Made by a program: the position numbers and the translations under genes. From positions 1,206,001 to 1,270,000 of the forward strand of contig NZ_AP022810.1 in the NCBI RefSeq assembly GCF_009731355.2: DNA of 64,000 bases, given 5' to 3'. This stretch comes from Desulfuromonas sp. AOP6. Lineage in GTDB: Bacteria > Desulfobacterota > Desulfuromonadia > Desulfuromonadales > SZUA-540. The notes under the pieces are model-generated. The model was not told the origin of the DNA. It ran no database searches and saw only the letters and a program-made list of their open reading frames with translations. Shown here piece by piece: positions 1-64,000 of the stretch; the stretch's first letter is position 1; each line of letters starts with the position of its first letter.

Positions 1-738
1 GTGGTCTATTCTCTCGATTTTTTCCCGAAATATTGTTTTGGCAAGGGACGTGGTCTTCAGGCCGTTATGAACTACTTCATCCATGATGACCGCGCCTATG
101 CTCTTCTCGGTCAAACGGATGAACGCAAAGGGGGACTCATACGACAGTTTGATAGAGCGCTTCTCCCGGTTCAGGACATCGTCTTTCACGGCTTTGCCGG
201 CGCTGAGATTTTTATTCCTCGTGAGATGACCGTTGGCTCTAACGGCAAGCTCTATGTGGCCGGCAATGACGATCACGGCTGCATCGTTCTGGATTCATCT
301 GGACGTTTTTCCCATGTGTTGCAACCTTTCGACGAGGTCTTGGGTGTCAAGGAGAAGGTCAAGATCAATTCCGTAGTGCGGGGGGCAAGCGGTCGCCTGT
401 ATCTTCTCAGCGAAGAGGTGAGTAAGGTCTTTGTGTATGATGAAAATGAGAATTTTCTTTATCAGTTCGGTCAAAAAGGAGGGGTGCAGGGCAAATTGTC
501 CAGGCCACGAGGCCTTGCTGTCGATGAAGAGAACGGACGGATATTTATCGTCGACTTCATGCGCCACGCCGTCTCTGTCTACTCCCTGCAGGGAGATTTT
601 CTCCTTGAACTTGGCGGCATGGGGGGGGAGCGGGGCTGGTTTTACTTTCCGTCCGACGTGGCGTTGGACCGGTACGGACGTTTATGGGTGACTGATACCT
701 TCAATCAGCGTGTTCAGGTCTTTAGTGTTAAAAATTGA
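1..738 (+). CDS. NHL-repeat beta-propeller protein, 5' end cut by window
   Basis: The visible 245 residues carry at least three NHL-type blades, with signatures such as LSRPRGLAVD (about residue 165) and FYFPSDVALD (about 215). The protein ends in the usual DTFNQRVQVF blade closure. NHL propellers are protein-interaction scaffolds, and in metal-reducing Desulfuromonadia they sit beside secreted multiheme cytochromes. No signal peptide is seen and the frame is open from base 1, so the true start is probably upstream of the window. The next gene, a 12-heme cytochrome, begins 58 bp downstream on the same strand, so it is likely in the same operon. The precise role is unknown. Confidence 0.8.
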   Translation: MVYSLDFFPKYCFGKGRGLQAVMNYFIHDDRAYALLGQTDERKGGLIRQFDRALLPVQDIVFHGFAGAEIFIPREMTVGSNGKLYVAGNDDHGCIVLDSSGRFSHVLQPFDEVLGVKEKVKINSVVRGASGRLYLLSEEVSKVFVYDENENFLYQFGQKGGVQGKLSRPRGLAVDEENGRIFIVDFMRHAVSVYSLQGDFLLELGGMGGERGWFYFPSDVALDRYGRLWVTDTFNQRVQVFSVKN

Positions 739-796
739 GGGAATGTCCCTCTATTGTTGAAATTCCATCATGAAATCACAGGAAACAGGAGGAAAA

Positions 797-1597
797 ATGA
801 ATAGATTTGCCACGATGATCTTCGGTATGGCGCTGGTCCTTATGGCCGGTACGGCCATTGGAGCTGAGGAAGCCGCCAAACATGTTGTACCCCTCGAACT
901 CAAGGATTGCGTCAAGTGCCATATGCAGGCTGTACGGGATGTCAATACCAGGGGAGGCAAGCACCAGACGGCTGTTAGCTGTCAGGATTGCCATCTCGAG
1001 CATCCCCCCATGGGCACTAATGCGATTCCAGAATGCGGCATGTGCCATGATGCGAGCGAAAAGGCCCACTACGCACTGGAAAACTGCCAATCCTGTCATA
1101 ACCCCCATTACCCCATGGAAATGGATTTCACGCAGATCGCCTCGGTGAAGCCTGTCTGCCTGACCTGCCACGCCGGACCTGGACAGGAAATGCAAGCCTA
1201 TCCCAGCATGCATGCCCAGCTTGACTGTAAGGAATGCCATCTCACTCACGGCCAGGCTACAGCCTGTAACGAGTGTCATGCCCCCCATTCGAGCGATATG
1301 ACCTATCAGGACTGTCTGCTCTGCCACAAACCCCATATGCCCCTGGTTGTAAAGTACGGCGACAATTTGCCGTCGCCTCTATGCGGCAGCTGCCATGGCG
1401 ATGTCAGTCAGAATCTGGCCAACACCTCCAGAAAGCATGGTGCCCTGCTGTGTGCCTACTGCCACAAAGGTCAGCATAAGGTAGTGCCTGAGTGCAGTAC
1501 CTGTCATGGATTGCCCCATGGCAGTGCCATGCACAGCAAGTTTCCTAATTGCCTCGATTGTCATCTCGACGCCCATGCCTTGGACATGCCCAAGTAA
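797..1597 (+). CDS. Dodecaheme c-type cytochrome, periplasmic/exported
   Basis: This 266-residue protein has a Sec signal peptide (residues 1-22, ending TAIGA) and 12 canonical CXXCH heme motifs, from CVKCH to CLDCH, with many further His residues for axial ligation. The start at 797 is chosen because AGGAGG (787-792) precedes it at good spacing; an in-frame ATG at 770 lacks a Shine-Dalgarno site. It is clearly paralogous to the next gene (1682) and to the 12-heme gene at 48777: the same GGKHQ motif follows heme 1 and the CxxCHGxPHS block lies near the C-terminus. With the adjacent barrel at 2578 it may form a porin-cytochrome conduit. The role in electron transfer is inferred; partner and localisation are not shown by sequence. 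Confidence 0.93.
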   Translation: MNRFATMIFGMALVLMAGTAIGAEEAAKHVVPLELKDCVKCHMQAVRDVNTRGGKHQTAVSCQDCHLEHPPMGTNAIPECGMCHDASEKAHYALENCQSCHNPHYPMEMDFTQIASVKPVCLTCHAGPGQEMQAYPSMHAQLDCKECHLTHGQATACNECHAPHSSDMTYQDCLLCHKPHMPLVVKYGDNLPSPLCGSCHGDVSQNLANTSRKHGALLCAYCHKGQHKVVPECSTCHGLPHGSAMHSKFPNCLDCHLDAHALDMPK

Positions 1598-1604
1598 TAT
1601 GAAC

Positions 1605-1628
1605 GGGGGCGGTTTGACGACCGCCCCC
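1605..1628 (+). terminator. GC-rich hairpin between the tandem 12-heme genes
   Basis: A perfect 9-bp stem, GGGGGCGGT (1605-1613) with ACCGCCCCC (1620-1628), closes a 6-nt loop just after the stop of the first cytochrome. No T-run follows, so it is more likely a partial attenuator or an mRNA-stability element than a full intrinsic terminator. Confidence 0.55.
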
Positions 1629-1681
1629 GAGTCTCACCCGATTTCCTTATGGGGAATCTTGAAATGAACAGGGGATACCAG

Positions 1682-2542
1682 ATGAAAAACAGGAAGTCAT
1701 ATTCTCTCTATATATTAGTCGTACTGCTGATTGCAGGGAGCGGTCCGTTCATCGTTGGAGGAGCGCTGGTGCATGCCGCTTCCACCGATGAGGCCGCCGG
1801 CGTCTACCAGCAGCCGGTCAAGCCTCTGACTACTCTTGACTGCGCCCAGTGTCACATGACGGTCTTCACGGATATTCGGGATGGCGGTGGCAAGCATCAG
1901 CTGCACTGTGCCCAATGTCATGAGACCTTCCACACCTGGAAGCCCGGACGCGATTGGCAACAGGTTGTTCCCCAATGCGCTACTTGCCATGGCGAGACGC
2001 ACGGCCCCAACTTCAAGGCCTGCCTGCAATGTCACCTGAATGCCCACGCACCCGTTAAAAGTCTTACCGACCTGAAGACCCTGGCAAAGAACTGCAACAC
2101 CTGCCACGACAGTCAGGTCAAGGAACTCACCCAGTTCAACAGCCAGCACACCCTGGTCAGTTGCGCGGAGTGCCATCACACCCGCCACGGATACAAGCCT
2201 GGGTGCAACGAATGCCATCCATCGCCGCATACGCCATTCGTGTCGAACCCGGATTGTCTAAGCTGTCATCCGGTCCATTCGCCGCGCCGCATTGAATACG
2301 GCAAGGAGGTCAGCAATCTCATCTGTGCGAGTTGCCACGGCGAAGTGGCTGCGCTTCACAAAGCCAGTCCCCGCAAGCACGCGAACCTGAGCTGCGTCTT
2401 CTGCCACGTCGACAGCCATGGCCATGTGCCCGAGTGCGCTACCTGTCATGGGGCGCCCCACAGTGAAGCCATGCTGAAGAAATTCACTGGTTGCCAGGCC
2501 TGTCATGGTGATGCCCATTCACTCGCTTTGCCGGCCAATTGA
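1682..2542 (+). CDS. Dodecaheme c-type cytochrome, paralogue of the preceding gene
   Basis: About 286 residues with an N-terminal hydrophobic signal segment (KNRKSYSLYILVVLL, cleavage near VHAAS) and 12 CXXCH motifs (CAQCH, CAQCH, CATCH, CLQCH, CNTCH, CAECH, CNECH, CLSCH, CASCH, CVFCH, CATCH, CQACH). The order and spacing follow its upstream neighbour: GGGKHQ follows heme 1 and a CATCHGAPHSEAM block precedes heme 12. In-frame ATGs lie at 1649, 1664 and 1682; 1682 is preferred because AGGGG precedes it at workable spacing and the signal peptide then starts at Met-Lys. The gene is followed after 35 bp by the beta-barrel gene. It is probably a periplasmic electron carrier to the outer membrane (inference). 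Confidence 0.92.
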   Translation: MKNRKSYSLYILVVLLIAGSGPFIVGGALVHAASTDEAAGVYQQPVKPLTTLDCAQCHMTVFTDIRDGGGKHQLHCAQCHETFHTWKPGRDWQQVVPQCATCHGETHGPNFKACLQCHLNAHAPVKSLTDLKTLAKNCNTCHDSQVKELTQFNSQHTLVSCAECHHTRHGYKPGCNECHPSPHTPFVSNPDCLSCHPVHSPRRIEYGKEVSNLICASCHGEVAALHKASPRKHANLSCVFCHVDSHGHVPECATCHGAPHSEAMLKKFTGCQACHGDAHSLALPAN

Positions 2543-2577
2543 TTTTCTGTCTTTAATGTGATGATAAGGACCGGCTT

Positions 2578-4671
2578 TTGTTGAATAGAGTAGCCAGACT
2601 CCTTTTTTTAGGGTTGGTTTTCTCCCTTTTTTGGGGAGGGGGCCAACCCCTTCTTTTCGCCGCTTCTCCTCTGGGACTAGCGGGCAATTGGCAGTATGCG
2701 GACCAGGGAGGCGACCTCGATACTCCCTGGTCCTTTAACGAGTATTACAATCTGGATTTCAGTAAAGATCTCACGGATGCCATGAATTTTGCCGGAACGG
2801 CCCGCTACAACAATAACCGCAGGGAGGGAGGAGAGCGCCACAGCCTGCTGACGCCGACAGTGTCGCTGGATGTGCGCAACGACCTCTTCTCCCTCAACCT
2901 CAGTGCCGTCGAGACCTGGCAGGAATCCTCCAGCCGTTCTGATCGTGTCAATCAGTCCTGGGATGCCAACCTCTTTACCCAGAGCCAGAAGTGGCCCAGA
3001 ATGCGCCTTAATTATGGGCAGACCCGCGCTTACGACGAACAACAACCACGCGAACTTGATCAGGAATCTTCCTATGTCGGTGTGCGGTTTGATTACGACT
3101 GGTCCGGCCTGCGGTTTCTGTACGACTATCGGCTGAACTCCAGCGAGGATATGACAACTGCGACAACCGCAGACACCTCTCGGCATTTCGGCCAGATTCA
3201 GCGCAGCAGAAGCCTCTTTGACGGACGTCTCACCCTTTCAGGGGCTTACCAGGTTTCTTATGACAAAAGTGACCGTGAAACGCGTGTCGGCATCGGCGGT
3301 GAAGTCTTTATCCCCATCAACCGACTGACTTTGGAGGCCTATTCCGGCGCTGACGATACGCCTGTTCTGGGCACATTGCCTTTGAATGACCAGCTGATTG
3401 ATGGCAATGTCATCGATCCGGCTGGGGTGGAGATCCTTCAGTCCGGCCTGACGCAAAATGTTGCGCTGCAAATGAGTTTCCAGCCCTTTAACCGCCTGCG
3501 TATCTATCTGGACAGGGAAATTACACTGACCGCCCAGGCGTTGCTGGCGTGGAGTTTCTACACGAGCGACAACGGTTTGGACTGGGTTCCGCTGGGGCTG
3601 GGAACCGTATTGGAATACGACCTGGAAAACGGGCGTTCTGTGGTCATCGTTGATATCCCCTCGGGAAATATCGAGGTTCGTTATTTCAAGGCGGTCTCCG
3701 AGCGCATGGCGGTGACGGCAGAGACAGCCAACATCACTGAGCTGGAGGTGGGCGAAGCGCGGGTGTCGACGGCGCCGGTCGAGCAGTTCGACAACCGTTT
3801 CATTGATCGAAAAGCTAATTTCTCGATGGCCTACCAGCCTTCGGGTCAGTGGCGCTTCAACTATAACCTGCGCCACAGTGATCGGGAGCTTGACCCGGGC
3901 CGGGACAGTACGGAGCTTAATCAATCCCTGACCGCCAATTATGTTCTGAACCGCTATTTCTCCACCCTTGTTGGTGTCAACCAAACCGACAGACGCAATG
4001 AAGCGGAAAACAAAAGGGTGGGGCGATCCTATTCCGTTTCGATGACTTCATCCCCTCTGGACAGCCTCGACGCTTCTGCCGGTTACACCCATACCGACAA
4101 CTATCTGGGGTCAGTAAAGGAAAATCTGCAGGATTCGTTAAATGGCTATATCTCAGCCGTCATTTTCCCGGATCTGACGACAAGGATCTCTGTGAACTGG
4201 GATCGCAACCGGAATGAACTTACTTCAACCGGCACCACGACAACCATCTGGCGCTTCGACAGCACCGCCCGCCTCTCACCACGATTAACCGCCGATTTTA
4301 CCTATAATCGAACCTCGACTCAGTACGACGGCGACCTCAGCTCTCGTTCTGAAAACAGGGATACTTCCGTCCTTGGCGGTAAACTCAATTATCGCCCTTC
4401 GGACATCCTTCTTCTGCTCTCCCAGGTGGATTATGAGGAAAATTCAGGTGATATCACAGCCGTAGGCAGTGCCACCTGGCGAGCGACTCCCAAAATCCAG
4501 ACGACGGGCAATGTGGTTCTGGGCTGGGAAGACCGTCAATATAAGGCCTATGACCTTCAGGTTTTGTGGTCATTAAGTTCTTCTATTTCTCTGCGGGCAC
4601 TTTATGGGTATCTGATCGACGAAGGAAGCAATTCATGGAACACGGTGGCCAGCCTGAATCTAACATTTTAG
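2578..4671 (+). CDS. Outer-membrane beta-barrel protein (putative conduit porin)
   Basis: 697 residues with a signal peptide (cleavage near LFAAS, about residue 29). The remainder shows repeated short amphipathic, aromatic-rich strands such as LNLSAVETW, LTANYVLNRYF and VSMTSSPLD. It ends in VASLNLTF, a C-terminal Phe typical of BAM-inserted barrels. The start is TTG at 2578, supported by AAGGA at 2566-2570. The protein is not similar enough to MtrB/OmbB for me to name it, but a large barrel directly after two 12-heme cytochromes is the layout of porin-cytochrome conduits. A second barrel of similar size lies at 56424 in the other cluster. Function as an electron conduit or secretion porin is inferred. 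Confidence 0.82.
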   Translation: MLNRVARLLFLGLVFSLFWGGGQPLLFAASPLGLAGNWQYADQGGDLDTPWSFNEYYNLDFSKDLTDAMNFAGTARYNNNRREGGERHSLLTPTVSLDVRNDLFSLNLSAVETWQESSSRSDRVNQSWDANLFTQSQKWPRMRLNYGQTRAYDEQQPRELDQESSYVGVRFDYDWSGLRFLYDYRLNSSEDMTTATTADTSRHFGQIQRSRSLFDGRLTLSGAYQVSYDKSDRETRVGIGGEVFIPINRLTLEAYSGADDTPVLGTLPLNDQLIDGNVIDPAGVEILQSGLTQNVALQMSFQPFNRLRIYLDREITLTAQALLAWSFYTSDNGLDWVPLGLGTVLEYDLENGRSVVIVDIPSGNIEVRYFKAVSERMAVTAETANITELEVGEARVSTAPVEQFDNRFIDRKANFSMAYQPSGQWRFNYNLRHSDRELDPGRDSTELNQSLTANYVLNRYFSTLVGVNQTDRRNEAENKRVGRSYSVSMTSSPLDSLDASAGYTHTDNYLGSVKENLQDSLNGYISAVIFPDLTTRISVNWDRNRNELTSTGTTTTIWRFDSTARLSPRLTADFTYNRTSTQYDGDLSSRSENRDTSVLGGKLNYRPSDILLLLSQVDYEENSGDITAVGSATWRATPKIQTTGNVVLGWEDRQYKAYDLQVLWSLSSSISLRALYGYLIDEGSNSWNTVASLNLTF

Positions 4672-4704
4672 GTAACACCGATTGAAATCATGGCCGCCGC
4701 GCCG

Positions 4705-4720
4705 GGGCATGGTCTTTGCT
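4705..4720 (+). promoter_or_regulatory. Sigma-54 (-24/-12) promoter
   Basis: GGGCATGGTCTTTGCT matches the TGGCAY-N5-TTGCW consensus at all but the first base, with the GG and GC elements 10 nt apart. It lies about 70 bp before the GTG start of the lipoprotein gene at 4789, so it should drive the 4789-18831 gene set. Confidence 0.75.
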
Positions 4721-4788
4721 TAATTAAATGTTGTTGCGGTTGTGCTGCTTTGTCAATCGCCCTTTGATACGCTATTGAGGAGAGAGAA

Positions 4789-5364
4789 GTGCGATACTCT
4801 TTTATAAAAAATTTGGTTTTCCTTCTGTCTGTCCTGTTGATCGTTGCAGGCTGTACAACGGCCAGGCATTCATTTATAGAGGAGAGCTTCGATCCAGGTT
4901 ATGTCCAGATGGTGGCTGTTCTGCCTTTGGAAAACCATTCCGCCGAGAAATTCGCTGCGGAGCGACTTCGCGACGTTGTTACCACGGAGCTTCTGGCTCG
5001 TCGTCTGTTTAAAGTGGTTGAAAAGGGAGATTTGCGGCGTTTTCTTCGGGAGGAGGTCGCCGAAGCGGAAACCGTTTCCCTGGACTCCACCACCGCTAAG
5101 CGCATGGGAAAAGCTCTGAACATCGATGCTTACCTGGCCGGCTCCGTTGACGATTACAGTGAAATACGTAACGGTTCCTACAGTTACCCACAGGTAGCGC
5201 TGACCTTGCGTCTGGTCGATGTGCAGACCGGTCGAATCATTTGGCAGGCCAGTGGTTCGGCTCGGGGCTACAGCAGTTTCGGTCGTATTTTCGGTTTTTC
5301 CAGCCCCAGTGTGAACGAGGTCAGTTATCGTCTGGTCAGGGATCTCTTGAAAACCCTTCGCTGA
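4789..5364 (+). CDS. CsgG/PelC/LpoB-like outer-membrane lipoprotein
   Basis: 191 residues with a lipoprotein signal and lipobox VAGC (Cys about residue 22). The following domain begins MVAVLPLENHS, runs through a helix-rich ELLARRLFKVVEKGD segment and ends with a strand containing QTGRIIWQASG. This is the fold signature of CsgG, LpoB and PelC-type proteins. At 191 residues it is nearer LpoB or PelC than curli CsgG (about 277). The start is GTG 4789, preceded by GAGGAGAG. It is the first gene after the sigma-54 promoter, and its stop overlaps the next start (TGATG), indicating translational coupling. A ring-forming export or assembly role at the outer membrane is inferred from family and context only. 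Confidence 0.8.
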   Translation: MRYSFIKNLVFLLSVLLIVAGCTTARHSFIEESFDPGYVQMVAVLPLENHSAEKFAAERLRDVVTTELLARRLFKVVEKGDLRRFLREEVAEAETVSLDSTTAKRMGKALNIDAYLAGSVDDYSEIRNGSYSYPQVALTLRLVDVQTGRIIWQASGSARGYSSFGRIFGFSSPSVNEVSYRLVRDLLKTLR

Positions 5365-6887
5365 TGAGTTGTTTTATGCATTTTTGCGGAAAACACAGAT
5401 TCTTAGGTCAGCTGTTCCTGACGGCCCTGCTTGTCTTGATGGGTTGGGGATGGGGCCAGGCGATGACAATCGCCGTACTCCCCTTTGACGATCTGAGCGT
5501 CGGGGGGAATGCCTTGAACCTGCCCTTTACCGAAGAAGTTCGCGATGTCCTTCGTGAGCAGGGTTTCCAGGTTGTCCCTGCTGTGGACGTGGAAGGTTTT
5601 CTGGCCAGAAACAGGCTGCGCGCCACGGGGTATCTCGACTCCCTTCATGCTGTCAAATTGTACCAGCAAACAGGGTGTGGCCTCATCCTTGTGGGCAGTG
5701 TCACCGAAAAAGAAGGTCTCAAAGAGGGCGCCGTGGGCTTTACCTACACCCTTCTCGACGGTGTCACAGGCGAACCTTTTTTTGGAGGAAGCGGCGCCAT
5801 GAGTCTTGACGGCTGCGTCGGCATTTTGGGTTTGCGGGAACCTCAGGGGATCGAAGAAATCCGGGCGACACTGCTGCGGGAAAATCTTGCGCTCAAAAAA
5901 ATCCTGACGGCGGTTAGCAGTGCAAAACCAACCGGGCTGGCCCGCATCCAGGAGGTCACTCTGTCGGCCGAGGTGGTACAGGCTGGGCAGCCTGTCGAAT
6001 GCCGGATTTTTGTTGATTTTTTGGGGGAGCCGGCCACCCGCATTTTTGTCCGTGCTGCTGATGAGGTTATTCCCTTTGTCGCAGAGGGCGATACGGGCTT
6101 TTACAGGGCCGTGTGGTCCGCGCCACCCGAGGAAGGGGGCTATGATCTTTCTTTTGAAATGGTTTGGGAGGAGACCGGAGAAGAATTATGCCTGGATCGT
6201 CTGGCCCGATTCGAAGTAATCAATACGCCACCGCCGCTGAAAATTGACCTGAAAAACGTCCGTACCTTCAACCAGATCAGTGCCGTCAAGGATCAGGTCC
6301 TCATTGTACCTTCCCTGGAAGACTCCCGTCTGTTGAGCCATTGGTCCATGGCCATTCTGAACGCCGAAGGTGAGGAAGTGGCCAGAACCGGGAAGGATGG
6401 CAACCTGCCAGCGCGGCTGGTCTGGAAGGGAAAGAACAAAAGCAACCATTCCATTTCGGATGGCGTCTACCGAATCACCTTCGACGCCTGGGATCAGGCC
6501 GGGAACCGCAGTCGCGTGCAACGCACCATTCTTCGTCAGAGTCAGGGGCTTTCCGTGAATCTGACGGCGGTCATGGACGACAACCGGCCCTATCTGCACC
6601 TTGTGCCGGCGCCAGCCCAAGTTGTCCCCGTGGAATCCTGGTCGATACGAGCGATGACCGCCGAGGGGGATACGCTCCTTAACCAAAAGGGTGATTCATT
6701 GCCGGCGAGACTGCCCCTTCCTGATACAGGCAGGCTCAGTCATGTTCTCTGTGATGTGGAGGTGGTGGACATTCTCGGCAACCAGATGACGCTGCATGGT
6801 CAACGTGTCACTCTGGAAAAGCCGAAAGAACCGGTTAAGCCTGACAAGGGGTTCTCTTCCTGGGCCTGGATTGAAGGAAATCCATGA
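5364..6887 (+). CDS. TolB-N-like domain protein with FlgD/Ig-like C-terminal domain
   Basis: 507 residues from the ATG at 5364, which overlaps the previous stop (TGATG) and is preferred over an upstream in-frame ATG at 5241. An N-terminal hydrophobic export segment is followed by MTIAVLPFDDLS, the same domain start seen in the flanking lipoproteins at 4789 and 6884. A middle beta-rich region follows. Around residues 326-395 there is a FlgD-like Ig fold (AILNAEGEEVARTG, then SDGVYRITFDAWDQAGN). No lipobox is seen, so it is probably periplasmic or outer-membrane-associated. It overlaps the next gene by 4 nt. I recognise the folds but not the protein; it is probably part of a secretion or assembly complex with its neighbours. 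Confidence 0.75.
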   Translation: MSCFMHFCGKHRFLGQLFLTALLVLMGWGWGQAMTIAVLPFDDLSVGGNALNLPFTEEVRDVLREQGFQVVPAVDVEGFLARNRLRATGYLDSLHAVKLYQQTGCGLILVGSVTEKEGLKEGAVGFTYTLLDGVTGEPFFGGSGAMSLDGCVGILGLREPQGIEEIRATLLRENLALKKILTAVSSAKPTGLARIQEVTLSAEVVQAGQPVECRIFVDFLGEPATRIFVRAADEVIPFVAEGDTGFYRAVWSAPPEEGGYDLSFEMVWEETGEELCLDRLARFEVINTPPPLKIDLKNVRTFNQISAVKDQVLIVPSLEDSRLLSHWSMAILNAEGEEVARTGKDGNLPARLVWKGKNKSNHSISDGVYRITFDAWDQAGNRSRVQRTILRQSQGLSVNLTAVMDDNRPYLHLVPAPAQVVPVESWSIRAMTAEGDTLLNQKGDSLPARLPLPDTGRLSHVLCDVEVVDILGNQMTLHGQRVTLEKPKEPVKPDKGFSSWAWIEGNP

Positions 6888-7495
6888 TGAGGGGACGTCT
6901 GCCAAACCTGTTTTTTGTCGGAATCGCCTGGTTGTCCCTCAGCGCCTGTCTGCCGGGAAGTGCACCGGAGACTCACAAGGTGAGCGCTTTTTCCGGAGGA
7001 ACTGTTTGTCGTATCGCCGTATTGCCTTTTCTCAACGAGAGTCGCGAAAAAGAAGCCGGAGACCTCATGTACAGGATTTTCCTGAATGAGTTGACGGCGG
7101 CGGGAATCGGAGAAGTGGTTTCCGAAGGGGATGTCAGGCAGTTCATGGTTCTTTTCAGGCAACTGCCACAGGACTTTCATGCCACATCCTCACCTATAAT
7201 GGCACAGCTGATGGAACATTTCGATGTCGATGCCATTGTGAGGGGGCGCATCGCGGAATACGGCACCGAGTCCGCCGGACAGGATGCCAATATCCCTTAT
7301 GTTGCCCTGCAGGTGGAAATGGTGTCTGCGAAGGATGGCGCCAGGCTGCTCTCCACATTTCATCGCCGGGGGGGCAATGATTACCGTAAAGCCCTTCATT
7401 TCGGTGTGGTCAGAACAAAAACGGGATTGTTTGCCAAGGTGTCTAAAGAGGTTATTGACAACTGGCGCGTAAAGGGAGAATTTTCTTGTCCATAA
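6884..7495 (+). CDS. CsgG/TolB-N-like lipoprotein
   Basis: 203 residues, lipobox LSAC (Cys about residue 22), then CRIAVLPFLNES, which mirrors the AVLPF start of the domains in 4789 and 5364. It continues with ELTAAGIGEVVSEGDVRQF and a VDAIVRGRIAEY strand comparable to IDAYLAGSVDDY in the first lipoprotein. The start overlaps the preceding stop (ATGA) and the 3' end overlaps the next gene by 10 nt. All three genes are therefore co-translated members of one operon and probably arose by duplication of one domain. Function is unknown; an outer-membrane assembly role is inferred. Confidence 0.75.
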   Translation: MMRGRLPNLFFVGIAWLSLSACLPGSAPETHKVSAFSGGTVCRIAVLPFLNESREKEAGDLMYRIFLNELTAAGIGEVVSEGDVRQFMVLFRQLPQDFHATSSPIMAQLMEHFDVDAIVRGRIAEYGTESAGQDANIPYVALQVEMVSAKDGARLLSTFHRRGGNDYRKALHFGVVRTKTGLFAKVSKEVIDNWRVKGEFSCP

Positions 7496-9132
7496 AACAT
7501 GTCACAATAGCCCTGCTACTTGCTTGCAGTTTTGTCTGCAGTTCTGGATTTCTCGATGACGCGTATGCCCTTTGGGGATTCTGGGAGAGAGATCCCGTGC
7601 TACTCACGGTGAACGAAGAGCAGTTGACAGCCGCCGATTTCAAGGGCTGGTGGAAGGAATGGCGGGAAGAGGGGATGACGGTGCCAGATCGTCCCGAGGC
7701 CTACCTCGACTGGATTCTGCTCTGGCGCGAAGCGGAAAAGATGCAATTGTACGAAAAAGAGTCCTACCGTTACAAAGTGGACGTTTTTCGCAAGGTCTGG
7801 TCGCTGATGCTGCTGAAGCAGGAGGAGGTAGACAGCCGCATCACCAACCCGCCTCGGGAGGAACTGTGGAAAGATTATCTGCATGACTACGCGCCCCGTC
7901 TGAGTCTGCGCATGGTCCGGGTCTCCGAAGCCGACAAGGTAGAACCGATGCAGCAGGCGGTGGAGTCGGGTCTGTCCCTGGCGGAATCCGCCGTTTTGGC
8001 AAAAGTGACCAATGTTGCGGATTTAATGGAAAATTCAGGATTTCTCCGCCCTCGCCGTATTCCCGAACCCCTGCGGCGGGCCGTAGGCCATTTGCCCGTC
8101 GGCCAGATAGCGGGCCCGGTGAGTTGGGAAAACGCCTGGTATTTTCTGGAAGTTTTGGAACGGGAGCCTATCTCGGAAGAGGATTTTCAGAAGAACCGGG
8201 AGGTGCTGGCCCGGAGTTGGCAGAAAAAAAAGAGTGCCGAATTAACATCGGCCCTTGTAGAAAAAGCGAAAGCGAAATATGGGGTGAGTGTCGATCGGGA
8301 AGTGGTTGAAGCTATTGGATTCCAGCCCCTGGATGCTCAACTGGCCGCACGGCCGGCGGTTACCTTGGGCGGAGACGTGATCAGGGCTCAGGATATAGCC
8401 GACCTCATGATCAAGTCGAGAACGACACGGCCGAAGGTTGATGTTGCCACTCTGCGCGAAGGGGTCATCAACGATATGCTGGCCCAGACGCTTACCGCGT
8501 TGGAAGCCCTGGACCGGCAATACGAAACCAAGCCTCCCTTTAAGCAGACCTTCACGTTTTACCAACAGCATCGATTGATCCTGGAACTTGAGAACGAAAT
8601 TTTCTGGCCCCAGGTCCGAGTCAGTGATGAAGATGTTCGGCAGGCGTATCAAAAGAATCCAGAACCCTATTCCTCGGGGGGCATTGTCGAACTGGCGCAG
8701 GTCCAAACCGGTGAGAAAGCCCTTGCCCGGCAGTTGTCGGCAAGGCTTTCGGCCGGTGAAGACTTCCATGCTCTCATGCGTCCTCTCGCTCCCGGTGGTG
8801 TGAAGACGGAAAAAATCCCCCTGAATCACCTGTCTTCCCCCGTCCGGGAGATTGTGGCCGACATGGTACAGGGAGAGACCCGCAGTTGGGAGACCCCCGA
8901 GGGTGAGACTCTTTTCATCAAGGTTATCCGTCTCGATCTGCTGCCGCCTCTGCCGCTGGAGCAGGTGGCCGAAAAAATTCGCCAGACGATGCGGCAGTCC
9001 CGATTTGAGGAAGTGCGCAGCCGCTATGTCGACATGCTGAGAGAACGTTCGACCATAAAGGTCAATGAACGGGTCTGGAAAGAGATACGCGAACAACTGG
9101 TCAAGGAAGCGGAAACGAATGCGACGTCTTGA
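7486..9132 (+). CDS. SurA/parvulin-like periplasmic peptidyl-prolyl isomerase
   Basis: 548 residues starting at TTG 7486 with GGGAG upstream. A signal peptide is followed by a SurA-like helical N-domain (LLTVNEEQLTAADFKGWW, then ILLWREAEKM). Two parvulin-like regions follow: about residues 140-235 (LSLRMVRVSEADK to ENAWYFLEVLERE) and 395-485 (GGIVELAQVQ to GETLFIKVIRLD). A helical segment containing a second VTLGGDVI..DIADLM motif lies between them. Proteins of this kind fold exported proteins, and the family is characteristically encoded with secreted multiheme cytochromes in Geobacter relatives. The likely clients are the cytochromes and barrel of this cluster (inference). Catalytic competence of either domain is not certain. 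Confidence 0.85.
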   Translation: MSIKHVTIALLLACSFVCSSGFLDDAYALWGFWERDPVLLTVNEEQLTAADFKGWWKEWREEGMTVPDRPEAYLDWILLWREAEKMQLYEKESYRYKVDVFRKVWSLMLLKQEEVDSRITNPPREELWKDYLHDYAPRLSLRMVRVSEADKVEPMQQAVESGLSLAESAVLAKVTNVADLMENSGFLRPRRIPEPLRRAVGHLPVGQIAGPVSWENAWYFLEVLEREPISEEDFQKNREVLARSWQKKKSAELTSALVEKAKAKYGVSVDREVVEAIGFQPLDAQLAARPAVTLGGDVIRAQDIADLMIKSRTTRPKVDVATLREGVINDMLAQTLTALEALDRQYETKPPFKQTFTFYQQHRLILELENEIFWPQVRVSDEDVRQAYQKNPEPYSSGGIVELAQVQTGEKALARQLSARLSAGEDFHALMRPLAPGGVKTEKIPLNHLSSPVREIVADMVQGETRSWETPEGETLFIKVIRLDLLPPLPLEQVAEKIRQTMRQSRFEEVRSRYVDMLRERSTIKVNERVWKEIREQLVKEAETNATS

Positions 9133-11059
9133 TTTTGCCTGGAAGATTTTATTATGCCTCGTTACGGTCGGACTGGCTGCTTGCGCTCCGGCCGGACAGA
9201 AAGGGGCGTCCAAGGGGTGTCTCGATTGCCACCAGGAATACGCGAGCCGGTTTTCCGAAGGGAACAAACACAGACCTGTGGCTACGCAGGAATGTGGAGC
9301 TTGCCATCGCAACCATGGGCTGATTGGCGGCCTTTATCTGAAAAGAGAAGTACCCGAACTCTGCTTCGGCTGCCATGCGGACATCAATCCGGCCAGGGTC
9401 AATTACGCCGTTTCTCATCCGCCGGCTGACACAGGCGAGTGCCTGGCCTGCCACGATCCCCACAACGCCATACAACCAGGCCTTCTCAAAGACGCGGAAG
9501 AAACACTCTGCCTGACCTGCCACGGTACCGCCGCTTTTGCCGGGCAGCTCCGGCATGCGCCTCTGGCGAAGGGGTGCCGGACCTGCCACCAGGCCCATGG
9601 CAGTCAGAATCCTGATCTGTTATCCATGGACAAGGAGGCCCTCTGTGCCTCCTGCCATGACCTGCAGCATCAAAGTCATCGGAATAGGCACGGAGGCTAT
9701 GCCGTCGACAGGGGGTGCACGGAGTGCCACAATGCCCATACTTCTGACCAGAAGTTCCTTCTGAAGAAGTCCGTTCACGGGCCGGTGAAGGAGGGTACTT
9801 GTGGAGATTGCCACAATAGCGCCAATCTTGGCAGTGATGGACTGCCTGCGGCCGACATGGAATTGTCCTGTTACAGCTGTCACGGCGACAGAAAGGCTGA
9901 CTTTTCTGCAGCAGATGCCCATGCCGTCGTGCGCGACGGACAATGCCGGGCCTGTCATTCACCTCATGCCAGTGATTCCGCCTTTTTGGTGAGCGAGAAT
10001 GAAAAAACCCTTTGTTTCACCTGTCATACCTTTAAGTTCAATGAGCCTGGAGGTCCTCTGTCGGGCAGAACAAAAGGACACAGCCCGGTAGCGAGCGGGG
10101 ACTGTCTCAGCTGCCATACGCCTCATCGCGCTGAGGCCGGTCGGAAAGCCCTTTTGAACGCCCCGTCCGGCAGCCTGTGCGGGCAGTGCCATGACACGGC
10201 AACGTCTGCCCCGACCTATTCTCATCCCCCCGTGCACGAGGATGGCTGTCTGGGGTGCCACCAGCCCCATGAGAGCTCCGAGGCCGGACTGCTTCTTAAA
10301 GCTCAGCGCGATCTGTGCGCAGACTGTCATGAGGGTGTGCGTCAGGCCATGAAAGATACCCATCTGCATCGACCTTTTCTGAACGGCCGCTGCGGAGCCT
10401 GCCATGATCCCCACGGCGGCGACAGGGCCGCTTTCCTGAAAGGAGAAGGGGCCCAGACCTGTGCTCCCTGCCATCCTAAGCTTGAGGCGCAGCGGCAGAT
10501 TCCGGGGCGGCATGAACCTTTCAAGGCCGGTCAGTGCGCCGCCTGTCACCAGCCCCACTCCAGCGACCAGGCTTTTTTGCTGTCGGCGGAGGTTTCCACT
10601 GTCTGCCTGCAATGTCACCCAGGCCAGAAACCCGCGACGGGTGTTATGGGTAAACATCAAAACTGCGCCAGCTGCCATGCCCCCCACGGCAACGAAGGCG
10701 ATCACTACCTGCTGAAAAGCCTTCCCGAGTTGTGCCTTTCCTGCCATGACGTCGATCGCTTCTGGGTGCAGGGCGTGGCGCATGAACCGGCTGCGTCCGG
10801 TCAGTGTGGCGCCTGCCATGACCCCCACTTCCGTCGTGTCAAGACCTCTTTTAGCGCCATGGAAACCTGCTACGGCTGTCACAGTCTGTCACCAGCTGAC
10901 CTGGCCAAAACCCACAGCGGCATAAGGCCTGGGGATGAAACCTGCCTTGAGTGTCACGATCCGCACGGCGCCAGCAAGAAATCCCTGCTGCATCCCGTCG
11001 GGCATAAACCTTTCACGGACGGAGACTGTGCCGTCTGTCACCAGGGAGGCTCACGATGA
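9119..11059 (+). CDS. 26-heme c-type cytochrome lipoprotein
   Basis: 646 residues starting at ATG 9119, which overlaps the previous gene by 14 nt; an earlier in-frame ATG at 9065 would bury the signal. Lipobox LAAC (Cys about residue 21). I count 26 CXXCH motifs (first CLDCH, last CAVCH), arranged largely as repeats of the doubled-CXXCH module, in which CxxCHxPH and LCxxCH are separated by a stretch like LLKDAEET. The whole chain is essentially a heme wire of about 25 residues per heme. As a lipoprotein it should be anchored to the outer membrane, facing the periplasm or the exterior. A terminal or filament-loading electron-transfer role is inferred. The stop overlaps the next start (ATGA). 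Confidence 0.93.
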   Translation: MRRLDFAWKILLCLVTVGLAACAPAGQKGASKGCLDCHQEYASRFSEGNKHRPVATQECGACHRNHGLIGGLYLKREVPELCFGCHADINPARVNYAVSHPPADTGECLACHDPHNAIQPGLLKDAEETLCLTCHGTAAFAGQLRHAPLAKGCRTCHQAHGSQNPDLLSMDKEALCASCHDLQHQSHRNRHGGYAVDRGCTECHNAHTSDQKFLLKKSVHGPVKEGTCGDCHNSANLGSDGLPAADMELSCYSCHGDRKADFSAADAHAVVRDGQCRACHSPHASDSAFLVSENEKTLCFTCHTFKFNEPGGPLSGRTKGHSPVASGDCLSCHTPHRAEAGRKALLNAPSGSLCGQCHDTATSAPTYSHPPVHEDGCLGCHQPHESSEAGLLLKAQRDLCADCHEGVRQAMKDTHLHRPFLNGRCGACHDPHGGDRAAFLKGEGAQTCAPCHPKLEAQRQIPGRHEPFKAGQCAACHQPHSSDQAFLLSAEVSTVCLQCHPGQKPATGVMGKHQNCASCHAPHGNEGDHYLLKSLPELCLSCHDVDRFWVQGVAHEPAASGQCGACHDPHFRRVKTSFSAMETCYGCHSLSPADLAKTHSGIRPGDETCLECHDPHGASKKSLLHPVGHKPFTDGDCAVCHQGGSR

Positions 11060-12237
11060 GACAGGGCCTTGCTTTATACCTGTTGGCCATGGGCTTGATT
11101 TTTATCGCGTCAGGCGCGATGGCGGCTGAGAGCGGCGATTGTTATGGCTGTCATGACCGCCAGGCTTTCCAGGGCATAGTCGTGCATGCACCTGTCAAAG
11201 AGGGGCGCTGCAGTCTGTGCCATTCTCCTCATGTTGCCAAGGAAAAGGCTCTGCTGCGGACCTCCGAGGCCGAGCTCTGCCTGCAGTGCCATCAGGATGT
11301 CGGGCAAGCCGTGGCCAGAAGTCCCTATCCCCATGAACCAGTGGCCCGGGGTAAGTGTGTGACTTGTCATGCTCCCCACGCGTCAAATCATCGGGACTTG
11401 CTGGCAGGAAACCTATCGGATACCTGCTTTTCCTGTCATCAAGAGAGCCGCCGAACCTACGACTTTTCCCACAGGCCCTTTGTCGAAGGCAAATGTGACA
11501 GCTGCCACACCTCGCACGGAGCGGCGGATTCGCGTCTCATCAAAGCGGCGGACCCTCTCCTGTGTCTGGCCTGCCACCAGGACAGGGAGCGTCTGAAATC
11601 CAGGCATCTTGGCCGTAATCCGAGCGATATGTCCTGCCTGAAGTGTCACTCGCCCCATGGTGGCAGCCAAAAGACACTTCTGCGGTCCAGACAGCATGAG
11701 CCCTTTGCCCAAGGCCGGTGTCGCCAGTGCCATGCACAATCTAACAGCCCCTCACTGTGCCTGGGGTGCCACGAGCCAATCCTGCCGAGCTTTCAGCACA
11801 GTCATTCTCATCTGGTCGGCCAGGCTGGCGGCAATATCTGTCTGAGCTGCCATGACCCCCACGTGGGAGACGTCGCCGGCATGTTGCCAGCAAACCAGTC
11901 AAACGTATGCAGATCCTGTCACGCCGACACGTTTAACCGTCGTGCCAGCATGCTGCACCGGCATCCCCAATGGAATACCTGTTCCGATTGTCATGAACTG
12001 CACGGCAGTGATCATACGGCGATGTTAAAGGACGAGGTGGACGCTGTTTGTGGTCAGTGTCATGAAAAACACGTGAGTTTCACGCATCCCATCGGAGAGA
12101 AAGCCAGGGATCCGCGCAATGACTTGCCGATGACCTGCATTACTTGCCACGACTCCAATGTCGGCACCCTCTTCAAGTATCATCTCCGCGGGGGCGGCGA
12201 AAGGGGGCTTTGCATCGAATGTCACCAAAGTTATTGA
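11056..12237 (+). CDS. 16-heme c-type cytochrome, doubled-CXXCH family
   Basis: 393 residues with a signal peptide (cleavage after SGAMA) and 16 CXXCH motifs from CYGCH to CIECH, in the same doubled-motif repeat style as the upstream 26-heme protein (VHAPVKEGRCSLCHSPH, then LCLQCH). It has no lipobox, so it should be soluble in the periplasm or secreted. Its ATG overlaps the upstream TGA (11056-11059), so the two are translationally coupled and are likely partners in one electron-transfer chain. The C-terminal modules (CITCHDSNVGTLFKYH) are less repeat-like. The exact role is unknown. Confidence 0.93.
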   Translation: MRQGLALYLLAMGLIFIASGAMAAESGDCYGCHDRQAFQGIVVHAPVKEGRCSLCHSPHVAKEKALLRTSEAELCLQCHQDVGQAVARSPYPHEPVARGKCVTCHAPHASNHRDLLAGNLSDTCFSCHQESRRTYDFSHRPFVEGKCDSCHTSHGAADSRLIKAADPLLCLACHQDRERLKSRHLGRNPSDMSCLKCHSPHGGSQKTLLRSRQHEPFAQGRCRQCHAQSNSPSLCLGCHEPILPSFQHSHSHLVGQAGGNICLSCHDPHVGDVAGMLPANQSNVCRSCHADTFNRRASMLHRHPQWNTCSDCHELHGSDHTAMLKDEVDAVCGQCHEKHVSFTHPIGEKARDPRNDLPMTCITCHDSNVGTLFKYHLRGGGERGLCIECHQSY

Positions 12238-12259
12238 GAAGACGGCCAGGAGAGATGTC

Positions 12260-13156
12260 ATGATGAAACCTCAGAAAATCGGATCTCTGATGGCTCTGCT
12301 TATCGGCTTGGTCTGCTTGGGCGTGCCCGGGGCACACGGAGCCCAGCCCTGGGAACTGGCGCGGCAGATGACGGGGGCGGATGGAAGGACACGACTGGAG
12401 CAACCCCTTGAGTTGGGTTTCGATGCTGTCAATCGGCGATATTTTGTCGTCGATGGCCGGCACGGCGTGCTGATGTCCTTCGACGAGGAAGGAGGGCGAC
12501 TGGCGGCTTTCAATGCCGGCGGACAGATCCGCAAGCCTGTCGATCTTTTGCTGATCGATGCGAATCGCCTGTGGGTGGCCGATCGCTCCCTGAACCAGCT
12601 GCTTTATATCGATGTGCAGGAAAAGCAGGTCAGAGCCTTTTCGATCCGCCATCCGAACGGGGACCTGGTCTTTGTCGATCGTCTTGATCGCGACCGTCAG
12701 AGCCGCCTGCTGGTGCTCGATCGCCTCTCTGGCGCGATCTTGGTCCTCGACGATAATCTGCAGGTGTCACAAACCCTGGCAGGAGGAAAAGAGTTTCAGG
12801 GGTTTTCGGATTTCAAGGTAAAAGAGGATGGTATCTGGGCCCTCGACGGGCTGCAGAGAAGGGTTTACCATTTCGACGGCCAGGGTCGGCTGCAGAAGAC
12901 CATTGTTCTGGCGGGTGAACTTTCCTTTCCGGTGGCTATCGAGGTGGATGAGTCAGGCACCCTCTATATTCTTGACCGACATGCGGGCGATGTGCGCACC
13001 TTTGACGCGCAGGGACGCTTCAAAGCAGCCTTTCTGGTGAAAGGCAAAAGGGAAGGGCAGCTTTGGTATCCTGCCGCCCTGGCCTTTGACTGGGCCAGGC
13101 GGCTGTGTGTCGTCGACGAAGGCAACGCCCGAATTCAGATATATGAGAGAAAATAA
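12260..13156 (+). CDS. NHL-repeat beta-propeller protein, secreted
   Basis: 298 residues starting at ATG 12260 (a second ATG at 12263), with AGGAG about 7 nt upstream. A signal peptide ends near GAHGAQ. The mature part has repeated propeller blades such as LGFDAVNRRYFVVDG, VAIEVDESGTLYILDR and LAFDWARRLCVVDEGNARIQIY, giving roughly six blades. It sits between the 16-heme cytochrome and the first OmcS-like gene. NHL proteins adjoin OmcS-type genes in Geobacter (from memory), so it may act as a docking or assembly scaffold. Confidence 0.87.
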   Translation: MMKPQKIGSLMALLIGLVCLGVPGAHGAQPWELARQMTGADGRTRLEQPLELGFDAVNRRYFVVDGRHGVLMSFDEEGGRLAAFNAGGQIRKPVDLLLIDANRLWVADRSLNQLLYIDVQEKQVRAFSIRHPNGDLVFVDRLDRDRQSRLLVLDRLSGAILVLDDNLQVSQTLAGGKEFQGFSDFKVKEDGIWALDGLQRRVYHFDGQGRLQKTIVLAGELSFPVAIEVDESGTLYILDRHAGDVRTFDAQGRFKAAFLVKGKREGQLWYPAALAFDWARRLCVVDEGNARIQIYERK

Positions 13157-13215
13157 CCCATGGCGGAGCGTGAAATAGCGTGTACCGTCGATTCATGGTC
13201 TATCGTGGATATCTG

Positions 13216-14304
13216 ATGATTTTTGGGATGAGACATAGGGGAGTATGGCTTGGGGTGCTACTGGCCCTGGCCGCCGCGCCGTCAGCGCTTGCTGCCGTCA
13301 CTGGCTCCTGCTCCAACTGCCATACCATGCACTACAGCCAGGATGGCGGGATACTGAGCGAATGGAGCGGGCAGGGACCGCATCAGTCTCTGCTGACGAC
13401 TACCTGTATCGGCTGCCATACCGGCAGCAACAGAGGTGGCGACACTCCCTTCGTCTTTTCCATCTCAGCCCCCCTGTATGACAGCTATGGCGTTGAGATG
13501 GGTACCGATACTCTGGCCGGCGGCAACTTTTACTGGGTGACGCAGGCTGGCGGCGACAACCGGGGTCACAATGTGGCCGGTCTGGCGCCAGCCGACCCCG
13601 CTTTCCCTGTTCCCCCCGGGTTTGAGGGGGGCAGGGCGGCGGCGGATGGCAGTATCCCGGGAGGCGGTGGTTGGCCCGCTGGTCAGCAGGTCACCTGTGC
13701 CGGCGTGTACGGCTGCCATGGCAGCCATGCAGAAGCCCATTCCACGTCGGCGATCAAGGGGGGGCACCATAAAGGCCAGTCCGGCCATATTGTTCCTTCA
13801 GACCCCTTTACCGCGGACAGCGGTTACCGGATGCTGGTCGGGGTGGCCGGCAACGAGGATTCTGCCTGGGAGTATCAACCCACCCCGAGTCGACACAATC
13901 AGTACAAGGGTGTTGATTCACCAGAAGTCCTGACCGATCTGTCGACCATCGGTTCGATGTGCGCCCGCTGCCATGGACAGTATCACGATGGCAGCGGCAA
14001 TGTCGGTAGCCGTTCACCCTGGGTTCGGCATCCGACGGATTACGATATGGGCAACACGGCAGTGGCTTCCGAATACCGTGATTATGGCGGCAGCGGTGTC
14101 AATACCTACCAGGTCGGTGTTCCCCTGGCCTCCGTCGACGTCTCTTCGGTGCATGCCTCGGTGTCCTTTGCGGACGATGCCATCGTCACCTGTCTTTCCT
14201 GTCACCGCGCTCATGGGTCGCCCTGGTACAGGGCCATGCGCTGGGACTACGTGGGAAATCCCATGGGGGGAGGCTGCGCCATCTGTCACACGAGTAAGGA
14301 TTGA
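13216..14304 (+). CDS. OmcS-like filament cytochrome, copy A (5 CXXCH plus one CX5CH)
   Basis: 362 residues with a signal peptide ending SALAA. Motif order follows OmcS: CSNCHTMHYS, CIGCH, a FYWV..GHNVAG segment, a TCAGVYGCHGSH segment, CARCHGQYH with VRHPTD, CLSCHRAHG and a C-terminal CAICHTSKD. OmcS has six hemes; here the third site is CX5CH instead of CXXCH, and the same change is seen in copy B at 19209. OmcS polymerises into extracellular conductive filaments, so this is probably a filament or filament-like subunit (inference). The start is uncertain: GTG 13180 and ATGs at 13216 and 13228 are all in frame. It sits mid-operon, 3 bp before the next gene. Confidence 0.85.
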   Translation: MIFGMRHRGVWLGVLLALAAAPSALAAVTGSCSNCHTMHYSQDGGILSEWSGQGPHQSLLTTTCIGCHTGSNRGGDTPFVFSISAPLYDSYGVEMGTDTLAGGNFYWVTQAGGDNRGHNVAGLAPADPAFPVPPGFEGGRAAADGSIPGGGGWPAGQQVTCAGVYGCHGSHAEAHSTSAIKGGHHKGQSGHIVPSDPFTADSGYRMLVGVAGNEDSAWEYQPTPSRHNQYKGVDSPEVLTDLSTIGSMCARCHGQYHDGSGNVGSRSPWVRHPTDYDMGNTAVASEYRDYGGSGVNTYQVGVPLASVDVSSVHASVSFADDAIVTCLSCHRAHGSPWYRAMRWDYVGNPMGGGCAICHTSKD

Positions 14305-14307
14305 TTC

Positions 14308-15534
14308 ATGGCAACACACCGTTTGGCAGGAAAAAAAATGAGGATAGTCCGTCACCATTTTTACGCGGGCAAGCTGGCGCTAGAAGTGGCGATAATCTGC
14401 ACTTGGATTTTGGTGACGGCCCTGTCGACTTTTGCTGGCCCCTACGCCGACTCGGCGCACGGCAACTCCCCCGATGGTGTCTCAGGCTATGGAGTCAAGC
14501 GAGTCACCAGTCCACACAACGAGACCTATGCCCGAGGTAATTGCGGTCACTGCCACGAGCAGCACCTTGGTGCCGAGGAATTCCTGCTTTTCGCGCCGAA
14601 TAATCCGCCGACAGCCAGTCAGAATCTCTGTTTCGACTGCCACAGCAACGCATCGCTCAATGAGGGCACTCTCATCAACGCCAATTACAGTGCCACCTTC
14701 GGCGGGGCTATTCCTACCCATACCAGTATTGAAAGTGTTTTTTCATCCATCAGCCCCAATGCGTCCATCCATGATCTCAGTGCCGTCTCCACGGAGATTC
14801 AAAAGTACTGGCCAGAGACCTTCGGCCCCAGTTCCAATCCTTGCGCCGGCTGCCATAATCCGCATCGGGCTCAAAAAAACAATAATCCCGGTCCTTACAA
14901 TGCCAGTGTACTGCCCAAAACAGCCATCTCCCTGCCCGGCGACCATAACAGCTTGTGGGGGGACAGTTATGCCGAAAGCATGAAACAGTACGCCGAAAAC
15001 CAGGGCGGCGAGTACCGTGCTCCTTTCGCGGTGGGGGCCAACCCTGCCTTGATCTCCACTGCGCACGAGCCTGACCAGGTCAGTCGTCCTATCACCAGCG
15101 AGGAAGTCAAAGGGGCGACGACGCCCGATTACGCCACCTTCTGCCTGGCCTGCCATCAATACACCATGGGAACGGTGCGGGCCATCAGATGGGATCTTGA
15201 TTATCACGGCCCCGTCAACGGAATTAGCTACAAAAATGACAAGGGTGTTCGCATCGCGCCTTACACTTCGGATGGTACAACGTCGGGAACGGACATCTCC
15301 TATGGCACGGGTGGTGTCAACTTTATTCTCTCCTGTCTGGACTGCCATGAACCGCACGGCTCGGAAAACAGGTCGATGCTGCGAACCACGGTCAATGGCA
15401 AGACGGGCATCCAGATTGCCGTGACCGGTGAGTGGTACGCATTCTGTACGGGCTGTCATGCCTCGGACACTCACAAGACCTCGGGTGCATGCAATACTAA
15501 CGGCTGCCACACCCATGGAAGTACCAGATTCTAA
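14308..15534 (+). CDS. Multiheme c-type cytochrome (6 CXXCH plus one CX4CH)
   Basis: 408 residues starting at ATG 14308, with AAGGA seven bases upstream; ATG 14338 is an alternative. The N-terminus contains one hydrophobic export segment (about residues 24-43, ending STFAG). Heme motifs are CGHCH, CFDCH, CAGCH, CLACH, CLDCH and CTGCH, then CNTNGCH (CX4CH) close to the C-terminus. CX4CH is an established heme site in some cytochromes c3, so seven hemes are plausible. Long low-heme stretches between sites suggest a folded domain rather than a wire. The gene follows OmcS-like copy A by 3 bp. The role is unknown; it may be a partner of the filament cytochrome. Confidence 0.87.
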   Translation: MATHRLAGKKMRIVRHHFYAGKLALEVAIICTWILVTALSTFAGPYADSAHGNSPDGVSGYGVKRVTSPHNETYARGNCGHCHEQHLGAEEFLLFAPNNPPTASQNLCFDCHSNASLNEGTLINANYSATFGGAIPTHTSIESVFSSISPNASIHDLSAVSTEIQKYWPETFGPSSNPCAGCHNPHRAQKNNNPGPYNASVLPKTAISLPGDHNSLWGDSYAESMKQYAENQGGEYRAPFAVGANPALISTAHEPDQVSRPITSEEVKGATTPDYATFCLACHQYTMGTVRAIRWDLDYHGPVNGISYKNDKGVRIAPYTSDGTTSGTDISYGTGGVNFILSCLDCHEPHGSENRSMLRTTVNGKTGIQIAVTGEWYAFCTGCHASDTHKTSGACNTNGCHTHGSTRF

Positions 15535-15565
15535 AATCTCTGACTGGCCTTGGCCCTGGTGAACT

Positions 15566-16984
15566 ATGGACGGTTTTTCAAGAATAGCATTGGTGCTCAG
15601 TGTCATGGCCGCTGTGCTTCTCAGCGGTTGTCATCCAAACATTGGGCGGGAAGTGACGCGGCCTGCAATGGCGGGGCCTGGCCAGGCCCTGGTCACCCTT
15701 TACCTGGAGACGGTCGGCGCCGGTCCGGCCAATATTACTCTGATTCTTGCCGATGTGGAGGTCCTCCAGGAGGGGGTCTGGTTGCCCGTTGTTTCCGGCC
15801 CTGTCGAAGTTAATCTGGCGCGGGATCGGGAACGACAGACGCTGCTGGGCCTTGGTGTGCTCCCGGCCGGTCGCCACGAGCAGTTTCGTTTTCGCATTCA
15901 GGAGGTGAGACAGGGACGCCGGGTTCTGGCCCTGGCGAGCGAGCAAAGCCATGTTGTTCTGGAGGCCGGTGCCGGCATCCAGCTGGATGAAGGAGACAGC
16001 CATTGTCTTTTCCTGCGGTGGCAACTGGACGATTGCCTCGACAGTCAGGAACGCTTTGTCCCTCGTTTCAGTCTTAAAGCGCAGACCGAACCCTTGACCA
16101 GTGAACTGCTCTATGTCCTTTGTGATGACATCAATACGCTTTATCTGGCCCGTTCCGATCGGAATTTTATTGTCTATTCGCTCGCCGTGGATGGGCCCGT
16201 CAGCGACCTCAGTCTCGACAAGGAAAGGCAGCTTCTCTATATCCTCAGTCGCGGGGCGAGAGCCCTGCTGGTTTTCGACTGCCAGCGTAATCGTATAGTC
16301 GACCGTGTGGCGCTGCCCGTAACCGTCGATCCGCGCTATCTTGCTCTTTCCACGGATGGAATTCATGCTTTTGTATCCGATGCGGCCACGGACAGGGTTG
16401 TGAAGGTTGATTTACGCAGCGGCCAGTTGGTACAGCAGGCCAGTGTGGGCTATCGGCCTGGGCGCCTTATTTATTTTGACGATGGCAGTCTGGGACGGGT
16501 CGCGGTAAGTTCTCCCGGCTCACAGCAGGTCTTTATTCTCGATGCCCAATCCCTTTCCCTGGTTTCCGCCCTTTCCTCAGGGTTTCAGCCGGAGGGGTTG
16601 TTCGTGGCCGGCAGTGTCCTCTATGTCTGCGATCGCGGTAGTCAGACAGTCACTGCCTGGTCCCTCCGTTCCCGCTCCGTGCTCAGCCATATTCCGGTAG
16701 GACGGGAACCGGTATCTCTGGCTGGCGACGGCGGCGATAAGATTTATGTGGCCAACTATGGCGACCAGAATCTCTCCGTGATTACTCGAGGCCAGAATAT
16801 GGCGCTGCGACAGATTCCCGTCGGTCGTGGTCCTTATTCCTTCGCCTATCTCGGCCACCGCAACGTGCTGTATGTTGCCAACCGTCTTTCCCAAACGGTC
16901 ACTGCCCTGGATATCGCAAGTGAAAGGCCCTTTGCTACGCTTGCCCTTGGGGGAACCCCCCTGTTTCTGGCCGTGCAGGATTGA
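15566..16984 (+). CDS. Lipoprotein with DUF4382-like domain and YVTN-type beta-propeller
   Basis: 472 residues, lipobox LLSGC (Cys about residue 22). Residues about 40-160 form a beta-sandwich-like domain (ALVTLYLETV, LGVLPAGRHEQFRFRIQEV) resembling DUF4382. From about residue 180 there are seven propeller-like blades of the YVTN type, for example GDKIYVANYGDQNLSVI and RNVLYVANRLSQTVTALD. Such propellers serve as extracytoplasmic binding platforms. The gene is embedded among cytochrome genes on the same strand with short gaps, so it is probably an outer-membrane component of the same machinery. No enzymatic signature is seen. Confidence 0.82.
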   Translation: MDGFSRIALVLSVMAAVLLSGCHPNIGREVTRPAMAGPGQALVTLYLETVGAGPANITLILADVEVLQEGVWLPVVSGPVEVNLARDRERQTLLGLGVLPAGRHEQFRFRIQEVRQGRRVLALASEQSHVVLEAGAGIQLDEGDSHCLFLRWQLDDCLDSQERFVPRFSLKAQTEPLTSELLYVLCDDINTLYLARSDRNFIVYSLAVDGPVSDLSLDKERQLLYILSRGARALLVFDCQRNRIVDRVALPVTVDPRYLALSTDGIHAFVSDAATDRVVKVDLRSGQLVQQASVGYRPGRLIYFDDGSLGRVAVSSPGSQQVFILDAQSLSLVSALSSGFQPEGLFVAGSVLYVCDRGSQTVTAWSLRSRSVLSHIPVGREPVSLAGDGGDKIYVANYGDQNLSVITRGQNMALRQIPVGRGPYSFAYLGHRNVLYVANRLSQTVTALDIASERPFATLALGGTPLFLAVQD

Positions 16985-16997
16985 GGTGATGCAGACC

Positions 16998-18227
16998 ATG
17001 AAGCGCATTTTTCTAAAGCCTTTTTGGCGGATTCCTGACCGGCGTTATCACCGTCTGATCGTCCTTTTGGTCGCTTTGTCGCTGGGTGTCGCCATAATAT
17101 GTGGAGGCTTTGGCCAGAGCCGTGCGCTTGCCGAGGAAGGTGCCTGCCTTGGGTGCCACCAGGCGACCTGGGATCGGGACCTTGGTCGTTTTTATGTCCA
17201 TGCCCCTTTCATGGAAAAGAAATGCGGTCACTGTCATGTTGCCGCCTCTTTCAAGGAGCCGCAAGCCTCCGTCCCTGTACCACCACCGTCTGCTATTGAT
17301 TGGTTCCGTCGAAACAGGGTTCCTGCCAGCGATCATTGGTTCGCTTTTTCACCGAGTTTGGTCGCGGATCACCTCTGGATCGAAACAAGGGAAGGAAAAA
17401 AGAGTCAAAATCCCTATTATGTGAGTCTTCCACCCTTGGAGAGTCTGCCAGAGTTTGCCAACGACGGCGGGCCTCCGCAGATCGGCCGAGTCGAGGTTCA
17501 AGAGGTCAGCCTGGGAGTTTTCGTCTCGGCGCGCATCACCTGGACAACCGACGAGTTTGCCGATTCCTCCCTGCGTTTCGGATTAGGGAAATTGACTGAG
17601 GAATCAACCCGAGATTTCAACCTGCGGCAAAACCATGAGGTTATTCTCTCTGGCTTGGAGCGAGGGAAGGAGTACCTCTTCTCGGTTGTCTCGGAAGATG
17701 TGTTTGGTAACCGGGCTGTTTCCGTTCCGATGGCCTTTTCGACACACCGTAATCTTCCCTCCAATGAATCGGATGCAAAGACTTCAAGTCCATCTATGCT
17801 GAACTCTACCGAGTTGTCCCTGATCCACCGCCTGCATCGCGCCGGTGACCAATACCTCCTCCTGGTCGAGGCCCCTCAGCCTGTCACAGTTTCCCTCGGT
17901 AAAAACGCCGTTGCTGCTAAAGGGCCCAATCGCCTGGCCCAGACACCTCTAAATAGTGGTGACCCCACGCATCCTCCCTTGCAGGATGAAGTATTTCTCA
18001 ATATCAGTGTCTGCCTGAACTGCCATCAGAATATCAGCCAGGCCATGTCCCACCCCATTAATATTCTGCCGCCCAGGGGGATGCTCATTCCGCCCGAATA
18101 CCCGCTCCTTGCCGACGGCAGAATGACCTGTATGTCCTGTCACCTCCGGCATGGCTCAGACCTTCCCTTTCGTATGATCAAATCGTCGAGGAAAGAACTC
18201 TGTATCGGCTGCCATGTCAATTACTGA
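16998..18227 (+). CDS. Pentaheme c-type cytochrome with fibronectin-III-like insert
   Basis: About 409 residues. One N-terminal membrane or signal segment (LIVLLVALSLGVAII, then RALAEE) precedes two hemes (CLGCH, CGHCH). A heme-free middle holds an Fn3-like beta-sandwich at about residues 160-250 (VSARITWTTDEFADSSLRFG, then GLERGKEYLFSVVSEDVFGN). Three further hemes (CLNCH, CMSCH, CIGCH) lie at the C-terminus. The start at 16998 has GAGG 11 nt upstream; 16989 is an alternative with the motif too close. The adhesion-like insert suggests contact with another protein or with the filament. It is followed by the HAMP gene after 58 bp. Confidence 0.86.
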   Translation: MKRIFLKPFWRIPDRRYHRLIVLLVALSLGVAIICGGFGQSRALAEEGACLGCHQATWDRDLGRFYVHAPFMEKKCGHCHVAASFKEPQASVPVPPPSAIDWFRRNRVPASDHWFAFSPSLVADHLWIETREGKKSQNPYYVSLPPLESLPEFANDGGPPQIGRVEVQEVSLGVFVSARITWTTDEFADSSLRFGLGKLTEESTRDFNLRQNHEVILSGLERGKEYLFSVVSEDVFGNRAVSVPMAFSTHRNLPSNESDAKTSSPSMLNSTELSLIHRLHRAGDQYLLLVEAPQPVTVSLGKNAVAAKGPNRLAQTPLNSGDPTHPPLQDEVFLNISVCLNCHQNISQAMSHPINILPPRGMLIPPEYPLLADGRMTCMSCHLRHGSDLPFRMIKSSRKELCIGCHVNY

Positions 18228-18285
18228 GGGCGATTAATAGAATTGCTTCACTATCCAGATTACCCCTTCGGCGAGAGGAAAAATT

Positions 18286-18831
18286 ATGACTCAGGACTTT
18301 AAACGAAAAAAACTGAACCTTCAGGTTGAGCGCGAGTTCCAGCTTTGGCTGCTGGTGCGTATTCTTGGGGTGATTCTGCTCTGCTCAGTGGTCGCCGGCC
18401 TCATTTTGTATTTATTCGCCCGGCAGGAGACCGCCGCCTCTTTTTATCAGGCCCATATCAAGATCCGCCGAGTGAGCGACCTACTGTTTCCGGTTGTGGC
18501 CGCGGGTTCGCTGGTGAGCCTGGCCAGCGGCGTTCTTCTGGCTCTTTTTCTGCCTCAGAAAATTGCGGGGCCGATATATCGTATTGAAAAAGACCTCGAA
18601 CAGTTCAAACATGGTGACTTGACCGTCACTATTCGTCTCCGGCAAGGAGACACGCTGCAAGACTTTTCCCAAAACCTCAACAATATGGTTATTTCAATCC
18701 GTGAGCGGGTGCAGGCAGTCAAGGATGATCATGGGGCCTTGCAGGTGCTTGCGGCTGACTTGGACGATCCTCGGCTTAAGGAGGCCTTGAATAGACAGAA
18801 TAAAAGCCTGAGTCAGCTGAAAACCGATTAG
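18286..18831 (+). CDS. HAMP-domain membrane protein without output domain
   Basis: 181 residues with two transmembrane helices (about residues 22-45 and 62-88) separated by a short periplasmic segment. A HAMP-like linker follows (PIYRIEKDLEQFKHGDLTVTI, residues about 95-140), then a short helical tail. No histidine kinase, GGDEF or MCP signalling domain follows, so the protein is a HAMP-only membrane element. The strong GAGAGGA ribosome site at 18273-18279 supports the start. It is the last gene before the OmcS-like copy B promoter and could sense or regulate the export system; its function is unknown. Confidence 0.78.
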   Translation: MTQDFKRKKLNLQVEREFQLWLLVRILGVILLCSVVAGLILYLFARQETAASFYQAHIKIRRVSDLLFPVVAAGSLVSLASGVLLALFLPQKIAGPIYRIEKDLEQFKHGDLTVTIRLRQGDTLQDFSQNLNNMVISIRERVQAVKDDHGALQVLAADLDDPRLKEALNRQNKSLSQLKTD

Positions 18832-18907
18832 AAAAAAAGTCTCTGGTATTTCAGGTGTACGAGATGGTTTCGGTGAGAGTTGTTTTCGCCAGCAAGCTGT
18901 CTTGTGT

Positions 18908-18952
18908 GGGGGATATGCCCCAGCTAAATGGGTGGACTAGGGCATATCGCCC
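18908..18952 (+). promoter_or_regulatory. Candidate enhancer (UAS) pair for an NtrC-type activator
   Basis: GGGGGATATGCCCC (18908-18921) and GGGCATATCGCCC (18940-18952) form inverted copies of one motif about 150 bp upstream of the sigma-54 promoter, the usual position for enhancer-binding protein sites. Related sequences occur at 49780-49789, 53245-53256 and 61244-61255. Confidence 0.55.
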
Positions 18953-19077
18953 AGCGTAATGACCTTTTTGGGCTGTTGCGCTACAATAAATGAGAGCGCC
19001 TGAAGATTAAAATCCATAAGTATTTGAATTTTAATGGAACCTTGCTTGGCTTATAAAAAGCTGATTTTATAAGGAAT

Positions 19078-19093
19078 TGGCACCTTGTGTGCA
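19078..19093 (+). promoter_or_regulatory. Sigma-54 promoter of OmcS-like copy B
   Basis: TGGCACCTTGTGTGCA has a perfect TGGCAC -24 element and a GTGCA -12 element with correct spacing, 115 bp before the start codon. The transcript should begin near 19104 and carry a leader of about 105 nt. Confidence 0.85.
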
Positions 19094-19112
19094 GTTATTA
19101 ATGTTGATGGAT

Positions 19113-19176
19113 GCCGGTGTGTAACCAGACCGAAGCGCCACCTGCCAGGCGTTGGTCTTTCGAAGCTACAACCGGC
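19113..19176 (+). promoter_or_regulatory. Structured 5' leader RNA, possible cis-regulatory element
   Basis: An outer stem GCCGGT (19113-19118)/ACCGGC (19171-19176) encloses an inner hairpin AGACC (19127-19131)/GGTCT (19154-19158) extended by GCGCC/GGCGT. It ends about 20 nt before the AGGAGG ribosome site. I do not see the GEMM c-di-GMP core (GACGCAAAGCC), so no known riboswitch class is assigned. Confidence 0.45.
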
Positions 19177-19208
19177 GATCACACAGATTTAACTACAGGA
19201 GGTGTTAA

Positions 19209-20219
19209 ATGAAAAAAAACATGAAAATCGTACTGCTCGCCGGCTGCTTGTCCTTTATTGCCTCCGGCACGGCTTTTGCCGTATCGGGGCCCTGTGTCAA
19301 CTGCCATACCATGCATCAGACCGACGGATCGGGTAACGTCATGTCCGGTGCTTCCACCGCGCTGCTCAACAAAGCCGATTGCTATGCCTGTCACAGCGGT
19401 GCTTCCGGTGGGGCACCCAAGGTTGACAAACAGACGAATATCTCTGCCGGTGGCAGTTTTTACTGGGTGGATCAGGGCGTTGATACCGTCGGCCATAATG
19501 TGGCCTATCTGACCAACAACACGGATGGTATTTTGACTGCCCCCCCAGGGTTTGGCAGTGGGGAAGCGGCCCCCGATACATCAGTGCCTTTTGGCGGGAC
19601 CTATACGAATCAGGCCTTGACTTGTGCTGGTACCACTGGTTGTCATGGTACCCATTCCATAGCCAGTGACATGGCCGCATTGCAGGGCGCTCACCACAGC
19701 AATGCCAGTGGCGCCGTTGACGCCGCCCTTGATGCACTCCCCGGTGACAGCTATCGTTTCCTTAAGGGGATCAAGGGGTACGAGGATCCAGAATATGAGG
19801 TGGGTACGGGGCACAACCGTTACTATGGCGTTGATGGCGGTGGCGATAACCAGACTATCAGTGCACTTTGCGCTCGCTGCCATGGACAGTTCCATGGTGA
19901 TGCCGAAACTTACGCTGATGGTTGGATCCGTCATCCGACCGATCTCGACCTTTCTTCAGCTTTTGGTAGCGAGTATGTGGTAACAGCCTACGACAAGAAT
20001 GTGCCCCTCGGTTCAAGTGTCGTGGCCATGAGTGACAGTGTGGACTCGACTACGAATTCAAATCAGGTTGTCACCTGCCTCTCCTGTCATCGTGCTCACG
20101 GTTCTGATCAGCCCGACCTGCTGCGCTGGGCCTACACGGATATGGTCGCCGGTACCAGTGATGCTGCCATCGCCGGGACTGGTTGTTTCTACTGTCACAC
20201 GACCAAAGACGGTATCTGA
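19209..20219 (+). CDS. OmcS-like filament cytochrome, copy B (5 CXXCH plus one CX5CH)
   Basis: 336 residues with a signal peptide (cleavage after GTAFA). The order is CVNCHTMHQT, CYACH, FYWVDQG with GHNVAYL, TCAGTTGCHGTH, CARCHGQFH with IRHPTD, CLSCHRAHG and CFYCHTTKDGI. The architecture is that of the hexaheme nanowire cytochrome OmcS, but the third site is CX5CH as in copy A (13216), so the change is conserved between paralogues. A near-perfect AGGAGGTG ribosome site, its own sigma-54 promoter, a structured leader and a strong terminator indicate a highly expressed monocistronic gene. Probably an extracellular conductive filament subunit; the number of hemes (5 or 6) is unresolved. Confidence 0.88.
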   Translation: MKKNMKIVLLAGCLSFIASGTAFAVSGPCVNCHTMHQTDGSGNVMSGASTALLNKADCYACHSGASGGAPKVDKQTNISAGGSFYWVDQGVDTVGHNVAYLTNNTDGILTAPPGFGSGEAAPDTSVPFGGTYTNQALTCAGTTGCHGTHSIASDMAALQGAHHSNASGAVDAALDALPGDSYRFLKGIKGYEDPEYEVGTGHNRYYGVDGGGDNQTISALCARCHGQFHGDAETYADGWIRHPTDLDLSSAFGSEYVVTAYDKNVPLGSSVVAMSDSVDSTTNSNQVVTCLSCHRAHGSDQPDLLRWAYTDMVAGTSDAAIAGTGCFYCHTTKDGI

Positions 20220-20247
20220 TTTAGCTCTTGCGACAGGAGTTTCATGT

Positions 20248-20277
20248 GCGGGCCGAGCCTATTTTGGCTCGGCCCGC
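20248..20277 (+). terminator. Rho-independent terminator after OmcS-like copy B
   Basis: A 12-bp perfect stem, GCGGGCCGAGCC (20248-20259)/GGCTCGGCCCGC (20266-20277), with loop TATTTT, followed shortly by GTTTTG. Strong terminator for the monocistronic cytochrome transcript. Confidence 0.85.
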
Positions 20278-20624
20278 AGCTGTTTTGACTCAATCCGAAT
20301 CGTCTATGCTTTATAGTTTTATCTGTTTTTTTTGCATTAACTTTCTTTAAAAAATTGTGGTGAAATCACAGGTAATGGGGGCAAAATTGTCACCAGTGTA
20401 GGTGATTTGCCCTAGTCTGTTTTTTGTGTATACTACAAACATAAAAATAACTTCATCTAAAAGCGTCTAACGTCTCAAAAAAAAACAAAAATTAAAACTT
20501 ATAAAAAATATCTAATTTTGATTTGTTTTGGCATCTAATCTGCTATCTATAAATAGGCATATGGTAGCTGAGGGGTTCGGTCGGCGCGCTTAGAGCGGCA
20601 AGAATAAAAAAAGGAGGATAACCT
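20278..20624 (+). other. AT-rich regulatory intergenic region
   Basis: No gene is seen. The region contains an interrupted inverted repeat (20379-20412: GGGCAAA and TCACC arms around AGTGTA) and a sigma-54 promoter at 20529-20544. The central part is strongly A/T-rich. Confidence 0.6.
20529..20544 (+). promoter_or_regulatory. Sigma-54 promoter before the small zinc-ribbon gene
   Basis: TGGCATCTAATCTGCT matches TGGCAY-N5-TTGCW except for C instead of the first T of the -12 element. It lies 81 bp upstream of the start at 20625 with no other gene between. Confidence 0.75.
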
Positions 20625-20900
20625 ATGGGTGGTTTTGCTCACGAAGATCATTCTCGGGCCATGCACCTGATGAACGAGGCGCGAAAGATTTTGTTTCATG
20701 AGTTGCACTGTCCAGGGGGACTGTGTCGTGAACTCATTGAGGGCGTTGATAGGTTGGGCCTTTCCTTCGAGTTTGCGGAAAATCCAGACGAACCCATCAC
20801 TCTGTGCCCTCATTGCGAGTGTCTTTATTGGGAAGAAACGGAGCAGGGGAGGCGGAGGTGTCTCAGTTGCGATCATGAGTGGAGCGAGGACTCAGAGTAG
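20625..20900 (+). CDS. Small zinc-ribbon-like protein
   Basis: 91 residues with no signal peptide. The C-terminal part has paired cysteines CPHC..CLSC (about residues 61-82), followed by DHEW, which looks like a treble-clef or zinc-ribbon knuckle. The N-terminal half is helical and contains HCPGGLCRELIEG. An AAGGAGG site eight bases upstream marks the start. It is driven by a sigma-54 promoter and is followed after 18 bp by a 45-residue gene, so the two form a small operon. I do not recognise the family. A cytoplasmic regulatory or adaptor role is possible but unsupported. Confidence 0.75.
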   Translation: MGGFAHEDHSRAMHLMNEARKILFHELHCPGGLCRELIEGVDRLGLSFEFAENPDEPITLCPHCECLYWEETEQGRRRCLSCDHEWSEDSE

Positions 20901-20918
20901 CTTTGGTGGAGAAAGATT

Positions 20919-21056
20919 ATGCCGCAAACAGACGTTAAAAGAGCCCTTGATTTATTGAAAGAGGCTTATGATATCCTTAAGAAAACCGAAAATCAAAACT
21001 TGAAAAAATCGGCTGACTACCTTAAACAGTCAATCGAATGGATAAAGCAGCTTTGA
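20919..21056 (+). CDS. 45-residue helical small protein
   Basis: ATG 20919 to TGA 21054-21056 encodes 45 residues. The protein is almost entirely predicted helix with a heptad-like pattern (ALDLLKEAYDILKK, then SADYLKQSIEWIKQL), rich in Lys, Leu and Ala. GGAG ends eight bases before the start. It lies 18 bp after the zinc-ribbon gene in the same sigma-54-driven unit. No homologue comes to mind; the amphipathic helices suggest a partner-binding or coiled-coil peptide. Reality is supported by the ribosome site and coherent composition, not by family membership. Confidence 0.6.
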   Translation: MPQTDVKRALDLLKEAYDILKKTENQNLKKSADYLKQSIEWIKQL

Positions 21057-21228
21057 TCTGGAGGTTTGGATTAAAACACGACAGAAATTCCAACTTTTAA
21101 AGCAGTAAATCAAGATAGAGCAATAAAGATATAGCACTTCTCCCTTCTCATTTCGTTTTGCCCGCCAATCTTTCCTGTATTTCAGGGTCAAAAGTTCGGA
21201 TTGAAGAACGACATGAACTTTCGTTCAA

Positions 21229-22248
21229 TCAGCAGATGCGGGGCAACTGTTCACCGGTCAGCATATCGACGGAACGCAGTCCCCCAATGGCTGTTCGCAA
21301 AGTCACCCGCCCGAAATTGCTGCCCTGAATCTCGCCGATGAAGCAGGCTTGGTGCCCAAGTGGGTGTTTTTTCATGGCATGTAGAACATCGGCTGCCTTA
21401 TTTTCAGCGACAACGCAAAGAAGCTTGCCTTCGTTGGCCACATAGAGAGGGTCCAGGCCGAGGAGTCTGCAGATGCCGTGGACTTCGCGGCGGCAAGGCA
21501 GGTGTTTTTCCTCGAGGATTATTTCGACCTGCGACTGCAGGGCGATCTCCTTCAGTGTGGTGGCAACGCCGCCTCGTGTCGGGTCGCGAAGAACATGAAC
21601 GGAGTGTCCTCCCGCGGCGAGAATGTCGGCAACCAGGTCATGGAGAGGGGCGCTGTCGCTGCAGATATCAGCCTCAATTTCAAGATTTTCCCGTCGAGAG
21701 AGAATGGCCATGCCGTGATCGCCGATGGTGCCATTGATGAGAACTTTGTCGCCGGCTCTGGCCTGGCTGCCGCCCAGGGTGATGCCGTGCTCGACGATGC
21801 CGATACCGGCTGTGTTAATAAAAATGCGATCCGCTTTGCCGCGGGGAACAACCTTCGTGTCTCCCGTAACAATAGCGACATCAGCGGCTTTCGCCGCTTT
21901 GCGCATGGATTGCAGAATAAGCTTCAGGTCCGCAATAGGCAGGCCTTCTTCAAGGATTAGGCCGACGCTGATGGCGAGGGGGCGAGCGCCGCTCATGGCC
22001 AGATCGTTGACCGTGCCGTTTATGGCCAGATCGCCAATGTTGCCGCCGGAAAAGAACAGGGGATCGACCACGTAGGAATCGGTGGTAAAGGCCAGTCGCC
22101 CTTCGCCTGGAGGGATAGCCAAGACCGCCGCGTCGTTCTGGTCTTTTAAGGCCGTGCCTGAAAGGGTGGGGATGATGAGGTCGTCAAGGAGTTGATGACT
22201 GAGCTTGCCGCCGCTGCCATGGCCGAGGAGGATGATGTCGTTATGCAT
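21229..22248 (-). CDS. hypE: Hydrogenase maturation protein HypE (carbamoyl dehydratase)
   Basis: 339 residues from ATG 22248. HypE accepts the carbamoyl group from HypF on its C-terminal cysteine and dehydrates it to the thiocyanate that becomes the CN ligand of [NiFe] hydrogenases. The essential C-terminal PRIC is present. N-terminal GHGSGGKL and the AIR-synthase-like ATP-binding regions (NDAAVLAI, GTVNDLAMSGARP, HVLRDPTRGGVATTL) are intact. In-frame sequence upstream to 22443 overlaps hypD and lacks family similarity, so it is excluded. Last gene of the hypABCDE run; hypF is not in the window. Confidence 0.97.
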   Translation of the reverse strand: MHNDIILLGHGSGGKLSHQLLDDLIIPTLSGTALKDQNDAAVLAIPPGEGRLAFTTDSYVVDPLFFSGGNIGDLAINGTVNDLAMSGARPLAISVGLILEEGLPIADLKLILQSMRKAAKAADVAIVTGDTKVVPRGKADRIFINTAGIGIVEHGITLGGSQARAGDKVLINGTIGDHGMAILSRRENLEIEADICSDSAPLHDLVADILAAGGHSVHVLRDPTRGGVATTLKEIALQSQVEIILEEKHLPCRREVHGICRLLGLDPLYVANEGKLLCVVAENKAADVLHAMKKHPLGHQACFIGEIQGSNFGRVTLRTAIGGLRSVDMLTGEQLPRIC

Positions 22249-22295
22249 GAAAGGCTCCGAGGTCCGTTCTGGTCCTTTTATCGGTCGATTATCGA

Positions 22296-23384
22296 TCAGA
22301 TTCCAAACCGGTAGGCGGCGGCGCAGGTTCCTTCGTTGGAGACCATGCAGGCGCCGACCGGGTTTTCCGGGGTGCAGGTGCGGGCAAATAGAGGGCAGTC
22401 GCCCGGCTGTATGAGACCTTTCAGGATGTCGCCACAACGGCAAGCGGGGCTTTCCTTTGACAGGGGGATGGCCACAGGCCAGATTTTTTCCGCGTCAAAA
22501 GAAGCAAACTCTTCTCTGAGGCGCAAACCGCTGCCGACGATGGTTCCCAGACCCCTCCATTCGGCATCGCAGGGCTCAAAGACTTTGGCCAGCAAGGCTT
22601 GCGCCAGGCGATTGCCCGCCGGTGTAACGAAGCGCTGGTACTGAATGTCGACCCGCGGCCGCTCTTCCAGGATTTGCGCCAGCGCCATGTCGATACCCTG
22701 GAGAATGTCGAGGGGTTCGAATCCGGTAATGACACAGGGGATGCGGCGCTCCTCAGCAAGGAACCGGTAGGCATCGGCCCCGATGATCGCGCTGACATGG
22801 GCGGGGCACAGATAGCCATCGACGGTGAGGTTGGCATCGGCCGTCAAGGCCGCCATGGCAGCAGGCATGGTCTTGTGCGCGCAGAGGACGGAAAAATTGT
22901 CCATCCCTTCGTCTTGCGCCTTGACCAGCGTGGCGGCGACAGTCGGTGCGGTGGTCTCGAAGCCGATCCCGAGAAAGACGATGTGCTTCTGTGGATTTCG
23001 GCGTGCCAGGGCCAGAGCGTCAAGAGGCGAATAGACAATCTGGATGTGGGCGCCAAGGGCCTGTTCGCGCAGAAGACTGCTGGCGGAGCCGGGCACCCGG
23101 ACCATGTCGCCGAAGGTGGCGATGAGGATATCCTTTTGCTGTGCCAGGGCGATAGCGCGATCGAGGGTCGATACGGGGGTGACGCAGACGGGGCAGCCGG
23201 GGCCGGAGACGAGGCGCAGGTTCGGGGGAAGAAGGTCGCGGATACCGTGCTGATAGATGGACATGGTGTGGGTGCCGCAGACCTCCATCAGGGTAATGGA
23301 GGTCGGGTGGGCGGCCAGGCGTTTTTGTAGACTGTCCGCATAGCCGCGGGCGATTTCGGGATTCTGGTAGTCGCCGTCCGGCAT
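22296..23384 (-). CDS. hypD: Hydrogenase maturation protein HypD
   Basis: 362 residues. HypD is the [4Fe-4S] scaffold that, with HypC, assembles the Fe(CN)2CO unit of [NiFe] hydrogenases. Diagnostic cysteine motifs are present: MEVCGTHTMSIYQHGIR, SGPGCPVCVTP, and the C-terminal cluster ligands around ACRCGDILKG, CPLFARTC and GACMVSNEGTCAA. Its start overlaps the hypC stop (TGATG on the minus strand). Full length for the family. Confidence 0.98.
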   Translation of the reverse strand: MPDGDYQNPEIARGYADSLQKRLAAHPTSITLMEVCGTHTMSIYQHGIRDLLPPNLRLVSGPGCPVCVTPVSTLDRAIALAQQKDILIATFGDMVRVPGSASSLLREQALGAHIQIVYSPLDALALARRNPQKHIVFLGIGFETTAPTVAATLVKAQDEGMDNFSVLCAHKTMPAAMAALTADANLTVDGYLCPAHVSAIIGADAYRFLAEERRIPCVITGFEPLDILQGIDMALAQILEERPRVDIQYQRFVTPAGNRLAQALLAKVFEPCDAEWRGLGTIVGSGLRLREEFASFDAEKIWPVAIPLSKESPACRCGDILKGLIQPGDCPLFARTCTPENPVGACMVSNEGTCAAAYRFGI

Positions 23385-23614
23385 CAGGTCGGGCCTTCAC
23401 CCTGATCGAGCACGGCCCGAAAGGCCGCCAGGGTCTCTTCGGCCTGGGCCGGGTCGAGGCGCGCGATGGCAAAGCCGGCGTGAATGAGGACGAAATCGCC
23501 GATGGCGACATCTTCGATCATCATCAGGCTGGCATCGCGCTCAACGCCATCCACTTCACAGCGGGCGACATCTCCGTCAATAGTGACAATCCGCATGGGC
23601 ACGCCAAGGCACAT
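23384..23614 (-). CDS. hypC: Hydrogenase maturation chaperone HypC
   Basis: 76 residues beginning MCLGVPMRI, with the essential Cys2 that binds HypD and the hydrogenase large-subunit precursor. The OB-like core (GDFVLIHAGFAIARLD) is typical. It overlaps hypD by one base (TGATG) and lies 15 bp after hypB. Normal length for HypC/HupF. Confidence 0.97.
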   Translation of the reverse strand: MCLGVPMRIVTIDGDVARCEVDGVERDASLMMIEDVAIGDFVLIHAGFAIARLDPAQAEETLAAFRAVLDQGEGPT

Positions 23615-23629
23615 GGTACTCCCTTTGAG

Positions 23630-24388
23630 TTAGGTGGCTTTCAGTCTTTTCTGATTGGCCTGCTGAGTCAGCCAGGCAAACCACTCATCCAGGCCTTCAC
23701 CCGTCAGGCAGGAAAGTTCGATGATGCGCATGTCGGGATTGATCTGGCGGGCATAGCTCAGGCAGCGCTGCAGATCGAAGGGGAGATAGGGGAGAAGATC
23801 CGTTTTGTTGATGAGCATCAGGCTGGCGGCCCGGAACATGTGGGGATATTTGAGAGGCTTGTCTTCGCCCTCGGTCACCGACAGCACGACGACCTTGTGA
23901 TCTTCACCGAGATCAAAGGGGGCCGGGCAGACCAGGTTGCCAACATTCTCGATCATCAGGATGTCCAGCTGGTCGAGAAGGAAATGATCCAGTCCGTGGC
24001 CGACCATGTGGGCGTCAAGGTGGCAGCCGGTGCCGGTGTTGATCTGGTGTACAGGGACTCCCGTGGCGGCAATGCGATCGGCGTCGTTGGAGGTCTGCTG
24101 GTCTCCCTCAAGTACCGCGAAACGCAGTTTGCTTTGGAGTTGCTGCAGGGTTCGCTCCAGCAGGGTTGTTTTTCCCGAACCGGGTGAGCTGACCAGATTC
24201 AGGGTGAAGATGCCCTGTTGCGCCAATCTCTGCCGGTTGCCCTCGGCCAGACGATTGTTTTTGGCCAGCAGGTCCTCTTCGATGCGGATGGTGCGTGAAG
24301 CCGACTCATGATGATGTGTCTCCGGCCCGTGAAGATGATCATGGTGATGGTGGTCCTGCGAGGATCCGCAACCGCAATCGATACACAT
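23630..24388 (-). CDS. hypB: Hydrogenase nickel-incorporation GTPase HypB
   Basis: 252 residues. The N-terminus MCIDCGCG gives the CXXCGC high-affinity Ni site, followed by a His-rich stretch (HHHHDHLHG, ETHHHE) for nickel storage. The GTPase has the P-loop SSPGSGKTTL and NKTDLLPY for guanine specificity, with the Cys/His metal site at TGTGCHLDAHMV. HypB delivers Ni to hydrogenase with HypA, whose gene ends 2 bp upstream. Complete. Confidence 0.98.
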   Translation of the reverse strand: MCIDCGCGSSQDHHHHDHLHGPETHHHESASRTIRIEEDLLAKNNRLAEGNRQRLAQQGIFTLNLVSSPGSGKTTLLERTLQQLQSKLRFAVLEGDQQTSNDADRIAATGVPVHQINTGTGCHLDAHMVGHGLDHFLLDQLDILMIENVGNLVCPAPFDLGEDHKVVVLSVTEGEDKPLKYPHMFRAASLMLINKTDLLPYLPFDLQRCLSYARQINPDMRIIELSCLTGEGLDEWFAWLTQQANQKRLKAT

Positions 24389-24390
24389 GG

Positions 24391-24732
24391 TTATTCAATC
24401 TCCATTTCTTGAATGCTCAACTCATTACCTGTCAGGGTTTCGAGAGTGAAACTGCCGCAATGGGGACAGCTGATAGTCAGAATGTCCATGGAAATCTCTT
24501 TTCCGCATTGAAGGCAGTGTCCTTTGCCAGGGATGTGGTCGATGAGCAGTTTGGAATGTTCAAGAAAAGTGTTTTTGCAGCAGGCTTCAAAGCAGAACGC
24601 GACTGCGTCGGGCATGACCCCCGAAAGGGCACCGATGGCCACCCTGACCTGCAGCACCTTTTGCGCTCCCTGCTCCAGGGCATGGGCTTGGGCAATATCG
24701 ACGATGCTTTGTGTGATCCCAAGTTCATGCAT
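24391..24732 (-). CDS. hypA: Hydrogenase nickel chaperone HypA
   Basis: 113 residues starting at ATG 24732, because HypA needs the N-terminal MHE Ni ligand set and GGGAG lies five bases upstream; a GTG two codons earlier would extend it to MAMHE and destroy the site. The C-terminal zinc domain has CLQCGKE and CPHCGS. First gene of the hypA-B-C-D-E operon. No sigma-54 promoter is visible upstream on the minus strand. Confidence 0.96.
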   Translation of the reverse strand: MHELGITQSIVDIAQAHALEQGAQKVLQVRVAIGALSGVMPDAVAFCFEACCKNTFLEHSKLLIDHIPGKGHCLQCGKEISMDILTISCPHCGSFTLETLTGNELSIQEMEIE

Positions 24733-24917
24733 GGCCACTCCCTGACAGGAAGAATGAGAAACGCTCTGTTCTCGACTATAGGGGGTGTATTGGCGAAAAT
24801 CAAGAACCGGCCCGGATAAATTTCATGGTGATTGATTCTCTTCTTGGGGCGAGGGGGGATTTTTGGTTTTTTTCTCTTGAAGTAACGGGACACTTGTGTT
24901 AGAAATCTGCCTCTTGT

Positions 24918-24994
<77 letters not shown>

Positions 24995-24999
24995 GTTTT

Positions 25000-25076
25000 G
25001 CGCCAGTAGCTCAGTTGGACAGAGCAACGGCCTTCTAAGCCGTGGGCCGGGGGTTCGAATCCTCCCTGGCGCGCCA
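25000..25076 (+). tRNA. tRNA-Arg (anticodon TCT)
   Basis: 77 nt, acceptor GCGCCAG/CTGGCGC, anticodon loop CTTCTAA, T-loop TTCGAAT, encoded CCA. Five bases after tRNA-Pro, so probably co-transcribed. Confidence 0.97.
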
Positions 25077-25154
25077 ATTCGAATTCGGCCGGGAAAAACA
25101 AAAGTTTCCCGTTGACAAGCAGACTGTCGTTTGGCTAGTATGTGCAGGTTTTAT

Positions 25155-25231
25155 GGTGGGTGTAGCTCAGTCGGTAGAGCACTGGATTGTGGCTCCAGTT
25201 GTCGAGGGTTCGATCCCCTTCACTCACCCCA
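25155..25231 (+). tRNA. tRNA-His (anticodon GTG)
   Basis: The anticodon loop contains TTGTGGC. An extra 5' G opposite discriminator C gives the histidine-specific G-1:C73 pair. CCA is encoded. Confidence 0.95.
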
Positions 25232-25455
25232 TTTATTATCTCTGGCCCGCCTTTAAGCTCAACCTGTCGAGTGCAGTATTCCTGGCAGGTAGGCTGGACA
25301 AAGGCCGGGCTTTTTCATTTGTTACTCAGGCAGGACGGTATGTTATTCGTCCCGCTGTGCGGATTGCCGAAAGAAATTCTGCGACGACGTTTTTTCCGTC
25401 ACGTTCTCATCGGTGAATCCACAACGAATTAATGGCTCCTCTGTTTACGATTAAT

Positions 25456-25538
25456 GCGAGAGTGGCGGAACTGGCAGACGCACTGGACTTAGGATCCAGC
25501 GGGCAACCGTGGGGGTTCGACTCCCCCCTCTCGCACCA
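25456..25538 (+). tRNA. tRNA-Leu (anticodon TAG)
   Basis: 83-nt class II tRNA with a long variable arm, acceptor GCGAGAG/CTCTCGC, anticodon loop CTTAGGA, encoded CCA. 100 bp before the trigger factor gene. Confidence 0.96.
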
Positions 25539-25638
25539 TCTTTTATCTCCTTTCGACACGTAATATTCACTGGTTCCAGCGGCACACGGACTAGGCAAGC
25601 CGTGTTCGTCGCAAAAATTCATTTCGGGCGAGGTAGAC

Positions 25639-26964
25639 ATGAATGCGAAAATAGAAGATATCAGCAGCGTCAAGAAAAAGATCTCTTTTGAGGTTCCCGC
25701 GGAAAAAGTCAACGAGGAAATCGAAAATGCTTATAAGAAAATTGCCAAGTCTGCAAAAATAAAAGGTTTTCGAGCCGGAAAGGTGCCGCAGGCCATTCTG
25801 GAGAAGACTTATGCTCCGCAGATGGAAGAGCAGGTTCTCAACAGACTTATCAGTGATTCCTATTTCAAGACGCTGGTCGAACATCGTATTGCTGCCATAT
25901 CCGATCCAGAAATCATCGATAGCAGTGCCATCGAAAAAGGTCAGCCTTTTACTTATGAAGCTCACGTCGAGGTGAAGCCGGAGGTCGAAGTCAAGGATTA
26001 TACCGGTCTCACCCTCCAGAAGGAGCGCCTGGAAGCGGGTGATGAGGTGATCGCGGAACGCCTTGAAGAGATGCGTGCCGGCCGTGCCGAAAAAGAAGTA
26101 ACCAGCCGCAAAAAAGCCCGTGCTGGTGATTTTGTTGTCATTGACTTCGAAGGTTTCCTCAACGGGGTTCCTTTTGCTGGCGGAAAAGGCGAGGACTACG
26201 AGCTGGAGCTTGGGTCGGGAAGCTTTATCCCCGGATTCGAAGAGCAGGTCGAGGGGATGAAGCGCGGCGAAGAAAAAGAGATTTCCGTTACTTTCCCTGA
26301 GGAGTACGGTAATAAGGAGCTTGCCGGGCAGCCTGTAGTGTTCAAAGTGTCTGTTAAGGAAATCAAGGAGAAAGCGTTGCCCGCCCTTGATGATGAATTC
26401 GCCAAAGGCTTCGGGCTGGAGTCACTGGATGAGCTCAAATCAAAACTGAAAGAGGCGCATGTCGCCCAGGAAACCAACCGCATTGATGGCGATCTGCGAG
26501 AGCGCCTTATGACTGCCCTGATCGAACGCAACTCGGTTGAAGTTCCTGAGGCCATGGTGCAGTCGCAGCTTCAGTATATGCTGAAAAATATCAGTAATCG
26601 GCTCCAGTCCCAGGGGATGAGCCTTGAAATGATGGGGATGAATGAAGCCTCCTTCAATGCCATGTACCGCGAGACCGCTGTCAAACAGGTGCAGGGCAGC
26701 CTTATTCTTGAAGGGGTTGCCCGTCAGGAGGGGCTGAAGGTTGAAGAGGGCGAGATTGATGGTAAGCTCGAACAAATTGCTGCTATGTCCAACGCTCCCC
26801 TTGAGGCCGTCAAAAAGTATTACGCCGCCGATGAAGCGCGTCAAGGGCTGATGGCGCAGATCGCCGAAGAGAAGGCCGTCGAGTTCCTGTTGGACAAGTC
26901 GACGATTAACGAAGTGGACAAAGCCGAACTGGCTGGTCCGGATCAGGACGCAGGCAAGGAGTAA
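25639..26964 (+). CDS. tig: Trigger factor, ribosome-associated chaperone and PPIase
   Basis: 441 residues with the usual three parts: an N-terminal ribosome-binding domain including [16 protein letters not shown] (the GFRxGxxP signature, about residue 43), an FKBP-type PPIase domain (about 150-240, [14 protein letters not shown]) and a helical C-domain. GAGGT upstream marks ATG 25639. Acts on nascent chains at the exit tunnel. First of tig-clpP-clpX-lon, the conserved bacterial order, with clpP 5 bp downstream. Confidence 0.98.
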
Positions 26965-26969
26965 ACACG

Positions 26970-27554
26970 ATGAGCCTTATCCCCATGGTAGTTGAGCAGA
27001 CGGGTCGGGGTGAACGCGCCTACGATATCTATTCCCGTCTGCTGAAGGATCGCATTATTTTTCTGGGTGGTCAGATCGAAGACCATATGGCGAATCTGAT
27101 CATTGCCCAATTGCTCTTTTTGGAATCCGAAGACCCGGATAAGGAGATTTTTCTCTACATCAATTCTCCGGGAGGCGTAGTGACGGCCGGTATGGCTATT
27201 TATGACACCATGCAGTATGTCAAAGCGCCTGTTTCCACTATCTGTGTCGGACAGGCCGCCAGCATGGGAGCAATGCTCCTTGCTGCTGGTGAAAAGGGAA
27301 AGCGTTATGCACTTCCCCATGCCCGTATCATGATTCATCAGCCTCTGGGCGGGTTCCAGGGGCAAGCTACGGATATCCACATTCATGCCCAGGAAATTTT
27401 GCGCATGAAGGATTCTCTCAACGAACTGCTGGCCCATCACGCGGGACAAAAAATCGAGCGTGTGGCCGCCGATACAGAGAGGGATTTCTTCATGGGTAGC
27501 GAAGCCGCTAAAGAGTATGGTATCATCGACGATATCGTTAAACGCAAAACCTGA
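26970..27554 (+). CDS. clpP: ATP-dependent Clp protease proteolytic subunit
   Basis: 194 residues. Serine protease ClpP with the catalytic Ser in GQAASMGAM (about residue 98), His in [11 protein letters not shown] (about 123) and an Asp following. Signature [20 protein letters not shown] at the N-terminus. Forms the ClpXP proteolytic chamber with the next gene product, 23 bp downstream. Confidence 0.99.
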
Positions 27555-27577
27555 CTTTTTAGCGCGGAGGATTATTA

Positions 27578-28825
27578 GTGACTCACGAAAATGGTGGAAA
27601 TGGGCAGCTTAGCTGTTCGTTTTGCGGCAAGGCCCAGGATGAAGTCAAGAAGCTCATTGCCGGGCCAGCGGTTTATATCTGTGATGAGTGCATTGAGCTG
27701 TGCCGCGACATAATTGCCGAAGAAGCCAAGCTGGATGAATCGACAGGCGGAGCCGAGCGACTGCCCCGGCCCAGCGAGATCAAAGATATCCTGGACGATT
27801 ACGTCATCGGCCAGGAACGGGCCAAGAAAATTCTGGCCGTCTCCGTCTATAATCACTACAAGCGTGTGGAGTGTTTTGGTAAAACCGGTGACGTCGAGGT
27901 CCAGAAAAGCAATATTCTGCTGCTCGGGCCTACCGGTAGCGGCAAGACGCTTTTGGCGCAGACTCTTGCCCGAGTTCTCAATGTTCCCTTTGCCATCGCC
28001 GATGCGACCAACCTTACGGAAGCCGGTTATGTCGGTGAGGATGTCGAAAATATCATTCTCAACCTTTTGCAGGCCGCCGACTACGATCTGGAAAAGGCGC
28101 AACGGGGTATTATTTATATCGACGAAATCGATAAGATTGCCCGTAAATCGGATTCACCCTCCATTACACGGGATGTGTCTGGAGAAGGAGTGCAGCAGGC
28201 TCTGCTCAAAATTATTGAGGGGACCATGGCTAGCGTCCCCCCCAAAGGGGGAAGAAAACATCCGCAGCAGGAATTTCTTAAAGTCGATACGACAAATATT
28301 CTCTTTATCTGTGGCGGAGCTTTTTCTGGTCTCGACTCGATTGTCGCCCAGCGGATCGGCGCCAAAACGATGGGATTCGGCGCGCAGATGCGTAGTCGTC
28401 GAGAAGAAAACCTCGGTGAACTGCTGGCCCAGATCGAACCGAGCGACCTGCTGAAATTCGGCCTTATTCCTGAGTTTATCGGCCGGTTGCCTGTGGTGGC
28501 GACCCTCAACGAGCTTGATGAGGAGTCCCTGATCCAGATTCTCAAGGAGCCCAAAAACGCCCTGGTGAAGCAGTACCAGAAGCTCTTTGAAATGGAAAAG
28601 GTCAACCTGAAATTTACCGATAGTGCTCTGGTGGCGGTTGCCCGTGAAGCGATCAAGCGCAAAACGGGTGCCAGAGGATTGCGGTCCATCCTGGAGAACG
28701 CCATGCTTGATGTCATGTACGATATCCCGGCCCAGGACCGCGCCAAAGAAGTGGTCATCAATGAGGATGTCATCCTGAATAAGGCCAAGCCGATAATTCT
28801 TTATGAGTGTGCCGAATCTGCCTGA
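27578..28825 (+). CDS. clpX: ATP-dependent Clp protease ATP-binding subunit ClpX
   Basis: 415 residues starting at GTG 27578. An N-terminal C4 zinc finger (CSFCGK, then CDECIELC) binds adaptors. The AAA+ core has Walker A GPTGSGKT, Walker [13 protein letters not shown] and the pore-loop GYVGEDVE, plus the IGF-type loop region ([12 protein letters not shown]) that docks on ClpP. Unfolds substrates for ClpP. Complete and of normal length. Confidence 0.99.
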
Positions 28826-28858
28826 CAGGCGACCGGGCCATAATTATGATGAGCTACT

Positions 28859-31273
28859 ATGAATGATTTTCAGGAGCATTCCAGGGACATAGACGAAGCA
28901 CCTGAGCTTTATCCCCTGCTTCCTTTGAGGGATATTGTCATCTTTCCCCATATGGTCACTCCGCTTTTTGTCGGTAGGGCCCGTTCCATCCGTGCGCTTG
29001 AAGGCGCGATGGAAAAAGACAAGATGGTTTTTCTGGCGACCCAGAAAGATCCCAAAATTGATGAACCCGAAGAAGCCGATATCTACACTGTCGGGACTCT
29101 CGGTCAGGTGGTTCAGCTTCTCAAGCTTCCCGATGGTACGGTCAAGGTTCTCATTGAAGGGAAACAAAGGGGTCGCATCACTCATTTCGTGGAGCAGGAG
29201 GATTGCTTTTTTGTTGAAGCCGATATCCTCCCTGATCAGGATGTTGATTCTCCTGAAATAGAAGCGTTGCTTCGAAGTGTCAAGGACACCTTCGAGAATT
29301 ATGTCAATCTGAGCAAGAAAGTTCCGCCAGAACTGGTGGCTTCCATCTCCGGCCTCTCTGAGGCTGGACGTCTTGCCGACACGGTTATTGCCCATCTTAA
29401 CGTACGCATTGTCGACAAACAGGATATTCTTGCTCTTGTCGACCCCCGTCATAGGCTTGAAGCCCTTCTCGCTCTGATGGAGCGTGAGGTGGAGATTCTG
29501 CAGATTGAGAAGAAGATCCGCAGCCGTGTCAAAAGCCAGATGGAGCGTAGCCAGAAAGAATATTATCTCAACGAGCAGATGCGGGCCATTCAGAAGGAAC
29601 TCGGCGAAAAAGATGAGTTCAAACAAGAGAACCGGGAGCTCGAAGAAAAGATTCATAAAAAGCGCATGTCCAAGGAAGCGACCGAAAAGGCCCTGGCAGA
29701 GTTGCGCAAGCTTAAAATGATGTCTCCCATGTCGGCGGAAGCCACCGTCGTGCGTAACTACATCGAGTGGCTGGTATCCTTGCCCTGGAAAAAAGGGACT
29801 AAAGACCGGTTGGACTTGGAATACGCCGAGAGCATACTCGAGGCCGATCACTATGGGCTCGACAAGGTCAAGGAAAGAATCGTTGAATATCTGGCGGTTC
29901 AGGCTCTCGTCAAAAAAATCAAAGGACCGATACTTTGCCTGGTTGGCCCCCCTGGTGTTGGCAAAACATCACTGGGGCGTTCCGTGGCTAAGGCCTTGGG
30001 AAGAAAATTCGTGCGCATTTCCCTCGGCGGGTTGCGGGATGAAGCTGAAATTCGCGGACATCGTCGGACCTATATAGGCGCCATGCCAGGAAAGATTATT
30101 CAGGGATTACGCAAGGCTGACGTGAAAAATCCCGTCTTTCTGCTGGACGAAATCGACAAGATGAGTGCTGATTTTCGCGGGGACCCTTCTTCTGCGCTTC
30201 TTGAAGTGCTTGATCCTGAGCAGAACAATACCTTCGGTGATCATTTTCTAGACGTGGATTACGATCTTTCCACCGTTCTTTTTATTGCTACAGCCAACAC
30301 CTTGCATGCCATCCCCCGTCCCTTGCAGGACCGCATGGAGGTCATCAGGATTGAAGGCTACACGGAGGAAGAGAAGCTCCATATCGCCCGGCAGCACCTG
30401 CTCAGAAAGCAACTGGAAGCGCATGGCCTTACCGAGGAACAGGTCAGCTTCTCGGATACCGCTCTCTATGAAATTATTCGCCGCTATACCCGGGAGGCGG
30501 GCGTCAGAAACCTGGAAAGAGAAATCGCCAATATCTGTCGGAAGGTGGCTCGCGAGGTCGTTCGTTCCAAAGACAAGAAGAAGCGCTTCAATATAGGGGC
30601 TCAACAGGTTAAAAAGTATTTGGGTGTGCAGCGTTTCAATTACGGCGTCAAGGAAGAACTCGATGCGGTTGGACTCGTTTCTGGACTGGCCTGGACAGAA
30701 GTTGGCGGAGAGCTGCTCACTATCGAGGTTAGCGTTATACCCGGGCAGGGAAAGCTGACCATTACCGGAAAACTAGGCGACGTTATGCGTGAGTCGGCTC
30801 AGGCCGCCGTCAGTTACGTGCGCTCCCGGTGGAGAGAACTCGGGCTCGAAAAGGATTTTTACCCTAAGGTAGATATCCATATACATGTGCCTGAGGGCGC
30901 TATACCCAAAGATGGCCCTTCCGCGGGGATAACGATGGCTACAGCCTTGGCTTCGGCCCTTACAGGGCGCCCGGTAGACCGGAGCCTGGCCATGACCGGC
31001 GAGATAACCCTGCGAGGACGGGTGCTGCCCATTGGTGGACTGAAGGAAAAACTTCTGGCCGCCAAGCGTGCCGGCATCGACACGGTTCTTATCCCCAAGG
31101 ACAATGAGAAGAACCTGGAGGAGGTGCCCCCAACCATCCTCAAATCGTTGAAAATCATTCCCGTGGCGCACATGGACCAGGTCGTTTCCGAGGCGCTTGC
31201 CGGAGAACCAATCAAGTCAGAAGAAGGGGATGAAAGCTATGTCTCCACGCCTGAAGAACCAGTCCGACACTAG
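28859..31273 (+). CDS. lon: ATP-dependent protease Lon
   Basis: 804 residues. N-terminal substrate-binding domain, AAA+ module with Walker [13 protein letters not shown] (about residue 365) and Walker [11 protein letters not shown], and a C-terminal protease with the Ser-Lys dyad in [10 protein letters not shown] (Ser about 688) and [15 protein letters not shown] (Lys about 731). Cytoplasmic housekeeping and regulatory protease. Located 33 bp after clpX, probably in the same operon, with a separate promoter for hup following. Confidence 0.98.
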
Positions 31274-31295
31274 GTTGAAATGCCGAAATAATCTC

Positions 31296-31325
31296 TTGAC
31301 ACTCTTTTCCGAAGTCTGATATATA
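31296..31325 (+). promoter_or_regulatory. Sigma-70-type promoter of hup
   Basis: TTGACA at 31296-31301 and TATATA at 31320-31325 with an 18-bp spacer, about 50 bp upstream of the HU start. Confidence 0.75.
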
Positions 31326-31375
31326 TTACCCGATTTCAGCGGGGCTTTGTTAAAACTTAAACTTGGAGGTATGTT

Positions 31376-31648
31376 GTGACGAAAGCTGATCTTGTAAATG
31401 CGATGGCCGAAAAGGCAGGACTGAGCAAAGCTGATGCCGAAAAGGCACTCAAAGCCTTTACCGATGCAGTGACCGATGCGCTCAAGGCCGGTGAGAAAGT
31501 GGCCCTGGTCGGCTTTGGAACCTTCAGTGTTGGCGAACGCGCCGCTCGTACTGGTCAGAATCCCCAGACTGGTGCCAAAATTCAGATCGCCGCTGCCAAA
31601 ATGCCTAAATTCAAGGCTGGCAAGGCTCTTAAAGATTCCGTAAACTAA
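31376..31648 (+). CDS. hup: DNA-binding protein HU
   Basis: 90 residues starting at GTG 31376 with GGAGG upstream. Small histone-like DNA-bending protein: helical dimerisation part ([17 protein letters not shown]), the [19 protein letters not shown] signature and the beta-arm. Own sigma-70-type promoter; conserved position downstream of lon. Confidence 0.97.
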
Positions 31649-31678
31649 TTACGGTTTCAAACGAGAATAAGCAGCAAG

Positions 31679-31742
31679 TAGGAAACAAAAAATAGCGCTT
31701 CCAACGCCACTTTTCCTCTCTTCGCCTATTTATTGTTTCCTA
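31679..31742 (+). repeat. 17-bp near-perfect inverted repeat between hup and tRNA-Asp
   Basis: TAGGAAACAAAAAATAG (31679-31695) pairs with CTATTTATTGTTTCCTA (31726-31742) with one mismatch around a 30-nt loop. It may terminate hup or act as a processing hairpin ahead of the tRNAs. Confidence 0.5.
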
Positions 31743-31755
31743 TTTCTGTCTCTGC

Positions 31756-31832
31756 GGGGCTGTAGTAGAGTCGGTTACAACGCCGGCCTGTCACGCCGGA
31801 GGTCGCGGGTTCAAGTCCCGTCAGCCCCGCCA
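31756..31832 (+). tRNA. tRNA-Asp (anticodon GTC), copy 1
   Basis: 77 nt, acceptor GGGGCTG/CAGCCCC, anticodon loop CTGTCAC, encoded CCA. Identical to the copy at 31950. Confidence 0.97.
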
Positions 31833-31839
31833 TTTATTA

Positions 31840-31915
31840 GGGCGAATAGCTCAGTTGGGAGAGCATCGGCCTTACAAGCCGAGGGTCACAGGTTCGAGCC
31901 CTGTTTCGCCCACCA
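31840..31915 (+). tRNA. tRNA-Val (anticodon TAC)
   Basis: 76 nt, acceptor GGGCGAA/TTCGCCC, anticodon loop CTTACAA, T-loop TTCGAGC, encoded CCA. Between the two tRNA-Asp genes. Confidence 0.97.
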
Positions 31916-31949
31916 GTTTTAAAGTAAGGCTGCCCTGGCAGTAATAATT

Positions 31950-32026
31950 GGGGCTGTAGTAGAGTCGGTTACAACGCCGGCCTGTCACGCCGGAGGTCGC
32001 GGGTTCAAGTCCCGTCAGCCCCGCCA
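31950..32026 (+). tRNA. tRNA-Asp (anticodon GTC), copy 2
   Basis: Sequence identical over all 77 nt to the copy at 31756, indicating a recent tandem duplication or gene conversion around tRNA-Val. Confidence 0.97.
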
Positions 32027-32030
32027 TAAA

Positions 32031-32062
32031 AAAAGACGCCTTTTTCGGGGCGTCTTTTTTTT
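32031..32062 (+). terminator. Rho-independent terminator after the tRNA array
   Basis: AAAAGACGCC (32031-32040)/GGCGTCTTTT (32049-32058) stem followed by a T-run to 32062. The A-run on the other side could make it bidirectional for the minus-strand GGDEF gene ending at 32091. Confidence 0.9.
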
Positions 32063-32090
32063 ATGAATTTTTAGTCAGGTGAAGAAGACC

Positions 32091-33248
32091 TTAAGGCAAT
32101 TCTACCTTGCCCACACAGAGGCGGTTTCCGCCCTGATGTTTGGCGGAATACATGGCAAAGTCAGCCTGGGTAAAAAGTAGATCAATCACGTATTCAGCCT
32201 CCCTCCCTTTCTTGCTCACCAGCTCTTCTTTCTGCAACGAAACCAGACCGATACTCGCTGTCATGTTAAAGGATTCACCGGTGGCGTTAAAAGGAACCTC
32301 GGCGATGGCTGCCAAGAGGCGTTCCCCTAAAAGCCTTGCTCCTTCTTCATTTGTCTCTGGCAGAACAATAGCGAATTCTTCACCGCCAACTCGGGCCAGA
32401 AGATCCGTATCTCGCAACATTTGAAGAAGTTTTTTGCTGATTGTCTGCAGTACCTGGTCGCCTATCTTATGTCCATAGCAGTCATTGACCCTTTTGAAAC
32501 GATCCAGGTCCAATAGCAGAAGAGAGAAGGGATGGCTGTAGCGAATGGAGCGACTGAGGATGTTTTTTCCCTCAAGAAAGAAAAAGCGGCGATTGTAGAG
32601 TTCTGTCAGTTCGTCGACGAGAGAGAGTTTCTTGTAGTGGGTTTTTAATTCGGTTGTTTCCACCAGCAAAGTTTCGAGCTCATAAGTGCGAGCTTTTACC
32701 TGCTCGTTCATGTTGTTGAGCAGGCGATGTGTAGTAATGAGTTGACCCACAAAGGAGGCAAATAAAGGCAATAAACGAATATGCCATTCGTTGAAAAAAT
32801 TTGGTTGAGGATGAGAAAGGGCGATCACCCCAAGTTTCTCCTGCCCAGAGAAGATCGGAGTACACATCAGGGAAAGTTCCTGTGATTGCTCGACTTCGGT
32901 AATCACCGTATTCTCAATTTGGCCGGATTCCAGGATTCGAGCTAGTCGGTCCTGACTTAAAACTGGTTTTTTGACAGAGAGATCAAGCCTTGTGGCGTGG
33001 GGCATCAGTTCAGACCAGCTACAAGCAGCCGCTTCAATTAGTTGCCCCTGTTCTTCAAGAAAAATGGATCCAAAGGCAACCCCAAAATGATCGATAAGCG
33101 TTTCAAGGGCTGGTTTGAGCCATTGGTCCTGGTCAATAACTTCCGGCCTTATTTTGCTGAGATCCTGCAAGGTGGAAAGAGCTGCCAGCATCTGATCGAA
33201 GTGGGCTGCCATATTGTTCAGTGCGTACGCTAAAGAGGCTTGCTTCAT
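32091..33248 (-). CDS. GAF-GGDEF diguanylate cyclase
   Basis: 385 residues. A GAF-like sensor domain (about 45-170), a helical linker (about 170-205) and a C-terminal GGDEF domain with the active-site loop RVGGEEFAIVLP. The I-site RDTD lies exactly five residues before GGEEF, so product inhibition by c-di-GMP is expected. The substrate loop DLDRFKRVNDCYGHKIGD is intact, so the protein should be an active cyclase. No membrane segment is seen, so it is cytoplasmic. It starts 3 bp after the HDOD gene and is the last gene of the xseA-xseB-ispA-dxs-HDOD-GGDEF run. The signal bound by GAF is unknown. Confidence 0.94.
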   Translation of the reverse strand: MKQASLAYALNNMAAHFDQMLAALSTLQDLSKIRPEVIDQDQWLKPALETLIDHFGVAFGSIFLEEQGQLIEAAACSWSELMPHATRLDLSVKKPVLSQDRLARILESGQIENTVITEVEQSQELSLMCTPIFSGQEKLGVIALSHPQPNFFNEWHIRLLPLFASFVGQLITTHRLLNNMNEQVKARTYELETLLVETTELKTHYKKLSLVDELTELYNRRFFFLEGKNILSRSIRYSHPFSLLLLDLDRFKRVNDCYGHKIGDQVLQTISKKLLQMLRDTDLLARVGGEEFAIVLPETNEEGARLLGERLLAAIAEVPFNATGESFNMTASIGLVSLQKEELVSKKGREAEYVIDLLFTQADFAMYSAKHQGGNRLCVGKVELP

Positions 33249-33251
33249 GTT

Positions 33252-34130
33252 TTACCCTCCTGCCAGAAGACCGGCCATGATGGCAAGTTCCTCTCGCTTT
33301 GCCGAGAGGGCTGAAAGTTGATTTTCGATCTCTTGTGGTTTTAAGGGCAGTTTAGTGGGCAGGCTTTCTGGTAGCGTAAGGGTGCTCTCCTCAGAATAGA
33401 GGTGACCCGCTAGACGACAGCTCAGCCCAGTCAGTAACACCAGTTCCTGGTAGGGCCCATGATAGAAGGGGTCGTCGTGGAAGGATATGGCTCTTATAAG
33501 GTTTTCCGGCAATCCCCAGCGACGCGCCAGCCAACCGCCGACAATGAGGTGGTCAATACCAAGAAGTTGGCGGGTTTTTGTTCGCAATGAGCCTTCTGTC
33601 CTGTCGGCCAGAATCTTTTCGAACTGATCTGGAAAGGTGTTGACCAGAGCGAGGACACCAAAGTTGTGAAGGAGTCCCGCCGTGTAGGCTGTTCCAGCAT
33701 TAGGACTTTGCGTTCCGGAGAGGTAGGGAGCCAGTCCTTGCGCAATCGCGGCGCAGGCCGAAGACCTGAACCAATGGCGTTTCTGGTCAAAACTGGGGCA
33801 TGTCTTTTGAAATGTTTTGCCGACAGCCATGGCCAACATCAGGCTTTTGGTCAGAGAGAGCCCAAGTACGCGGATTATCGCATCCTTGGGGGTTTCAATA
33901 TGCCGACGATGCCCGTAATAGACCGAGTTGGCATAGCGCAGGATGCGCATGGTGATTTCGGGACTCTTTTCGATAACCTCGACTACCCGGTCCAGTTCAA
34001 CCTGTTCGTCGGCAGTAATAGCGAAAATTTCAGCAGCCAGACCTGTAGGCGCAGGGATCTCCTGAAGGTAAAGCAGTCTTTCCTGGGCAATGGCCGAAAG
34101 ATCGGAGTGATTATTCTGATCTGTAAACAA
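33252..34130 (-). CDS. HDOD-domain signalling protein
   Basis: 292 residues. HDOD core (about 20-220) with LQEIPAPTGLAAEIFAIT, the typical IEKSPEITMRILRYANSVYYG segment and AGLLHNFGVLAL. The catalytic HD pair of HD-GYP phosphodiesterases is absent, as is normal for HDOD. Such proteins act as regulatory scaffolds in signalling and second-messenger pathways. It begins 9 bp after dxs and ends 3 bp before the diguanylate cyclase, so the two signalling genes are co-transcribed. Confidence 0.92.
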   Translation of the reverse strand: MFTDQNNHSDLSAIAQERLLYLQEIPAPTGLAAEIFAITADEQVELDRVVEVIEKSPEITMRILRYANSVYYGHRRHIETPKDAIIRVLGLSLTKSLMLAMAVGKTFQKTCPSFDQKRHWFRSSACAAIAQGLAPYLSGTQSPNAGTAYTAGLLHNFGVLALVNTFPDQFEKILADRTEGSLRTKTRQLLGIDHLIVGGWLARRWGLPENLIRAISFHDDPFYHGPYQELVLLTGLSCRLAGHLYSEESTLTLPESLPTKLPLKPQEIENQLSALSAKREELAIMAGLLAGG

Positions 34131-34139
34131 AGCTGCCCC

Positions 34140-36047
34140 CTAACTGTTTTCCGCAGAATCAATCGGGATGGACGGGGTGCCGAAAAAATCGCGAATTGTT
34201 TGAGCTATGCCTTTTGCATCGAGGCCATAAAGGGCTCGTAATTCAGATTGGCTGCCCTGCTCAACGAATTTGTCCGGCAACCCAAGCCGGAGAACACGGG
34301 CTGTAATCCCCTCGTCGGCCAGCAGTTCCAGAACGGCGCTGCCAAAACCGCCCTGCAGGACATTCTCTTCCAAAGTAATGACCAGACCGGTGCGCATGGC
34401 TTCGCTGGTAAGCAGATCCCGGTCCAGGGGCTTAATAAAGCGGGGATCGACCACCGCCAGGCTGATTTCAGACGAGGCGAGGGATTCAACTGCCTTGAGG
34501 GCTTCCTCTACCATAACCCCGACAGCAAAAATGACACCATCCGCCCCTTCACGTAATATTTCACCCATTCCAATGGTCAGCGGTTTAACGGGCTCGCTTG
34601 CTTCGAGTCCAAGGCCATTGCCGCGTGGGTAGCGGTAGGCGAACGGTCCATCGTGCAAAGAGGCCGTTTTCATGACGCGCCGCAGCTCGTTTTCATCCCT
34701 GGGGGCGGCAAAGGTGAGGTTGGGCAGATTGCGCAGATACGAAAGATCGAAAACACCATGATGAGTCGGCCCATCGGCTCCGACGAGACCGCCACGGTCA
34801 AGAGCGAAGGTGACCGGCAGATTCTGCAGACAAACATCATGGAGGACATTATCATAGGCGCGTTGAAGAAAGGTCGAATACAGCGCGACTACCGGGCGCA
34901 GTCCTTTACAAGCCTGACCAGCAGCAAAAGTGACCGCGTGCTGTTCGGCTATACCAACATCATAGAAGCGTTCGGGAAACCGCTCTGCAAATTCCTTTAG
35001 TCCTGTTCCCTCCAACATGGCTGCGGTAATCGCTGTGATGCGGGGATCTTCCTGGGCTAATTCAGCCAGGTACTGACCAAAAACCGCGGTGTAGCTCTGT
35101 GCGCCTGACTTTTTCTCCACGACGGACCCGGTCTCCCGGTCAAAGGGGCCGACACCGTGGAAGAGGGCAGGATTCGCTTCAGCCGGTGGGTAGCCTTTGC
35201 CTTTGCGTGTGAGGACATGTACCACGATCGGGCCCTTCATCCTGGAAACATTCTGAAATGTTTCGAGAAGATCCTCAAGTTGATGGCCATCAATCGGTCC
35301 GAAGTAATCAAAGCCGAAGGCTTCAAAAAGCATCCCCGGTGTGAGAAAGCCTTTGAGGGATTCTTCGGCGCGCCGGGCCAGGTTCAGAAGATCTTTGCCA
35401 AATCGTGGAACATGATTCAAGGCGTTTTCGGTTTCTTTCTTGAAACGGAGGAAAAATTCGGAGGTCATCTTTCGGCTGAGGAAAGAGGACAGGGCACCGA
35501 CGTTGGGCGATATGGACATTTCGTTGTCGTTGATCACAACGATGAGGTTTTTCTTGAGGTGTCCAGCCTGGTTCATCCCCTCAAAGGCCAGTCCGGCGGT
35601 CAGCGAACCGTCTCCTATGACAGCGACGATCTTTTCATCGTCGTTTTTAAGATCGCGTGCGGCTGCCATGCCGAGTGCCGCCGAGATGGAGGTACTCGAA
35701 TGGCCGACGTCGAAGCAGTCATGGGGACTTTCTGAACGTTTTGGAAAGCCGCTGATGCCATCCAGCTGGCGCAGGGTTGAAAAACGATCGAGGCGACCTG
35801 TCAGCAGTTTGTGGGCGTACGCCTGGTGACCCACGTCCCAGAGGATATTGTTGACAGGTGTGGTAAAGACCCTCTGTAGGGCGATCGTCAGTTCGACCAC
35901 ACCCAAAGAGCTGGCAAGATGCCCACCTGTTTGAGAGACGGTGCCGATAATCTCGTCCCTGATTTCCTGGGCAAGGGTCGTCAGTTCTGTAAGGGAGAAG
36001 TTCTTCAGTTCGGCTGGGGATTCAAGTCTTTCCAGAATACGGCTCAT
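34140..36047 (-). CDS. dxs: 1-deoxy-D-xylulose-5-phosphate synthase
   Basis: 635 residues starting at ATG 36047, with GAGGA five bases upstream; another ATG at 36059 lacks a good site. Thiamine diphosphate enzyme joining pyruvate and glyceraldehyde 3-phosphate, the first step of the MEP isoprenoid pathway. [18 protein letters not shown] and the following [14 protein letters not shown] form the ThDP/Mg site, and the transketolase pyrimidine domain and C-domain follow. It lies 18 bp after ispA, so the pathway genes are clustered. Confidence 0.98.
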
Positions 36048-36065
36048 GTTTTTCCTCATCTATCG

Positions 36066-36956
36066 TTAGCTGGATCGGTCCACAATATAACGGGCGATCG
36101 CTCTCAGCGGCTCAGCGCGATGGTCGAACAGGTCGAGGGATTCAATGGCCAGGTCCTTGAGCTCCTGGGCTCGACGTTGTGCCTCTTCCAGGCCCATGAG
36201 AGCAGGGTAGGTTGCTTTGCCGCGGGCCTGGTCGCTGCCAATGTCTTTACCTAGAATTTCCTGGTCTCCAGTGATGTCGAGAATGTCATCGGCTATCTGA
36301 AAGGCCAGTCCGGCCGCCTCGCCGTAGCGGGAGAGAGCGTCAAACTGTTCCTGGCTGCATCCACCGATGAGGGCACCACACTGGAGACAGGCGAGAATAA
36401 GAGCCCCAGTCTTGTGGGTGTGAATATATTGCAGGGTGGGAAGGTCGATCTCGCGCCCTTCCGCGTCCATATCCACCACCTGTCCCCCAACCATCCCCAT
36501 GGAACCGGCGCATCGGGCCATGATGTTCAGAACCTGCAGTCGGGTTTCCGCAGAGTTATTCTCTGAAATTCCTGACGCGGAAAGCAGGTTGAAGGCCTCC
36601 GTCAGGAGAGCATCACCAGCCAGAATAGCTGTGGCCTCGCCAAAAACCTTGTGGTTGGTAGGACGGCCGCGCCGGAAATCATCGTCATCCATGGCAGGAA
36701 GATCGTCATGAATCAGGGAATAGGTGTGGATCATTTCCATGGCGCAGGCTGCAGGAAGAACCGCTTCGATATCGCTACCTACTGCTTCGCAGGCAGCGAT
36801 CATCAGTATGGGGCGTACCCGCTTGCCGCCGGCAAAGATCGAGTAGCGCATGGCTTTATGAAGTGATGCCGGCAGGGTTTCTTCACCGGGCAGGTAGTGG
36901 GAAAGGGCGGTGTCAACCCGTTCCTGGTGGGTTTTCAGGTAGGCTTTGAGATCCAT
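36066..36956 (-). CDS. ispA: Polyprenyl (farnesyl/geranylgeranyl) diphosphate synthase
   Basis: 296 residues. Trans-isoprenyl diphosphate synthase with first aspartate-rich motif DDLPAMDDDDFRRG (about residue 84) and second motif DDILDITGD (about 228). GGKRVRPIL and the C-terminal helices are intact. Makes C15 (possibly C20) diphosphate from IPP and DMAPP; exact chain length cannot be read with confidence. Between xseB and dxs, the common gammaproteobacterial and deltaproteobacterial order. Confidence 0.96.
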   Translation of the reverse strand: MDLKAYLKTHQERVDTALSHYLPGEETLPASLHKAMRYSIFAGGKRVRPILMIAACEAVGSDIEAVLPAACAMEMIHTYSLIHDDLPAMDDDDFRRGRPTNHKVFGEATAILAGDALLTEAFNLLSASGISENNSAETRLQVLNIMARCAGSMGMVGGQVVDMDAEGREIDLPTLQYIHTHKTGALILACLQCGALIGGCSQEQFDALSRYGEAAGLAFQIADDILDITGDQEILGKDIGSDQARGKATYPALMGLEEAQRRAQELKDLAIESLDLFDHRAEPLRAIARYIVDRSS

Positions 36957-36978
36957 GCGGACTCCGGTATATAAAGAA

Positions 36979-37209
36979 TTATTCCGTTTTGTCGAATGGT
37001 TCCGTGGAAAAGTTTCCTTCCCTGTCCTTCATGAGAAGCTCCACTTTGGTTTCCACATCCTTGAGGTATTTTTGGCACTGTTTGGCGCTGACCATACCGG
37101 CCTCAAAATATTCAAGAGCCTCTTCCAGGGCAAGATCACCGCTTTCCAGGCGCTCTACAGCCTTTTCCAAACTTTTCAAGGCTTTTTCGAAAGAATCCTT
37201 TTTCGCCAT
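36979..37209 (-). CDS. xseB: Exodeoxyribonuclease VII small subunit
   Basis: 76 residues with the typical helical hairpin: SFEKALKSLEKAVERLESGDLALEEALEYFEAG. Partner of XseA in degrading single-stranded DNA. 22 bp before ispA. Normal length. Confidence 0.96.
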   Translation of the reverse strand: MAKKDSFEKALKSLEKAVERLESGDLALEEALEYFEAGMVSAKQCQKYLKDVETKVELLMKDREGNFSTEPFDKTE

Positions 37210-37465
37210 TTTGCTCCCTCAGAAATGGATGATTATCCCTGTGCTACCGGGATGAGTCAAGGTTTTTCGGGGTCAGAGAGCGTCCGACAGGAAGAGGTGC
37301 GATGCGTTTATCCGGCCAGATGGTGCCCCAGTGCGGGTGTGGTCCGCTGGATCGTAAGATGGCAGCTTCTCCAACCAGGATTTCTGCAGGTTCAACATGG
37401 GTTGAGGCCTTCCCAAACAATTGCGGGGAAAAGGAGGGAAGCAAGGGAAAAACAGCGAGTGGCCT
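37210..37465 (-). other. Gap between xseA and xseB with broken small-ORF remnants
   Basis: On the minus strand an ATG at 37469, overlapping the xseA stop, opens a signal-peptide-like 25-codon frame (KATRCFSLASLLFPAIV) that soon stops. A 66-codon frame in another phase covers 37444-37244. Together they could be a frameshifted small exported protein or simply noncoding DNA. I assign no function. Confidence 0.35.
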
Positions 37466-38674
37466 TCATGGTGAAACCTTCTTAACCTGGACCTCAGCGC
37501 TTCCTTGACCGAAACGAATGTTCAGGTGGTCTCCCGGTGTCAGTTCTCTGGCTTGGCGCACGATATCACCAGTCTCTTCCCTGAAGGCGATGGCATACCC
37601 GCGGGTGAGGGTTTTGAGGGGGGAAAGAGTGTCCAGACGGGCTACTGTCGATACAAAATAACTTTCTGATTTTTCCAGTTTTTGTGCCATGGCCTTTGTC
37701 AGGCGCAGGCTGAGGTTCTCCTGATGCTGCTTCCTTATCGCCAGGGACTGGGCAGGAGACCTCAGTCGTCTGGTCAGACCCTCAAGGCGTTCCTTGAGGA
37801 GGTGGAGCTGGTTGCTCATGGGACTGGCCAGCCGCAGAATCAGGTGGTCAACATGTCCTTCCAGTTCCTGGCGGTTTTTGACGACCAACTCGGCCGCGGC
37901 GCTGGGAGTTGGAGCTCGGAGGTCGGCGACAAAGTCGGCGATGGTCACGTCAACTTCATGACCGACGGCAGAAATGACTGGAATTTGCGAGGCGTGAATG
38001 GCTCGGGCCACTCTTTCCTCGTTAAAAGCCCAAAGGTCTTCCAGGGAGCCGCCCCCCCGGCCGACGATAAGAACATCTACCTCCCCCTGACGGTTCAGGT
38101 CGGCAATGGCTTCGGCGATTTCCCCGGCGGCTTCTTCGCCCTGCACCCTGACCGGGCGGAGCAGAACGCGCAAACCGACGCTCCGTCGCTGCAAGACCGT
38201 GATAATGTCATGTATGGCCGCCCCCGTCGCTGAAGTGACAACGCCGATAACCTGTGGGAAGGCAGGCAGGGAGCGTTTGCGATGGGTGTCGAAAAGCCCT
38301 TCAGCCATGAGTTTCTGTTTCAGTTGCTCGAAGGCCAGCTGAAGGTTGCCAAGTCCTCTTGTTTCCATGGTCTCAACGATCAGCTGAAGATCTCCCCTTT
38401 GGGTGTAAAGAGAAATGCGCCCGCAACAGAGAACACGAGTACCGTTTTCCGGCCGAAAAACCAGGGCTCTGGCCTGGGCTCGGAACATTATGCAACGAAT
38501 CTGGGCGTTTTCATCTTTGAGGGAGAAATACCAGTGCCCAGAAGAGGCAGGGGTAAAGTTGGATATTTCCCCCTCGACCCAGACTTGTACAAAGTTATCC
38601 TCAACAGTCTCTTTGAGCAGGGCATTCAGGCGGCTGACAGTCAGGATTTTTTCGGGATGGGAGAAAATGCTCAT
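37466..38674 (-). CDS. xseA: Exodeoxyribonuclease VII large subunit
   Basis: 402 residues from ATG 38674 (MSIFSHPEKILTVSRLNALL); in-frame sequence further upstream to 38761 is not family-like. N-terminal OB fold (VWVEGEISNF, SSGHWYFSLKD), catalytic core with GVVTSATGAAIHDI, VGRGGGSLEDLWAFN and AVGHEVDVTIADFVADLRAPTPSAAAE, then a long coiled coil. Degrades single-stranded DNA. Divergent from the ParA-like gene at 38746. Confidence 0.97.
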   Translation of the reverse strand: MSIFSHPEKILTVSRLNALLKETVEDNFVQVWVEGEISNFTPASSGHWYFSLKDENAQIRCIMFRAQARALVFRPENGTRVLCCGRISLYTQRGDLQLIVETMETRGLGNLQLAFEQLKQKLMAEGLFDTHRKRSLPAFPQVIGVVTSATGAAIHDIITVLQRRSVGLRVLLRPVRVQGEEAAGEIAEAIADLNRQGEVDVLIVGRGGGSLEDLWAFNEERVARAIHASQIPVISAVGHEVDVTIADFVADLRAPTPSAAAELVVKNRQELEGHVDHLILRLASPMSNQLHLLKERLEGLTRRLRSPAQSLAIRKQHQENLSLRLTKAMAQKLEKSESYFVSTVARLDTLSPLKTLTRGYAIAFREETGDIVRQARELTPGDHLNIRFGQGSAEVQVKKVSP

Positions 38675-38745
38675 AACAATATCTTGGGGTTGGAAGTTGA
38701 CAAGTTGTTGGTTATGCCCTATATCTAGGGTTTGAAAACCAGGAG

Positions 38746-40140
38746 ATGAGCCGATTGACAAATCAACCTTACATTATAACTGTATCCAGTGAAAAGGGGG
38801 GCGTGGGCAAAACTACTCTTGCTACCAATCTGGCGGTTTATCTTAAGGCCCTCAACGAGGACCTGCCCGTCACCCTGTTCAGTTTTGATAATCATTTCTC
38901 CGTCGATCAGATGTTCCGCATCGGGCGCGGATCAGGAGAGGGGGAGGTGGCGGACCTCTTTACCGATCGTCCCTTGCAGGAAATAGTTGAACTCGGTGAG
39001 TATGGTGTCCAGTTTATTCCCTCCAGTCGGGATTTAAGCCCACTGCGCAGCCGTGTGGACCGTGTCGATATCCTTGGACGCATTCTGGCAAATTCCGGCC
39101 TGCAGGGGATCGTCATCATCGATACCCGTCCCGATCTCGATGTGTTTACCCAGAACGCTCTTTTCGCCTCGGATCGCGTCATCGTGCCGGTAAAGGATGC
39201 CCCCTCCCTGGAAAACTGTCGCAATCTCTATGCTTTTTTCGACCGCCTCCAGTTGCCGCGGCGGGCGATCCGGGTTCTGCCCTGCCTGCTTGATTCGCGG
39301 GTTCACTACAGCGGTACCTTCAAGGACTCCTATCAGCTTCTCAAGGGGTATGCTATCAACCGGGGTTACCGCTGTTTTGAAGGCTATATCGCCAAAAGTC
39401 CCAAGGTGGAATCCCTCAACACAAATCCCGAAGGTCGTGTCTATCCCATATTGACCCATGGGCGCGGTACCGATGTTCACTTGCAGTTTGCCCATCTCGC
39501 CCGACAGGTATATCTGGGCATCAGGGGAGATGACGAACGTCGTCTGGCGGCCATAAAGACGGCAGTTCATGATGAGTCCCTGCGCGACGAGGCTGCCTAT
39601 CTGGAGCGCAACTCCCGGGCCCATTCGTCCTGCCTCGTTTGCGGAAGGTCTCTGCTGGCAGACGGTGTCGTGAGTCAGGCTGGTTACTTTGCCGAAACCT
39701 CCGACGGTCGGGTTCTTGGTTTCATGCATGACGACTGCTTCAACCAACTGGCTTTGACCCACTTCCATGGAGTCGCGCCGACCTCGGCCGCCGAGGGCAC
39801 CCTGAAGGGCTTTTTCCGGGAGTCGGCGACGCAGGCCTATTTCGTCCTGCATCGCAAGCCGGGGACAAGTGGTTACTTTCGGCAAGAGCTGTCATTCTAC
39901 CGCTTCGATCAGGCTGGGCTGGAAGTTTCCCATAAGTCCATCATGCTGGATTCTCTATCGAAATCTTCCGATCTACAGCAGCTTCTGGCGGCCACGATCG
40001 CCTCGGCGGATGGACGCCTTGGGGAAGAGTTTCTCCTGATCCGCAAAGTTCACAGCGATACCCCGGAAGAAATTCTGACCAGCGGCGAATATGCCGTCTT
40101 ACAGGCAGTCGGCGAAAAAATCCGCCGCCAGCTGCCCTGA
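38746..40140 (+). CDS. ParA/MinD-like ATPase with C-terminal cysteine-containing domain
   Basis: 464 residues. Deviant Walker A with the signature Lys (SSEKGGVGKTTLATNLAV) and Walker B IVIIDTRPDLD place it in the ParA/MinD family. A second domain (about 290-460) begins SCLVCGRSLLADG and has MHDDCF, possibly a zinc knuckle. ATG 38746 abuts AGGAG; TTG 38755 would have better spacing (9 nt), so the true start may be three codons later. It is not beside parB or ori genes, so a role in positioning something other than the chromosome is possible. Target unknown. Confidence 0.8.
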   Translation: MSRLTNQPYIITVSSEKGGVGKTTLATNLAVYLKALNEDLPVTLFSFDNHFSVDQMFRIGRGSGEGEVADLFTDRPLQEIVELGEYGVQFIPSSRDLSPLRSRVDRVDILGRILANSGLQGIVIIDTRPDLDVFTQNALFASDRVIVPVKDAPSLENCRNLYAFFDRLQLPRRAIRVLPCLLDSRVHYSGTFKDSYQLLKGYAINRGYRCFEGYIAKSPKVESLNTNPEGRVYPILTHGRGTDVHLQFAHLARQVYLGIRGDDERRLAAIKTAVHDESLRDEAAYLERNSRAHSSCLVCGRSLLADGVVSQAGYFAETSDGRVLGFMHDDCFNQLALTHFHGVAPTSAAEGTLKGFFRESATQAYFVLHRKPGTSGYFRQELSFYRFDQAGLEVSHKSIMLDSLSKSSDLQQLLAATIASADGRLGEEFLLIRKVHSDTPEEILTSGEYAVLQAVGEKIRRQLP

Positions 40141-40169
40141 TATGCCCTCCCGTTAAACGTCCCTGGCAC

Positions 40170-41324
40170 CTAAGGCCTGAGCAATTGCGAAACGGGCACT
40201 ACGGTAACGCCCGCCTCCTGAAAAATCCTGACCGACTGACGCAAGGCTTCCAGCGTCTCCGGGTGCGGATGACAGATGCCGACGGCGTGGCCCTGTCTTT
40301 GAGCCAAGGCTGCCAACTTATGGATTTCGGTCAGAATGCGTCCCGTCTCCTGGACGTTATCGAGAAAGACATCCCTTTCGATTGCCGGTATACCGGTCTT
40401 TACCGCTTCGGCATAGGCGACTGAGCGTGGCGTGGTAAGGCTGTCCACAAAAAACAGACCGTCCTTTTTCATTTGGGCCAAAATGGTGCGCATACCTTGG
40501 CGTTCTTCGGTAAATCGGGAACCCATATGGTTGTTGCCACCGGTGGCATGGGGCACCCTCTGTCGATAGGCAGCATACCTGTTCCCGATCTCGTCTTGGT
40601 CAAGGTTGACAAAGAGGGCCTGCGGACCTGGATTTTTATCAGGATATCCCTGGGGCTCCATCGGGATGTGAATGAGAATTTCCCGCCCCTGCTGATAAAG
40701 CAGCTGGTCAATCTCGGCGGCTTTATGACTGAAGGGAAGAATGGCAACAGTGAGGGGAAGGTCGATGTCGAGGATTTCCCTTGCCGTGGCCAGGTCGCGG
40801 CCGACATCGTCGATGATAATGGCGACACGGGGCCCAGCTACAGTGATAGTTGTAGCTGGTGGCTCCGATGGATATTCGACGGCAAAGAGCAGTCTTCCAT
40901 CCCACAGGATGACAATAGTTTTTCTGGCCGGATGGTTCTGTACCTGAATGTTGCCGGAAAGGCGCTTAAGCCGTTTTTGCAGAGCATCGAGAGCAGCCGC
41001 CTCGGGGTAAGATCCTTCCACCTTCAGAGAATGCCCGGGCGACAAATTTTTCAGGGCTTGATTTGGTAACTTGGCACCGGCTCGAACCAGGGCGCTCTCG
41101 ACTTCGATCCGGATGTCTTCCACCAGAACTTCCGTCAGGATGGAAGGCTTTTTGGCAACGGTCGGTGCAGTCTTTGTTCCCCGCAGCTGCGGCAGCAGGA
41201 TCAGGGCTAGCAGCAGGCCAATAACGGCTACAAGGGCAGCCAGAGCCATCCACGGCCAGTTGTTCTGCTGGCGCTTCTTTTTGCCCTTAGCTGTCCTGGG
41301 GGGTGCTTTTTTCTTTTTGGCCAT
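40170..41324 (-). CDS. Divergent polysaccharide deacetylase (DUF610/YibQ family)
   Basis: 384 residues. Lys-rich cytoplasmic N-tail, one transmembrane segment (about 24-45, MALAALVAVIGLLLALILL), a linker and a C-terminal NodB-like TIM-barrel domain. The barrel contains VAIIIDDVGRD, TVAILPFSH, EILIHIPMEPQGYP, NNHMGSRFT and ICHPHPETLEAL. In E. coli yibQ also lies beside envC, and the pairing is kept here with ctpA between. Probably periplasmic cell-wall metabolism; substrate is not established. A hairpin separates it from ctpA. Confidence 0.92.
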   Translation of the reverse strand: MAKKKKAPPRTAKGKKKRQQNNWPWMALAALVAVIGLLLALILLPQLRGTKTAPTVAKKPSILTEVLVEDIRIEVESALVRAGAKLPNQALKNLSPGHSLKVEGSYPEAAALDALQKRLKRLSGNIQVQNHPARKTIVILWDGRLLFAVEYPSEPPATTITVAGPRVAIIIDDVGRDLATAREILDIDLPLTVAILPFSHKAAEIDQLLYQQGREILIHIPMEPQGYPDKNPGPQALFVNLDQDEIGNRYAAYRQRVPHATGGNNHMGSRFTEERQGMRTILAQMKKDGLFFVDSLTTPRSVAYAEAVKTGIPAIERDVFLDNVQETGRILTEIHKLAALAQRQGHAVGICHPHPETLEALRQSVRIFQEAGVTVVPVSQLLRP

Positions 41325-41334
41325 AACGTAATGA

Positions 41335-41362
41335 AAAAGGGGGATGGCAACATCCCCCTTTT
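41335..41362 (-). terminator. Hairpin terminator between ctpA and the DUF610 gene
   Basis: AAAAGGGGGATG (41335-41346)/CATCCCCCTTTT (41351-41362) around a 4-nt loop. T-rich arms on both strands make it a plausible partial or bidirectional intrinsic terminator. Confidence 0.7.
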
Positions 41363-41382
41363 AGCTTGATGGTTGATGAGGA

Positions 41383-42702
41383 TCAGGCCGCCGGTTGATT
41401 CAACGTGCTGAAGAACTGCCAGCCTCGCAGGAGGTCTAGAGCCCGCATGAGCTGATAATCTTTCATGTCATCCGCGCTCAATTGGAATTTCTGCTTACTG
41501 GAACGCTGCTTGCTGGCGGTAGCGGAGTCGGTGGTCTCGAAGTGATTTTCCAGATCCTTCTCGCTAAATGCATGAGGCGGCTGAAGCTCTTTGACCTCCA
41601 TTTCCGGCACCACAATATCCGGAGTGATGCCCAGGGCCTGGATGGATCGTCCGTTGGGGGTGTAGTAATAGGCTGTGGTCAGCCTCAGACCCGAATCATC
41701 GCTCAGGGGGATGATCGTCTGTACAGAGCCCTTGCCGAAACTCTGGGTGCCCATGATGACGGCGCGGCCATGGTCCTGCAGGGCACCAGCGACGATTTCC
41801 GAGGCGCTCGCGCTGCCATTGTTGATGAGCACGACCGTAGGAGTATAGGGGATCGTGTTGTCGGCATGAGCCTCAAATTTCATCTGACTGTCGTTTTCGC
41901 GACCTCCCGTATAAACGATAAGACCGGATGACAGGAAGAAGTCAGAGACGTTGACCGCCTGGTCAAGCAACCCTCCTGGATTATTGCGAAGGTCGACCAC
42001 CAGTCCGCTGAGAGTGCCGTCGTTTTCCTTCATGAGGTTGGCGAGAGCTTTGGCCAGGTCGGAATCCGTACGTTCCTGAAACTGGGAAATACGTACATAG
42101 GCATAGCCGTCGACCAGGGTTCGCGATTTTACGCTTTTGGTTTTGATGATTTCCCGTTCCAGAGTGAAGGCCTTCGGATTCTCAAATCCCTCGCGCATGA
42201 TGGTGATGGTTATCTGGCTGCCCTTGGGGCCGCGCATCAGCTTGACCGCTTCCATGATGCTCAGGTCTTTGGTAAAACGGTCTTCGATTTTGATGATCTG
42301 ATCGCCCGCCATCAAGCCGGCTCTGTATGCTGGGGTGTCCTCAATGGGAGCCACGATGGTTAGAATGTTGTCGCGGATCGAGATTTCAATACCCAACCCG
42401 CCAAATTCGCCACGGGTATCGATCTTCATCTCCTTGTACATGTCTGGCGGCATGAAAGCGGAATGGGGATCAAGAGAACTCAGCATGCCGTTAATGGCCC
42501 CATAGATCAGTTTCTTGGTGTCCGGTTCTTCCACGTAATTTTTGCGGATGATGGACAGGACATCCGTGAAAAGTTCCATGTTCTCATACTGGGCGCGAAC
42601 TTCAGCCTGGCTGGTGGGGTTCGATGCCCCGGTTGAAATCCAGCCTAAAAGAACTAGGGCCATGACGAGGATGAGGATCGTTGACCGCCTGGCTTTGTGC
42701 AT
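41383..42702 (-). CDS. ctpA: S41-family C-terminal processing peptidase
   Basis: 439 residues. N-terminal membrane or signal segment, a PDZ domain (about 95-175, GLGIEISIRDNILTIVAPIEDTPAYRAGL) and a tail-specific protease core with the catalytic Ser in NNGSASASEIVAGAL and Lys in GTQSFGKGSVQTI. Cleaves C-termini of periplasmic proteins and often controls murein hydrolases, which fits its position after ftsE-ftsX-envC. Complete. Confidence 0.96.
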   Translation of the reverse strand: MHKARRSTILILVMALVLLGWISTGASNPTSQAEVRAQYENMELFTDVLSIIRKNYVEEPDTKKLIYGAINGMLSSLDPHSAFMPPDMYKEMKIDTRGEFGGLGIEISIRDNILTIVAPIEDTPAYRAGLMAGDQIIKIEDRFTKDLSIMEAVKLMRGPKGSQITITIMREGFENPKAFTLEREIIKTKSVKSRTLVDGYAYVRISQFQERTDSDLAKALANLMKENDGTLSGLVVDLRNNPGGLLDQAVNVSDFFLSSGLIVYTGGRENDSQMKFEAHADNTIPYTPTVVLINNGSASASEIVAGALQDHGRAVIMGTQSFGKGSVQTIIPLSDDSGLRLTTAYYYTPNGRSIQALGITPDIVVPEMEVKELQPPHAFSEKDLENHFETTDSATASKQRSSKQKFQLSADDMKDYQLMRALDLLRGWQFFSTLNQPAA

Positions 42703-42726
42703 CAGTTTTCCTCCAGTGTGGTTTGT

Positions 42727-43905
42727 CTAGCGCGGGACGAGCCACTTTGTCGGGTCAAGAGGGGTTCGCCCCTCACGAACTTCGAAGTACAGATTCTCGT
42801 TCCCCTCATAGCCTGAGAAGGCAACTTGCTCACCCGCGGAGACTTTGTCTCCGACCTTTTTCAGCAGCCGGGAGGTTTGGGCGTAGAGAGTGTAGAAGCT
42901 GTCGCCATGGTCGAGAATGAGAAGATTGCCATAACCCTTGAACCAGCTGGCAAAGATGACTTTTCCAGCTGCGACCGCCGAAACCGGTTTGTCCACTCCC
43001 ACGCTTATTTCCAGGCCGTGGCTATCGTATGCGGTGCCGAGCTCCGGATGGCGCCCCAGGCCGAAGCCGGTGCGGATTATGCCGGTTGCCGGCCAAGGCA
43101 AACGTCCCTTTTGGGCAGCGAAAAGGCCTGACTTTTGACTATACTCGTGCGGCTTTTCCGATTCAAGTTTTTTGACGAGATCACTCAGGCGCTCGGCTTT
43201 TTCTTCCAATTCACCGAGTTGTCGGGCAAGAGTCTCCTGGTCGCTGCGTACCTGACTGAGCAGGCGGGTCTTGAGTTTGCGGGCCTGGGCGAAGTTGGCT
43301 TCTTCGCCGCGTAAAGTTGCCATGGCCTCCTTCTGCTCATCGTGCAGATTTCTCAGTTGAACCGTGGCTTTTTCCAGGTTGGCCAAATTGGTGCGGTAGT
43401 CATTAAGAAGCTGCCGATCTTTTTGCACAATGCGACCGAGGAAGTCATATTCCTCCGCAATTTTCGCCGGAGGAATACCGGCGAAAAGAATACGGATGAA
43501 ACCGGCATCCGCGCCTTTATACAAGGCGACCAGGCGTTTTTCGACCTGGTCTTGCAGGCGGTCGATTGAGGTTTTCGTCTGGCGAATGTGATCTTCCTTT
43601 TCGGCGATCTCTTTTTCCAGCTGATTAAGACGGCTGCTGAGGCCGGCTTTGCGTTGATCGATTTTACGCAGTTCCTGTTCGACCGTTTCCAGGTCTGCCC
43701 GCAAAGAGGACTCGTCTGATTTCTTCCGGTCCAGGTCTTTGACTGTCTGTTGGATACGTTGCTGGATGGTTTCCAGCGTCTGCCGACTTTTTTCCAGCTC
43801 TTCACGTGGTGATGAGGCGCAGGCCGAGGTCGTCCGAAGCAGGAGGCCAACACAGCACAGAAACATCAACAGGCAAGACAGTCTTGAAAAACGGATGCTG
43901 ATCAT
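42727..43905 (-). CDS. envC: EnvC-like murein hydrolase activator
   Basis: 392 residues: signal peptide (Ser-Ala-Cys-Ala-Ser near residue 30), long coiled coil (about 35-240) and a C-terminal LytM/M23 fold. The M23 catalytic residues are degenerate: the HxGxD site reads SHGLEIS and the HxH site reads LYFEVR. It is therefore probably a non-catalytic amidase activator like E. coli EnvC rather than a peptidase. Its start overlaps the ftsX stop by one base. FtsEX drives EnvC in known systems, so the operon makes functional sense. Confidence 0.92.
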   Translation of the reverse strand: MISIRFSRLSCLLMFLCCVGLLLRTTSACASSPREELEKSRQTLETIQQRIQQTVKDLDRKKSDESSLRADLETVEQELRKIDQRKAGLSSRLNQLEKEIAEKEDHIRQTKTSIDRLQDQVEKRLVALYKGADAGFIRILFAGIPPAKIAEEYDFLGRIVQKDRQLLNDYRTNLANLEKATVQLRNLHDEQKEAMATLRGEEANFAQARKLKTRLLSQVRSDQETLARQLGELEEKAERLSDLVKKLESEKPHEYSQKSGLFAAQKGRLPWPATGIIRTGFGLGRHPELGTAYDSHGLEISVGVDKPVSAVAAGKVIFASWFKGYGNLLILDHGDSFYTLYAQTSRLLKKVGDKVSAGEQVAFSGYEGNENLYFEVREGRTPLDPTKWLVPR

Positions 43906-44801
43906 CAGAACCGGACAAGCTTTCGCAGGGACAGGAGACTTCCCAGAAATCCAAGGGCAATCCCGGCCAGAATTACGGCAAAACCGTATTGTGAAGGTAA
44001 AAAGGTGATGGTGTTTACGCCGGTGGCCAAAAGCAGCGATGAAAGACCTTCTTTAAGAAATATCAGATAGAGAACATACGATCCGGCCAGTGCCAGGCAG
44101 CCGCCAAGGGCCCCCTGAAAGGCTCCCTCCAGAAGGAAAGGGGTCTTGATGAAGAGGGGGGTGCCTCCCACCAAAGCCATGACTTCCAATTCGTCGCGGC
44201 GGGCGAAGAGAGTGAGGCGGATGGTGTTGGAGACGATAAACAGGGCGGCGAAGAGAAGAAATCCGCCGAGAAAAGCGCCCGCCATTTTAAGCAGAGCGAC
44301 AAAGGCTTCAAATTTTTCGAGCCACTCCTGCCCATACCTCAGATCCGAAAAACGACTGTCCTGGCGCAGATGTGAGATCACTTTGCCGATACCCAGGCGG
44401 TTTCGGTGGTCTTCCTTCAGAGTGATTTCCAGCGAGGCTGGCAGGATGTCGGTCCCAAGTCCCTCAAGCAGACCGGCGTCCTGCCCCAGTCGGGTTTTAA
44501 AGCGATTGAAGGCTTCAGCGGGAGAGACATAGGTAACCAGAGCCACTTCGGACAGGCTGCCGATCTGGGTGACCCAGGCTTTTATCTGGTTTTGGTCGGG
44601 GATCTGGTCGATATAGGCTACCACCTGGACCTCTTTGCTCCAGTTCGTGGTCAGTTTCTGGACGTTGAGCACCACGATGGCGAAAAAAGCCAGAATAGTC
44701 AGGGATACGGAGACCGTGGCAATGGCGGCAATGCACAGAAAAGGGCTTTGCCGCATGTTGCGCAGGGCGCGTAAAGGAAAATAGAGAAAACGCTCAAACA
44801 A
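43905..44801 (-). CDS. ftsX: Cell-division ABC permease FtsX
   Basis: 298 residues, four transmembrane helices with a large periplasmic loop after TM1 (about 50-170). Includes the ftsX-type LTIMSFRRDELEVMALVGG-like segment (LFARRDELEVMALVGGTP). Works with FtsE to regulate septal peptidoglycan hydrolases through EnvC. 63 bp downstream of ftsE. Confidence 0.95.
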   Translation of the reverse strand: MFERFLYFPLRALRNMRQSPFLCIAAIATVSVSLTILAFFAIVVLNVQKLTTNWSKEVQVVAYIDQIPDQNQIKAWVTQIGSLSEVALVTYVSPAEAFNRFKTRLGQDAGLLEGLGTDILPASLEITLKEDHRNRLGIGKVISHLRQDSRFSDLRYGQEWLEKFEAFVALLKMAGAFLGGFLLFAALFIVSNTIRLTLFARRDELEVMALVGGTPLFIKTPFLLEGAFQGALGGCLALAGSYVLYLIFLKEGLSSLLLATGVNTITFLPSQYGFAVILAGIALGFLGSLLSLRKLVRF

Positions 44802-44864
44802 GGTGACTCTCCCTGGAATCTACGTTGAAGACAGACCCTCTGCCCTGATATCGCTGACGCGTCC

Positions 44865-45530
44865 TTAAGGCTGGCGGTCTTCGATCACCCGTCCCCGGTC
44901 AAGTGCGATGACGCGGCGGGGAAACTGTCGAATCATCTCACGGTCATGGGTGGCGATGATCACGGTGGAGCCACGGGCGTTGGCTCCCTTGAACAGCGTC
45001 ATGATAGCCTGAGTGGCTTCAGGGTCCAGGTTGCCCGTCGGTTCGTCGGCGATGAGAATGAGCGGGTCGATGACCAGGGCGCGGGCAATGGCCACGCGCT
45101 GCTGCTCGCCGCCGGAGAGTTCGAGGGGACGTCGCTGCAGTTTATGTTCAAGACCTACATGCTTCAGAGCCAGGTAGACCTTTTTGCTGACTTCAAAGCG
45201 TTTTTTCCCTTGGACTTCCAGCGGGAAAGCCACATTTTCAAAGATGGTGCGGGTGTTGAGAAGTTTGAAGTCCTGAAAAACGATGCCGATTCTTCGACGC
45301 ATGTAAGGGATCTTCGCAGCTCCCATGCGGGTGAAGTTCTGGCCGTTGATCAAAATCTGGCCCCTCGATGGTTTCTCCGCCCCGTAGAGGAGCTTGAGCA
45401 GGGTGGATTTGCCCGCACCGGATGGACCCGTGATATAGACAAATTCGCCTTTGCCTACCTTGAAGTTGACATCTTCGAGCGCTGCCGAATCTTTCTGGTA
45501 GGATTTGCTGATATTGAAAAGCTGAAGCAT
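44865..45530 (-). CDS. ftsE: Cell-division ABC ATPase FtsE
   Basis: 221 residues with Walker [12 protein letters not shown], signature [14 protein letters not shown], Walker [14 protein letters not shown] and H-loop IIATHD. First gene of ftsE-ftsX-envC-ctpA. Energy-coupling half of the FtsEX complex at the septum. Confidence 0.97.
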
Positions 45531-45765
45531 GGCAGGTTGAAATCCTGTTGTCGAATCGGATGATTGAGAGAGTTGGGCTCTATCCTCAAGTGCCGTTCAC
45601 GGGCTCTTAGAGATAACATATCCGATCGTGAAATTGAATGAAAAACCACAGGGAAATAGTGCCCCAGGGACAGAGGCGAAGCTTCCTGTGGTCTGGAGAG
45701 GGGGCTTGTGGTAAAAGATGAAAGCGTTGATCCCCTGCCGAATTCAGTCAGAGAGGAGTAATCCT
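45531..45765 (+). other. Divergent promoter region between ftsE and the permease
   Basis: Holds an 8-bp inverted repeat ACCACAGG (45645-45652)/CCTGTGGT (45685-45692) and a GAGAGGAG ribosome site for the GTG at 45766. No gene, and no recognisable riboswitch such as the purine class. Confidence 0.5.
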
Positions 45766-47076
45766 GTGGAGTTTAAAAGAGGGCTTGACGAATGGCCACC
45801 CCCTGGTGAGCTGGTGCTGTATGGCTTGCAGTGGCTCGCCATTTCGGTGCCGGGTGTCATTATTGTCGGCGGTATTGTCGGACAGCTTCAATTTCAGGAT
45901 CTTGCTGGCCAGATCCTCTATCTGCAGAAACTCTTTTTTGTTACGGCGGTTACACTGGTCGTCCAGCTTCTGGTAGGGCACCGGCTCCCGCTGGTTCTAG
46001 GCCCGGCGGCGGTGCTGCTCATTGGCGTGGTCGCCAGTCAGGGGCATGATCTGCCGACAATCTATACTTCGATCATGATTGGCGGCGCCGTTCTGGCCCT
46101 TTTCAGCGCCCTCGGCCTCTTTCCCTCGTTGCAGCGGCTCTTTACGCCGCGTGTGGTGGCTCTTGTCCTGCTGCTTATCGCCTTTACGCTGGCCGCGCCC
46201 ATTATGGACCTGCTCATCGGCAGCAGGTCGGGGGTCTCTCCTCTGGCCAGTCTCGTCTTTGCCATGACGCTGCTTGTAGGCATGTTTTTTTTGCATCGCT
46301 GGCTGCGTGGGCCGAAAAAGGCCATGCTTATCGTGGTGGCCCTGGCGGCAGGGAGTCTGGCTTATTATGTTCTGTTTCCGGGGATTTCCCCCTCTTCCGC
46401 GAGCTCTTTGCCCGGTATAGGGCATTTTGTCGTGAATCTGACGTCTTCCCTCCGGCTGGACCCAGGGGTGCTGGTTTCCTTCCTCTGTTGCTACCTTGCC
46501 CTCGCCATCAATGACCTGGGATCCATTCAATCCATTGGGGAAGTCGTAAGGGCAGGGGACATGGAGGGGAGGGTGCGCCGGGGGATTACGGTGACGGGCG
46601 TGGCCAACCTGCTGTCCGGCTGGCTTGGCGTCATCGGTCCGGTGAATTTTTCCCTCAGTCCGGGTGTGGTGATGGCGACGGGATGTGCGTCGAGATATGC
46701 GCTGCTGCCGACCGGTCTGGTGCTGTTCTTTCTGGCCTTTTCTCCGGCGGCCCTGGTCTGGTTGGCCGCCATACCGTCCGTGGTGATGGGGGCTGTTCTG
46801 CTCTATATCCTGTGTGCCCAGGTGTCCGCTGGTTTGTTGCTGGCTTTCGAAGTTCCTGGCGGTTTTCTTTTTGAGGATGGTTTGATTCTTGGGCTTCCCT
46901 TGCTGTTGGGAACCATCGTCTCTTTCCTGCCGGATTCGGCCCTGCTGTCCATGCCTTCTGTACTGCGACCTATCCTAGGCAACGGCTTTGTGGTTGGAGT
47001 AACCGCCGTCATGTTGCTCGAACACGTCATCCTGCCGGAAGATGTGCGCCGTTCAAGGGTGCGTGGATCGGACTGA
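45766..47076 (+). CDS. Xanthine/uracil permease family (NCS2) transporter
   Basis: 436 residues from GTG 45766, with AGGAG eight bases upstream; ATG 45718 is possible but has no site. About 12-14 hydrophobic helices; N-terminal PPPGELVLYGLQWLAISVPG and mid-protein NDLGSIQSIGEVV match the NCS2/uracil-xanthine permease pattern. Probably a proton-coupled nucleobase importer; substrate not assigned. Its 3' end overlaps the convergent histidine kinase gene by 24 bp. Confidence 0.88.
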   Translation: MEFKRGLDEWPPPGELVLYGLQWLAISVPGVIIVGGIVGQLQFQDLAGQILYLQKLFFVTAVTLVVQLLVGHRLPLVLGPAAVLLIGVVASQGHDLPTIYTSIMIGGAVLALFSALGLFPSLQRLFTPRVVALVLLLIAFTLAAPIMDLLIGSRSGVSPLASLVFAMTLLVGMFFLHRWLRGPKKAMLIVVALAAGSLAYYVLFPGISPSSASSLPGIGHFVVNLTSSLRLDPGVLVSFLCCYLALAINDLGSIQSIGEVVRAGDMEGRVRRGITVTGVANLLSGWLGVIGPVNFSLSPGVVMATGCASRYALLPTGLVLFFLAFSPAALVWLAAIPSVVMGAVLLYILCAQVSAGLLLAFEVPGGFLFEDGLILGLPLLLGTIVSFLPDSALLSMPSVLRPILGNGFVVGVTAVMLLEHVILPEDVRRSRVRGSD

Positions 47077-48762
47077 CGTTTCTCTGCCATGCTGGCTGAG
47101 CGGTAGGGTAACAACAACCTCCGTTCCCTTCCCGGTACTGTAAATATCGATATCGCCATGATGCCGGCGGGCAATTCCGTAACAGACCGTCAACCCCAGT
47201 CCTGTTCCCTTGCCTGAAGGCCAGGACGTGAAGAAGGGATCGAAAATCCGACACAGGTTTTCGGTTGGGATACCGCACCCGTTGTCACCGATGGAGAGAC
47301 GGATCATGGATTCGTCGCAGCCGTTATCCTTGGTAAGGCAGCTTCTGATACGGATTTCACCCACGTTTTCATCGACGGCCAGAATGGCGTTGCGCAAAAT
47401 ATTGGTCAGCATGCGTTCCATTTGCCAGGGATCCGCATCGATTCTCGGTAGCGGAGGACCTGGAGGCATGCTGATTCGAATGCCTCTCGCCTCAATTTCC
47501 GGCCCCAGGGCATCGAGAGCCCTTTCCAGGATGTGATCGATGTCCGTTTTGAGAAACACGGTCTTTTCCTGGTCGCAGAACACGTCCAGGTCGTCGACGA
47601 TCTTGACACATCGGGTTGCTGCTTTTTCAATGGCTTCCAGCCACTGGGCGGCTTTAATGGTTTCCTGGTCGTTAAGCAATAACTGCTTACTTTCTCTGAG
47701 GACCTGAACGGCACAAAGAATGCCACTGACAGGGTTGTTCAATTCATGAGCCGTTCCATGCGCCATGCCCGTAATTGTCGCCATTTTTTCGGCTCGGATC
47801 AGTTTGATCTGGGCATCCTGCAGCAATCGATCCTTTTCCGTGACCATGGATTCAAGCTGTCTGTTCAGACTGACCATCTGCGCCTCTTCGTTCTTGCGCA
47901 CCGTGATGTCCCGCCAGATCAGATGGATGCCGGCCAGTTTGCCGTTTTCTTTTTGAAAGCTGATGTTCCCTTCGACAGGGATTTTCTGGCCGTCCTTGGT
48001 CGTGAAGATGGTTTCGACCAGCCCCTGCTTCTGCCGGGCGGAGAGGCGGGCGACCGTGGCCATGAATTGCTCTTGATGTCCGGCGTCGATGATGTCGGTT
48101 ATGTGAAGACTGGCTATTTCTCGATTGTCGTAGCCCAGATGGCTTTCCCAGGCCGGATTGCTGTAAAGAATACGCCCGTCTGGCGAAATCATCTGGACCA
48201 TGTCGCTGACGTTTTCAAAAAGATCCCGGTAGCGCTTTTCACTCTCCTCCAGTTTGAGTTTCGTCGCCTTCAGGTCGGAAATGTCCAGAAAGCTTTCGAT
48301 AAGATGTTTTTTGCCTCCGATGCCAATGGTCGATACGGTTTTCAGGATAGGAAGCTTTTCCCCATTCAGGGTGAGCAGGCTGCGTTCTGAATCGTTCAGG
48401 GCATGATTGCTGTCGGTAATGGGGCACTCCCCTTCTTTGGCAGGGCAGATGAAATTGTTACAGACATGTCCCAGAATTTTTTCACGATGGCCCCCGATCA
48501 TTTCCAGCGCCTTGGGATTGGCATCGATGATTCTGTGGTTTTCGGCGTCAATGACCAGGATACCGACGGGGACGCTGGAGAAAATCCTTTCCAGGCGTTC
48601 CTGGTTCTCCTCCATGATCCTGTGTGCATAGTCCAGTCCAGGGTCATTGGCAAAGTTGTGGAGATAAGCGGTTTTCCCCGGCATTCTCATCTCATCGACA
48701 GAGAGTCTTTCATTCTCGGCGGAGTTTTTCATCATTGATTTCATCCAGGCGTTTCCGGCCAT
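47053..48762 (-). CDS. PAS-PAS sensor histidine kinase
   Basis: About 569 residues from ATG 48762. No membrane segment, so cytoplasmic. PAS1 (about 60-165) carries a cysteine cluster CNNFICPAKEGECPI; PAS2 (about 180-300) follows, then HisKA with phospho-acceptor HELNNP (about 355) and HATPase_c with GDNGCGIP and GKGTGLGL. It lies 14 bp after the 12-heme cytochrome, on the same transcript. A response regulator is encoded divergently at 50234, so kinase and regulator may form one two-component system. Signal unknown. Confidence 0.9.
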   Translation of the reverse strand: MAGNAWMKSMMKNSAENERLSVDEMRMPGKTAYLHNFANDPGLDYAHRIMEENQERLERIFSSVPVGILVIDAENHRIIDANPKALEMIGGHREKILGHVCNNFICPAKEGECPITDSNHALNDSERSLLTLNGEKLPILKTVSTIGIGGKKHLIESFLDISDLKATKLKLEESEKRYRDLFENVSDMVQMISPDGRILYSNPAWESHLGYDNREIASLHITDIIDAGHQEQFMATVARLSARQKQGLVETIFTTKDGQKIPVEGNISFQKENGKLAGIHLIWRDITVRKNEEAQMVSLNRQLESMVTEKDRLLQDAQIKLIRAEKMATITGMAHGTAHELNNPVSGILCAVQVLRESKQLLLNDQETIKAAQWLEAIEKAATRCVKIVDDLDVFCDQEKTVFLKTDIDHILERALDALGPEIEARGIRISMPPGPPLPRIDADPWQMERMLTNILRNAILAVDENVGEIRIRSCLTKDNGCDESMIRLSIGDNGCGIPTENLCRIFDPFFTSWPSGKGTGLGLTVCYGIARRHHGDIDIYSTGKGTEVVVTLPLSQHGRETSVRSTHP

Positions 48763-48776
48763 TTTAAATTCTAAAA

Positions 48777-49577
48777 TCAGATGCTCAGATCGTGGGCCTC
48801 GTTGTGGCAATCCTGACAGCGATTGAACTGATTGTGGGTTGTCTCTGAGTGGGGCGTGCCGTGGCATCCCCCGCAATCCATAACAGTGCCGTGTCTGGAC
48901 AAGTGACAGGTCAGACAGTCCAGTTTGGCGTGACGAGTGTCGCTTTCGTTAAGACGAACCAGAACCTCTCCATGGCAGGAGCCGCATTCCGTGGAGGATA
49001 CGTCCCGGCGGTATTCAAGCAGCGTCGGACTGTGGGCATCATGACACCCCGTGCATGACGACTGCTTCATGCCGTTGCCATGGGGCTGGTGACATTCTGT
49101 GCAGGCTGGTGGTGTGCCGTGTGTCAGGTGACAGCCGGTGCAGCTGAGTTGGCTATGGCCAGATGGATGGGTCCGCAGGGCAACTCCCTCACCTTCATGG
49201 CAGGTTAGGCAGGGACCCGTGGTCCTTTCCGGAAAAGTCACCTCAAGGGGACGGTGGGGATTCGCATGACAGGAAAGACAGCTATCCAGGGTATAGTGGG
49301 GCTTGGCCACATGACAGAGCTGGCAGGCTGGAATGATTTCCAGCTGTTGGGGTGGGTGGCCCTGATGGCAGTCGGTACAGGTAATCTTGGTCTGGTGTCC
49401 TCCCCCAGCCTCGACAATGTCCAGGGGAGGCCTTTGGTGACACAACTGGCAGAGGCTCGAATTCAAGGTCGGTGTTATGTTGGTCTCGGCGAGGGATGGC
49501 ATCCACAACGAGTCGACGGCAATAAAAAGGCCGGCCAGGGCGCAAATCAGAGTGCGAAACAGCAGGGATGACGGCAA
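48777..49577 (-). CDS. Dodecaheme c-type cytochrome, third paralogue
   Basis: 266 residues with a signal peptide (about 1-30) and 12 CXXCH motifs (CQLCH to CQDCH). Order, spacing and landmarks (GGGHQ after heme 1, CGGCHGTPHSE before the last heme) match the 12-heme cytochromes at 797 and 1682. It is driven by a minus-strand sigma-54 promoter and followed 14 bp later by a histidine kinase. Probably a periplasmic electron carrier of the second cluster. The kinase on the same mRNA suggests redox-linked control (inference). Confidence 0.93.
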   Translation of the reverse strand: MPSSLLFRTLICALAGLFIAVDSLWMPSLAETNITPTLNSSLCQLCHQRPPLDIVEAGGGHQTKITCTDCHQGHPPQQLEIIPACQLCHVAKPHYTLDSCLSCHANPHRPLEVTFPERTTGPCLTCHEGEGVALRTHPSGHSQLSCTGCHLTHGTPPACTECHQPHGNGMKQSSCTGCHDAHSPTLLEYRRDVSSTECGSCHGEVLVRLNESDTRHAKLDCLTCHLSRHGTVMDCGGCHGTPHSETTHNQFNRCQDCHNEAHDLSI

Positions 49578-49652
49578 CGAATTATCCTCTCTTGCGCATT
49601 TGGATAGTGTCCCGGGTTTGCTTGTCTGGACTCCCGGAGATTCTTCTGCTTT

Positions 49653-49668
49653 TGCAGGGGGTGTGCCG
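49653..49668 (-). promoter_or_regulatory. Sigma-54 promoter of the 12-heme/kinase operon
   Basis: Read on the minus strand it is CGGCACACCCCCTGCA: -24 CGGCAC and -12 CTGCA with correct spacing, 76 bp upstream of the start at 49577. Confidence 0.65.
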
Positions 49669-49779
49669 GCGCCCTTCTTTTATTTGTAACGTCTTAAAAT
49701 TACGTTCTTTCGTCTGGAGAATAGCCAGAAGAGGGGTGTGAGAACGTTCATGAATCAGGCGAAATGCCCCAAAAAACGT

Positions 49780-49789
49780 GCATATCCCC
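49780..49789 (-). promoter_or_regulatory. Candidate enhancer site
   Basis: GGGGATATGC on the minus strand, identical to the core of the site at 18909-18918, about 110 bp upstream of the minus-strand sigma-54 promoter. Confidence 0.4.
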
Positions 49790-50233
49790 ATTAGATAATG
49801 ATCCCGGTTCAGAGTTTTCACAGGCCTCGGAGCCGGGTGCAGGGACGCTCTGCTCAATAAGGGATGGCATTAAAGTGGAGGCAGGAAGAATATATAAAAT
49901 ACAAAATATGATGAAAAGCTGATTGTCCAACTGTCCCTGTTTAGCATACGACCGATATCGTCATTGTTCAGTCGCTGAATTATATAGGGATAAGAATTAT
50001 TCTTCATGTATTGTGGCGGTCTCTGGGTTTATTAAAAAATATTATATTGACAGTTGCTGTCATTGTATCAAAATTAAACAAGTCCAATCATTTATATTGC
50101 TTATCATATATTGCAATAGCTGAATTGTATTTTTTGTTTTTTGATTTTAAATGGAAGAGGGCTTCTGTCAGCCATGTTATCTGTGCGAGGGTGTATACTT
50201 TAGAGCCGACAGAAAGGGGAAGGTAGTATTTGC

Positions 50234-51751
50234 ATGGCGAATAATCGTGTGCTGGTCGTTGATGACGAACAATTGATTCGCTGGTCTTTAGGGACATCCC
50301 TGGGAAAAAGCGGTTATGAGACCGATACCGCCGGCACGGGTGAAGAGGCCCTGGCCAAACTGCTCTCCTTTTCCCCGGATGTTGTGCTGCTCGATGTCTT
50401 TCTGCCTGACGCCAATGGGTTGGACCTGCTCAAGCAGATGAAAGCCCATGATCCCAGTCTGGCGGTCATTATCATTACCGCCAATTCCCATATGGACTCC
50501 GCTGTTGAGGCTTTAAAGCAGGGGGCGGAAGATTTCATCGGTAAACCTTTCAATATCGCTTCCATTCATCAGACCATCGCCCAGGCTCTTGAAAAAAGAA
50601 CGCTGAATATGCCGGTCAATCCGCCCCAGCCTCTTTCTCCCCCCGAGGAAGATTACGATCGGCTTATCGGCACCGGGGCCAAAATGATGGAAGTTTTTAA
50701 GATGATCAAGGTCTGCGCCGAAGCAGAATGCAAGACCGTGCTCATTCTTGGTGAAAGCGGCACCGGCAAAGAACTCGTGGCCCGTGCCCTGCATCAGCAC
50801 AGCCCTCGCCGTGACAGGCCGTTCATTGATATCAATTGCGCGGCTATTCCTGAACATCTTCTTGAAAACGAACTCTTCGGTCATGAAAAGGGCGCTTTTA
50901 CCAGCGCCGCCAATTCGGAAAAAGGTATTTTCGCCGCGGCTGATGGCGGTACGGTCTTCCTTGATGAAATCGGCGACATGCCCCTGGCCATGCAGGCCAA
51001 AATTCTCAAGGTGATAGAAAACAAGCGCTATCGCAGGCTGGGCAGTAATCGTGACTCGGAAGTCGACGTTCGCATTATCGCCGCAACTAACCAGAATCTG
51101 CCATCCATGGTTCAAGAAGGGACCTTCCGTGGAGATCTCTTTTTCCGCCTTAATGTTCTGAGCATTCAACTGCCTCCCTTGCGCGAACGCCGAGAGAACA
51201 TCGAACAAATCTCCTCCTACTTCATTGACAAGATTAATCGCGGGTACAGTAAGAAAATCGAAGGGCTGGCGCCGGATGCTCTCGATTGTCTGAGCCGATA
51301 CAATTGGCCCGGAAACTGCCGTGAATTGCGCAATGTCATCGAACGGGCCATGATCATGGAGCAGGGGCCGCTTTTGACCTCCCGGTTTTTTCCCCCTGAA
51401 GTCCAGAAAAGAGAGGAAGGTTTTACTGACTTTCAGGAATCGGAATCCTCTGCGCCTGCTCGCTCTTCAGCAGCCATCATCCACGACTTTCCATCCTCGA
51501 CCCGGGTCGAAGAGGCCATTTTCGACGATGACCCGAGTCTCCCTCGCGTCATTCTGCCCCCCGAAGGCATTTCCATTGAGGCCGTGGAAAAGGCTTACAT
51601 CATGCAGGCGTTGGCCCGTTACCGGGGCAATCAGACCAGGGCAGCCAAATGCCTTGGCATGAGTCTTGACACTCTTCGCTATCGGCGTAAGAAGTTCGGG
51701 CTGGATAACTATCCTAACGAGGAATCGGAGGCCTCTGCTTCCTCGGGCTAG
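50234..51751 (+). CDS. NtrC-family sigma-54-dependent response regulator
   Basis: 505 residues. Receiver domain (1-120) with acceptor Asp in VLLDVFLPD; AAA+ domain (about 145-380) with Walker A LGESGTGKE, Walker B GGTVFLDEIGD and arginine-finger region FRGDLFFRLNVL; Fis-type HTH (about 455-490, ARYRGNQTRAAKCLGMSLDTLRYRRKKFGL split by a turn). The sigma-54-contacting loop reads GAFTSA instead of GAFTGA. Located between the 12-heme/kinase operon and the OmcE cluster, it is the likely activator of the sigma-54 promoters in this window. Ligand and partner kinase are inferred. Confidence 0.94.
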   Translation: MANNRVLVVDDEQLIRWSLGTSLGKSGYETDTAGTGEEALAKLLSFSPDVVLLDVFLPDANGLDLLKQMKAHDPSLAVIIITANSHMDSAVEALKQGAEDFIGKPFNIASIHQTIAQALEKRTLNMPVNPPQPLSPPEEDYDRLIGTGAKMMEVFKMIKVCAEAECKTVLILGESGTGKELVARALHQHSPRRDRPFIDINCAAIPEHLLENELFGHEKGAFTSAANSEKGIFAAADGGTVFLDEIGDMPLAMQAKILKVIENKRYRRLGSNRDSEVDVRIIAATNQNLPSMVQEGTFRGDLFFRLNVLSIQLPPLRERRENIEQISSYFIDKINRGYSKKIEGLAPDALDCLSRYNWPGNCRELRNVIERAMIMEQGPLLTSRFFPPEVQKREEGFTDFQESESSAPARSSAAIIHDFPSSTRVEEAIFDDDPSLPRVILPPEGISIEAVEKAYIMQALARYRGNQTRAAKCLGMSLDTLRYRRKKFGLDNYPNEESEASASSG

Positions 51752-51815
51752 CCGGTTTTGGAGTGACCTTTTGTTGAATCCTTGCTTCCTGCTTTAACCC
51801 CCGTAAAGGATTGCC

Positions 51816-53171
51816 ATGCGTCCTCGCGTTTTCTTTGGCCGTTTTGCCGTTTTTCTGATTTTTTTCTTTCTCCTTTGTGGCGAATGGTCTGTGGCCGTGG
51901 CCCAGGACTGTCTCACGTCCGATTGCCACGCCGGCATGCGGGTCCAGGATTCTCGCCATGCCCCGGTGCAGGCGGGGGAGTGTCTCTCCTGCCACCAAGC
52001 CGAGGGTTCTCCTCATCCACAGAAGGGGCGCCAGACAATGGCTCTTGTGGAGACTGGGGCGAATCTGTGCAGTCAGTGTCACGAAGAAATGGGAAAAAAA
52101 CGCAATGTCCATGCGCCGGTCCAGACTGGGGAGTGCGCCTCCTGCCATGACCCCCACGGTAAGGGAGCCTCGCTGCTCAACGTTGATAAAGGCGATGTGA
52201 GGCCATTGTGTTTTGGTTGCCACGATCAGCAGGGTTTTGACGCTGAGGTCATGCATGGCCCCGCTGCCGTAGGGGCCTGCCTCGAATGCCACAACCCGCA
52301 TGAATCGAACACCGCTGGTCTCCTTGAGCGCTCGCTGGTGCAAACCTGTACCCGTTGTCATGCTGACATGGAAGAAGGGCTCGCGAAGTCTCCCGTCGTG
52401 CATACCGCCGTGCGCGAGTCCGAATGTACCACCTGCCACAACCCTCATGCCGCTCCCGTCAAAAAATTGCTGAAACAGGCGCAACCCGAACTCTGCCTCG
52501 GTTGCCATCCGGCCCTTGGGGACAAGTTGGCCAAATCATCCACCCGGCACGCTCCTCTTTATCGTGAGGAGAGTTGCGGTTCCTGCCATTCTACGCATTT
52601 TTCCGACCATCCGGCCCTGCTTCCTGCCCCGCAACAGGATGTCTGTCTTTCCTGCCACGGCAAGGATGATAATCGTCGCTCCCGGCCCCTTAAAAACATG
52701 GCACGTGAGCTCGACGGTAAATCGATGCTGCATGGTCCCGTGGCGGAAGGGGACTGTGCCGCCTGTCATGACCCACATGGCTCCGATTATTTCCGTCTGC
52801 TGAATGACGCCTATCCTGCCGGTTTCTATGCTCCCTTCAAGGCGGATACCTACGCCCTCTGCATGAACTGCCATGACAGCGACATGCTGCGATTCCCTGA
52901 GACCTCCATTTATACCGGTTTCCGCAACGGCAAGAACAATCTTCATTACGTTCATGTCGCCGATCCCTGGAAGGGACGCAGTTGCCGCGCCTGCCACGAG
53001 CCCCACGCGAGCAACCTGGAAAAACTGGTCAGCGAACAGGGGGCCGTTTTCGGCGACTGGCGCATTCCCACCCGTTTTGAGAAAACAGAGACGGGAGGGG
53101 GCTGTACGCCCGGCTGTCATCGCAGCCTCTCCTACGATCGTGACCAGCCTGTGGACTACCAGATGCCCTGA
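51816..53171 (+). CDS. Multiheme c-type cytochrome (13 CXXCH plus CX4CH and CX3CH)
   Basis: 451 residues with a signal peptide (cleavage near SVAVAQ) and AAGGA before ATG 51816. 13 canonical CXXCH motifs in doubled-motif repeats (CLSCH, CSQCH, CASCH and so on to CRACH). The first and last heme-like sites are unusual: CLTSDCH (CX4CH) just after the signal peptide and CTPGCH (CX3CH) near the C-terminus. If both bind heme there are 15. Related in repeat style to the 16- and 26-heme proteins of the first cluster. Follows the activator gene by 64 bp and ends at a strong terminator. Confidence 0.92.
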   Translation: MRPRVFFGRFAVFLIFFFLLCGEWSVAVAQDCLTSDCHAGMRVQDSRHAPVQAGECLSCHQAEGSPHPQKGRQTMALVETGANLCSQCHEEMGKKRNVHAPVQTGECASCHDPHGKGASLLNVDKGDVRPLCFGCHDQQGFDAEVMHGPAAVGACLECHNPHESNTAGLLERSLVQTCTRCHADMEEGLAKSPVVHTAVRESECTTCHNPHAAPVKKLLKQAQPELCLGCHPALGDKLAKSSTRHAPLYREESCGSCHSTHFSDHPALLPAPQQDVCLSCHGKDDNRRSRPLKNMARELDGKSMLHGPVAEGDCAACHDPHGSDYFRLLNDAYPAGFYAPFKADTYALCMNCHDSDMLRFPETSIYTGFRNGKNNLHYVHVADPWKGRSCRACHEPHASNLEKLVSEQGAVFGDWRIPTRFEKTETGGGCTPGCHRSLSYDRDQPVDYQMP

Positions 53172-53202
53172 TTCCATTGTAAGAAAAGCCCCCGGCTTTC
53201 AT

Positions 53203-53231
53203 GACCCCGTTTTATGCGGGGTCTTTTTTTT
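53203..53231 (+). terminator. Rho-independent terminator after the 13-15-heme gene
   Basis: GACCCCG (53203-53209)/CGGGGTC (53217-53223) stem with a run of eight Ts to 53231. Confidence 0.9.
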
Positions 53232-53244
53232 GCCCTCCGCAGAT

Positions 53245-53256
53245 GGGGATATGGCC
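53245..53256 (+). promoter_or_regulatory. Candidate enhancer site
   Basis: GGGGATATGGCC resembles the paired sites upstream of OmcS-like copy B. It lies about 180 bp upstream of the sigma-54 promoter at 53430. Confidence 0.4.
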
Positions 53257-53429
53257 TTCAGGGGCGAAAAGGTGGGTAAATGGCAAAGCTTCAGGTAGAG
53301 ATGGGGTAAGGACATGCCCCCATGCTTCTCAGAACATCACCCCAGGCATGGCGTGGGAGGTTGTGAGGGGGGTTGGTTAAGTATTTGAAATGATATGGAA
53401 AATAATAAGGCAGGTTTAGACTCGCCTCT

Positions 53430-53445
53430 TGGCATCGCCCTTGCT
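53430..53445 (+). promoter_or_regulatory. Sigma-54 promoter of the OmcE-like gene
   Basis: TGGCATCGCCCTTGCT matches TGGCAY-N5-TTGCW completely. Transcription should start near 53456, giving a leader of about 168 nt. Confidence 0.9.
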
Positions 53446-53467
53446 CTATGGAACGGCAGCCTTAATA

Positions 53468-53545
53468 GATCATTTCTTCTTTGGGGGAGGAGATGATCGC
53501 TGCTCCGGATGGTCCTGGCACATGGGGTGCCTGCGGCTGCAGGAC
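53468..53545 (+). promoter_or_regulatory. Structured 5' leader of the OmcE-like transcript
   Basis: Hairpin 1: GATCATTTCTTC (53468-53479)/GAGGAGATGATC (53487-53498), 12 bp with two GU pairs. Hairpin 2: GTCCTG (53512-53517)/CAGGAC (53540-53545) with inner GCAC/GTGC. It may stabilise the mRNA or act as a switch; no known class is recognised. Confidence 0.4.
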
Positions 53546-53623
53546 AGTGGGGAAAAGAGCTGAACGTGGGAACAATGGAGGTTTTACTAACGTATTTTTC
53601 ATGAATTAAAGGGAGAATTAGAA

Positions 53624-54316
53624 ATGAGCAAGATGAAGAAGTTGCTTATCGCCTTGTGCGCCGTCGCACTCTCTGCCGCTGTTTCGTATGCTGCCACCAA
53701 TCCTTATACCGCTGGCAGCGGTATCGTTAATTCACCCCATGACATGACGCTGCTTGACGATGTCCCTGATGCCCAGGGCCGTGTGTGCGCCTACTGTCAT
53801 ACTCCTCACCACGCGGAAGACGCCAGCCTTTCCGATTACATGCCTCTGTGGACCAAGCCGCTGACCCAGGAAGTCTTTATGCCTTATACCAGCGCGACCT
53901 TGGATGCGGTGGTCAGCCTTGATGTGGTGGATGGCCCCTCCCGTCTGTGCATGAGCTGTCATGACGGCGTCGTCGCTTATGACTCCTATTATGGCAAGAT
54001 CGGGAATGACGTCCTCGTCGGCGATTTCTACAATGACTATGCCGTCGGTACGGGCGGTATCCTCATGAACGACCATCCTATCGGCTTCAACTACCTGGAT
54101 GTCGCTACGGCGGATAACGAGATCAACGATGCCTCTACGCCGTTCATGGGCAGCACCAAGGGCGTGACCATCGCCGATGTCCTTTGGGAAGGCACCACCT
54201 TCACCTGCGCCAGCTGCCACGATGTTCACAACAGCGCCAATACGGTTATGGACGCCTACTTCCTCTACGCACCTCAGGCCGATTCACAGATCTGCCGCAG
54301 CTGTCACGCCAAGTAA
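53624..54316 (+). CDS. omcE: OmcE-like tetraheme filament cytochrome
   Basis: 230 residues, signal peptide ending VSYAA and four CXXCH: CAYCHTPHH, CMSCHDG, CASCHDVHN, CRSCHAK. Length, heme count and landmarks (CAYCHTPHH then PLWTKPL, NDHPIGF, C-terminal ICRSCHAK) agree with OmcE, the tetraheme cytochrome that polymerises into extracellular nanowires in Geobacter sulfurreducens. GGGAG lies eight bases before the ATG. Own sigma-54 promoter, structured leader and hairpin terminator imply strong regulated expression. The symbol is by family; filament formation is inferred. Confidence 0.85.
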   Translation: MSKMKKLLIALCAVALSAAVSYAATNPYTAGSGIVNSPHDMTLLDDVPDAQGRVCAYCHTPHHAEDASLSDYMPLWTKPLTQEVFMPYTSATLDAVVSLDVVDGPSRLCMSCHDGVVAYDSYYGKIGNDVLVGDFYNDYAVGTGGILMNDHPIGFNYLDVATADNEINDASTPFMGSTKGVTIADVLWEGTTFTCASCHDVHNSANTVMDAYFLYAPQADSQICRSCHAK

Positions 54317-54579
54317 GATGCTGATAGTGGACTGCTGAAATTTGTGGGCCACTGGCTCTGGCCAGTGGCCCTTTCACGTCATACCGCAGGCTCCCACCGT
54401 TGTTCCGGTAAAAGACGCTATTAATAGTTCAAATGACGGTCCCCGTGGCAGGCTGGTCTTATCTAAGATATTGAAATTGCATAAAACAACGAGGGCGTGA
54501 TCGCTTTTTACCCGGGTATGAAGATTGCAGCCTTCAATCATCTTGATTTTGACCACACCATCATGGGAGGCAACGCTAA
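54317..54579 (+). other. Intergenic region after the OmcE-like gene
   Basis: Contains the terminator-like hairpin at 54346-54371 and GGGAGG (54566-54571) for the next gene. I found no clear promoter and no gene. Confidence 0.5.
54346..54371 (+). terminator. Terminator-like hairpin after the OmcE-like gene
   Basis: GGGCCACTGGC (54346-54356)/GCCAGTGGCCC (54361-54371), 11-bp perfect stem with a 4-nt loop. Only TTT follows, so termination may be partial and allow some readthrough into the downstream genes. Confidence 0.7.
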
Positions 54580-55764
54580 ATGAGGAAATACGACAGCATG
54601 ATCGGGAAAATTCTCAGAGTGGTTGTTTTAAGTCTTTGCATTATGGGGCCTTTGACGGGTTGTGCGGGCAAGTCGGCCGTATCCAAGGACCCGGTCTTTT
54701 TCCCCCCTGAGCCCAACCCTCCTCGCATACAGTTCCTGCTGGGAATCAGGGATTCCCGCGATGTTGAGGCCAAGGACGACAGTTTTTCCCTTTTCAGTGT
54801 GCAGAGCGGCAACCAGAAGACCCGGGTTCGCACTCTGGTCAAGCCTTACGGTTTAGCGGTCAACGGCACGACTCTCTACGTATCGGACACCATGCAGCGT
54901 ACCGTGGCGGTGATCGATCTTGAAAAAGGACGTTTTGAGTTGCTCAAGGGAAATTTTGGCCCCGGTTCTCTCAAAAAACCGACCGGGATAGCTGTAGACA
55001 GTGAGGGGCAGCTCTTTGTGGCCGATACCCAGCGACGGCTCATTCTCGCCTACGATGCCCTGGGAAATTTCGTCCGCAGCTATGGCGATGACCTGAAGAT
55101 GAAACCAGTCGATGTTGCTGTCGACTCCCGTCAGGTCTATATCCTCGATTCGGAAAATCACAGCATACGGGTGCTCGACCGGCAGAGCGGCAAGCAGAAA
55201 AACGAGTTCGGCAATACCGGCGATCCGGACAGCCGTTTCCGTCTGCCCATCAGCATGACCCTGGATGACATGGGGAAGTTTGCCGTCAGCAACGTGCTCT
55301 CCGGCCGCATTCTCTCTTATGACCGGGATGGCAATTACCTGGGCGGTTTCGGTAAGCTTGGTGATGGTTTTGGGCAGTTCAGCCGTCCGCGAGGGGTGGC
55401 CGCCGGTGGTGACGGACAAATGTATGTGGTTGACGCCGCTTTTCAGAATGTGCAGGTGTTCAACAAGGACTATCGCCTGCTGATGTTTTTCGGTGATCCC
55501 GGTCAGGCTAAGGGCTCACTGAATATTCCAGCCGGCATCGCGGTCTCTTCTGGACGGCTCGATTATTTTCAGAAACTGGCGGCCGAAGGCTTCGAATTGA
55601 GCGAACTGATTTTTGTCGCCAATCAGGAAGGCCCGGCGAAAGTCTCCATTTACGGTTTGGGACATATGCGTGGCGTGGATTATGACGCTTTCTATCGCCA
55701 AGCCGAAGAGGAAAGACGCAAAGAGCAGCAGCGCCGCGATAAAGAAAAAATTCCTTCCAAATAA
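54580..55764 (+). CDS. NHL-repeat lipoprotein
   Basis: 394 residues. Lipobox LTGC (Cys about 28) followed by PPEPNPPRIQFLLGI, a linker shared with the NHL lipoprotein at 58469 (WPGPPLPPRIAYLGEI). Then about six NHL blades (KPYGLAVNGTTLYVSD, KPTGIAVDSEGQLFVAD, SRPRGVAAGGDGQMYVVD). Highly charged C-terminal tail. Anchored to the outer membrane, it probably scaffolds assembly or docking of the cytochrome complex; function inferred from context. Confidence 0.87.
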   Translation: MRKYDSMIGKILRVVVLSLCIMGPLTGCAGKSAVSKDPVFFPPEPNPPRIQFLLGIRDSRDVEAKDDSFSLFSVQSGNQKTRVRTLVKPYGLAVNGTTLYVSDTMQRTVAVIDLEKGRFELLKGNFGPGSLKKPTGIAVDSEGQLFVADTQRRLILAYDALGNFVRSYGDDLKMKPVDVAVDSRQVYILDSENHSIRVLDRQSGKQKNEFGNTGDPDSRFRLPISMTLDDMGKFAVSNVLSGRILSYDRDGNYLGGFGKLGDGFGQFSRPRGVAAGGDGQMYVVDAAFQNVQVFNKDYRLLMFFGDPGQAKGSLNIPAGIAVSSGRLDYFQKLAAEGFELSELIFVANQEGPAKVSIYGLGHMRGVDYDAFYRQAEEERRKEQQRRDKEKIPSK

Positions 55765-55794
55765 GCAGGGCTTATTGCAGGCAGGATAAAACAA

Positions 55795-56382
55795 ATGGTT
55801 TGTAAATGCACAAATCGATGGGCATGGCGGTTTTGTCTGGTGATCCTTCTTATGGGCCTCGGTCTGCTTTATGGCTGCGATCCGGGTACGCGGCACCGGG
55901 TTCTTTCGACCGTCTTTGATGGCGTTCCCGCTCCTCCCAATCCAGACGACATCTGTGCCGATTATGGCGACACCAAAAAATCCACCGCCCTTCAGGGGGA
56001 GGGGGAAGGCCCGGCCGTCACAGGGTCGAACCACAAACCTTATACGGAAAAGCGCTGCAGCGATTGCCATGCTCAGAGCAAAACCGAGAACGGCGGCCTG
56101 ATTCATCCCCGGCAGGAACTCTGCCTCGTCTGCCACGACACGATTATCAGCGGCACCTTTGTTCATGGCCCGGTGGCTGTCGGAGATTGTCTTGCCTGCC
56201 ATCTGCCCCACAGTTCATCCAATCTCTTTCTCCTGAGGCAGCAGCCTGAAAAGATCTGTCAAAGCTGCCACCGAGAGGAGCGACTGGCGGCTACCATGCA
56301 TCAAAAAGTATCAGACAGGTCGATGGCCTGTGGTGACTGTCATGATCCCCATTCAGGGCAGGCCCGTTATTTCCTCCGCTGA
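55795..56382 (+). CDS. Pentaheme c-type cytochrome lipoprotein
   Basis: 195 residues. Lipobox LLYGC (Cys about 28), an acidic linker, then five CXXCH (CSDCH, CLVCH, CLACH, CQSCH, CGDCH) in doubled-motif style ending CGDCHDPHSGQARYFL. AGGA lies eight bases before ATG 55795. Located between an NHL lipoprotein and the second beta-barrel, consistent with an outer-membrane-anchored electron-transfer subunit of a conduit. Complete. Confidence 0.92.
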   Translation: MVCKCTNRWAWRFCLVILLMGLGLLYGCDPGTRHRVLSTVFDGVPAPPNPDDICADYGDTKKSTALQGEGEGPAVTGSNHKPYTEKRCSDCHAQSKTENGGLIHPRQELCLVCHDTIISGTFVHGPVAVGDCLACHLPHSSSNLFLLRQQPEKICQSCHREERLAATMHQKVSDRSMACGDCHDPHSGQARYFLR

Positions 56383-56423
56383 CGACGTCTCTGCGACCAT
56401 TACCCCTAAGCCCGGTCTTTCTC

Positions 56424-58451
56424 ATGCCTTTGACGCCACGACGACAATGCCTCCAGAAAAAATACCGGGTTTTCCGGAGGCTCTGGGTCGTGGTCGTTTT
56501 ACTTCTTGTCTTTCCTACGAACGTTCTGGCGCAGCCCCGGGCTCTCTTTCTGTTGAGTGACTTTCGCTCCTGGGGAGAAGCGGCTTACGAACTCAATGGG
56601 TATTCCCGCAGTTCGTCAGGAAGCCGTACCTACAGGTCGGCAGATCATGATCTGGAGGAATCCTATCATTTTGAAGGACTCTATGGCCTGCTCGATCATC
56701 GCTGGTGGAGCGGGCGCTTCAGTATGGATCTGGGCCTGGCCCAGACCGTCAGCCACAGCGACGGCCGAGGGGACGATCGCGATTGGAAAGGCGTCCGGGG
56801 GGAATTTTATCTGGACGGTCGATTGTTCGACAAATCCCCGGCGCCTGGCAGCTTTCTGACCAGCTACGCCCAGGAGCGTGTTCTCGTCCCTTTTGGCAGG
56901 GACTATGACCGCACGGTGACCAGCAATAGTGTTGGACTGCAGTTGCGCAACGATTATCTGCCCGCCAGCATTCTTTACCGGAGCAACGAAACGCAGACGG
57001 AAGGACTCTCTCTCGACCGCACCCAGACCGTGGAGGAAATGCGCCTTCAGGTCAGCCATCGTATTCACAGCCTCAGCCAAAGCGGTTTTTCCGCCAGTCG
57101 CCTGAGCAACGCTACGACTTATGCTGCCAGTCTGCCTGCCCTGAAAAGCGACAGCTACGAGGTGTCTCTCAATAATCAGCTCACCCTCGGAAATGTCGCC
57201 CGCCCCCATACGCTCGATTCACGCTATCGCCTGAGCAGCGAAACCGGCAGCCGCCAATCAGAACGCACCCTGTGGGAGGAGCGTTTGCGCCTGACACCAG
57301 GCAAGGCCCTGACGGTATCAGCCGCCCACACCCTGAACAGGGATGAAACCGAGGGACAACGTCGGGACAGGCAAAGAGAAGAAATCAGCCTGGAACATCG
57401 GTTGTTTTCCAGCTTGGTGACAAGGTTTCAGGCGGATCTGGAAAAACGGGAATACAACAATGGTGAAGAACAGACCCGGGGCGGCTCCCTGAACCTGAAC
57501 TACAGCAAACAACTCGCAGGCGAAAGTCGTCTCGGCCTGAATCTGGGCCGGCGGGTTGCCATGACGGAGCGTGACCTGGCCGGTAACGAGCTGGTTGTGG
57601 TAGCTGAAACGCTGGTTGTTACGGATGGTCGCGACTTTCTGATACAGAACTTCATAGTGCCGTCAACGGTCAGGGTCTTTAGTGCCGATCGTCTTGTTTT
57701 GTACCAGGAGGGGATCGATTATGAGCTGGAGGTTGTGGGGGTGCGCACCGAGCTGATCGCGCTTGACCCGGCCGTCATTCCCACTGGAACAACCCTGTCC
57801 GTCGATTATTCTTACACGGTTGATCCGAGCATTGATTTTACGACGACTACTGACAATCTGAGTATCCTTTTGAACGCCCTGGCCAATATGTGGGAGATGC
57901 AGTTCAATTACGGTCGCAGCAGGCAGGAGCCCGATAGTCCTGATCCCGACTCCCTTTATTTGAGTCACACCCGTTTTTACCTGCTTGGCATCGACCACAA
58001 TTTCGACGGCGGCAGTGCCGGTGTGCAGTATGAAGACGTACGCAGCGACTGGCAGAATCAGCAATCCGTCACCGGCAACCTTTTTCGCCGCCGTGATCTT
58101 TTGGCCGGTCAGTTGGCCTTGCGTCTGAAAAATCAATATACGCTGACCGAGACCTTGTTGACGAGCGCGGAGGGATTGTCGCTCAGGCGAGAGTCTCGGC
58201 GCAATATCCTGAGTCTCTCCGCTGACTTTGGTCGCGTCGTTCATCGCAACGGCAGGCTTAATCTGCGGGGGCTGGGCCGCGTCAGCCGGGGAGACGGTAT
58301 TCACGAAGATAATCTGTCGATGACGTTGGGATACCAGTACTGGCTGGGACGCATGGAGTTCCGTTTGCAGTCGGAGGTGGAGTGGACGTGGAGTGACGAG
58401 AGCCGCGAGCGTAATGACTACCTTTATCTCTATGTGCGGCGCTATTTCTGA
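56424..58451 (+). CDS. Outer-membrane beta-barrel protein of the OmcE cluster
   Basis: 675 residues, basic N-terminus then hydrophobic signal VVVVLLLVFPTNVLA with cleavage near LAQ. The body is strand-rich with alternating aromatic and polar residues and the chain ends RRYF, a BAM-type C-terminal Phe. Similar in size and style to the barrel at 2578, and both carry an extended IDYELEVV..ELIALDPAVIPTGT-like or VIDPAGVEILQSG-like middle segment. The ATG at 56424 has no clear ribosome site, so the start is uncertain. It may be a conduit or export porin for electrons or filament subunits (inference). Confidence 0.8.
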   Translation: MPLTPRRQCLQKKYRVFRRLWVVVVLLLVFPTNVLAQPRALFLLSDFRSWGEAAYELNGYSRSSSGSRTYRSADHDLEESYHFEGLYGLLDHRWWSGRFSMDLGLAQTVSHSDGRGDDRDWKGVRGEFYLDGRLFDKSPAPGSFLTSYAQERVLVPFGRDYDRTVTSNSVGLQLRNDYLPASILYRSNETQTEGLSLDRTQTVEEMRLQVSHRIHSLSQSGFSASRLSNATTYAASLPALKSDSYEVSLNNQLTLGNVARPHTLDSRYRLSSETGSRQSERTLWEERLRLTPGKALTVSAAHTLNRDETEGQRRDRQREEISLEHRLFSSLVTRFQADLEKREYNNGEEQTRGGSLNLNYSKQLAGESRLGLNLGRRVAMTERDLAGNELVVVAETLVVTDGRDFLIQNFIVPSTVRVFSADRLVLYQEGIDYELEVVGVRTELIALDPAVIPTGTTLSVDYSYTVDPSIDFTTTTDNLSILLNALANMWEMQFNYGRSRQEPDSPDPDSLYLSHTRFYLLGIDHNFDGGSAGVQYEDVRSDWQNQQSVTGNLFRRRDLLAGQLALRLKNQYTLTETLLTSAEGLSLRRESRRNILSLSADFGRVVHRNGRLNLRGLGRVSRGDGIHEDNLSMTLGYQYWLGRMEFRLQSEVEWTWSDESRERNDYLYLYVRRYF

Positions 58452-58468
58452 GAGGGGATGACGGATTT

Positions 58469-59533
58469 ATGGATGCAATTCTTTCCAGCAGACGGTCGCT
58501 CCTTGGGGTAGCCCTCCTGGTGCTGATTCTCGTGTCCCTTGGCGGCTGTGCGCTCCGCCAGGAGCCTGAGATGTTGCCGGAGCAACAACTGGTGTGGCCC
58601 GGGCCGCCGCTGCCGCCCAGGATTGCATACTTGGGAGAAATCCGCTCTTCCCTCGATGTCGTCGAGCGAAAGGGATTTTGGCAAAAGTTCAGGGATACCC
58701 TCTTCGGGCGCGAAGAAACAGGATTCCGCCGGCCTTACGGTGTATCTGTGGGGCCTGATGATGAAATGTGGTTGACCGATCCCGGGGCTGGACGGCTTTA
58801 CCGCCTCGATCTGGCGGCAAAATCCTTTGCCATTGTCGGAGCAGGACAAGGGCTCCTTTCACCCATCGGGATCACCGTTGATGATACGGGTCGACACTAT
58901 GTCACCGATTCGGAAAAAGGGGCCATTTACGTGCTGGCGCCAGAAGAAAAGATGCAGCCTCTCTTCTCCTTTGTCCTGCGCCGGCCGACCGGCATTGCCT
59001 TCAGCCCCCGTAATGGCTGGCTCTACGTCTCGGAAACCGAAGCTCATCAGGTGGTGGCTTTCGACCGTGCCGGCATCGAACAGCTGCGTTTTGGGGCGCG
59101 TGGCGATGCCCCGGGCCGTTTCAATTATCCGACGGATCTGTGGATTGCCGATGGTCGTCTCTATGTTACCGATGCCCTCAATAGCCGCATTCAGGTCTTT
59201 TCGCTGGAAGGGCAGCTCATCACCTCCTTTGGTAGTCCGGGTGATACGGCCGGCAGCTTTGCCAAACCCAAGGGCGTGGCCACGGACAGCGAAGGCCATA
59301 TTTATATCTGTGATGCCCTCTTTGACGCCGTGCAGATATTTGACGCCGAAGGTCGGCTCCTGCTCGCCTTTGGCGAGAGCGGTGGCGGGCCGGGGCAGTT
59401 CTGGATGCCGGCGGGAATCCACATTGACGGACAGGACCGGGTTTACGTGGTCGATGCCTACAACCGCAGGGTTCAGATTTTTCAGTACCTGAAAGAGCCA
59501 GTTGCCGAGAATCCGGAAAGGAGGTTGCCGTGA
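58469..59533 (+). CDS. NHL-repeat lipoprotein, second copy in the OmcE cluster
   Basis: 354 residues. Lipobox LGGC (Cys about 27), a PPLPPRIAYLGEI linker as in the gene at 54580, then about six NHL blades (SPIGITVDDTGRHYVTD, KPKGVATDSEGHIYICD, MPAGIHIDGQDRVYVVD). The end of the gene overlaps the next start (GTGA at 59530-59533). Paired with its paralogue it probably forms a scaffold around the OmcE-type machinery. No catalytic features. Confidence 0.87.
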   Translation: MDAILSSRRSLLGVALLVLILVSLGGCALRQEPEMLPEQQLVWPGPPLPPRIAYLGEIRSSLDVVERKGFWQKFRDTLFGREETGFRRPYGVSVGPDDEMWLTDPGAGRLYRLDLAAKSFAIVGAGQGLLSPIGITVDDTGRHYVTDSEKGAIYVLAPEEKMQPLFSFVLRRPTGIAFSPRNGWLYVSETEAHQVVAFDRAGIEQLRFGARGDAPGRFNYPTDLWIADGRLYVTDALNSRIQVFSLEGQLITSFGSPGDTAGSFAKPKGVATDSEGHIYICDALFDAVQIFDAEGRLLLAFGESGGGPGQFWMPAGIHIDGQDRVYVVDAYNRRVQIFQYLKEPVAENPERRLP

Positions 59534-61182
59534 GATTTTTCCATGGCCTGCTATTTCTGCTGGCGGTGTTGCTGCTGGCCCCTGAACCCGGTGTTACTGA
59601 CATTCTTTCGACCAAGCACAACCTTTCCGTCAGCGGCCCGGGAACGATCAAGGCAACGACGGAAGACAGAGTCTGTGTTTTCTGTCATACCCCTCACCAT
59701 GCCAGCGATGTCACCCCGCTCTGGAACAGGCAGATGAGCAGTGCCATCTACAACCTCTACGCCTCGACAACCCTGGTCTCTTCTCCTGGACAGCCCACGG
59801 GAGGGGCGCGACTCTGCCTGAGTTGTCATGATGGCACCATCGCTGTGGGGATGCTGTTCGGCAGGCCGGATCCGGTACCCATGACCGGGGGGATCAGTTC
59901 CCTGCCGCCTGGTGGCAGCAATCTTGGAACCGACCTGGCTGACGACCATCCCATCTCTTTGGCGTATACGGCACAATTGGCCACTGAGCGGGGCGAATTG
60001 GTTGATCCGGCCATGTTGCCTGTGGAGATTCACCTTGAAGACGGGGTGATGCTGCAGTGTACCGCCTGTCACAATCCGCACAAAGATCTCTATGGTATGT
60101 TCCTCGTTATGGACAATGCCTATGGAGGGTTATGCACAAGCTGCCATGCGAAGAGGGGATGGACGGCCAGCAGTCACGCCACGGACGCTGCCATGGCGGA
60201 AACGGGCTGTCAGAATTGTCATGCTTCCCATGGGGCCACGGGTTTCGGCCACCTTTTGCGCGGAGCGACTGAAGAGGGCAATTGTCTGGCCACCTGCCAC
60301 AATGGCAGCGGTTCCGGGGGCGATGTCCAGAGTGTGTTCAACAAGCTCTACGTTCACCCTGTCGCGGCGACGGCCGGGATTCACGATATTGCTGAAAATC
60401 CAGGAACCATGAGCAAACATGTGGAATGCCAGGACTGTCACAACGCCCACCAGCTCAACGCCCAGGACGCGCCCATGTCAGCGGCGCCAGCCATCAGCGG
60501 CCGTCTGCAGGGGGTTCGCGGAGTCAGTGCCGCCGGGACGCTGGTCGAAGAAGCCATGCATGAGTACGAAATCTGTTTCAAATGTCACGCCGACAACCAG
60601 GTCGTTTACGCGGTGTCCGTTCCCCGTGTCATCCAGGAAAGTAACGAGCGCCTGCGTTTTGATCTGGCCAATCCGTCTTATCATCCGGTGGTCGGCTCAG
60701 GCAAAAACAGCTATGTGCCCAGCCTCAGACCCGAATGGAGTGAGGCGGACTCCATCTATTGTATTGACTGTCACGCCAGTGACGACAGTCTTCGGGCAGG
60801 TGGGGCAGGGCTCGAAGGCCCTCATGGTTCCATCTATCCTCATCTGCTGCTGGCCCAGTACGAACAGGACAGTTATCCCATGCCCTATGCCGCCAGCAAC
60901 TACGCCCTCTGCTTTCGTTGCCACGATCCAGACGCCCTTTTTAATCCGGCTGTCTCTACCTTTGGCAACAGTCATGTCTCTCATGTTCAAATCCAGCAGG
61001 TTCCCTGCTCGGCCTGTCATGATCCCCATGGCGTGCCTGCCGCCAGGGGTGCGACAGCCACGGCCAATGCCCACCTGATCAATTTCGATACCCGCTTTGT
61101 CGATCCCCTCACCGCCAGTTATGACTCTGTTGCGCGAACCTGTACGGTCAGTTGTCATGTAAGTAATCCCAAAATATATTGA
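59530..61182 (+). CDS. Multiheme cytochrome with OmcE-like N-terminal domain (10 CXXCH plus two CX3CH)
   Basis: 550 residues from GTG 59530 with AAGGAGG five bases upstream; the start overlaps the previous stop (GTGA). Signal peptide, then an N-terminal domain (about 25-220) resembling the tetraheme OmcE: CVFCHTPHHASDVTPLWNR, CLSCHDGTI, DDHPISL, CTACHNPH, CTSCHAK. The remaining half adds CQNCH, CQDCH, CFKCH, CIDCH, CFRCH and CSACH, plus two non-canonical CX3CH sites (CLATCH, CTVSCH). Up to 12 hemes. It looks like an OmcE-type module joined to a second heme domain; it could cap or nucleate a filament or link it to the cell (inference). Confidence 0.88.
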   Translation: MRFFHGLLFLLAVLLLAPEPGVTDILSTKHNLSVSGPGTIKATTEDRVCVFCHTPHHASDVTPLWNRQMSSAIYNLYASTTLVSSPGQPTGGARLCLSCHDGTIAVGMLFGRPDPVPMTGGISSLPPGGSNLGTDLADDHPISLAYTAQLATERGELVDPAMLPVEIHLEDGVMLQCTACHNPHKDLYGMFLVMDNAYGGLCTSCHAKRGWTASSHATDAAMAETGCQNCHASHGATGFGHLLRGATEEGNCLATCHNGSGSGGDVQSVFNKLYVHPVAATAGIHDIAENPGTMSKHVECQDCHNAHQLNAQDAPMSAAPAISGRLQGVRGVSAAGTLVEEAMHEYEICFKCHADNQVVYAVSVPRVIQESNERLRFDLANPSYHPVVGSGKNSYVPSLRPEWSEADSIYCIDCHASDDSLRAGGAGLEGPHGSIYPHLLLAQYEQDSYPMPYAASNYALCFRCHDPDALFNPAVSTFGNSHVSHVQIQQVPCSACHDPHGVPAARGATATANAHLINFDTRFVDPLTASYDSVARTCTVSCHVSNPKIY

Positions 61183-61202
61183 AAACCGCTTTTAATCCTG
61201 GT

Positions 61203-61238
61203 GAAAAGCCACTTCTCATGATGGGGAGGTGGCTTTTC
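61203..61238 (+). terminator. Terminator hairpin after the 10-12-heme gene
   Basis: GAAAAGCCAC (61203-61212)/GTGGCTTTTC (61229-61238), 10-bp perfect arms, with further pairing inside the loop. The U-rich tail is short. Confidence 0.7.
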
Positions 61239-61243
61239 TCATT

Positions 61244-61255
61244 GGGGATTTCCCC
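61244..61255 (+). promoter_or_regulatory. Candidate enhancer dyad GGGGATTTCCCC
   Basis: 12-bp sequence with perfect GGGGA/TCCCC arms, about 150 bp upstream of the sigma-54 promoter, comparable in arms and position to the 18908 site. Confidence 0.35.
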
Positions 61256-61397
61256 TGGTTTTACGTGTGAATTAGGGGAAACCATTCAGGCGACAGATCG
61301 CCGGGGAAAAAGCCTTAAAAAATACAGGATATAAAAAAGATTAAAATAACGGTAACTTGCGAAATAACTGCGGGATTTGGCATGTTGGACTGTGTAA

Positions 61398-61413
61398 GGG
61401 CACAGTTGGTGCA
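61398..61413 (+). promoter_or_regulatory. Sigma-54 promoter of the selenocytochrome gene
   Basis: GGGCACAGTTGGTGCA: -24 GGGCAC and -12 GTGCA with correct spacing; the -12 element is the same as at 19078. Leader of about 170 nt. Confidence 0.7.
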
Positions 61414-61594
61414 CATATCGGTACCAACGTTCGGCTCAAAATCTTTAACAGCCGGAATCACTTTATGGCGTTCCCCAAAAACCCATAGATCGATTTCCGG
61501 CCCATGGAGGGGCCCTCTCACAGAAAAGTTCACTCGTATTGGACAGAAAACGCGAACCAAATCCAACAAGTGATACTCAAGGAGAAGCATAAAA

Positions 61595-64000
61595 ATGATA
61601 AAGGTTTTGAAAAGTACCCGAACGTATCAGCTGATGTTGACATCGCTGATCGTCTGTCTACTGGGGGCGGGCAGTGCCCTGGCCCTGGTGCATCCCGATG
61701 TTGTCCTGCGCGGGCCAGGGGGAGAATTTATTAACCTGGATGCCGCCGGCCCGCAGCCGGCCTACAGCGCCAAGAACACCTGCGGTGGCTGTCACATCTA
61801 TTCGAACATTGAGCAGCATTCCTACCATGTCCAGATCGGGGCCAACCAGCAGATGGGCTGGGATATGTGGAACCCCGATTCTTCCAACACCTACAAGTCC
61901 GGTGTGGCACCCAAAGGCAAGAACTGGGTGCAGAGCCCCGGCCACGTAGGCAAGTGGTGACCGCCTTCCGCTCGCCAGTTGGCGAGACTTTTCGACGGTA
62001 ACAGCGGTACCTCCAGCTACGATCCTGCAACAGGTAAATTCAATGAAGTCAATTCGCTGCTGAACAGTGCCGGCGAACTGATGAAACCCTTCAAATACAC
62101 TGACCTGACTGACTTTGCTAAAAAGGTCGACCTGTCGCTGGCCGGCAACATCATGGATTGCGGCGAGTGTCACGTCGGCGGCGGCGCCATGGAGTATGTG
62201 CCCTACACTGTGCTGGGCGCCCGCACCCCCCTGCGGGATATCAAGAGCGTCGATGTCAATGGTTTCGGCCCGATTCTCAAGACCGATATCACTGCCTTCA
62301 ACTACTTCATCGACAACTACGACGTCGATGGCGATGGCGACAAGAATGAAGTAATGCATATCGATTACGCCAACACGGGTGTGATGGAAGTCGACTGCTT
62401 CATGTGTCACTTGCAGGGCTACCAGTATGAAGAGCGTAATACCGTGCTGCGCAAGGCCAAGATCGATGCCACCCGCGCGGTTGGCGCCGGGTTCGCCACG
62501 GAAAACGCGGTGGTATGGGCCCCCACGGCCGACGAGGCTCCTTCCGGTTACGGTAACACTGTTGTTTATGACCCCGCCAAGCTGGCCAAGGACGTGAATG
62601 GCAATGCCATTATTCCTTCGGGCTTCTTCGCTAATTTCGTCAAACGTACGCCGGCCTCCGAGAACTGCGCCTCCTGTCATATGGGTGAATACGCCGTGGA
62701 CTGGAAAAAGCGCGGTGATCACTGGGAAGCCGAGCACGATTACGAAGTCCATTACATGTACGGGTGCATGGGTTGCCACGAGCGCATGCCTACGGCCGCT
62801 CAGCCTGGTCCCTTTACCTCGGAGGATGGCGGAGCCTATCCGTTCATGGGCACGGGACTGCTCGGCCACGATCCGGCCAAGGGTAATGCGCCCTACAGTT
62901 CTCTCTACAACGGCAATGACAACGTGGCCTTTAAGGGCTGTGAGGGGTGTCACCTCACCGGCACCAATGGCGCCGAACAGTTCGGCGCGCCCGATCCCAC
63001 CGCGGCTCACCAGGCTGCCGGCCTTACCGCCAGTATCGTGCAGAGCGGCATTGACGGCGTCGCCAACATCAGTCACATCGACCTGATGGATTGCTCGGCT
63101 TGTCACAGCCGCAAAATATCCAGCAGTGTGTGGAACACCGGCGGTGCCGTGGTCGATGCCACCGGCGCCGATCCGGTCGGGCGTCTGGCCGACCATGAGA
63201 ACGAGTTCGTCGATCGCAACAATATGACCGATCGTACCGGGCTGGCCTGGTACAATGGCAAACTGTTGCGGGTAGGTATCCTCAATACCATGTTCTATCG
63301 TGATAAAAACGACATCGACTTCGATGCCAACCTCGATGGGCGTGGCGGCGGCATGGATGCGCTGCTCATGACCCAGGTGCTGGCCGTCAATGAGACCAAC
63401 GGCTGGAAGTCCCTCACCGAAGATACACACGGTAACGTGACGGCGGCGGCGATCGATGCCCGTGTCGCCGCCATGAACGCCGCGGTCGACGCCTGGGCCG
63501 GCGTTACCGGCAAGGCGCAGACCAAGCTGTCCTTCATGGGAGTCCCCTTCAAGGATCAGCACAGTGTCTCCCCCGCGGCGCTGGCTTGGGGCGCAAATGG
63601 CTGCGCCGACTGCCATGCCGCTGGGTCTGAATTCTATCGCGGTGCCATGCGCATGGTCGGAGACGACATGACCATGTACTGGAATGATGACTTCGTCCCC
63701 TACACCAAGGCCAACGGCTCCACACAGGCCACGGACTTCCACCCCAATACCAAGAACAAGGTCGCCAATCGCTCTATCGCCGTGTCGGCGACTAACGGCA
63801 CCCTGAGTCTGGATGCCGATGGGGATGGGACACCGGAAAGTTACAAGACGGTGCGGGATGTCGATCGTTCCGAAACCCTGTATGAAGGCACCTTCATGAC
63901 CAACGCCGACTTCGCGGATGCCTACAGCTCCACGGGAGCTATCGGGTTTGCCGGTAACGAAAAGGGGTGGCTGCTGAAGGTTCAGGCCAAGGATACCGCA
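61595..64000 (+). CDS. extKL: Multiheme c-type cytochrome with in-frame TGA, probable selenoprotein (ExtKL-like), 3' end cut by window
   Basis: ATG 61595 with AAGGAG ten bases upstream; signal peptide ending SALAL. The frame carries one TGA at 61958-61960 (codon 122) and is otherwise open to base 64000 (802 codons). CXXCH motifs lie on both sides: CGGCH before, then CGECH, CFMCH, CASCH, CMGCH, CEGCH, CSACH and CADCH, eight so far. Composition and style do not change at the TGA, and a GU-loop hairpin follows at 61971-61986, so recoding to selenocysteine is the best explanation. From memory, a multiheme (seleno)protein called ExtKL, linked to extracellular electron transfer and selenite/tellurite loci, fits this description. 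Alternatives are a real stop giving a 121-residue monoheme protein, or a pseudogene or sequencing error. Confidence 0.78.
61958..61960 (+). other. In-frame TGA, probable selenocysteine codon
   Basis: Context is GHVGKW-TGA-PPSARQL. The frame continues without interruption for about 680 codons after it, with seven further CXXCH motifs. Confidence 0.7.
61971..61986 (+). promoter_or_regulatory. SECIS-like hairpin after the in-frame TGA
   Basis: CTCGCC (61971-61976), loop AGTT (61977-61980), GGCGAG (61981-61986). The loop begins 16 nt after the TGA and has G then U in its first three positions, as expected for a bacterial SECIS read by SelB. Confidence 0.6.

Follow-up and report, generated by a model that had tools for sequence, protein, structure and literature searches.

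The described systems closest to the locus presented here are OmcS of Geobacter sulfurreducens (PDB 6ef8/6nef), with six heme sites, and a sister clade of OmcS treated in a 2025 Nature paper (PMC12545173), the available portion of which counts CXnCH with n = 2 to 5 as heme motifs. In the accessible text of PMC6584659 one of the 12 histidines of OmcS comes from the neighbouring subunit; the axial ligand pairs of OmcS were not found in that text or in the corresponding part of PMC11936953. The sister clade includes DA_402 of Desulfurivibrio alkaliphilus and its relatives, whose motifs are likewise counted as CX2-5CH in the available portion of PMC12545173. The initial annotation of the present locus had regarded CX5CH as a spacing not established for c-type heme, a view that requires amendment in that the motif is already counted as a heme motif in that paper, although no biochemical or other experimental proof of heme binding by CX2-5CH was seen in the same portion. 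A long loop between two heme cysteines is also present in the nanowire cytochrome OmcZ, where, in the accessible part of PMC9473688, it comprises 14 residues, is located at heme 1 and the subunit interface, and accompanies a different heme packing, whereas the loop described here has five residues and is located at the third site. In the literature searched, CX5CH or CXXXXXCH together with heme was not found by those spellings, 'CX2-5CH' occurred in PMC12545173 only among the matches listed, and the parts consulted of PMC12954529, PMC10954620, PMC12285233, PMC11208441 and PMC10734462 contain no CX5CH site.

The locus and its two cytochromes

The window, i.e. the whole 64-kb stretch of DNA that was analysed, contains two genes, designated copies A and B, each specifying a cytochrome with five CXXCH sites and one CX5CH site. 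The relevant features are as follows:

9065..11059, + strand: 26-CXXCH cytochrome gene of the surrounding block
11056..12237, + strand: 16-CXXCH cytochrome gene of the surrounding block
13228..14304, + strand: copy A, OmcS-sister cytochrome, five CXXCH and one CX5CH (ATG at 13216 or 13228)
13309..13332, + strand: first site of copy A, CSNCHTMH, the TMH His being aligned with the OmcS TMH His
13696..13719, + strand: third site of copy A, CAGVYGCH (CX5CH), followed by GSH
13759..13770, + strand: GGHH of copy A, conserved candidate distal ligand(s) (H140 and H141 in copy B numbering)
15490..15510, + strand: CX4CH (CNTNGCH) near the C-terminus of the neighbouring cytochrome (14308-15534)
19209..20219, + strand: copy B, OmcS-sister cytochrome, five CXXCH and one CX5CH
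19623..19646, + strand: third site of copy B, CAGTTGCH (CX5CH), followed by GTH
19686..19697, + strand: GAHH of copy B, conserved candidate distal ligand(s)

In both copies the motifs follow the order CXXCH, CXXCH, CX5CH, CXXCH, CXXCH, CXXCH, in agreement with the initial annotation, which had reported five canonical sites and an odd third one in OmcS order. A and B share 40% identity over 367 columns (BLASTP) and form separate branches of the sister-family tree, thereby bearing out the earlier claim that diverged copies have kept the spacing, which has outlived an old duplication. The 26- and 16-motif cytochromes, an NHL propeller and a PPIC-type domain found in the window identify an oet-type block, and the combination of such cytochromes, propellers and a PPIase beside A and B is the same as in the 16-heme plus 26-heme or oet block of PMC5539420 and PMC10553843, as far as the available parts of these papers describe it; the 53 loci of our gene-context count share some contigs and are thus not all independent. 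For the neighbouring cytochrome at 14308-15534, the last motif is CXXCH in 33 of the 35 matches outside the genus, the other two being cut short.

A dedicated heme lyase in the cluster was considered and rejected as a general feature, because no PF01578 match was found within the 64-kb window and a CcsA-like ORF was detected in three loci only (L049, L054 and L074; one phmmer query against 138 loci and the window). PF01578 is present in all 58 relatives searched and four times in the genome to which the window belongs; in G009 it shares a contig with a family gene (C45).

Relation to OmcS

Homology to OmcS extends over most of the protein, as a profile of the sister family matched OmcS residues 8-348 with an E-value of 2.2e-25, and profile-profile comparison with hhalign gave a probability of 99.9. 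When the single A and B sequences were compared with solved structures, OmcS was not found at an E-value of 10, and the matches obtained, R-spondin-2 for copy A and citrate synthase for copy B, were discarded as chance. The family is split from OmcS in the tree by a branch of 100 SH-aLRT and, with five CXXCH and one CX5CH in place of six CXXCH sites, it is therefore filed as a sister family of OmcS and not as OmcS proper. The genome contains, outside the window, two further OmcS-like genes whose site 3 is CXXCH and which are closer homologues of OmcS than A and B. The designation of A and B as OmcS-like paralogues is upheld by the profile match and narrowed to sister-family membership. A and B share with OmcS the order of the six heme sites, the TMH following site 1, and the GHN, RHP and RAH elements. 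However, site 3 of OmcS is a CXXCH with a DPH, whereas A and B have CX5CH and lack DPH; GxHH, HNxY and CHxxFH are conserved in their family instead, and the histidine of the OmcS N-terminal FHxGG is missing from A and B as read from the sequences.

The first cysteine of CX5CH was aligned with the first cysteine of OmcS heme 3 in the profile, profile-profile and MAFFT alignments, which makes the odd site equivalent to OmcS heme 3, as had been proposed. The hhalign alignment also placed CH on CH, across a three-residue gap, while HMMER and MAFFT aligned the motif to OmcS ungapped and consequently placed the site-3 His on the OmcS DPH His. The ungapped placement would also fit a five-heme cytochrome in which heme 3 has been lost, a disulfide between the two cysteines bridges the turn, and the histidine acts as distal ligand to an adjacent heme, a role that the DPH His may have in OmcS. 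We consider this explanation unlikely on the evidence given below.

In two AlphaFold2 models site 3 lies in a strand-turn-strand (block pLDDT 89-93) which would suit a disulfide as well as a tethered heme, in contrast to the helical turns predicted at the remaining five sites. The copy B model superimposes on OmcS 6ef8 with a Z-score of 13.4 (258 residues aligned, rmsd 4.8), indicating an OmcS fold, though OmcS may, we presume, have been part of the AlphaFold2 training data. A Foldseek search of the PDB with the copy B model returned no match at an E-value of 10; for the copy A model (VIA-align) the single candidate compared was a chain of the Mtr complex, with a Z-score of 4.5, OmcS not being among the candidates.

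The third site across the family

The main scan employed the seeds NCHTMH[YQ] and AGG[NS]FYWV, both outside site 3. Of the 189 places confirmed, the 80 most similar to copy A were retained, which favours near relatives. From 132 profile hits we dropped 15 that scored below 24 bits, consisting of one OmcS-like fragment and other cytochromes, and four more failed trimming on a TMH-like pattern, namely L012, L102 and L033, which have CX5CH, and an L036 ORF interrupted by N. The sister-family alignment drew 103 sequences from the 113 trimmed rows. A and B replace L001 and L002 in it, and it omits two CX5CH rows of L036 together with eight OmcS-type rows kept apart (seven aligned separately, one a repeat of L004).

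CX5CH occupies the third position in 93 of the 103 aligned sequences, A and B counted in, and is thus not due to chance. The remaining ten constitute a seven-motif subclade with CXXCH (6), CX3CH (3) or CX4CH (1) as third motif; MAFFT pairs the CX5CH site with motif four of the seven-motif proteins and not with motif three. The two cysteines and adjacent histidine of a third C-Xn-CH (n 2-5) are retained in all 103 rows, each of which has at least six motifs. In a later draw 35 ORFs matched, nine of them flagged as repeats, and among the other 26 CX5CH was present in 17, the rest comprising six seven-motif proteins (site-3 loop X2 three times, X3 once, X4 twice), two distant sequences with CXXCH only and one without the region; L127 of this draw repeats the gene already encountered as L012. 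DA_402, which we infer to be a family member, has seven predicted motifs according to the available portion of PMC12545173, as against six in A and B, and two Desulfurivibrio MAGs (L092, L102) carry CX5CH. Family records bear names including Desulfuromonadaceae, Thermodesulfobacteriaceae and Desulfobulbaceae, and seven family matches were obtained in each of three genomes, only seven candidates having been scored per genome.

Judged from these alignments, CX5CH at site 3 is a trait of the family. In the 81 of 93 CX5CH rows included in the loop-letter alignment, the last glycine of the loop and the glycine following CH are invariant, and the site-3 element of the family reads C-A/S-G-x-x-G-C-H-G. 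As it occurs in frame in both copies, and again in roughly a hundred relatives represented by other assemblies, a sequencing or assembly artefact is practically inconceivable. CX5CH is not a general heme spacing in the collected loci, being absent from all 201 of their other multiheme ORFs (not de-duplicated), in which CX3CH (8), CX4CH (9), CX8CH (1) and CX10CH (1) occur, and this absence counts in favour of a five-heme protein.

State of the third heme

As the set of 93 was picked by CX5CH itself, invariance of cysteine or histidine inside it is not evidence, and the evidence proper is the retention of a third motif in every one of the 103 rows. Exactly 12 cysteines remain after trimming in 72 of the 93 CX5CH rows, all taken by the six motifs. 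Seven non-motif histidines (H14, H74, H140, H141, H207, H220 and H275 in copy B numbering) are identical in 93 of 93 rows and H180 is found in 91, a complement sufficient for the distal ligands of six bis-His hemes, also when the HH pair is taken as one. The conservation of H14 is partly built in, as rows were trimmed on a TMH-like pattern, so that the TMH His, which we take to be the inter-subunit ligand in OmcS, is present in all 93 kept rows and absent from the dropped CX5CH protein L033. GxHH follows site 3 by approximately 16 residues in 93 of 93 CX5CH rows, while a histidine three residues past site 3 occurs in just 33; GSH or GTH is consequently not a conserved replacement of the DPH His, and the conserved candidate is GxHH. 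The distance from the first cysteine to HH, 23 in 80 of the 93 rows, is almost unchanged in the six seven-motif members with CXXCH (21-22 in five of them, 24 in the sixth), and it is longer (29-36) in those with X3 and X4. This longer distance, the MAFFT pairing with motif four and the lack of a PF01578 match in the window speak against a tethered third heme.

We conclude that A and B are probably six-heme cytochromes of the OmcS type in which the third heme is still tethered, via a five-residue loop. They would be extracellular cytochromes of OmcS fold, presumably exported and assembled into filaments, in which heme 3 would keep both thioether bonds and its proximal His, the two cysteines being offered by the tight turn C-A/S-G-x-x-G-C-H-G and not by a CXXCH helical turn, and GxHH may provide the replacement ligand. 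The loop lengths of 2, 3, 4 and 5 at the third motif of aligned family members support a tethered heme and argue against the five-heme explanation, as the seven-motif subclade has CXXCH, CX3CH or CX4CH there and CH stays with the end of the loop at any length. The conserved non-motif histidines also exceed the need of five hemes, and a heme stack of the kind described as continuous for OmcS (PMC6584659, accessible text) would be interrupted if a heme in the middle were lost, which is hard to square with the many retained copies, seven matches in each of three genomes. Of the two options put forward in the initial annotation, the tethered heme is therefore favoured, and the disulfide with five hemes is the weaker. 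A His-ligated heme held at site 3 through a single thioether, or without any covalent bond, is in our estimation very improbable: the length of the loop might put strain on one of the bonds, but no row has a single cysteine at the third motif (such a row would not count as a motif), and rows with fewer than six motifs number 0 of 103. We further lean towards the view that CAGxxGCHG represents a distinct c-heme attachment element, a beta-hairpin presenting two thiols, in contrast to the helical turn of CXXCH sites. The element would have become fixed at heme 3 in a nanowire-related family that is widespread and whose loop at this site has ranged between two and five residues.

Implications

Programs that count CXXCH only would call proteins of the A and B type five-heme cytochromes. 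If heme is present at the third site, the family would provide a natural series of loops (2, 3, 4, 5) at one heme site, through which the loop tolerance of cytochrome c maturation would become directly testable, and the heme count would be fixed for a widespread set of putative nanowire subunits.

Sequence and conservation of the third heme motif

The two OmcS-related cytochrome paralogues, copies A and B, each have an apparent signal peptide, as judged by eye, and six heme-like motifs, of which motifs 1, 2, 4, 5 and 6 are CXXCH in both proteins. As the initial annotation had it, CX5CH takes the place of the third motif (site 3) in both, an observation which is confirmed and which proved general in their relatives.

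Copies A and B and their third motifs
13216 or 13228 to 14304, + strand: copy A cytochrome, six heme-like motifs
13696-13719, + strand: copy A motif 3, CAGVYGCH (CX5CH)
19209-20219, + strand: copy B cytochrome, six heme-like motifs
19623-19646, + strand: copy B motif 3, CAGTTGCH (CX5CH)

Relatives were drawn from 58 genomes including the organism's own (18 with a match) and from a scan that took a single genome for each species, was seeded with peptides outside site 3 and kept the best 80 of 189 confirmed places, in 75 loci, near relatives thus being favoured. Among the 103 aligned sequences of this sister family of OmcS, copies A and B included, the third motif is CX5CH in 93, 90 of these having six motifs and three having seven; the other ten are all seven-motif proteins with CXXCH (6), CX3CH (3) or CX4CH (1), and none of the 103 has fewer than six motifs. 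Gly occupies both the last loop position and the position following CH in all of 81 CX5CH rows, and Ala at the first loop position and Gly at the second are each kept in at least 90%. When 297 genomes of the phylum were sampled later, 36 had a match, and the 30 loci taken from this sample yielded 35 matching ORFs, nine of them flagged as repeats; CX5CH was present in 17 of the 26 non-repeat ORFs (one, L127, being a gene already seen as L012), and the remainder comprised six seven-motif proteins with X2 (3), X3 (1) or X4 (2) at site 3, two distant proteins with CXXCH only and one lacking the region. Certain CX5CH proteins carry a further long motif (CX4CH in L089, 14024-15094; CX3CH in L133), showing that a single protein can have two long loops.

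Relationship to OmcS

Searched singly against solved structures at E 10, neither copy found OmcS. The 103-sequence profile matched OmcS (6ef8) over residues 8-348 with an E of 2.2e-25, and profile-profile comparison with seven OmcS-like proteins gave 99.9% probability. The AlphaFold2 model of copy B (mean pLDDT 79.5, pTM 0.82) superposed on OmcS with a Z of 13.4 and an rmsd of 4.8 over 258 residues; a Foldseek search returned no match for this model. The same genome holds two tandem OmcS-like genes closer to OmcS than copies A and B are (G000:C1 near 1794078, matching OmcS at E 6.9e-49, and near 1795463), in both of which site 3 is CXXCH followed by DPHG.

In a tree of 111 proteins from which the site-3 region was omitted, a branch with SH-aLRT 100 separated OmcS types from the sister family, and the latter fell into 89 CX5CH rows (support 94), four CX5CH rows, among them the ones that carry a seventh motif (support 94), and ten seven-motif X2/X3/X4 proteins (support 90), four changes of loop length being needed. 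Copies A and B, which share 40% BLASTP identity over 367 columns, lie in different parts of the 89-row group, indicating that the CX5CH spacing has persisted since an ancient duplication.

When the site was aligned with OmcS heme 3, a check suggested at the outset, hhalign paired the first Cys of each and likewise the two CH, leaving a gap of three residues, whereas HMMER and MAFFT aligned the site ungapped, its CH falling on the PH of OmcS DPHG. On these alignments the equivalence of the first Cys is secure, and CX5CH may have arisen either by loop insertion or by a shift of CH through substitution. The distance from PGx to the first Cys is eight residues in 7/8 OmcS-type rows; among the CX5CH rows it is exactly eight in 26/93, nine or ten in 32/93 and takes other values in the remainder. 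QL or QV three and two residues before Cys occurs in 68/93 CX5CH rows, and QL in 2/8 OmcS-type rows. MAFFT pairs the fourth motif of the seven-motif proteins with the CX5CH site; read by eye and by spacing, their third motif would be the equivalent, the first Cys standing 21-22 residues from HH in five of the six members with CXXCH (24 in the other) and 23 in 80/93 CX5CH rows. For X3 and X4 members this distance is 29-36, and their equivalence is therefore weaker.

Genomic context

The cytochrome gene that follows copy A also ends in a long motif.

14308-15534, + strand: neighbouring cytochrome gene
15490-15510, + strand: its last motif, CX4CH (CNTNGCHTHG)

This motif is shared within the genus (L006), and is CXXCH in 33 of 35 matches from elsewhere, the other two sequences being incomplete. 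The surrounding block encodes cytochromes with 26 and 16 motifs, propellers, an isomerase of the PPIC type and a protein resembling LpoB/CsgG. Among L034-L108 there are 53 loci with a length of 12 kb or more, some of which lie on common contigs; in 36 of these 53 the five non-cytochrome genes of the test set were all present, as were an ORF with 20 motifs or more and another with 12 to 19. By gene content only, the block appears to match the operon of PMC5539420, named oet in PMC10553843, and the block of like composition said to be linked to OmcS nanowire maturation in PMC12977616. The 697-residue protein at 2578-4671 has a relative in 42/53 loci, matched neither Pfam nor NCBIfam at E 0.01, and may be the block's outer-membrane barrel. 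In L049 (12290-13139), L054, L074 and G009 contig C45 an ORF for a CcsA-like heme lyase is situated close to the cytochrome cluster; the window has none.

A probable sixth heme or a possible disulfide at site 3

CX5CH was absent from 201 other multiheme ORFs (repeats included) from 108 of the 138 loci, in which the long spacings were CX3CH (8), CX4CH (9), CX8CH (1) and CX10CH (1); within this sample CX5CH is specific to site 3 and no general heme spacing. In the models of both copies (copy A mean pLDDT 83.6, pTM 0.85) DSSP assigns two strands joined by a short turn, the first with Cys1 and the second with Cys2-His (copy B 115-118 and 122-124; copy A 134-137 and 141-143; block pLDDT 89-93), the other five heme sites being at or within short helices. 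The strand register would make the two Cys neighbours across the strands, a predicted arrangement which could accommodate two thioethers and also the disulfide of a five-heme protein, the main rival, which we regard as rather improbable.

Bearing on this rival are the histidines outside the motifs. OmcS has 12 His ligands, one supplied by the neighbouring subunit, according to PMC6584659. Beyond the six proximal His, H14 (TMH), H74 (GHN), H140 and H141 (GxHH), H207, H220 (RHP) and H275 (RAH) (copy B numbering) are invariant as aligned in the 93 CX5CH rows, and H180 is present in 91; the invariance of H14 is partly a product of the trimming, for which a TMH-like pattern was used, and one CX5CH protein excluded by it (L033) has no H14. 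This set suffices for six bis-His hemes and exceeds the need of five, although such a surplus is no proof of heme. The GSH/GTH noted after the motif is indeed present in copies A and B, but its His recurs in just 33/93 CX5CH rows and is thus not a general ligand.

Among the matches listed in a search for CXnCH spellings, no paper singling out or testing a CX5CH site 3 was found. In PMC12545173 an OmcS sister clade is described, six of seven DA_402 motifs are aligned with OmcS, and CXnCH with n = 2 to 5 is counted as a motif in Desulfurivibrio alkaliphilus, so that published work already implies heme tethering through a longer loop. On balance we favour a tethered sixth heme as the better and quite probable reading of the CX5CH site.
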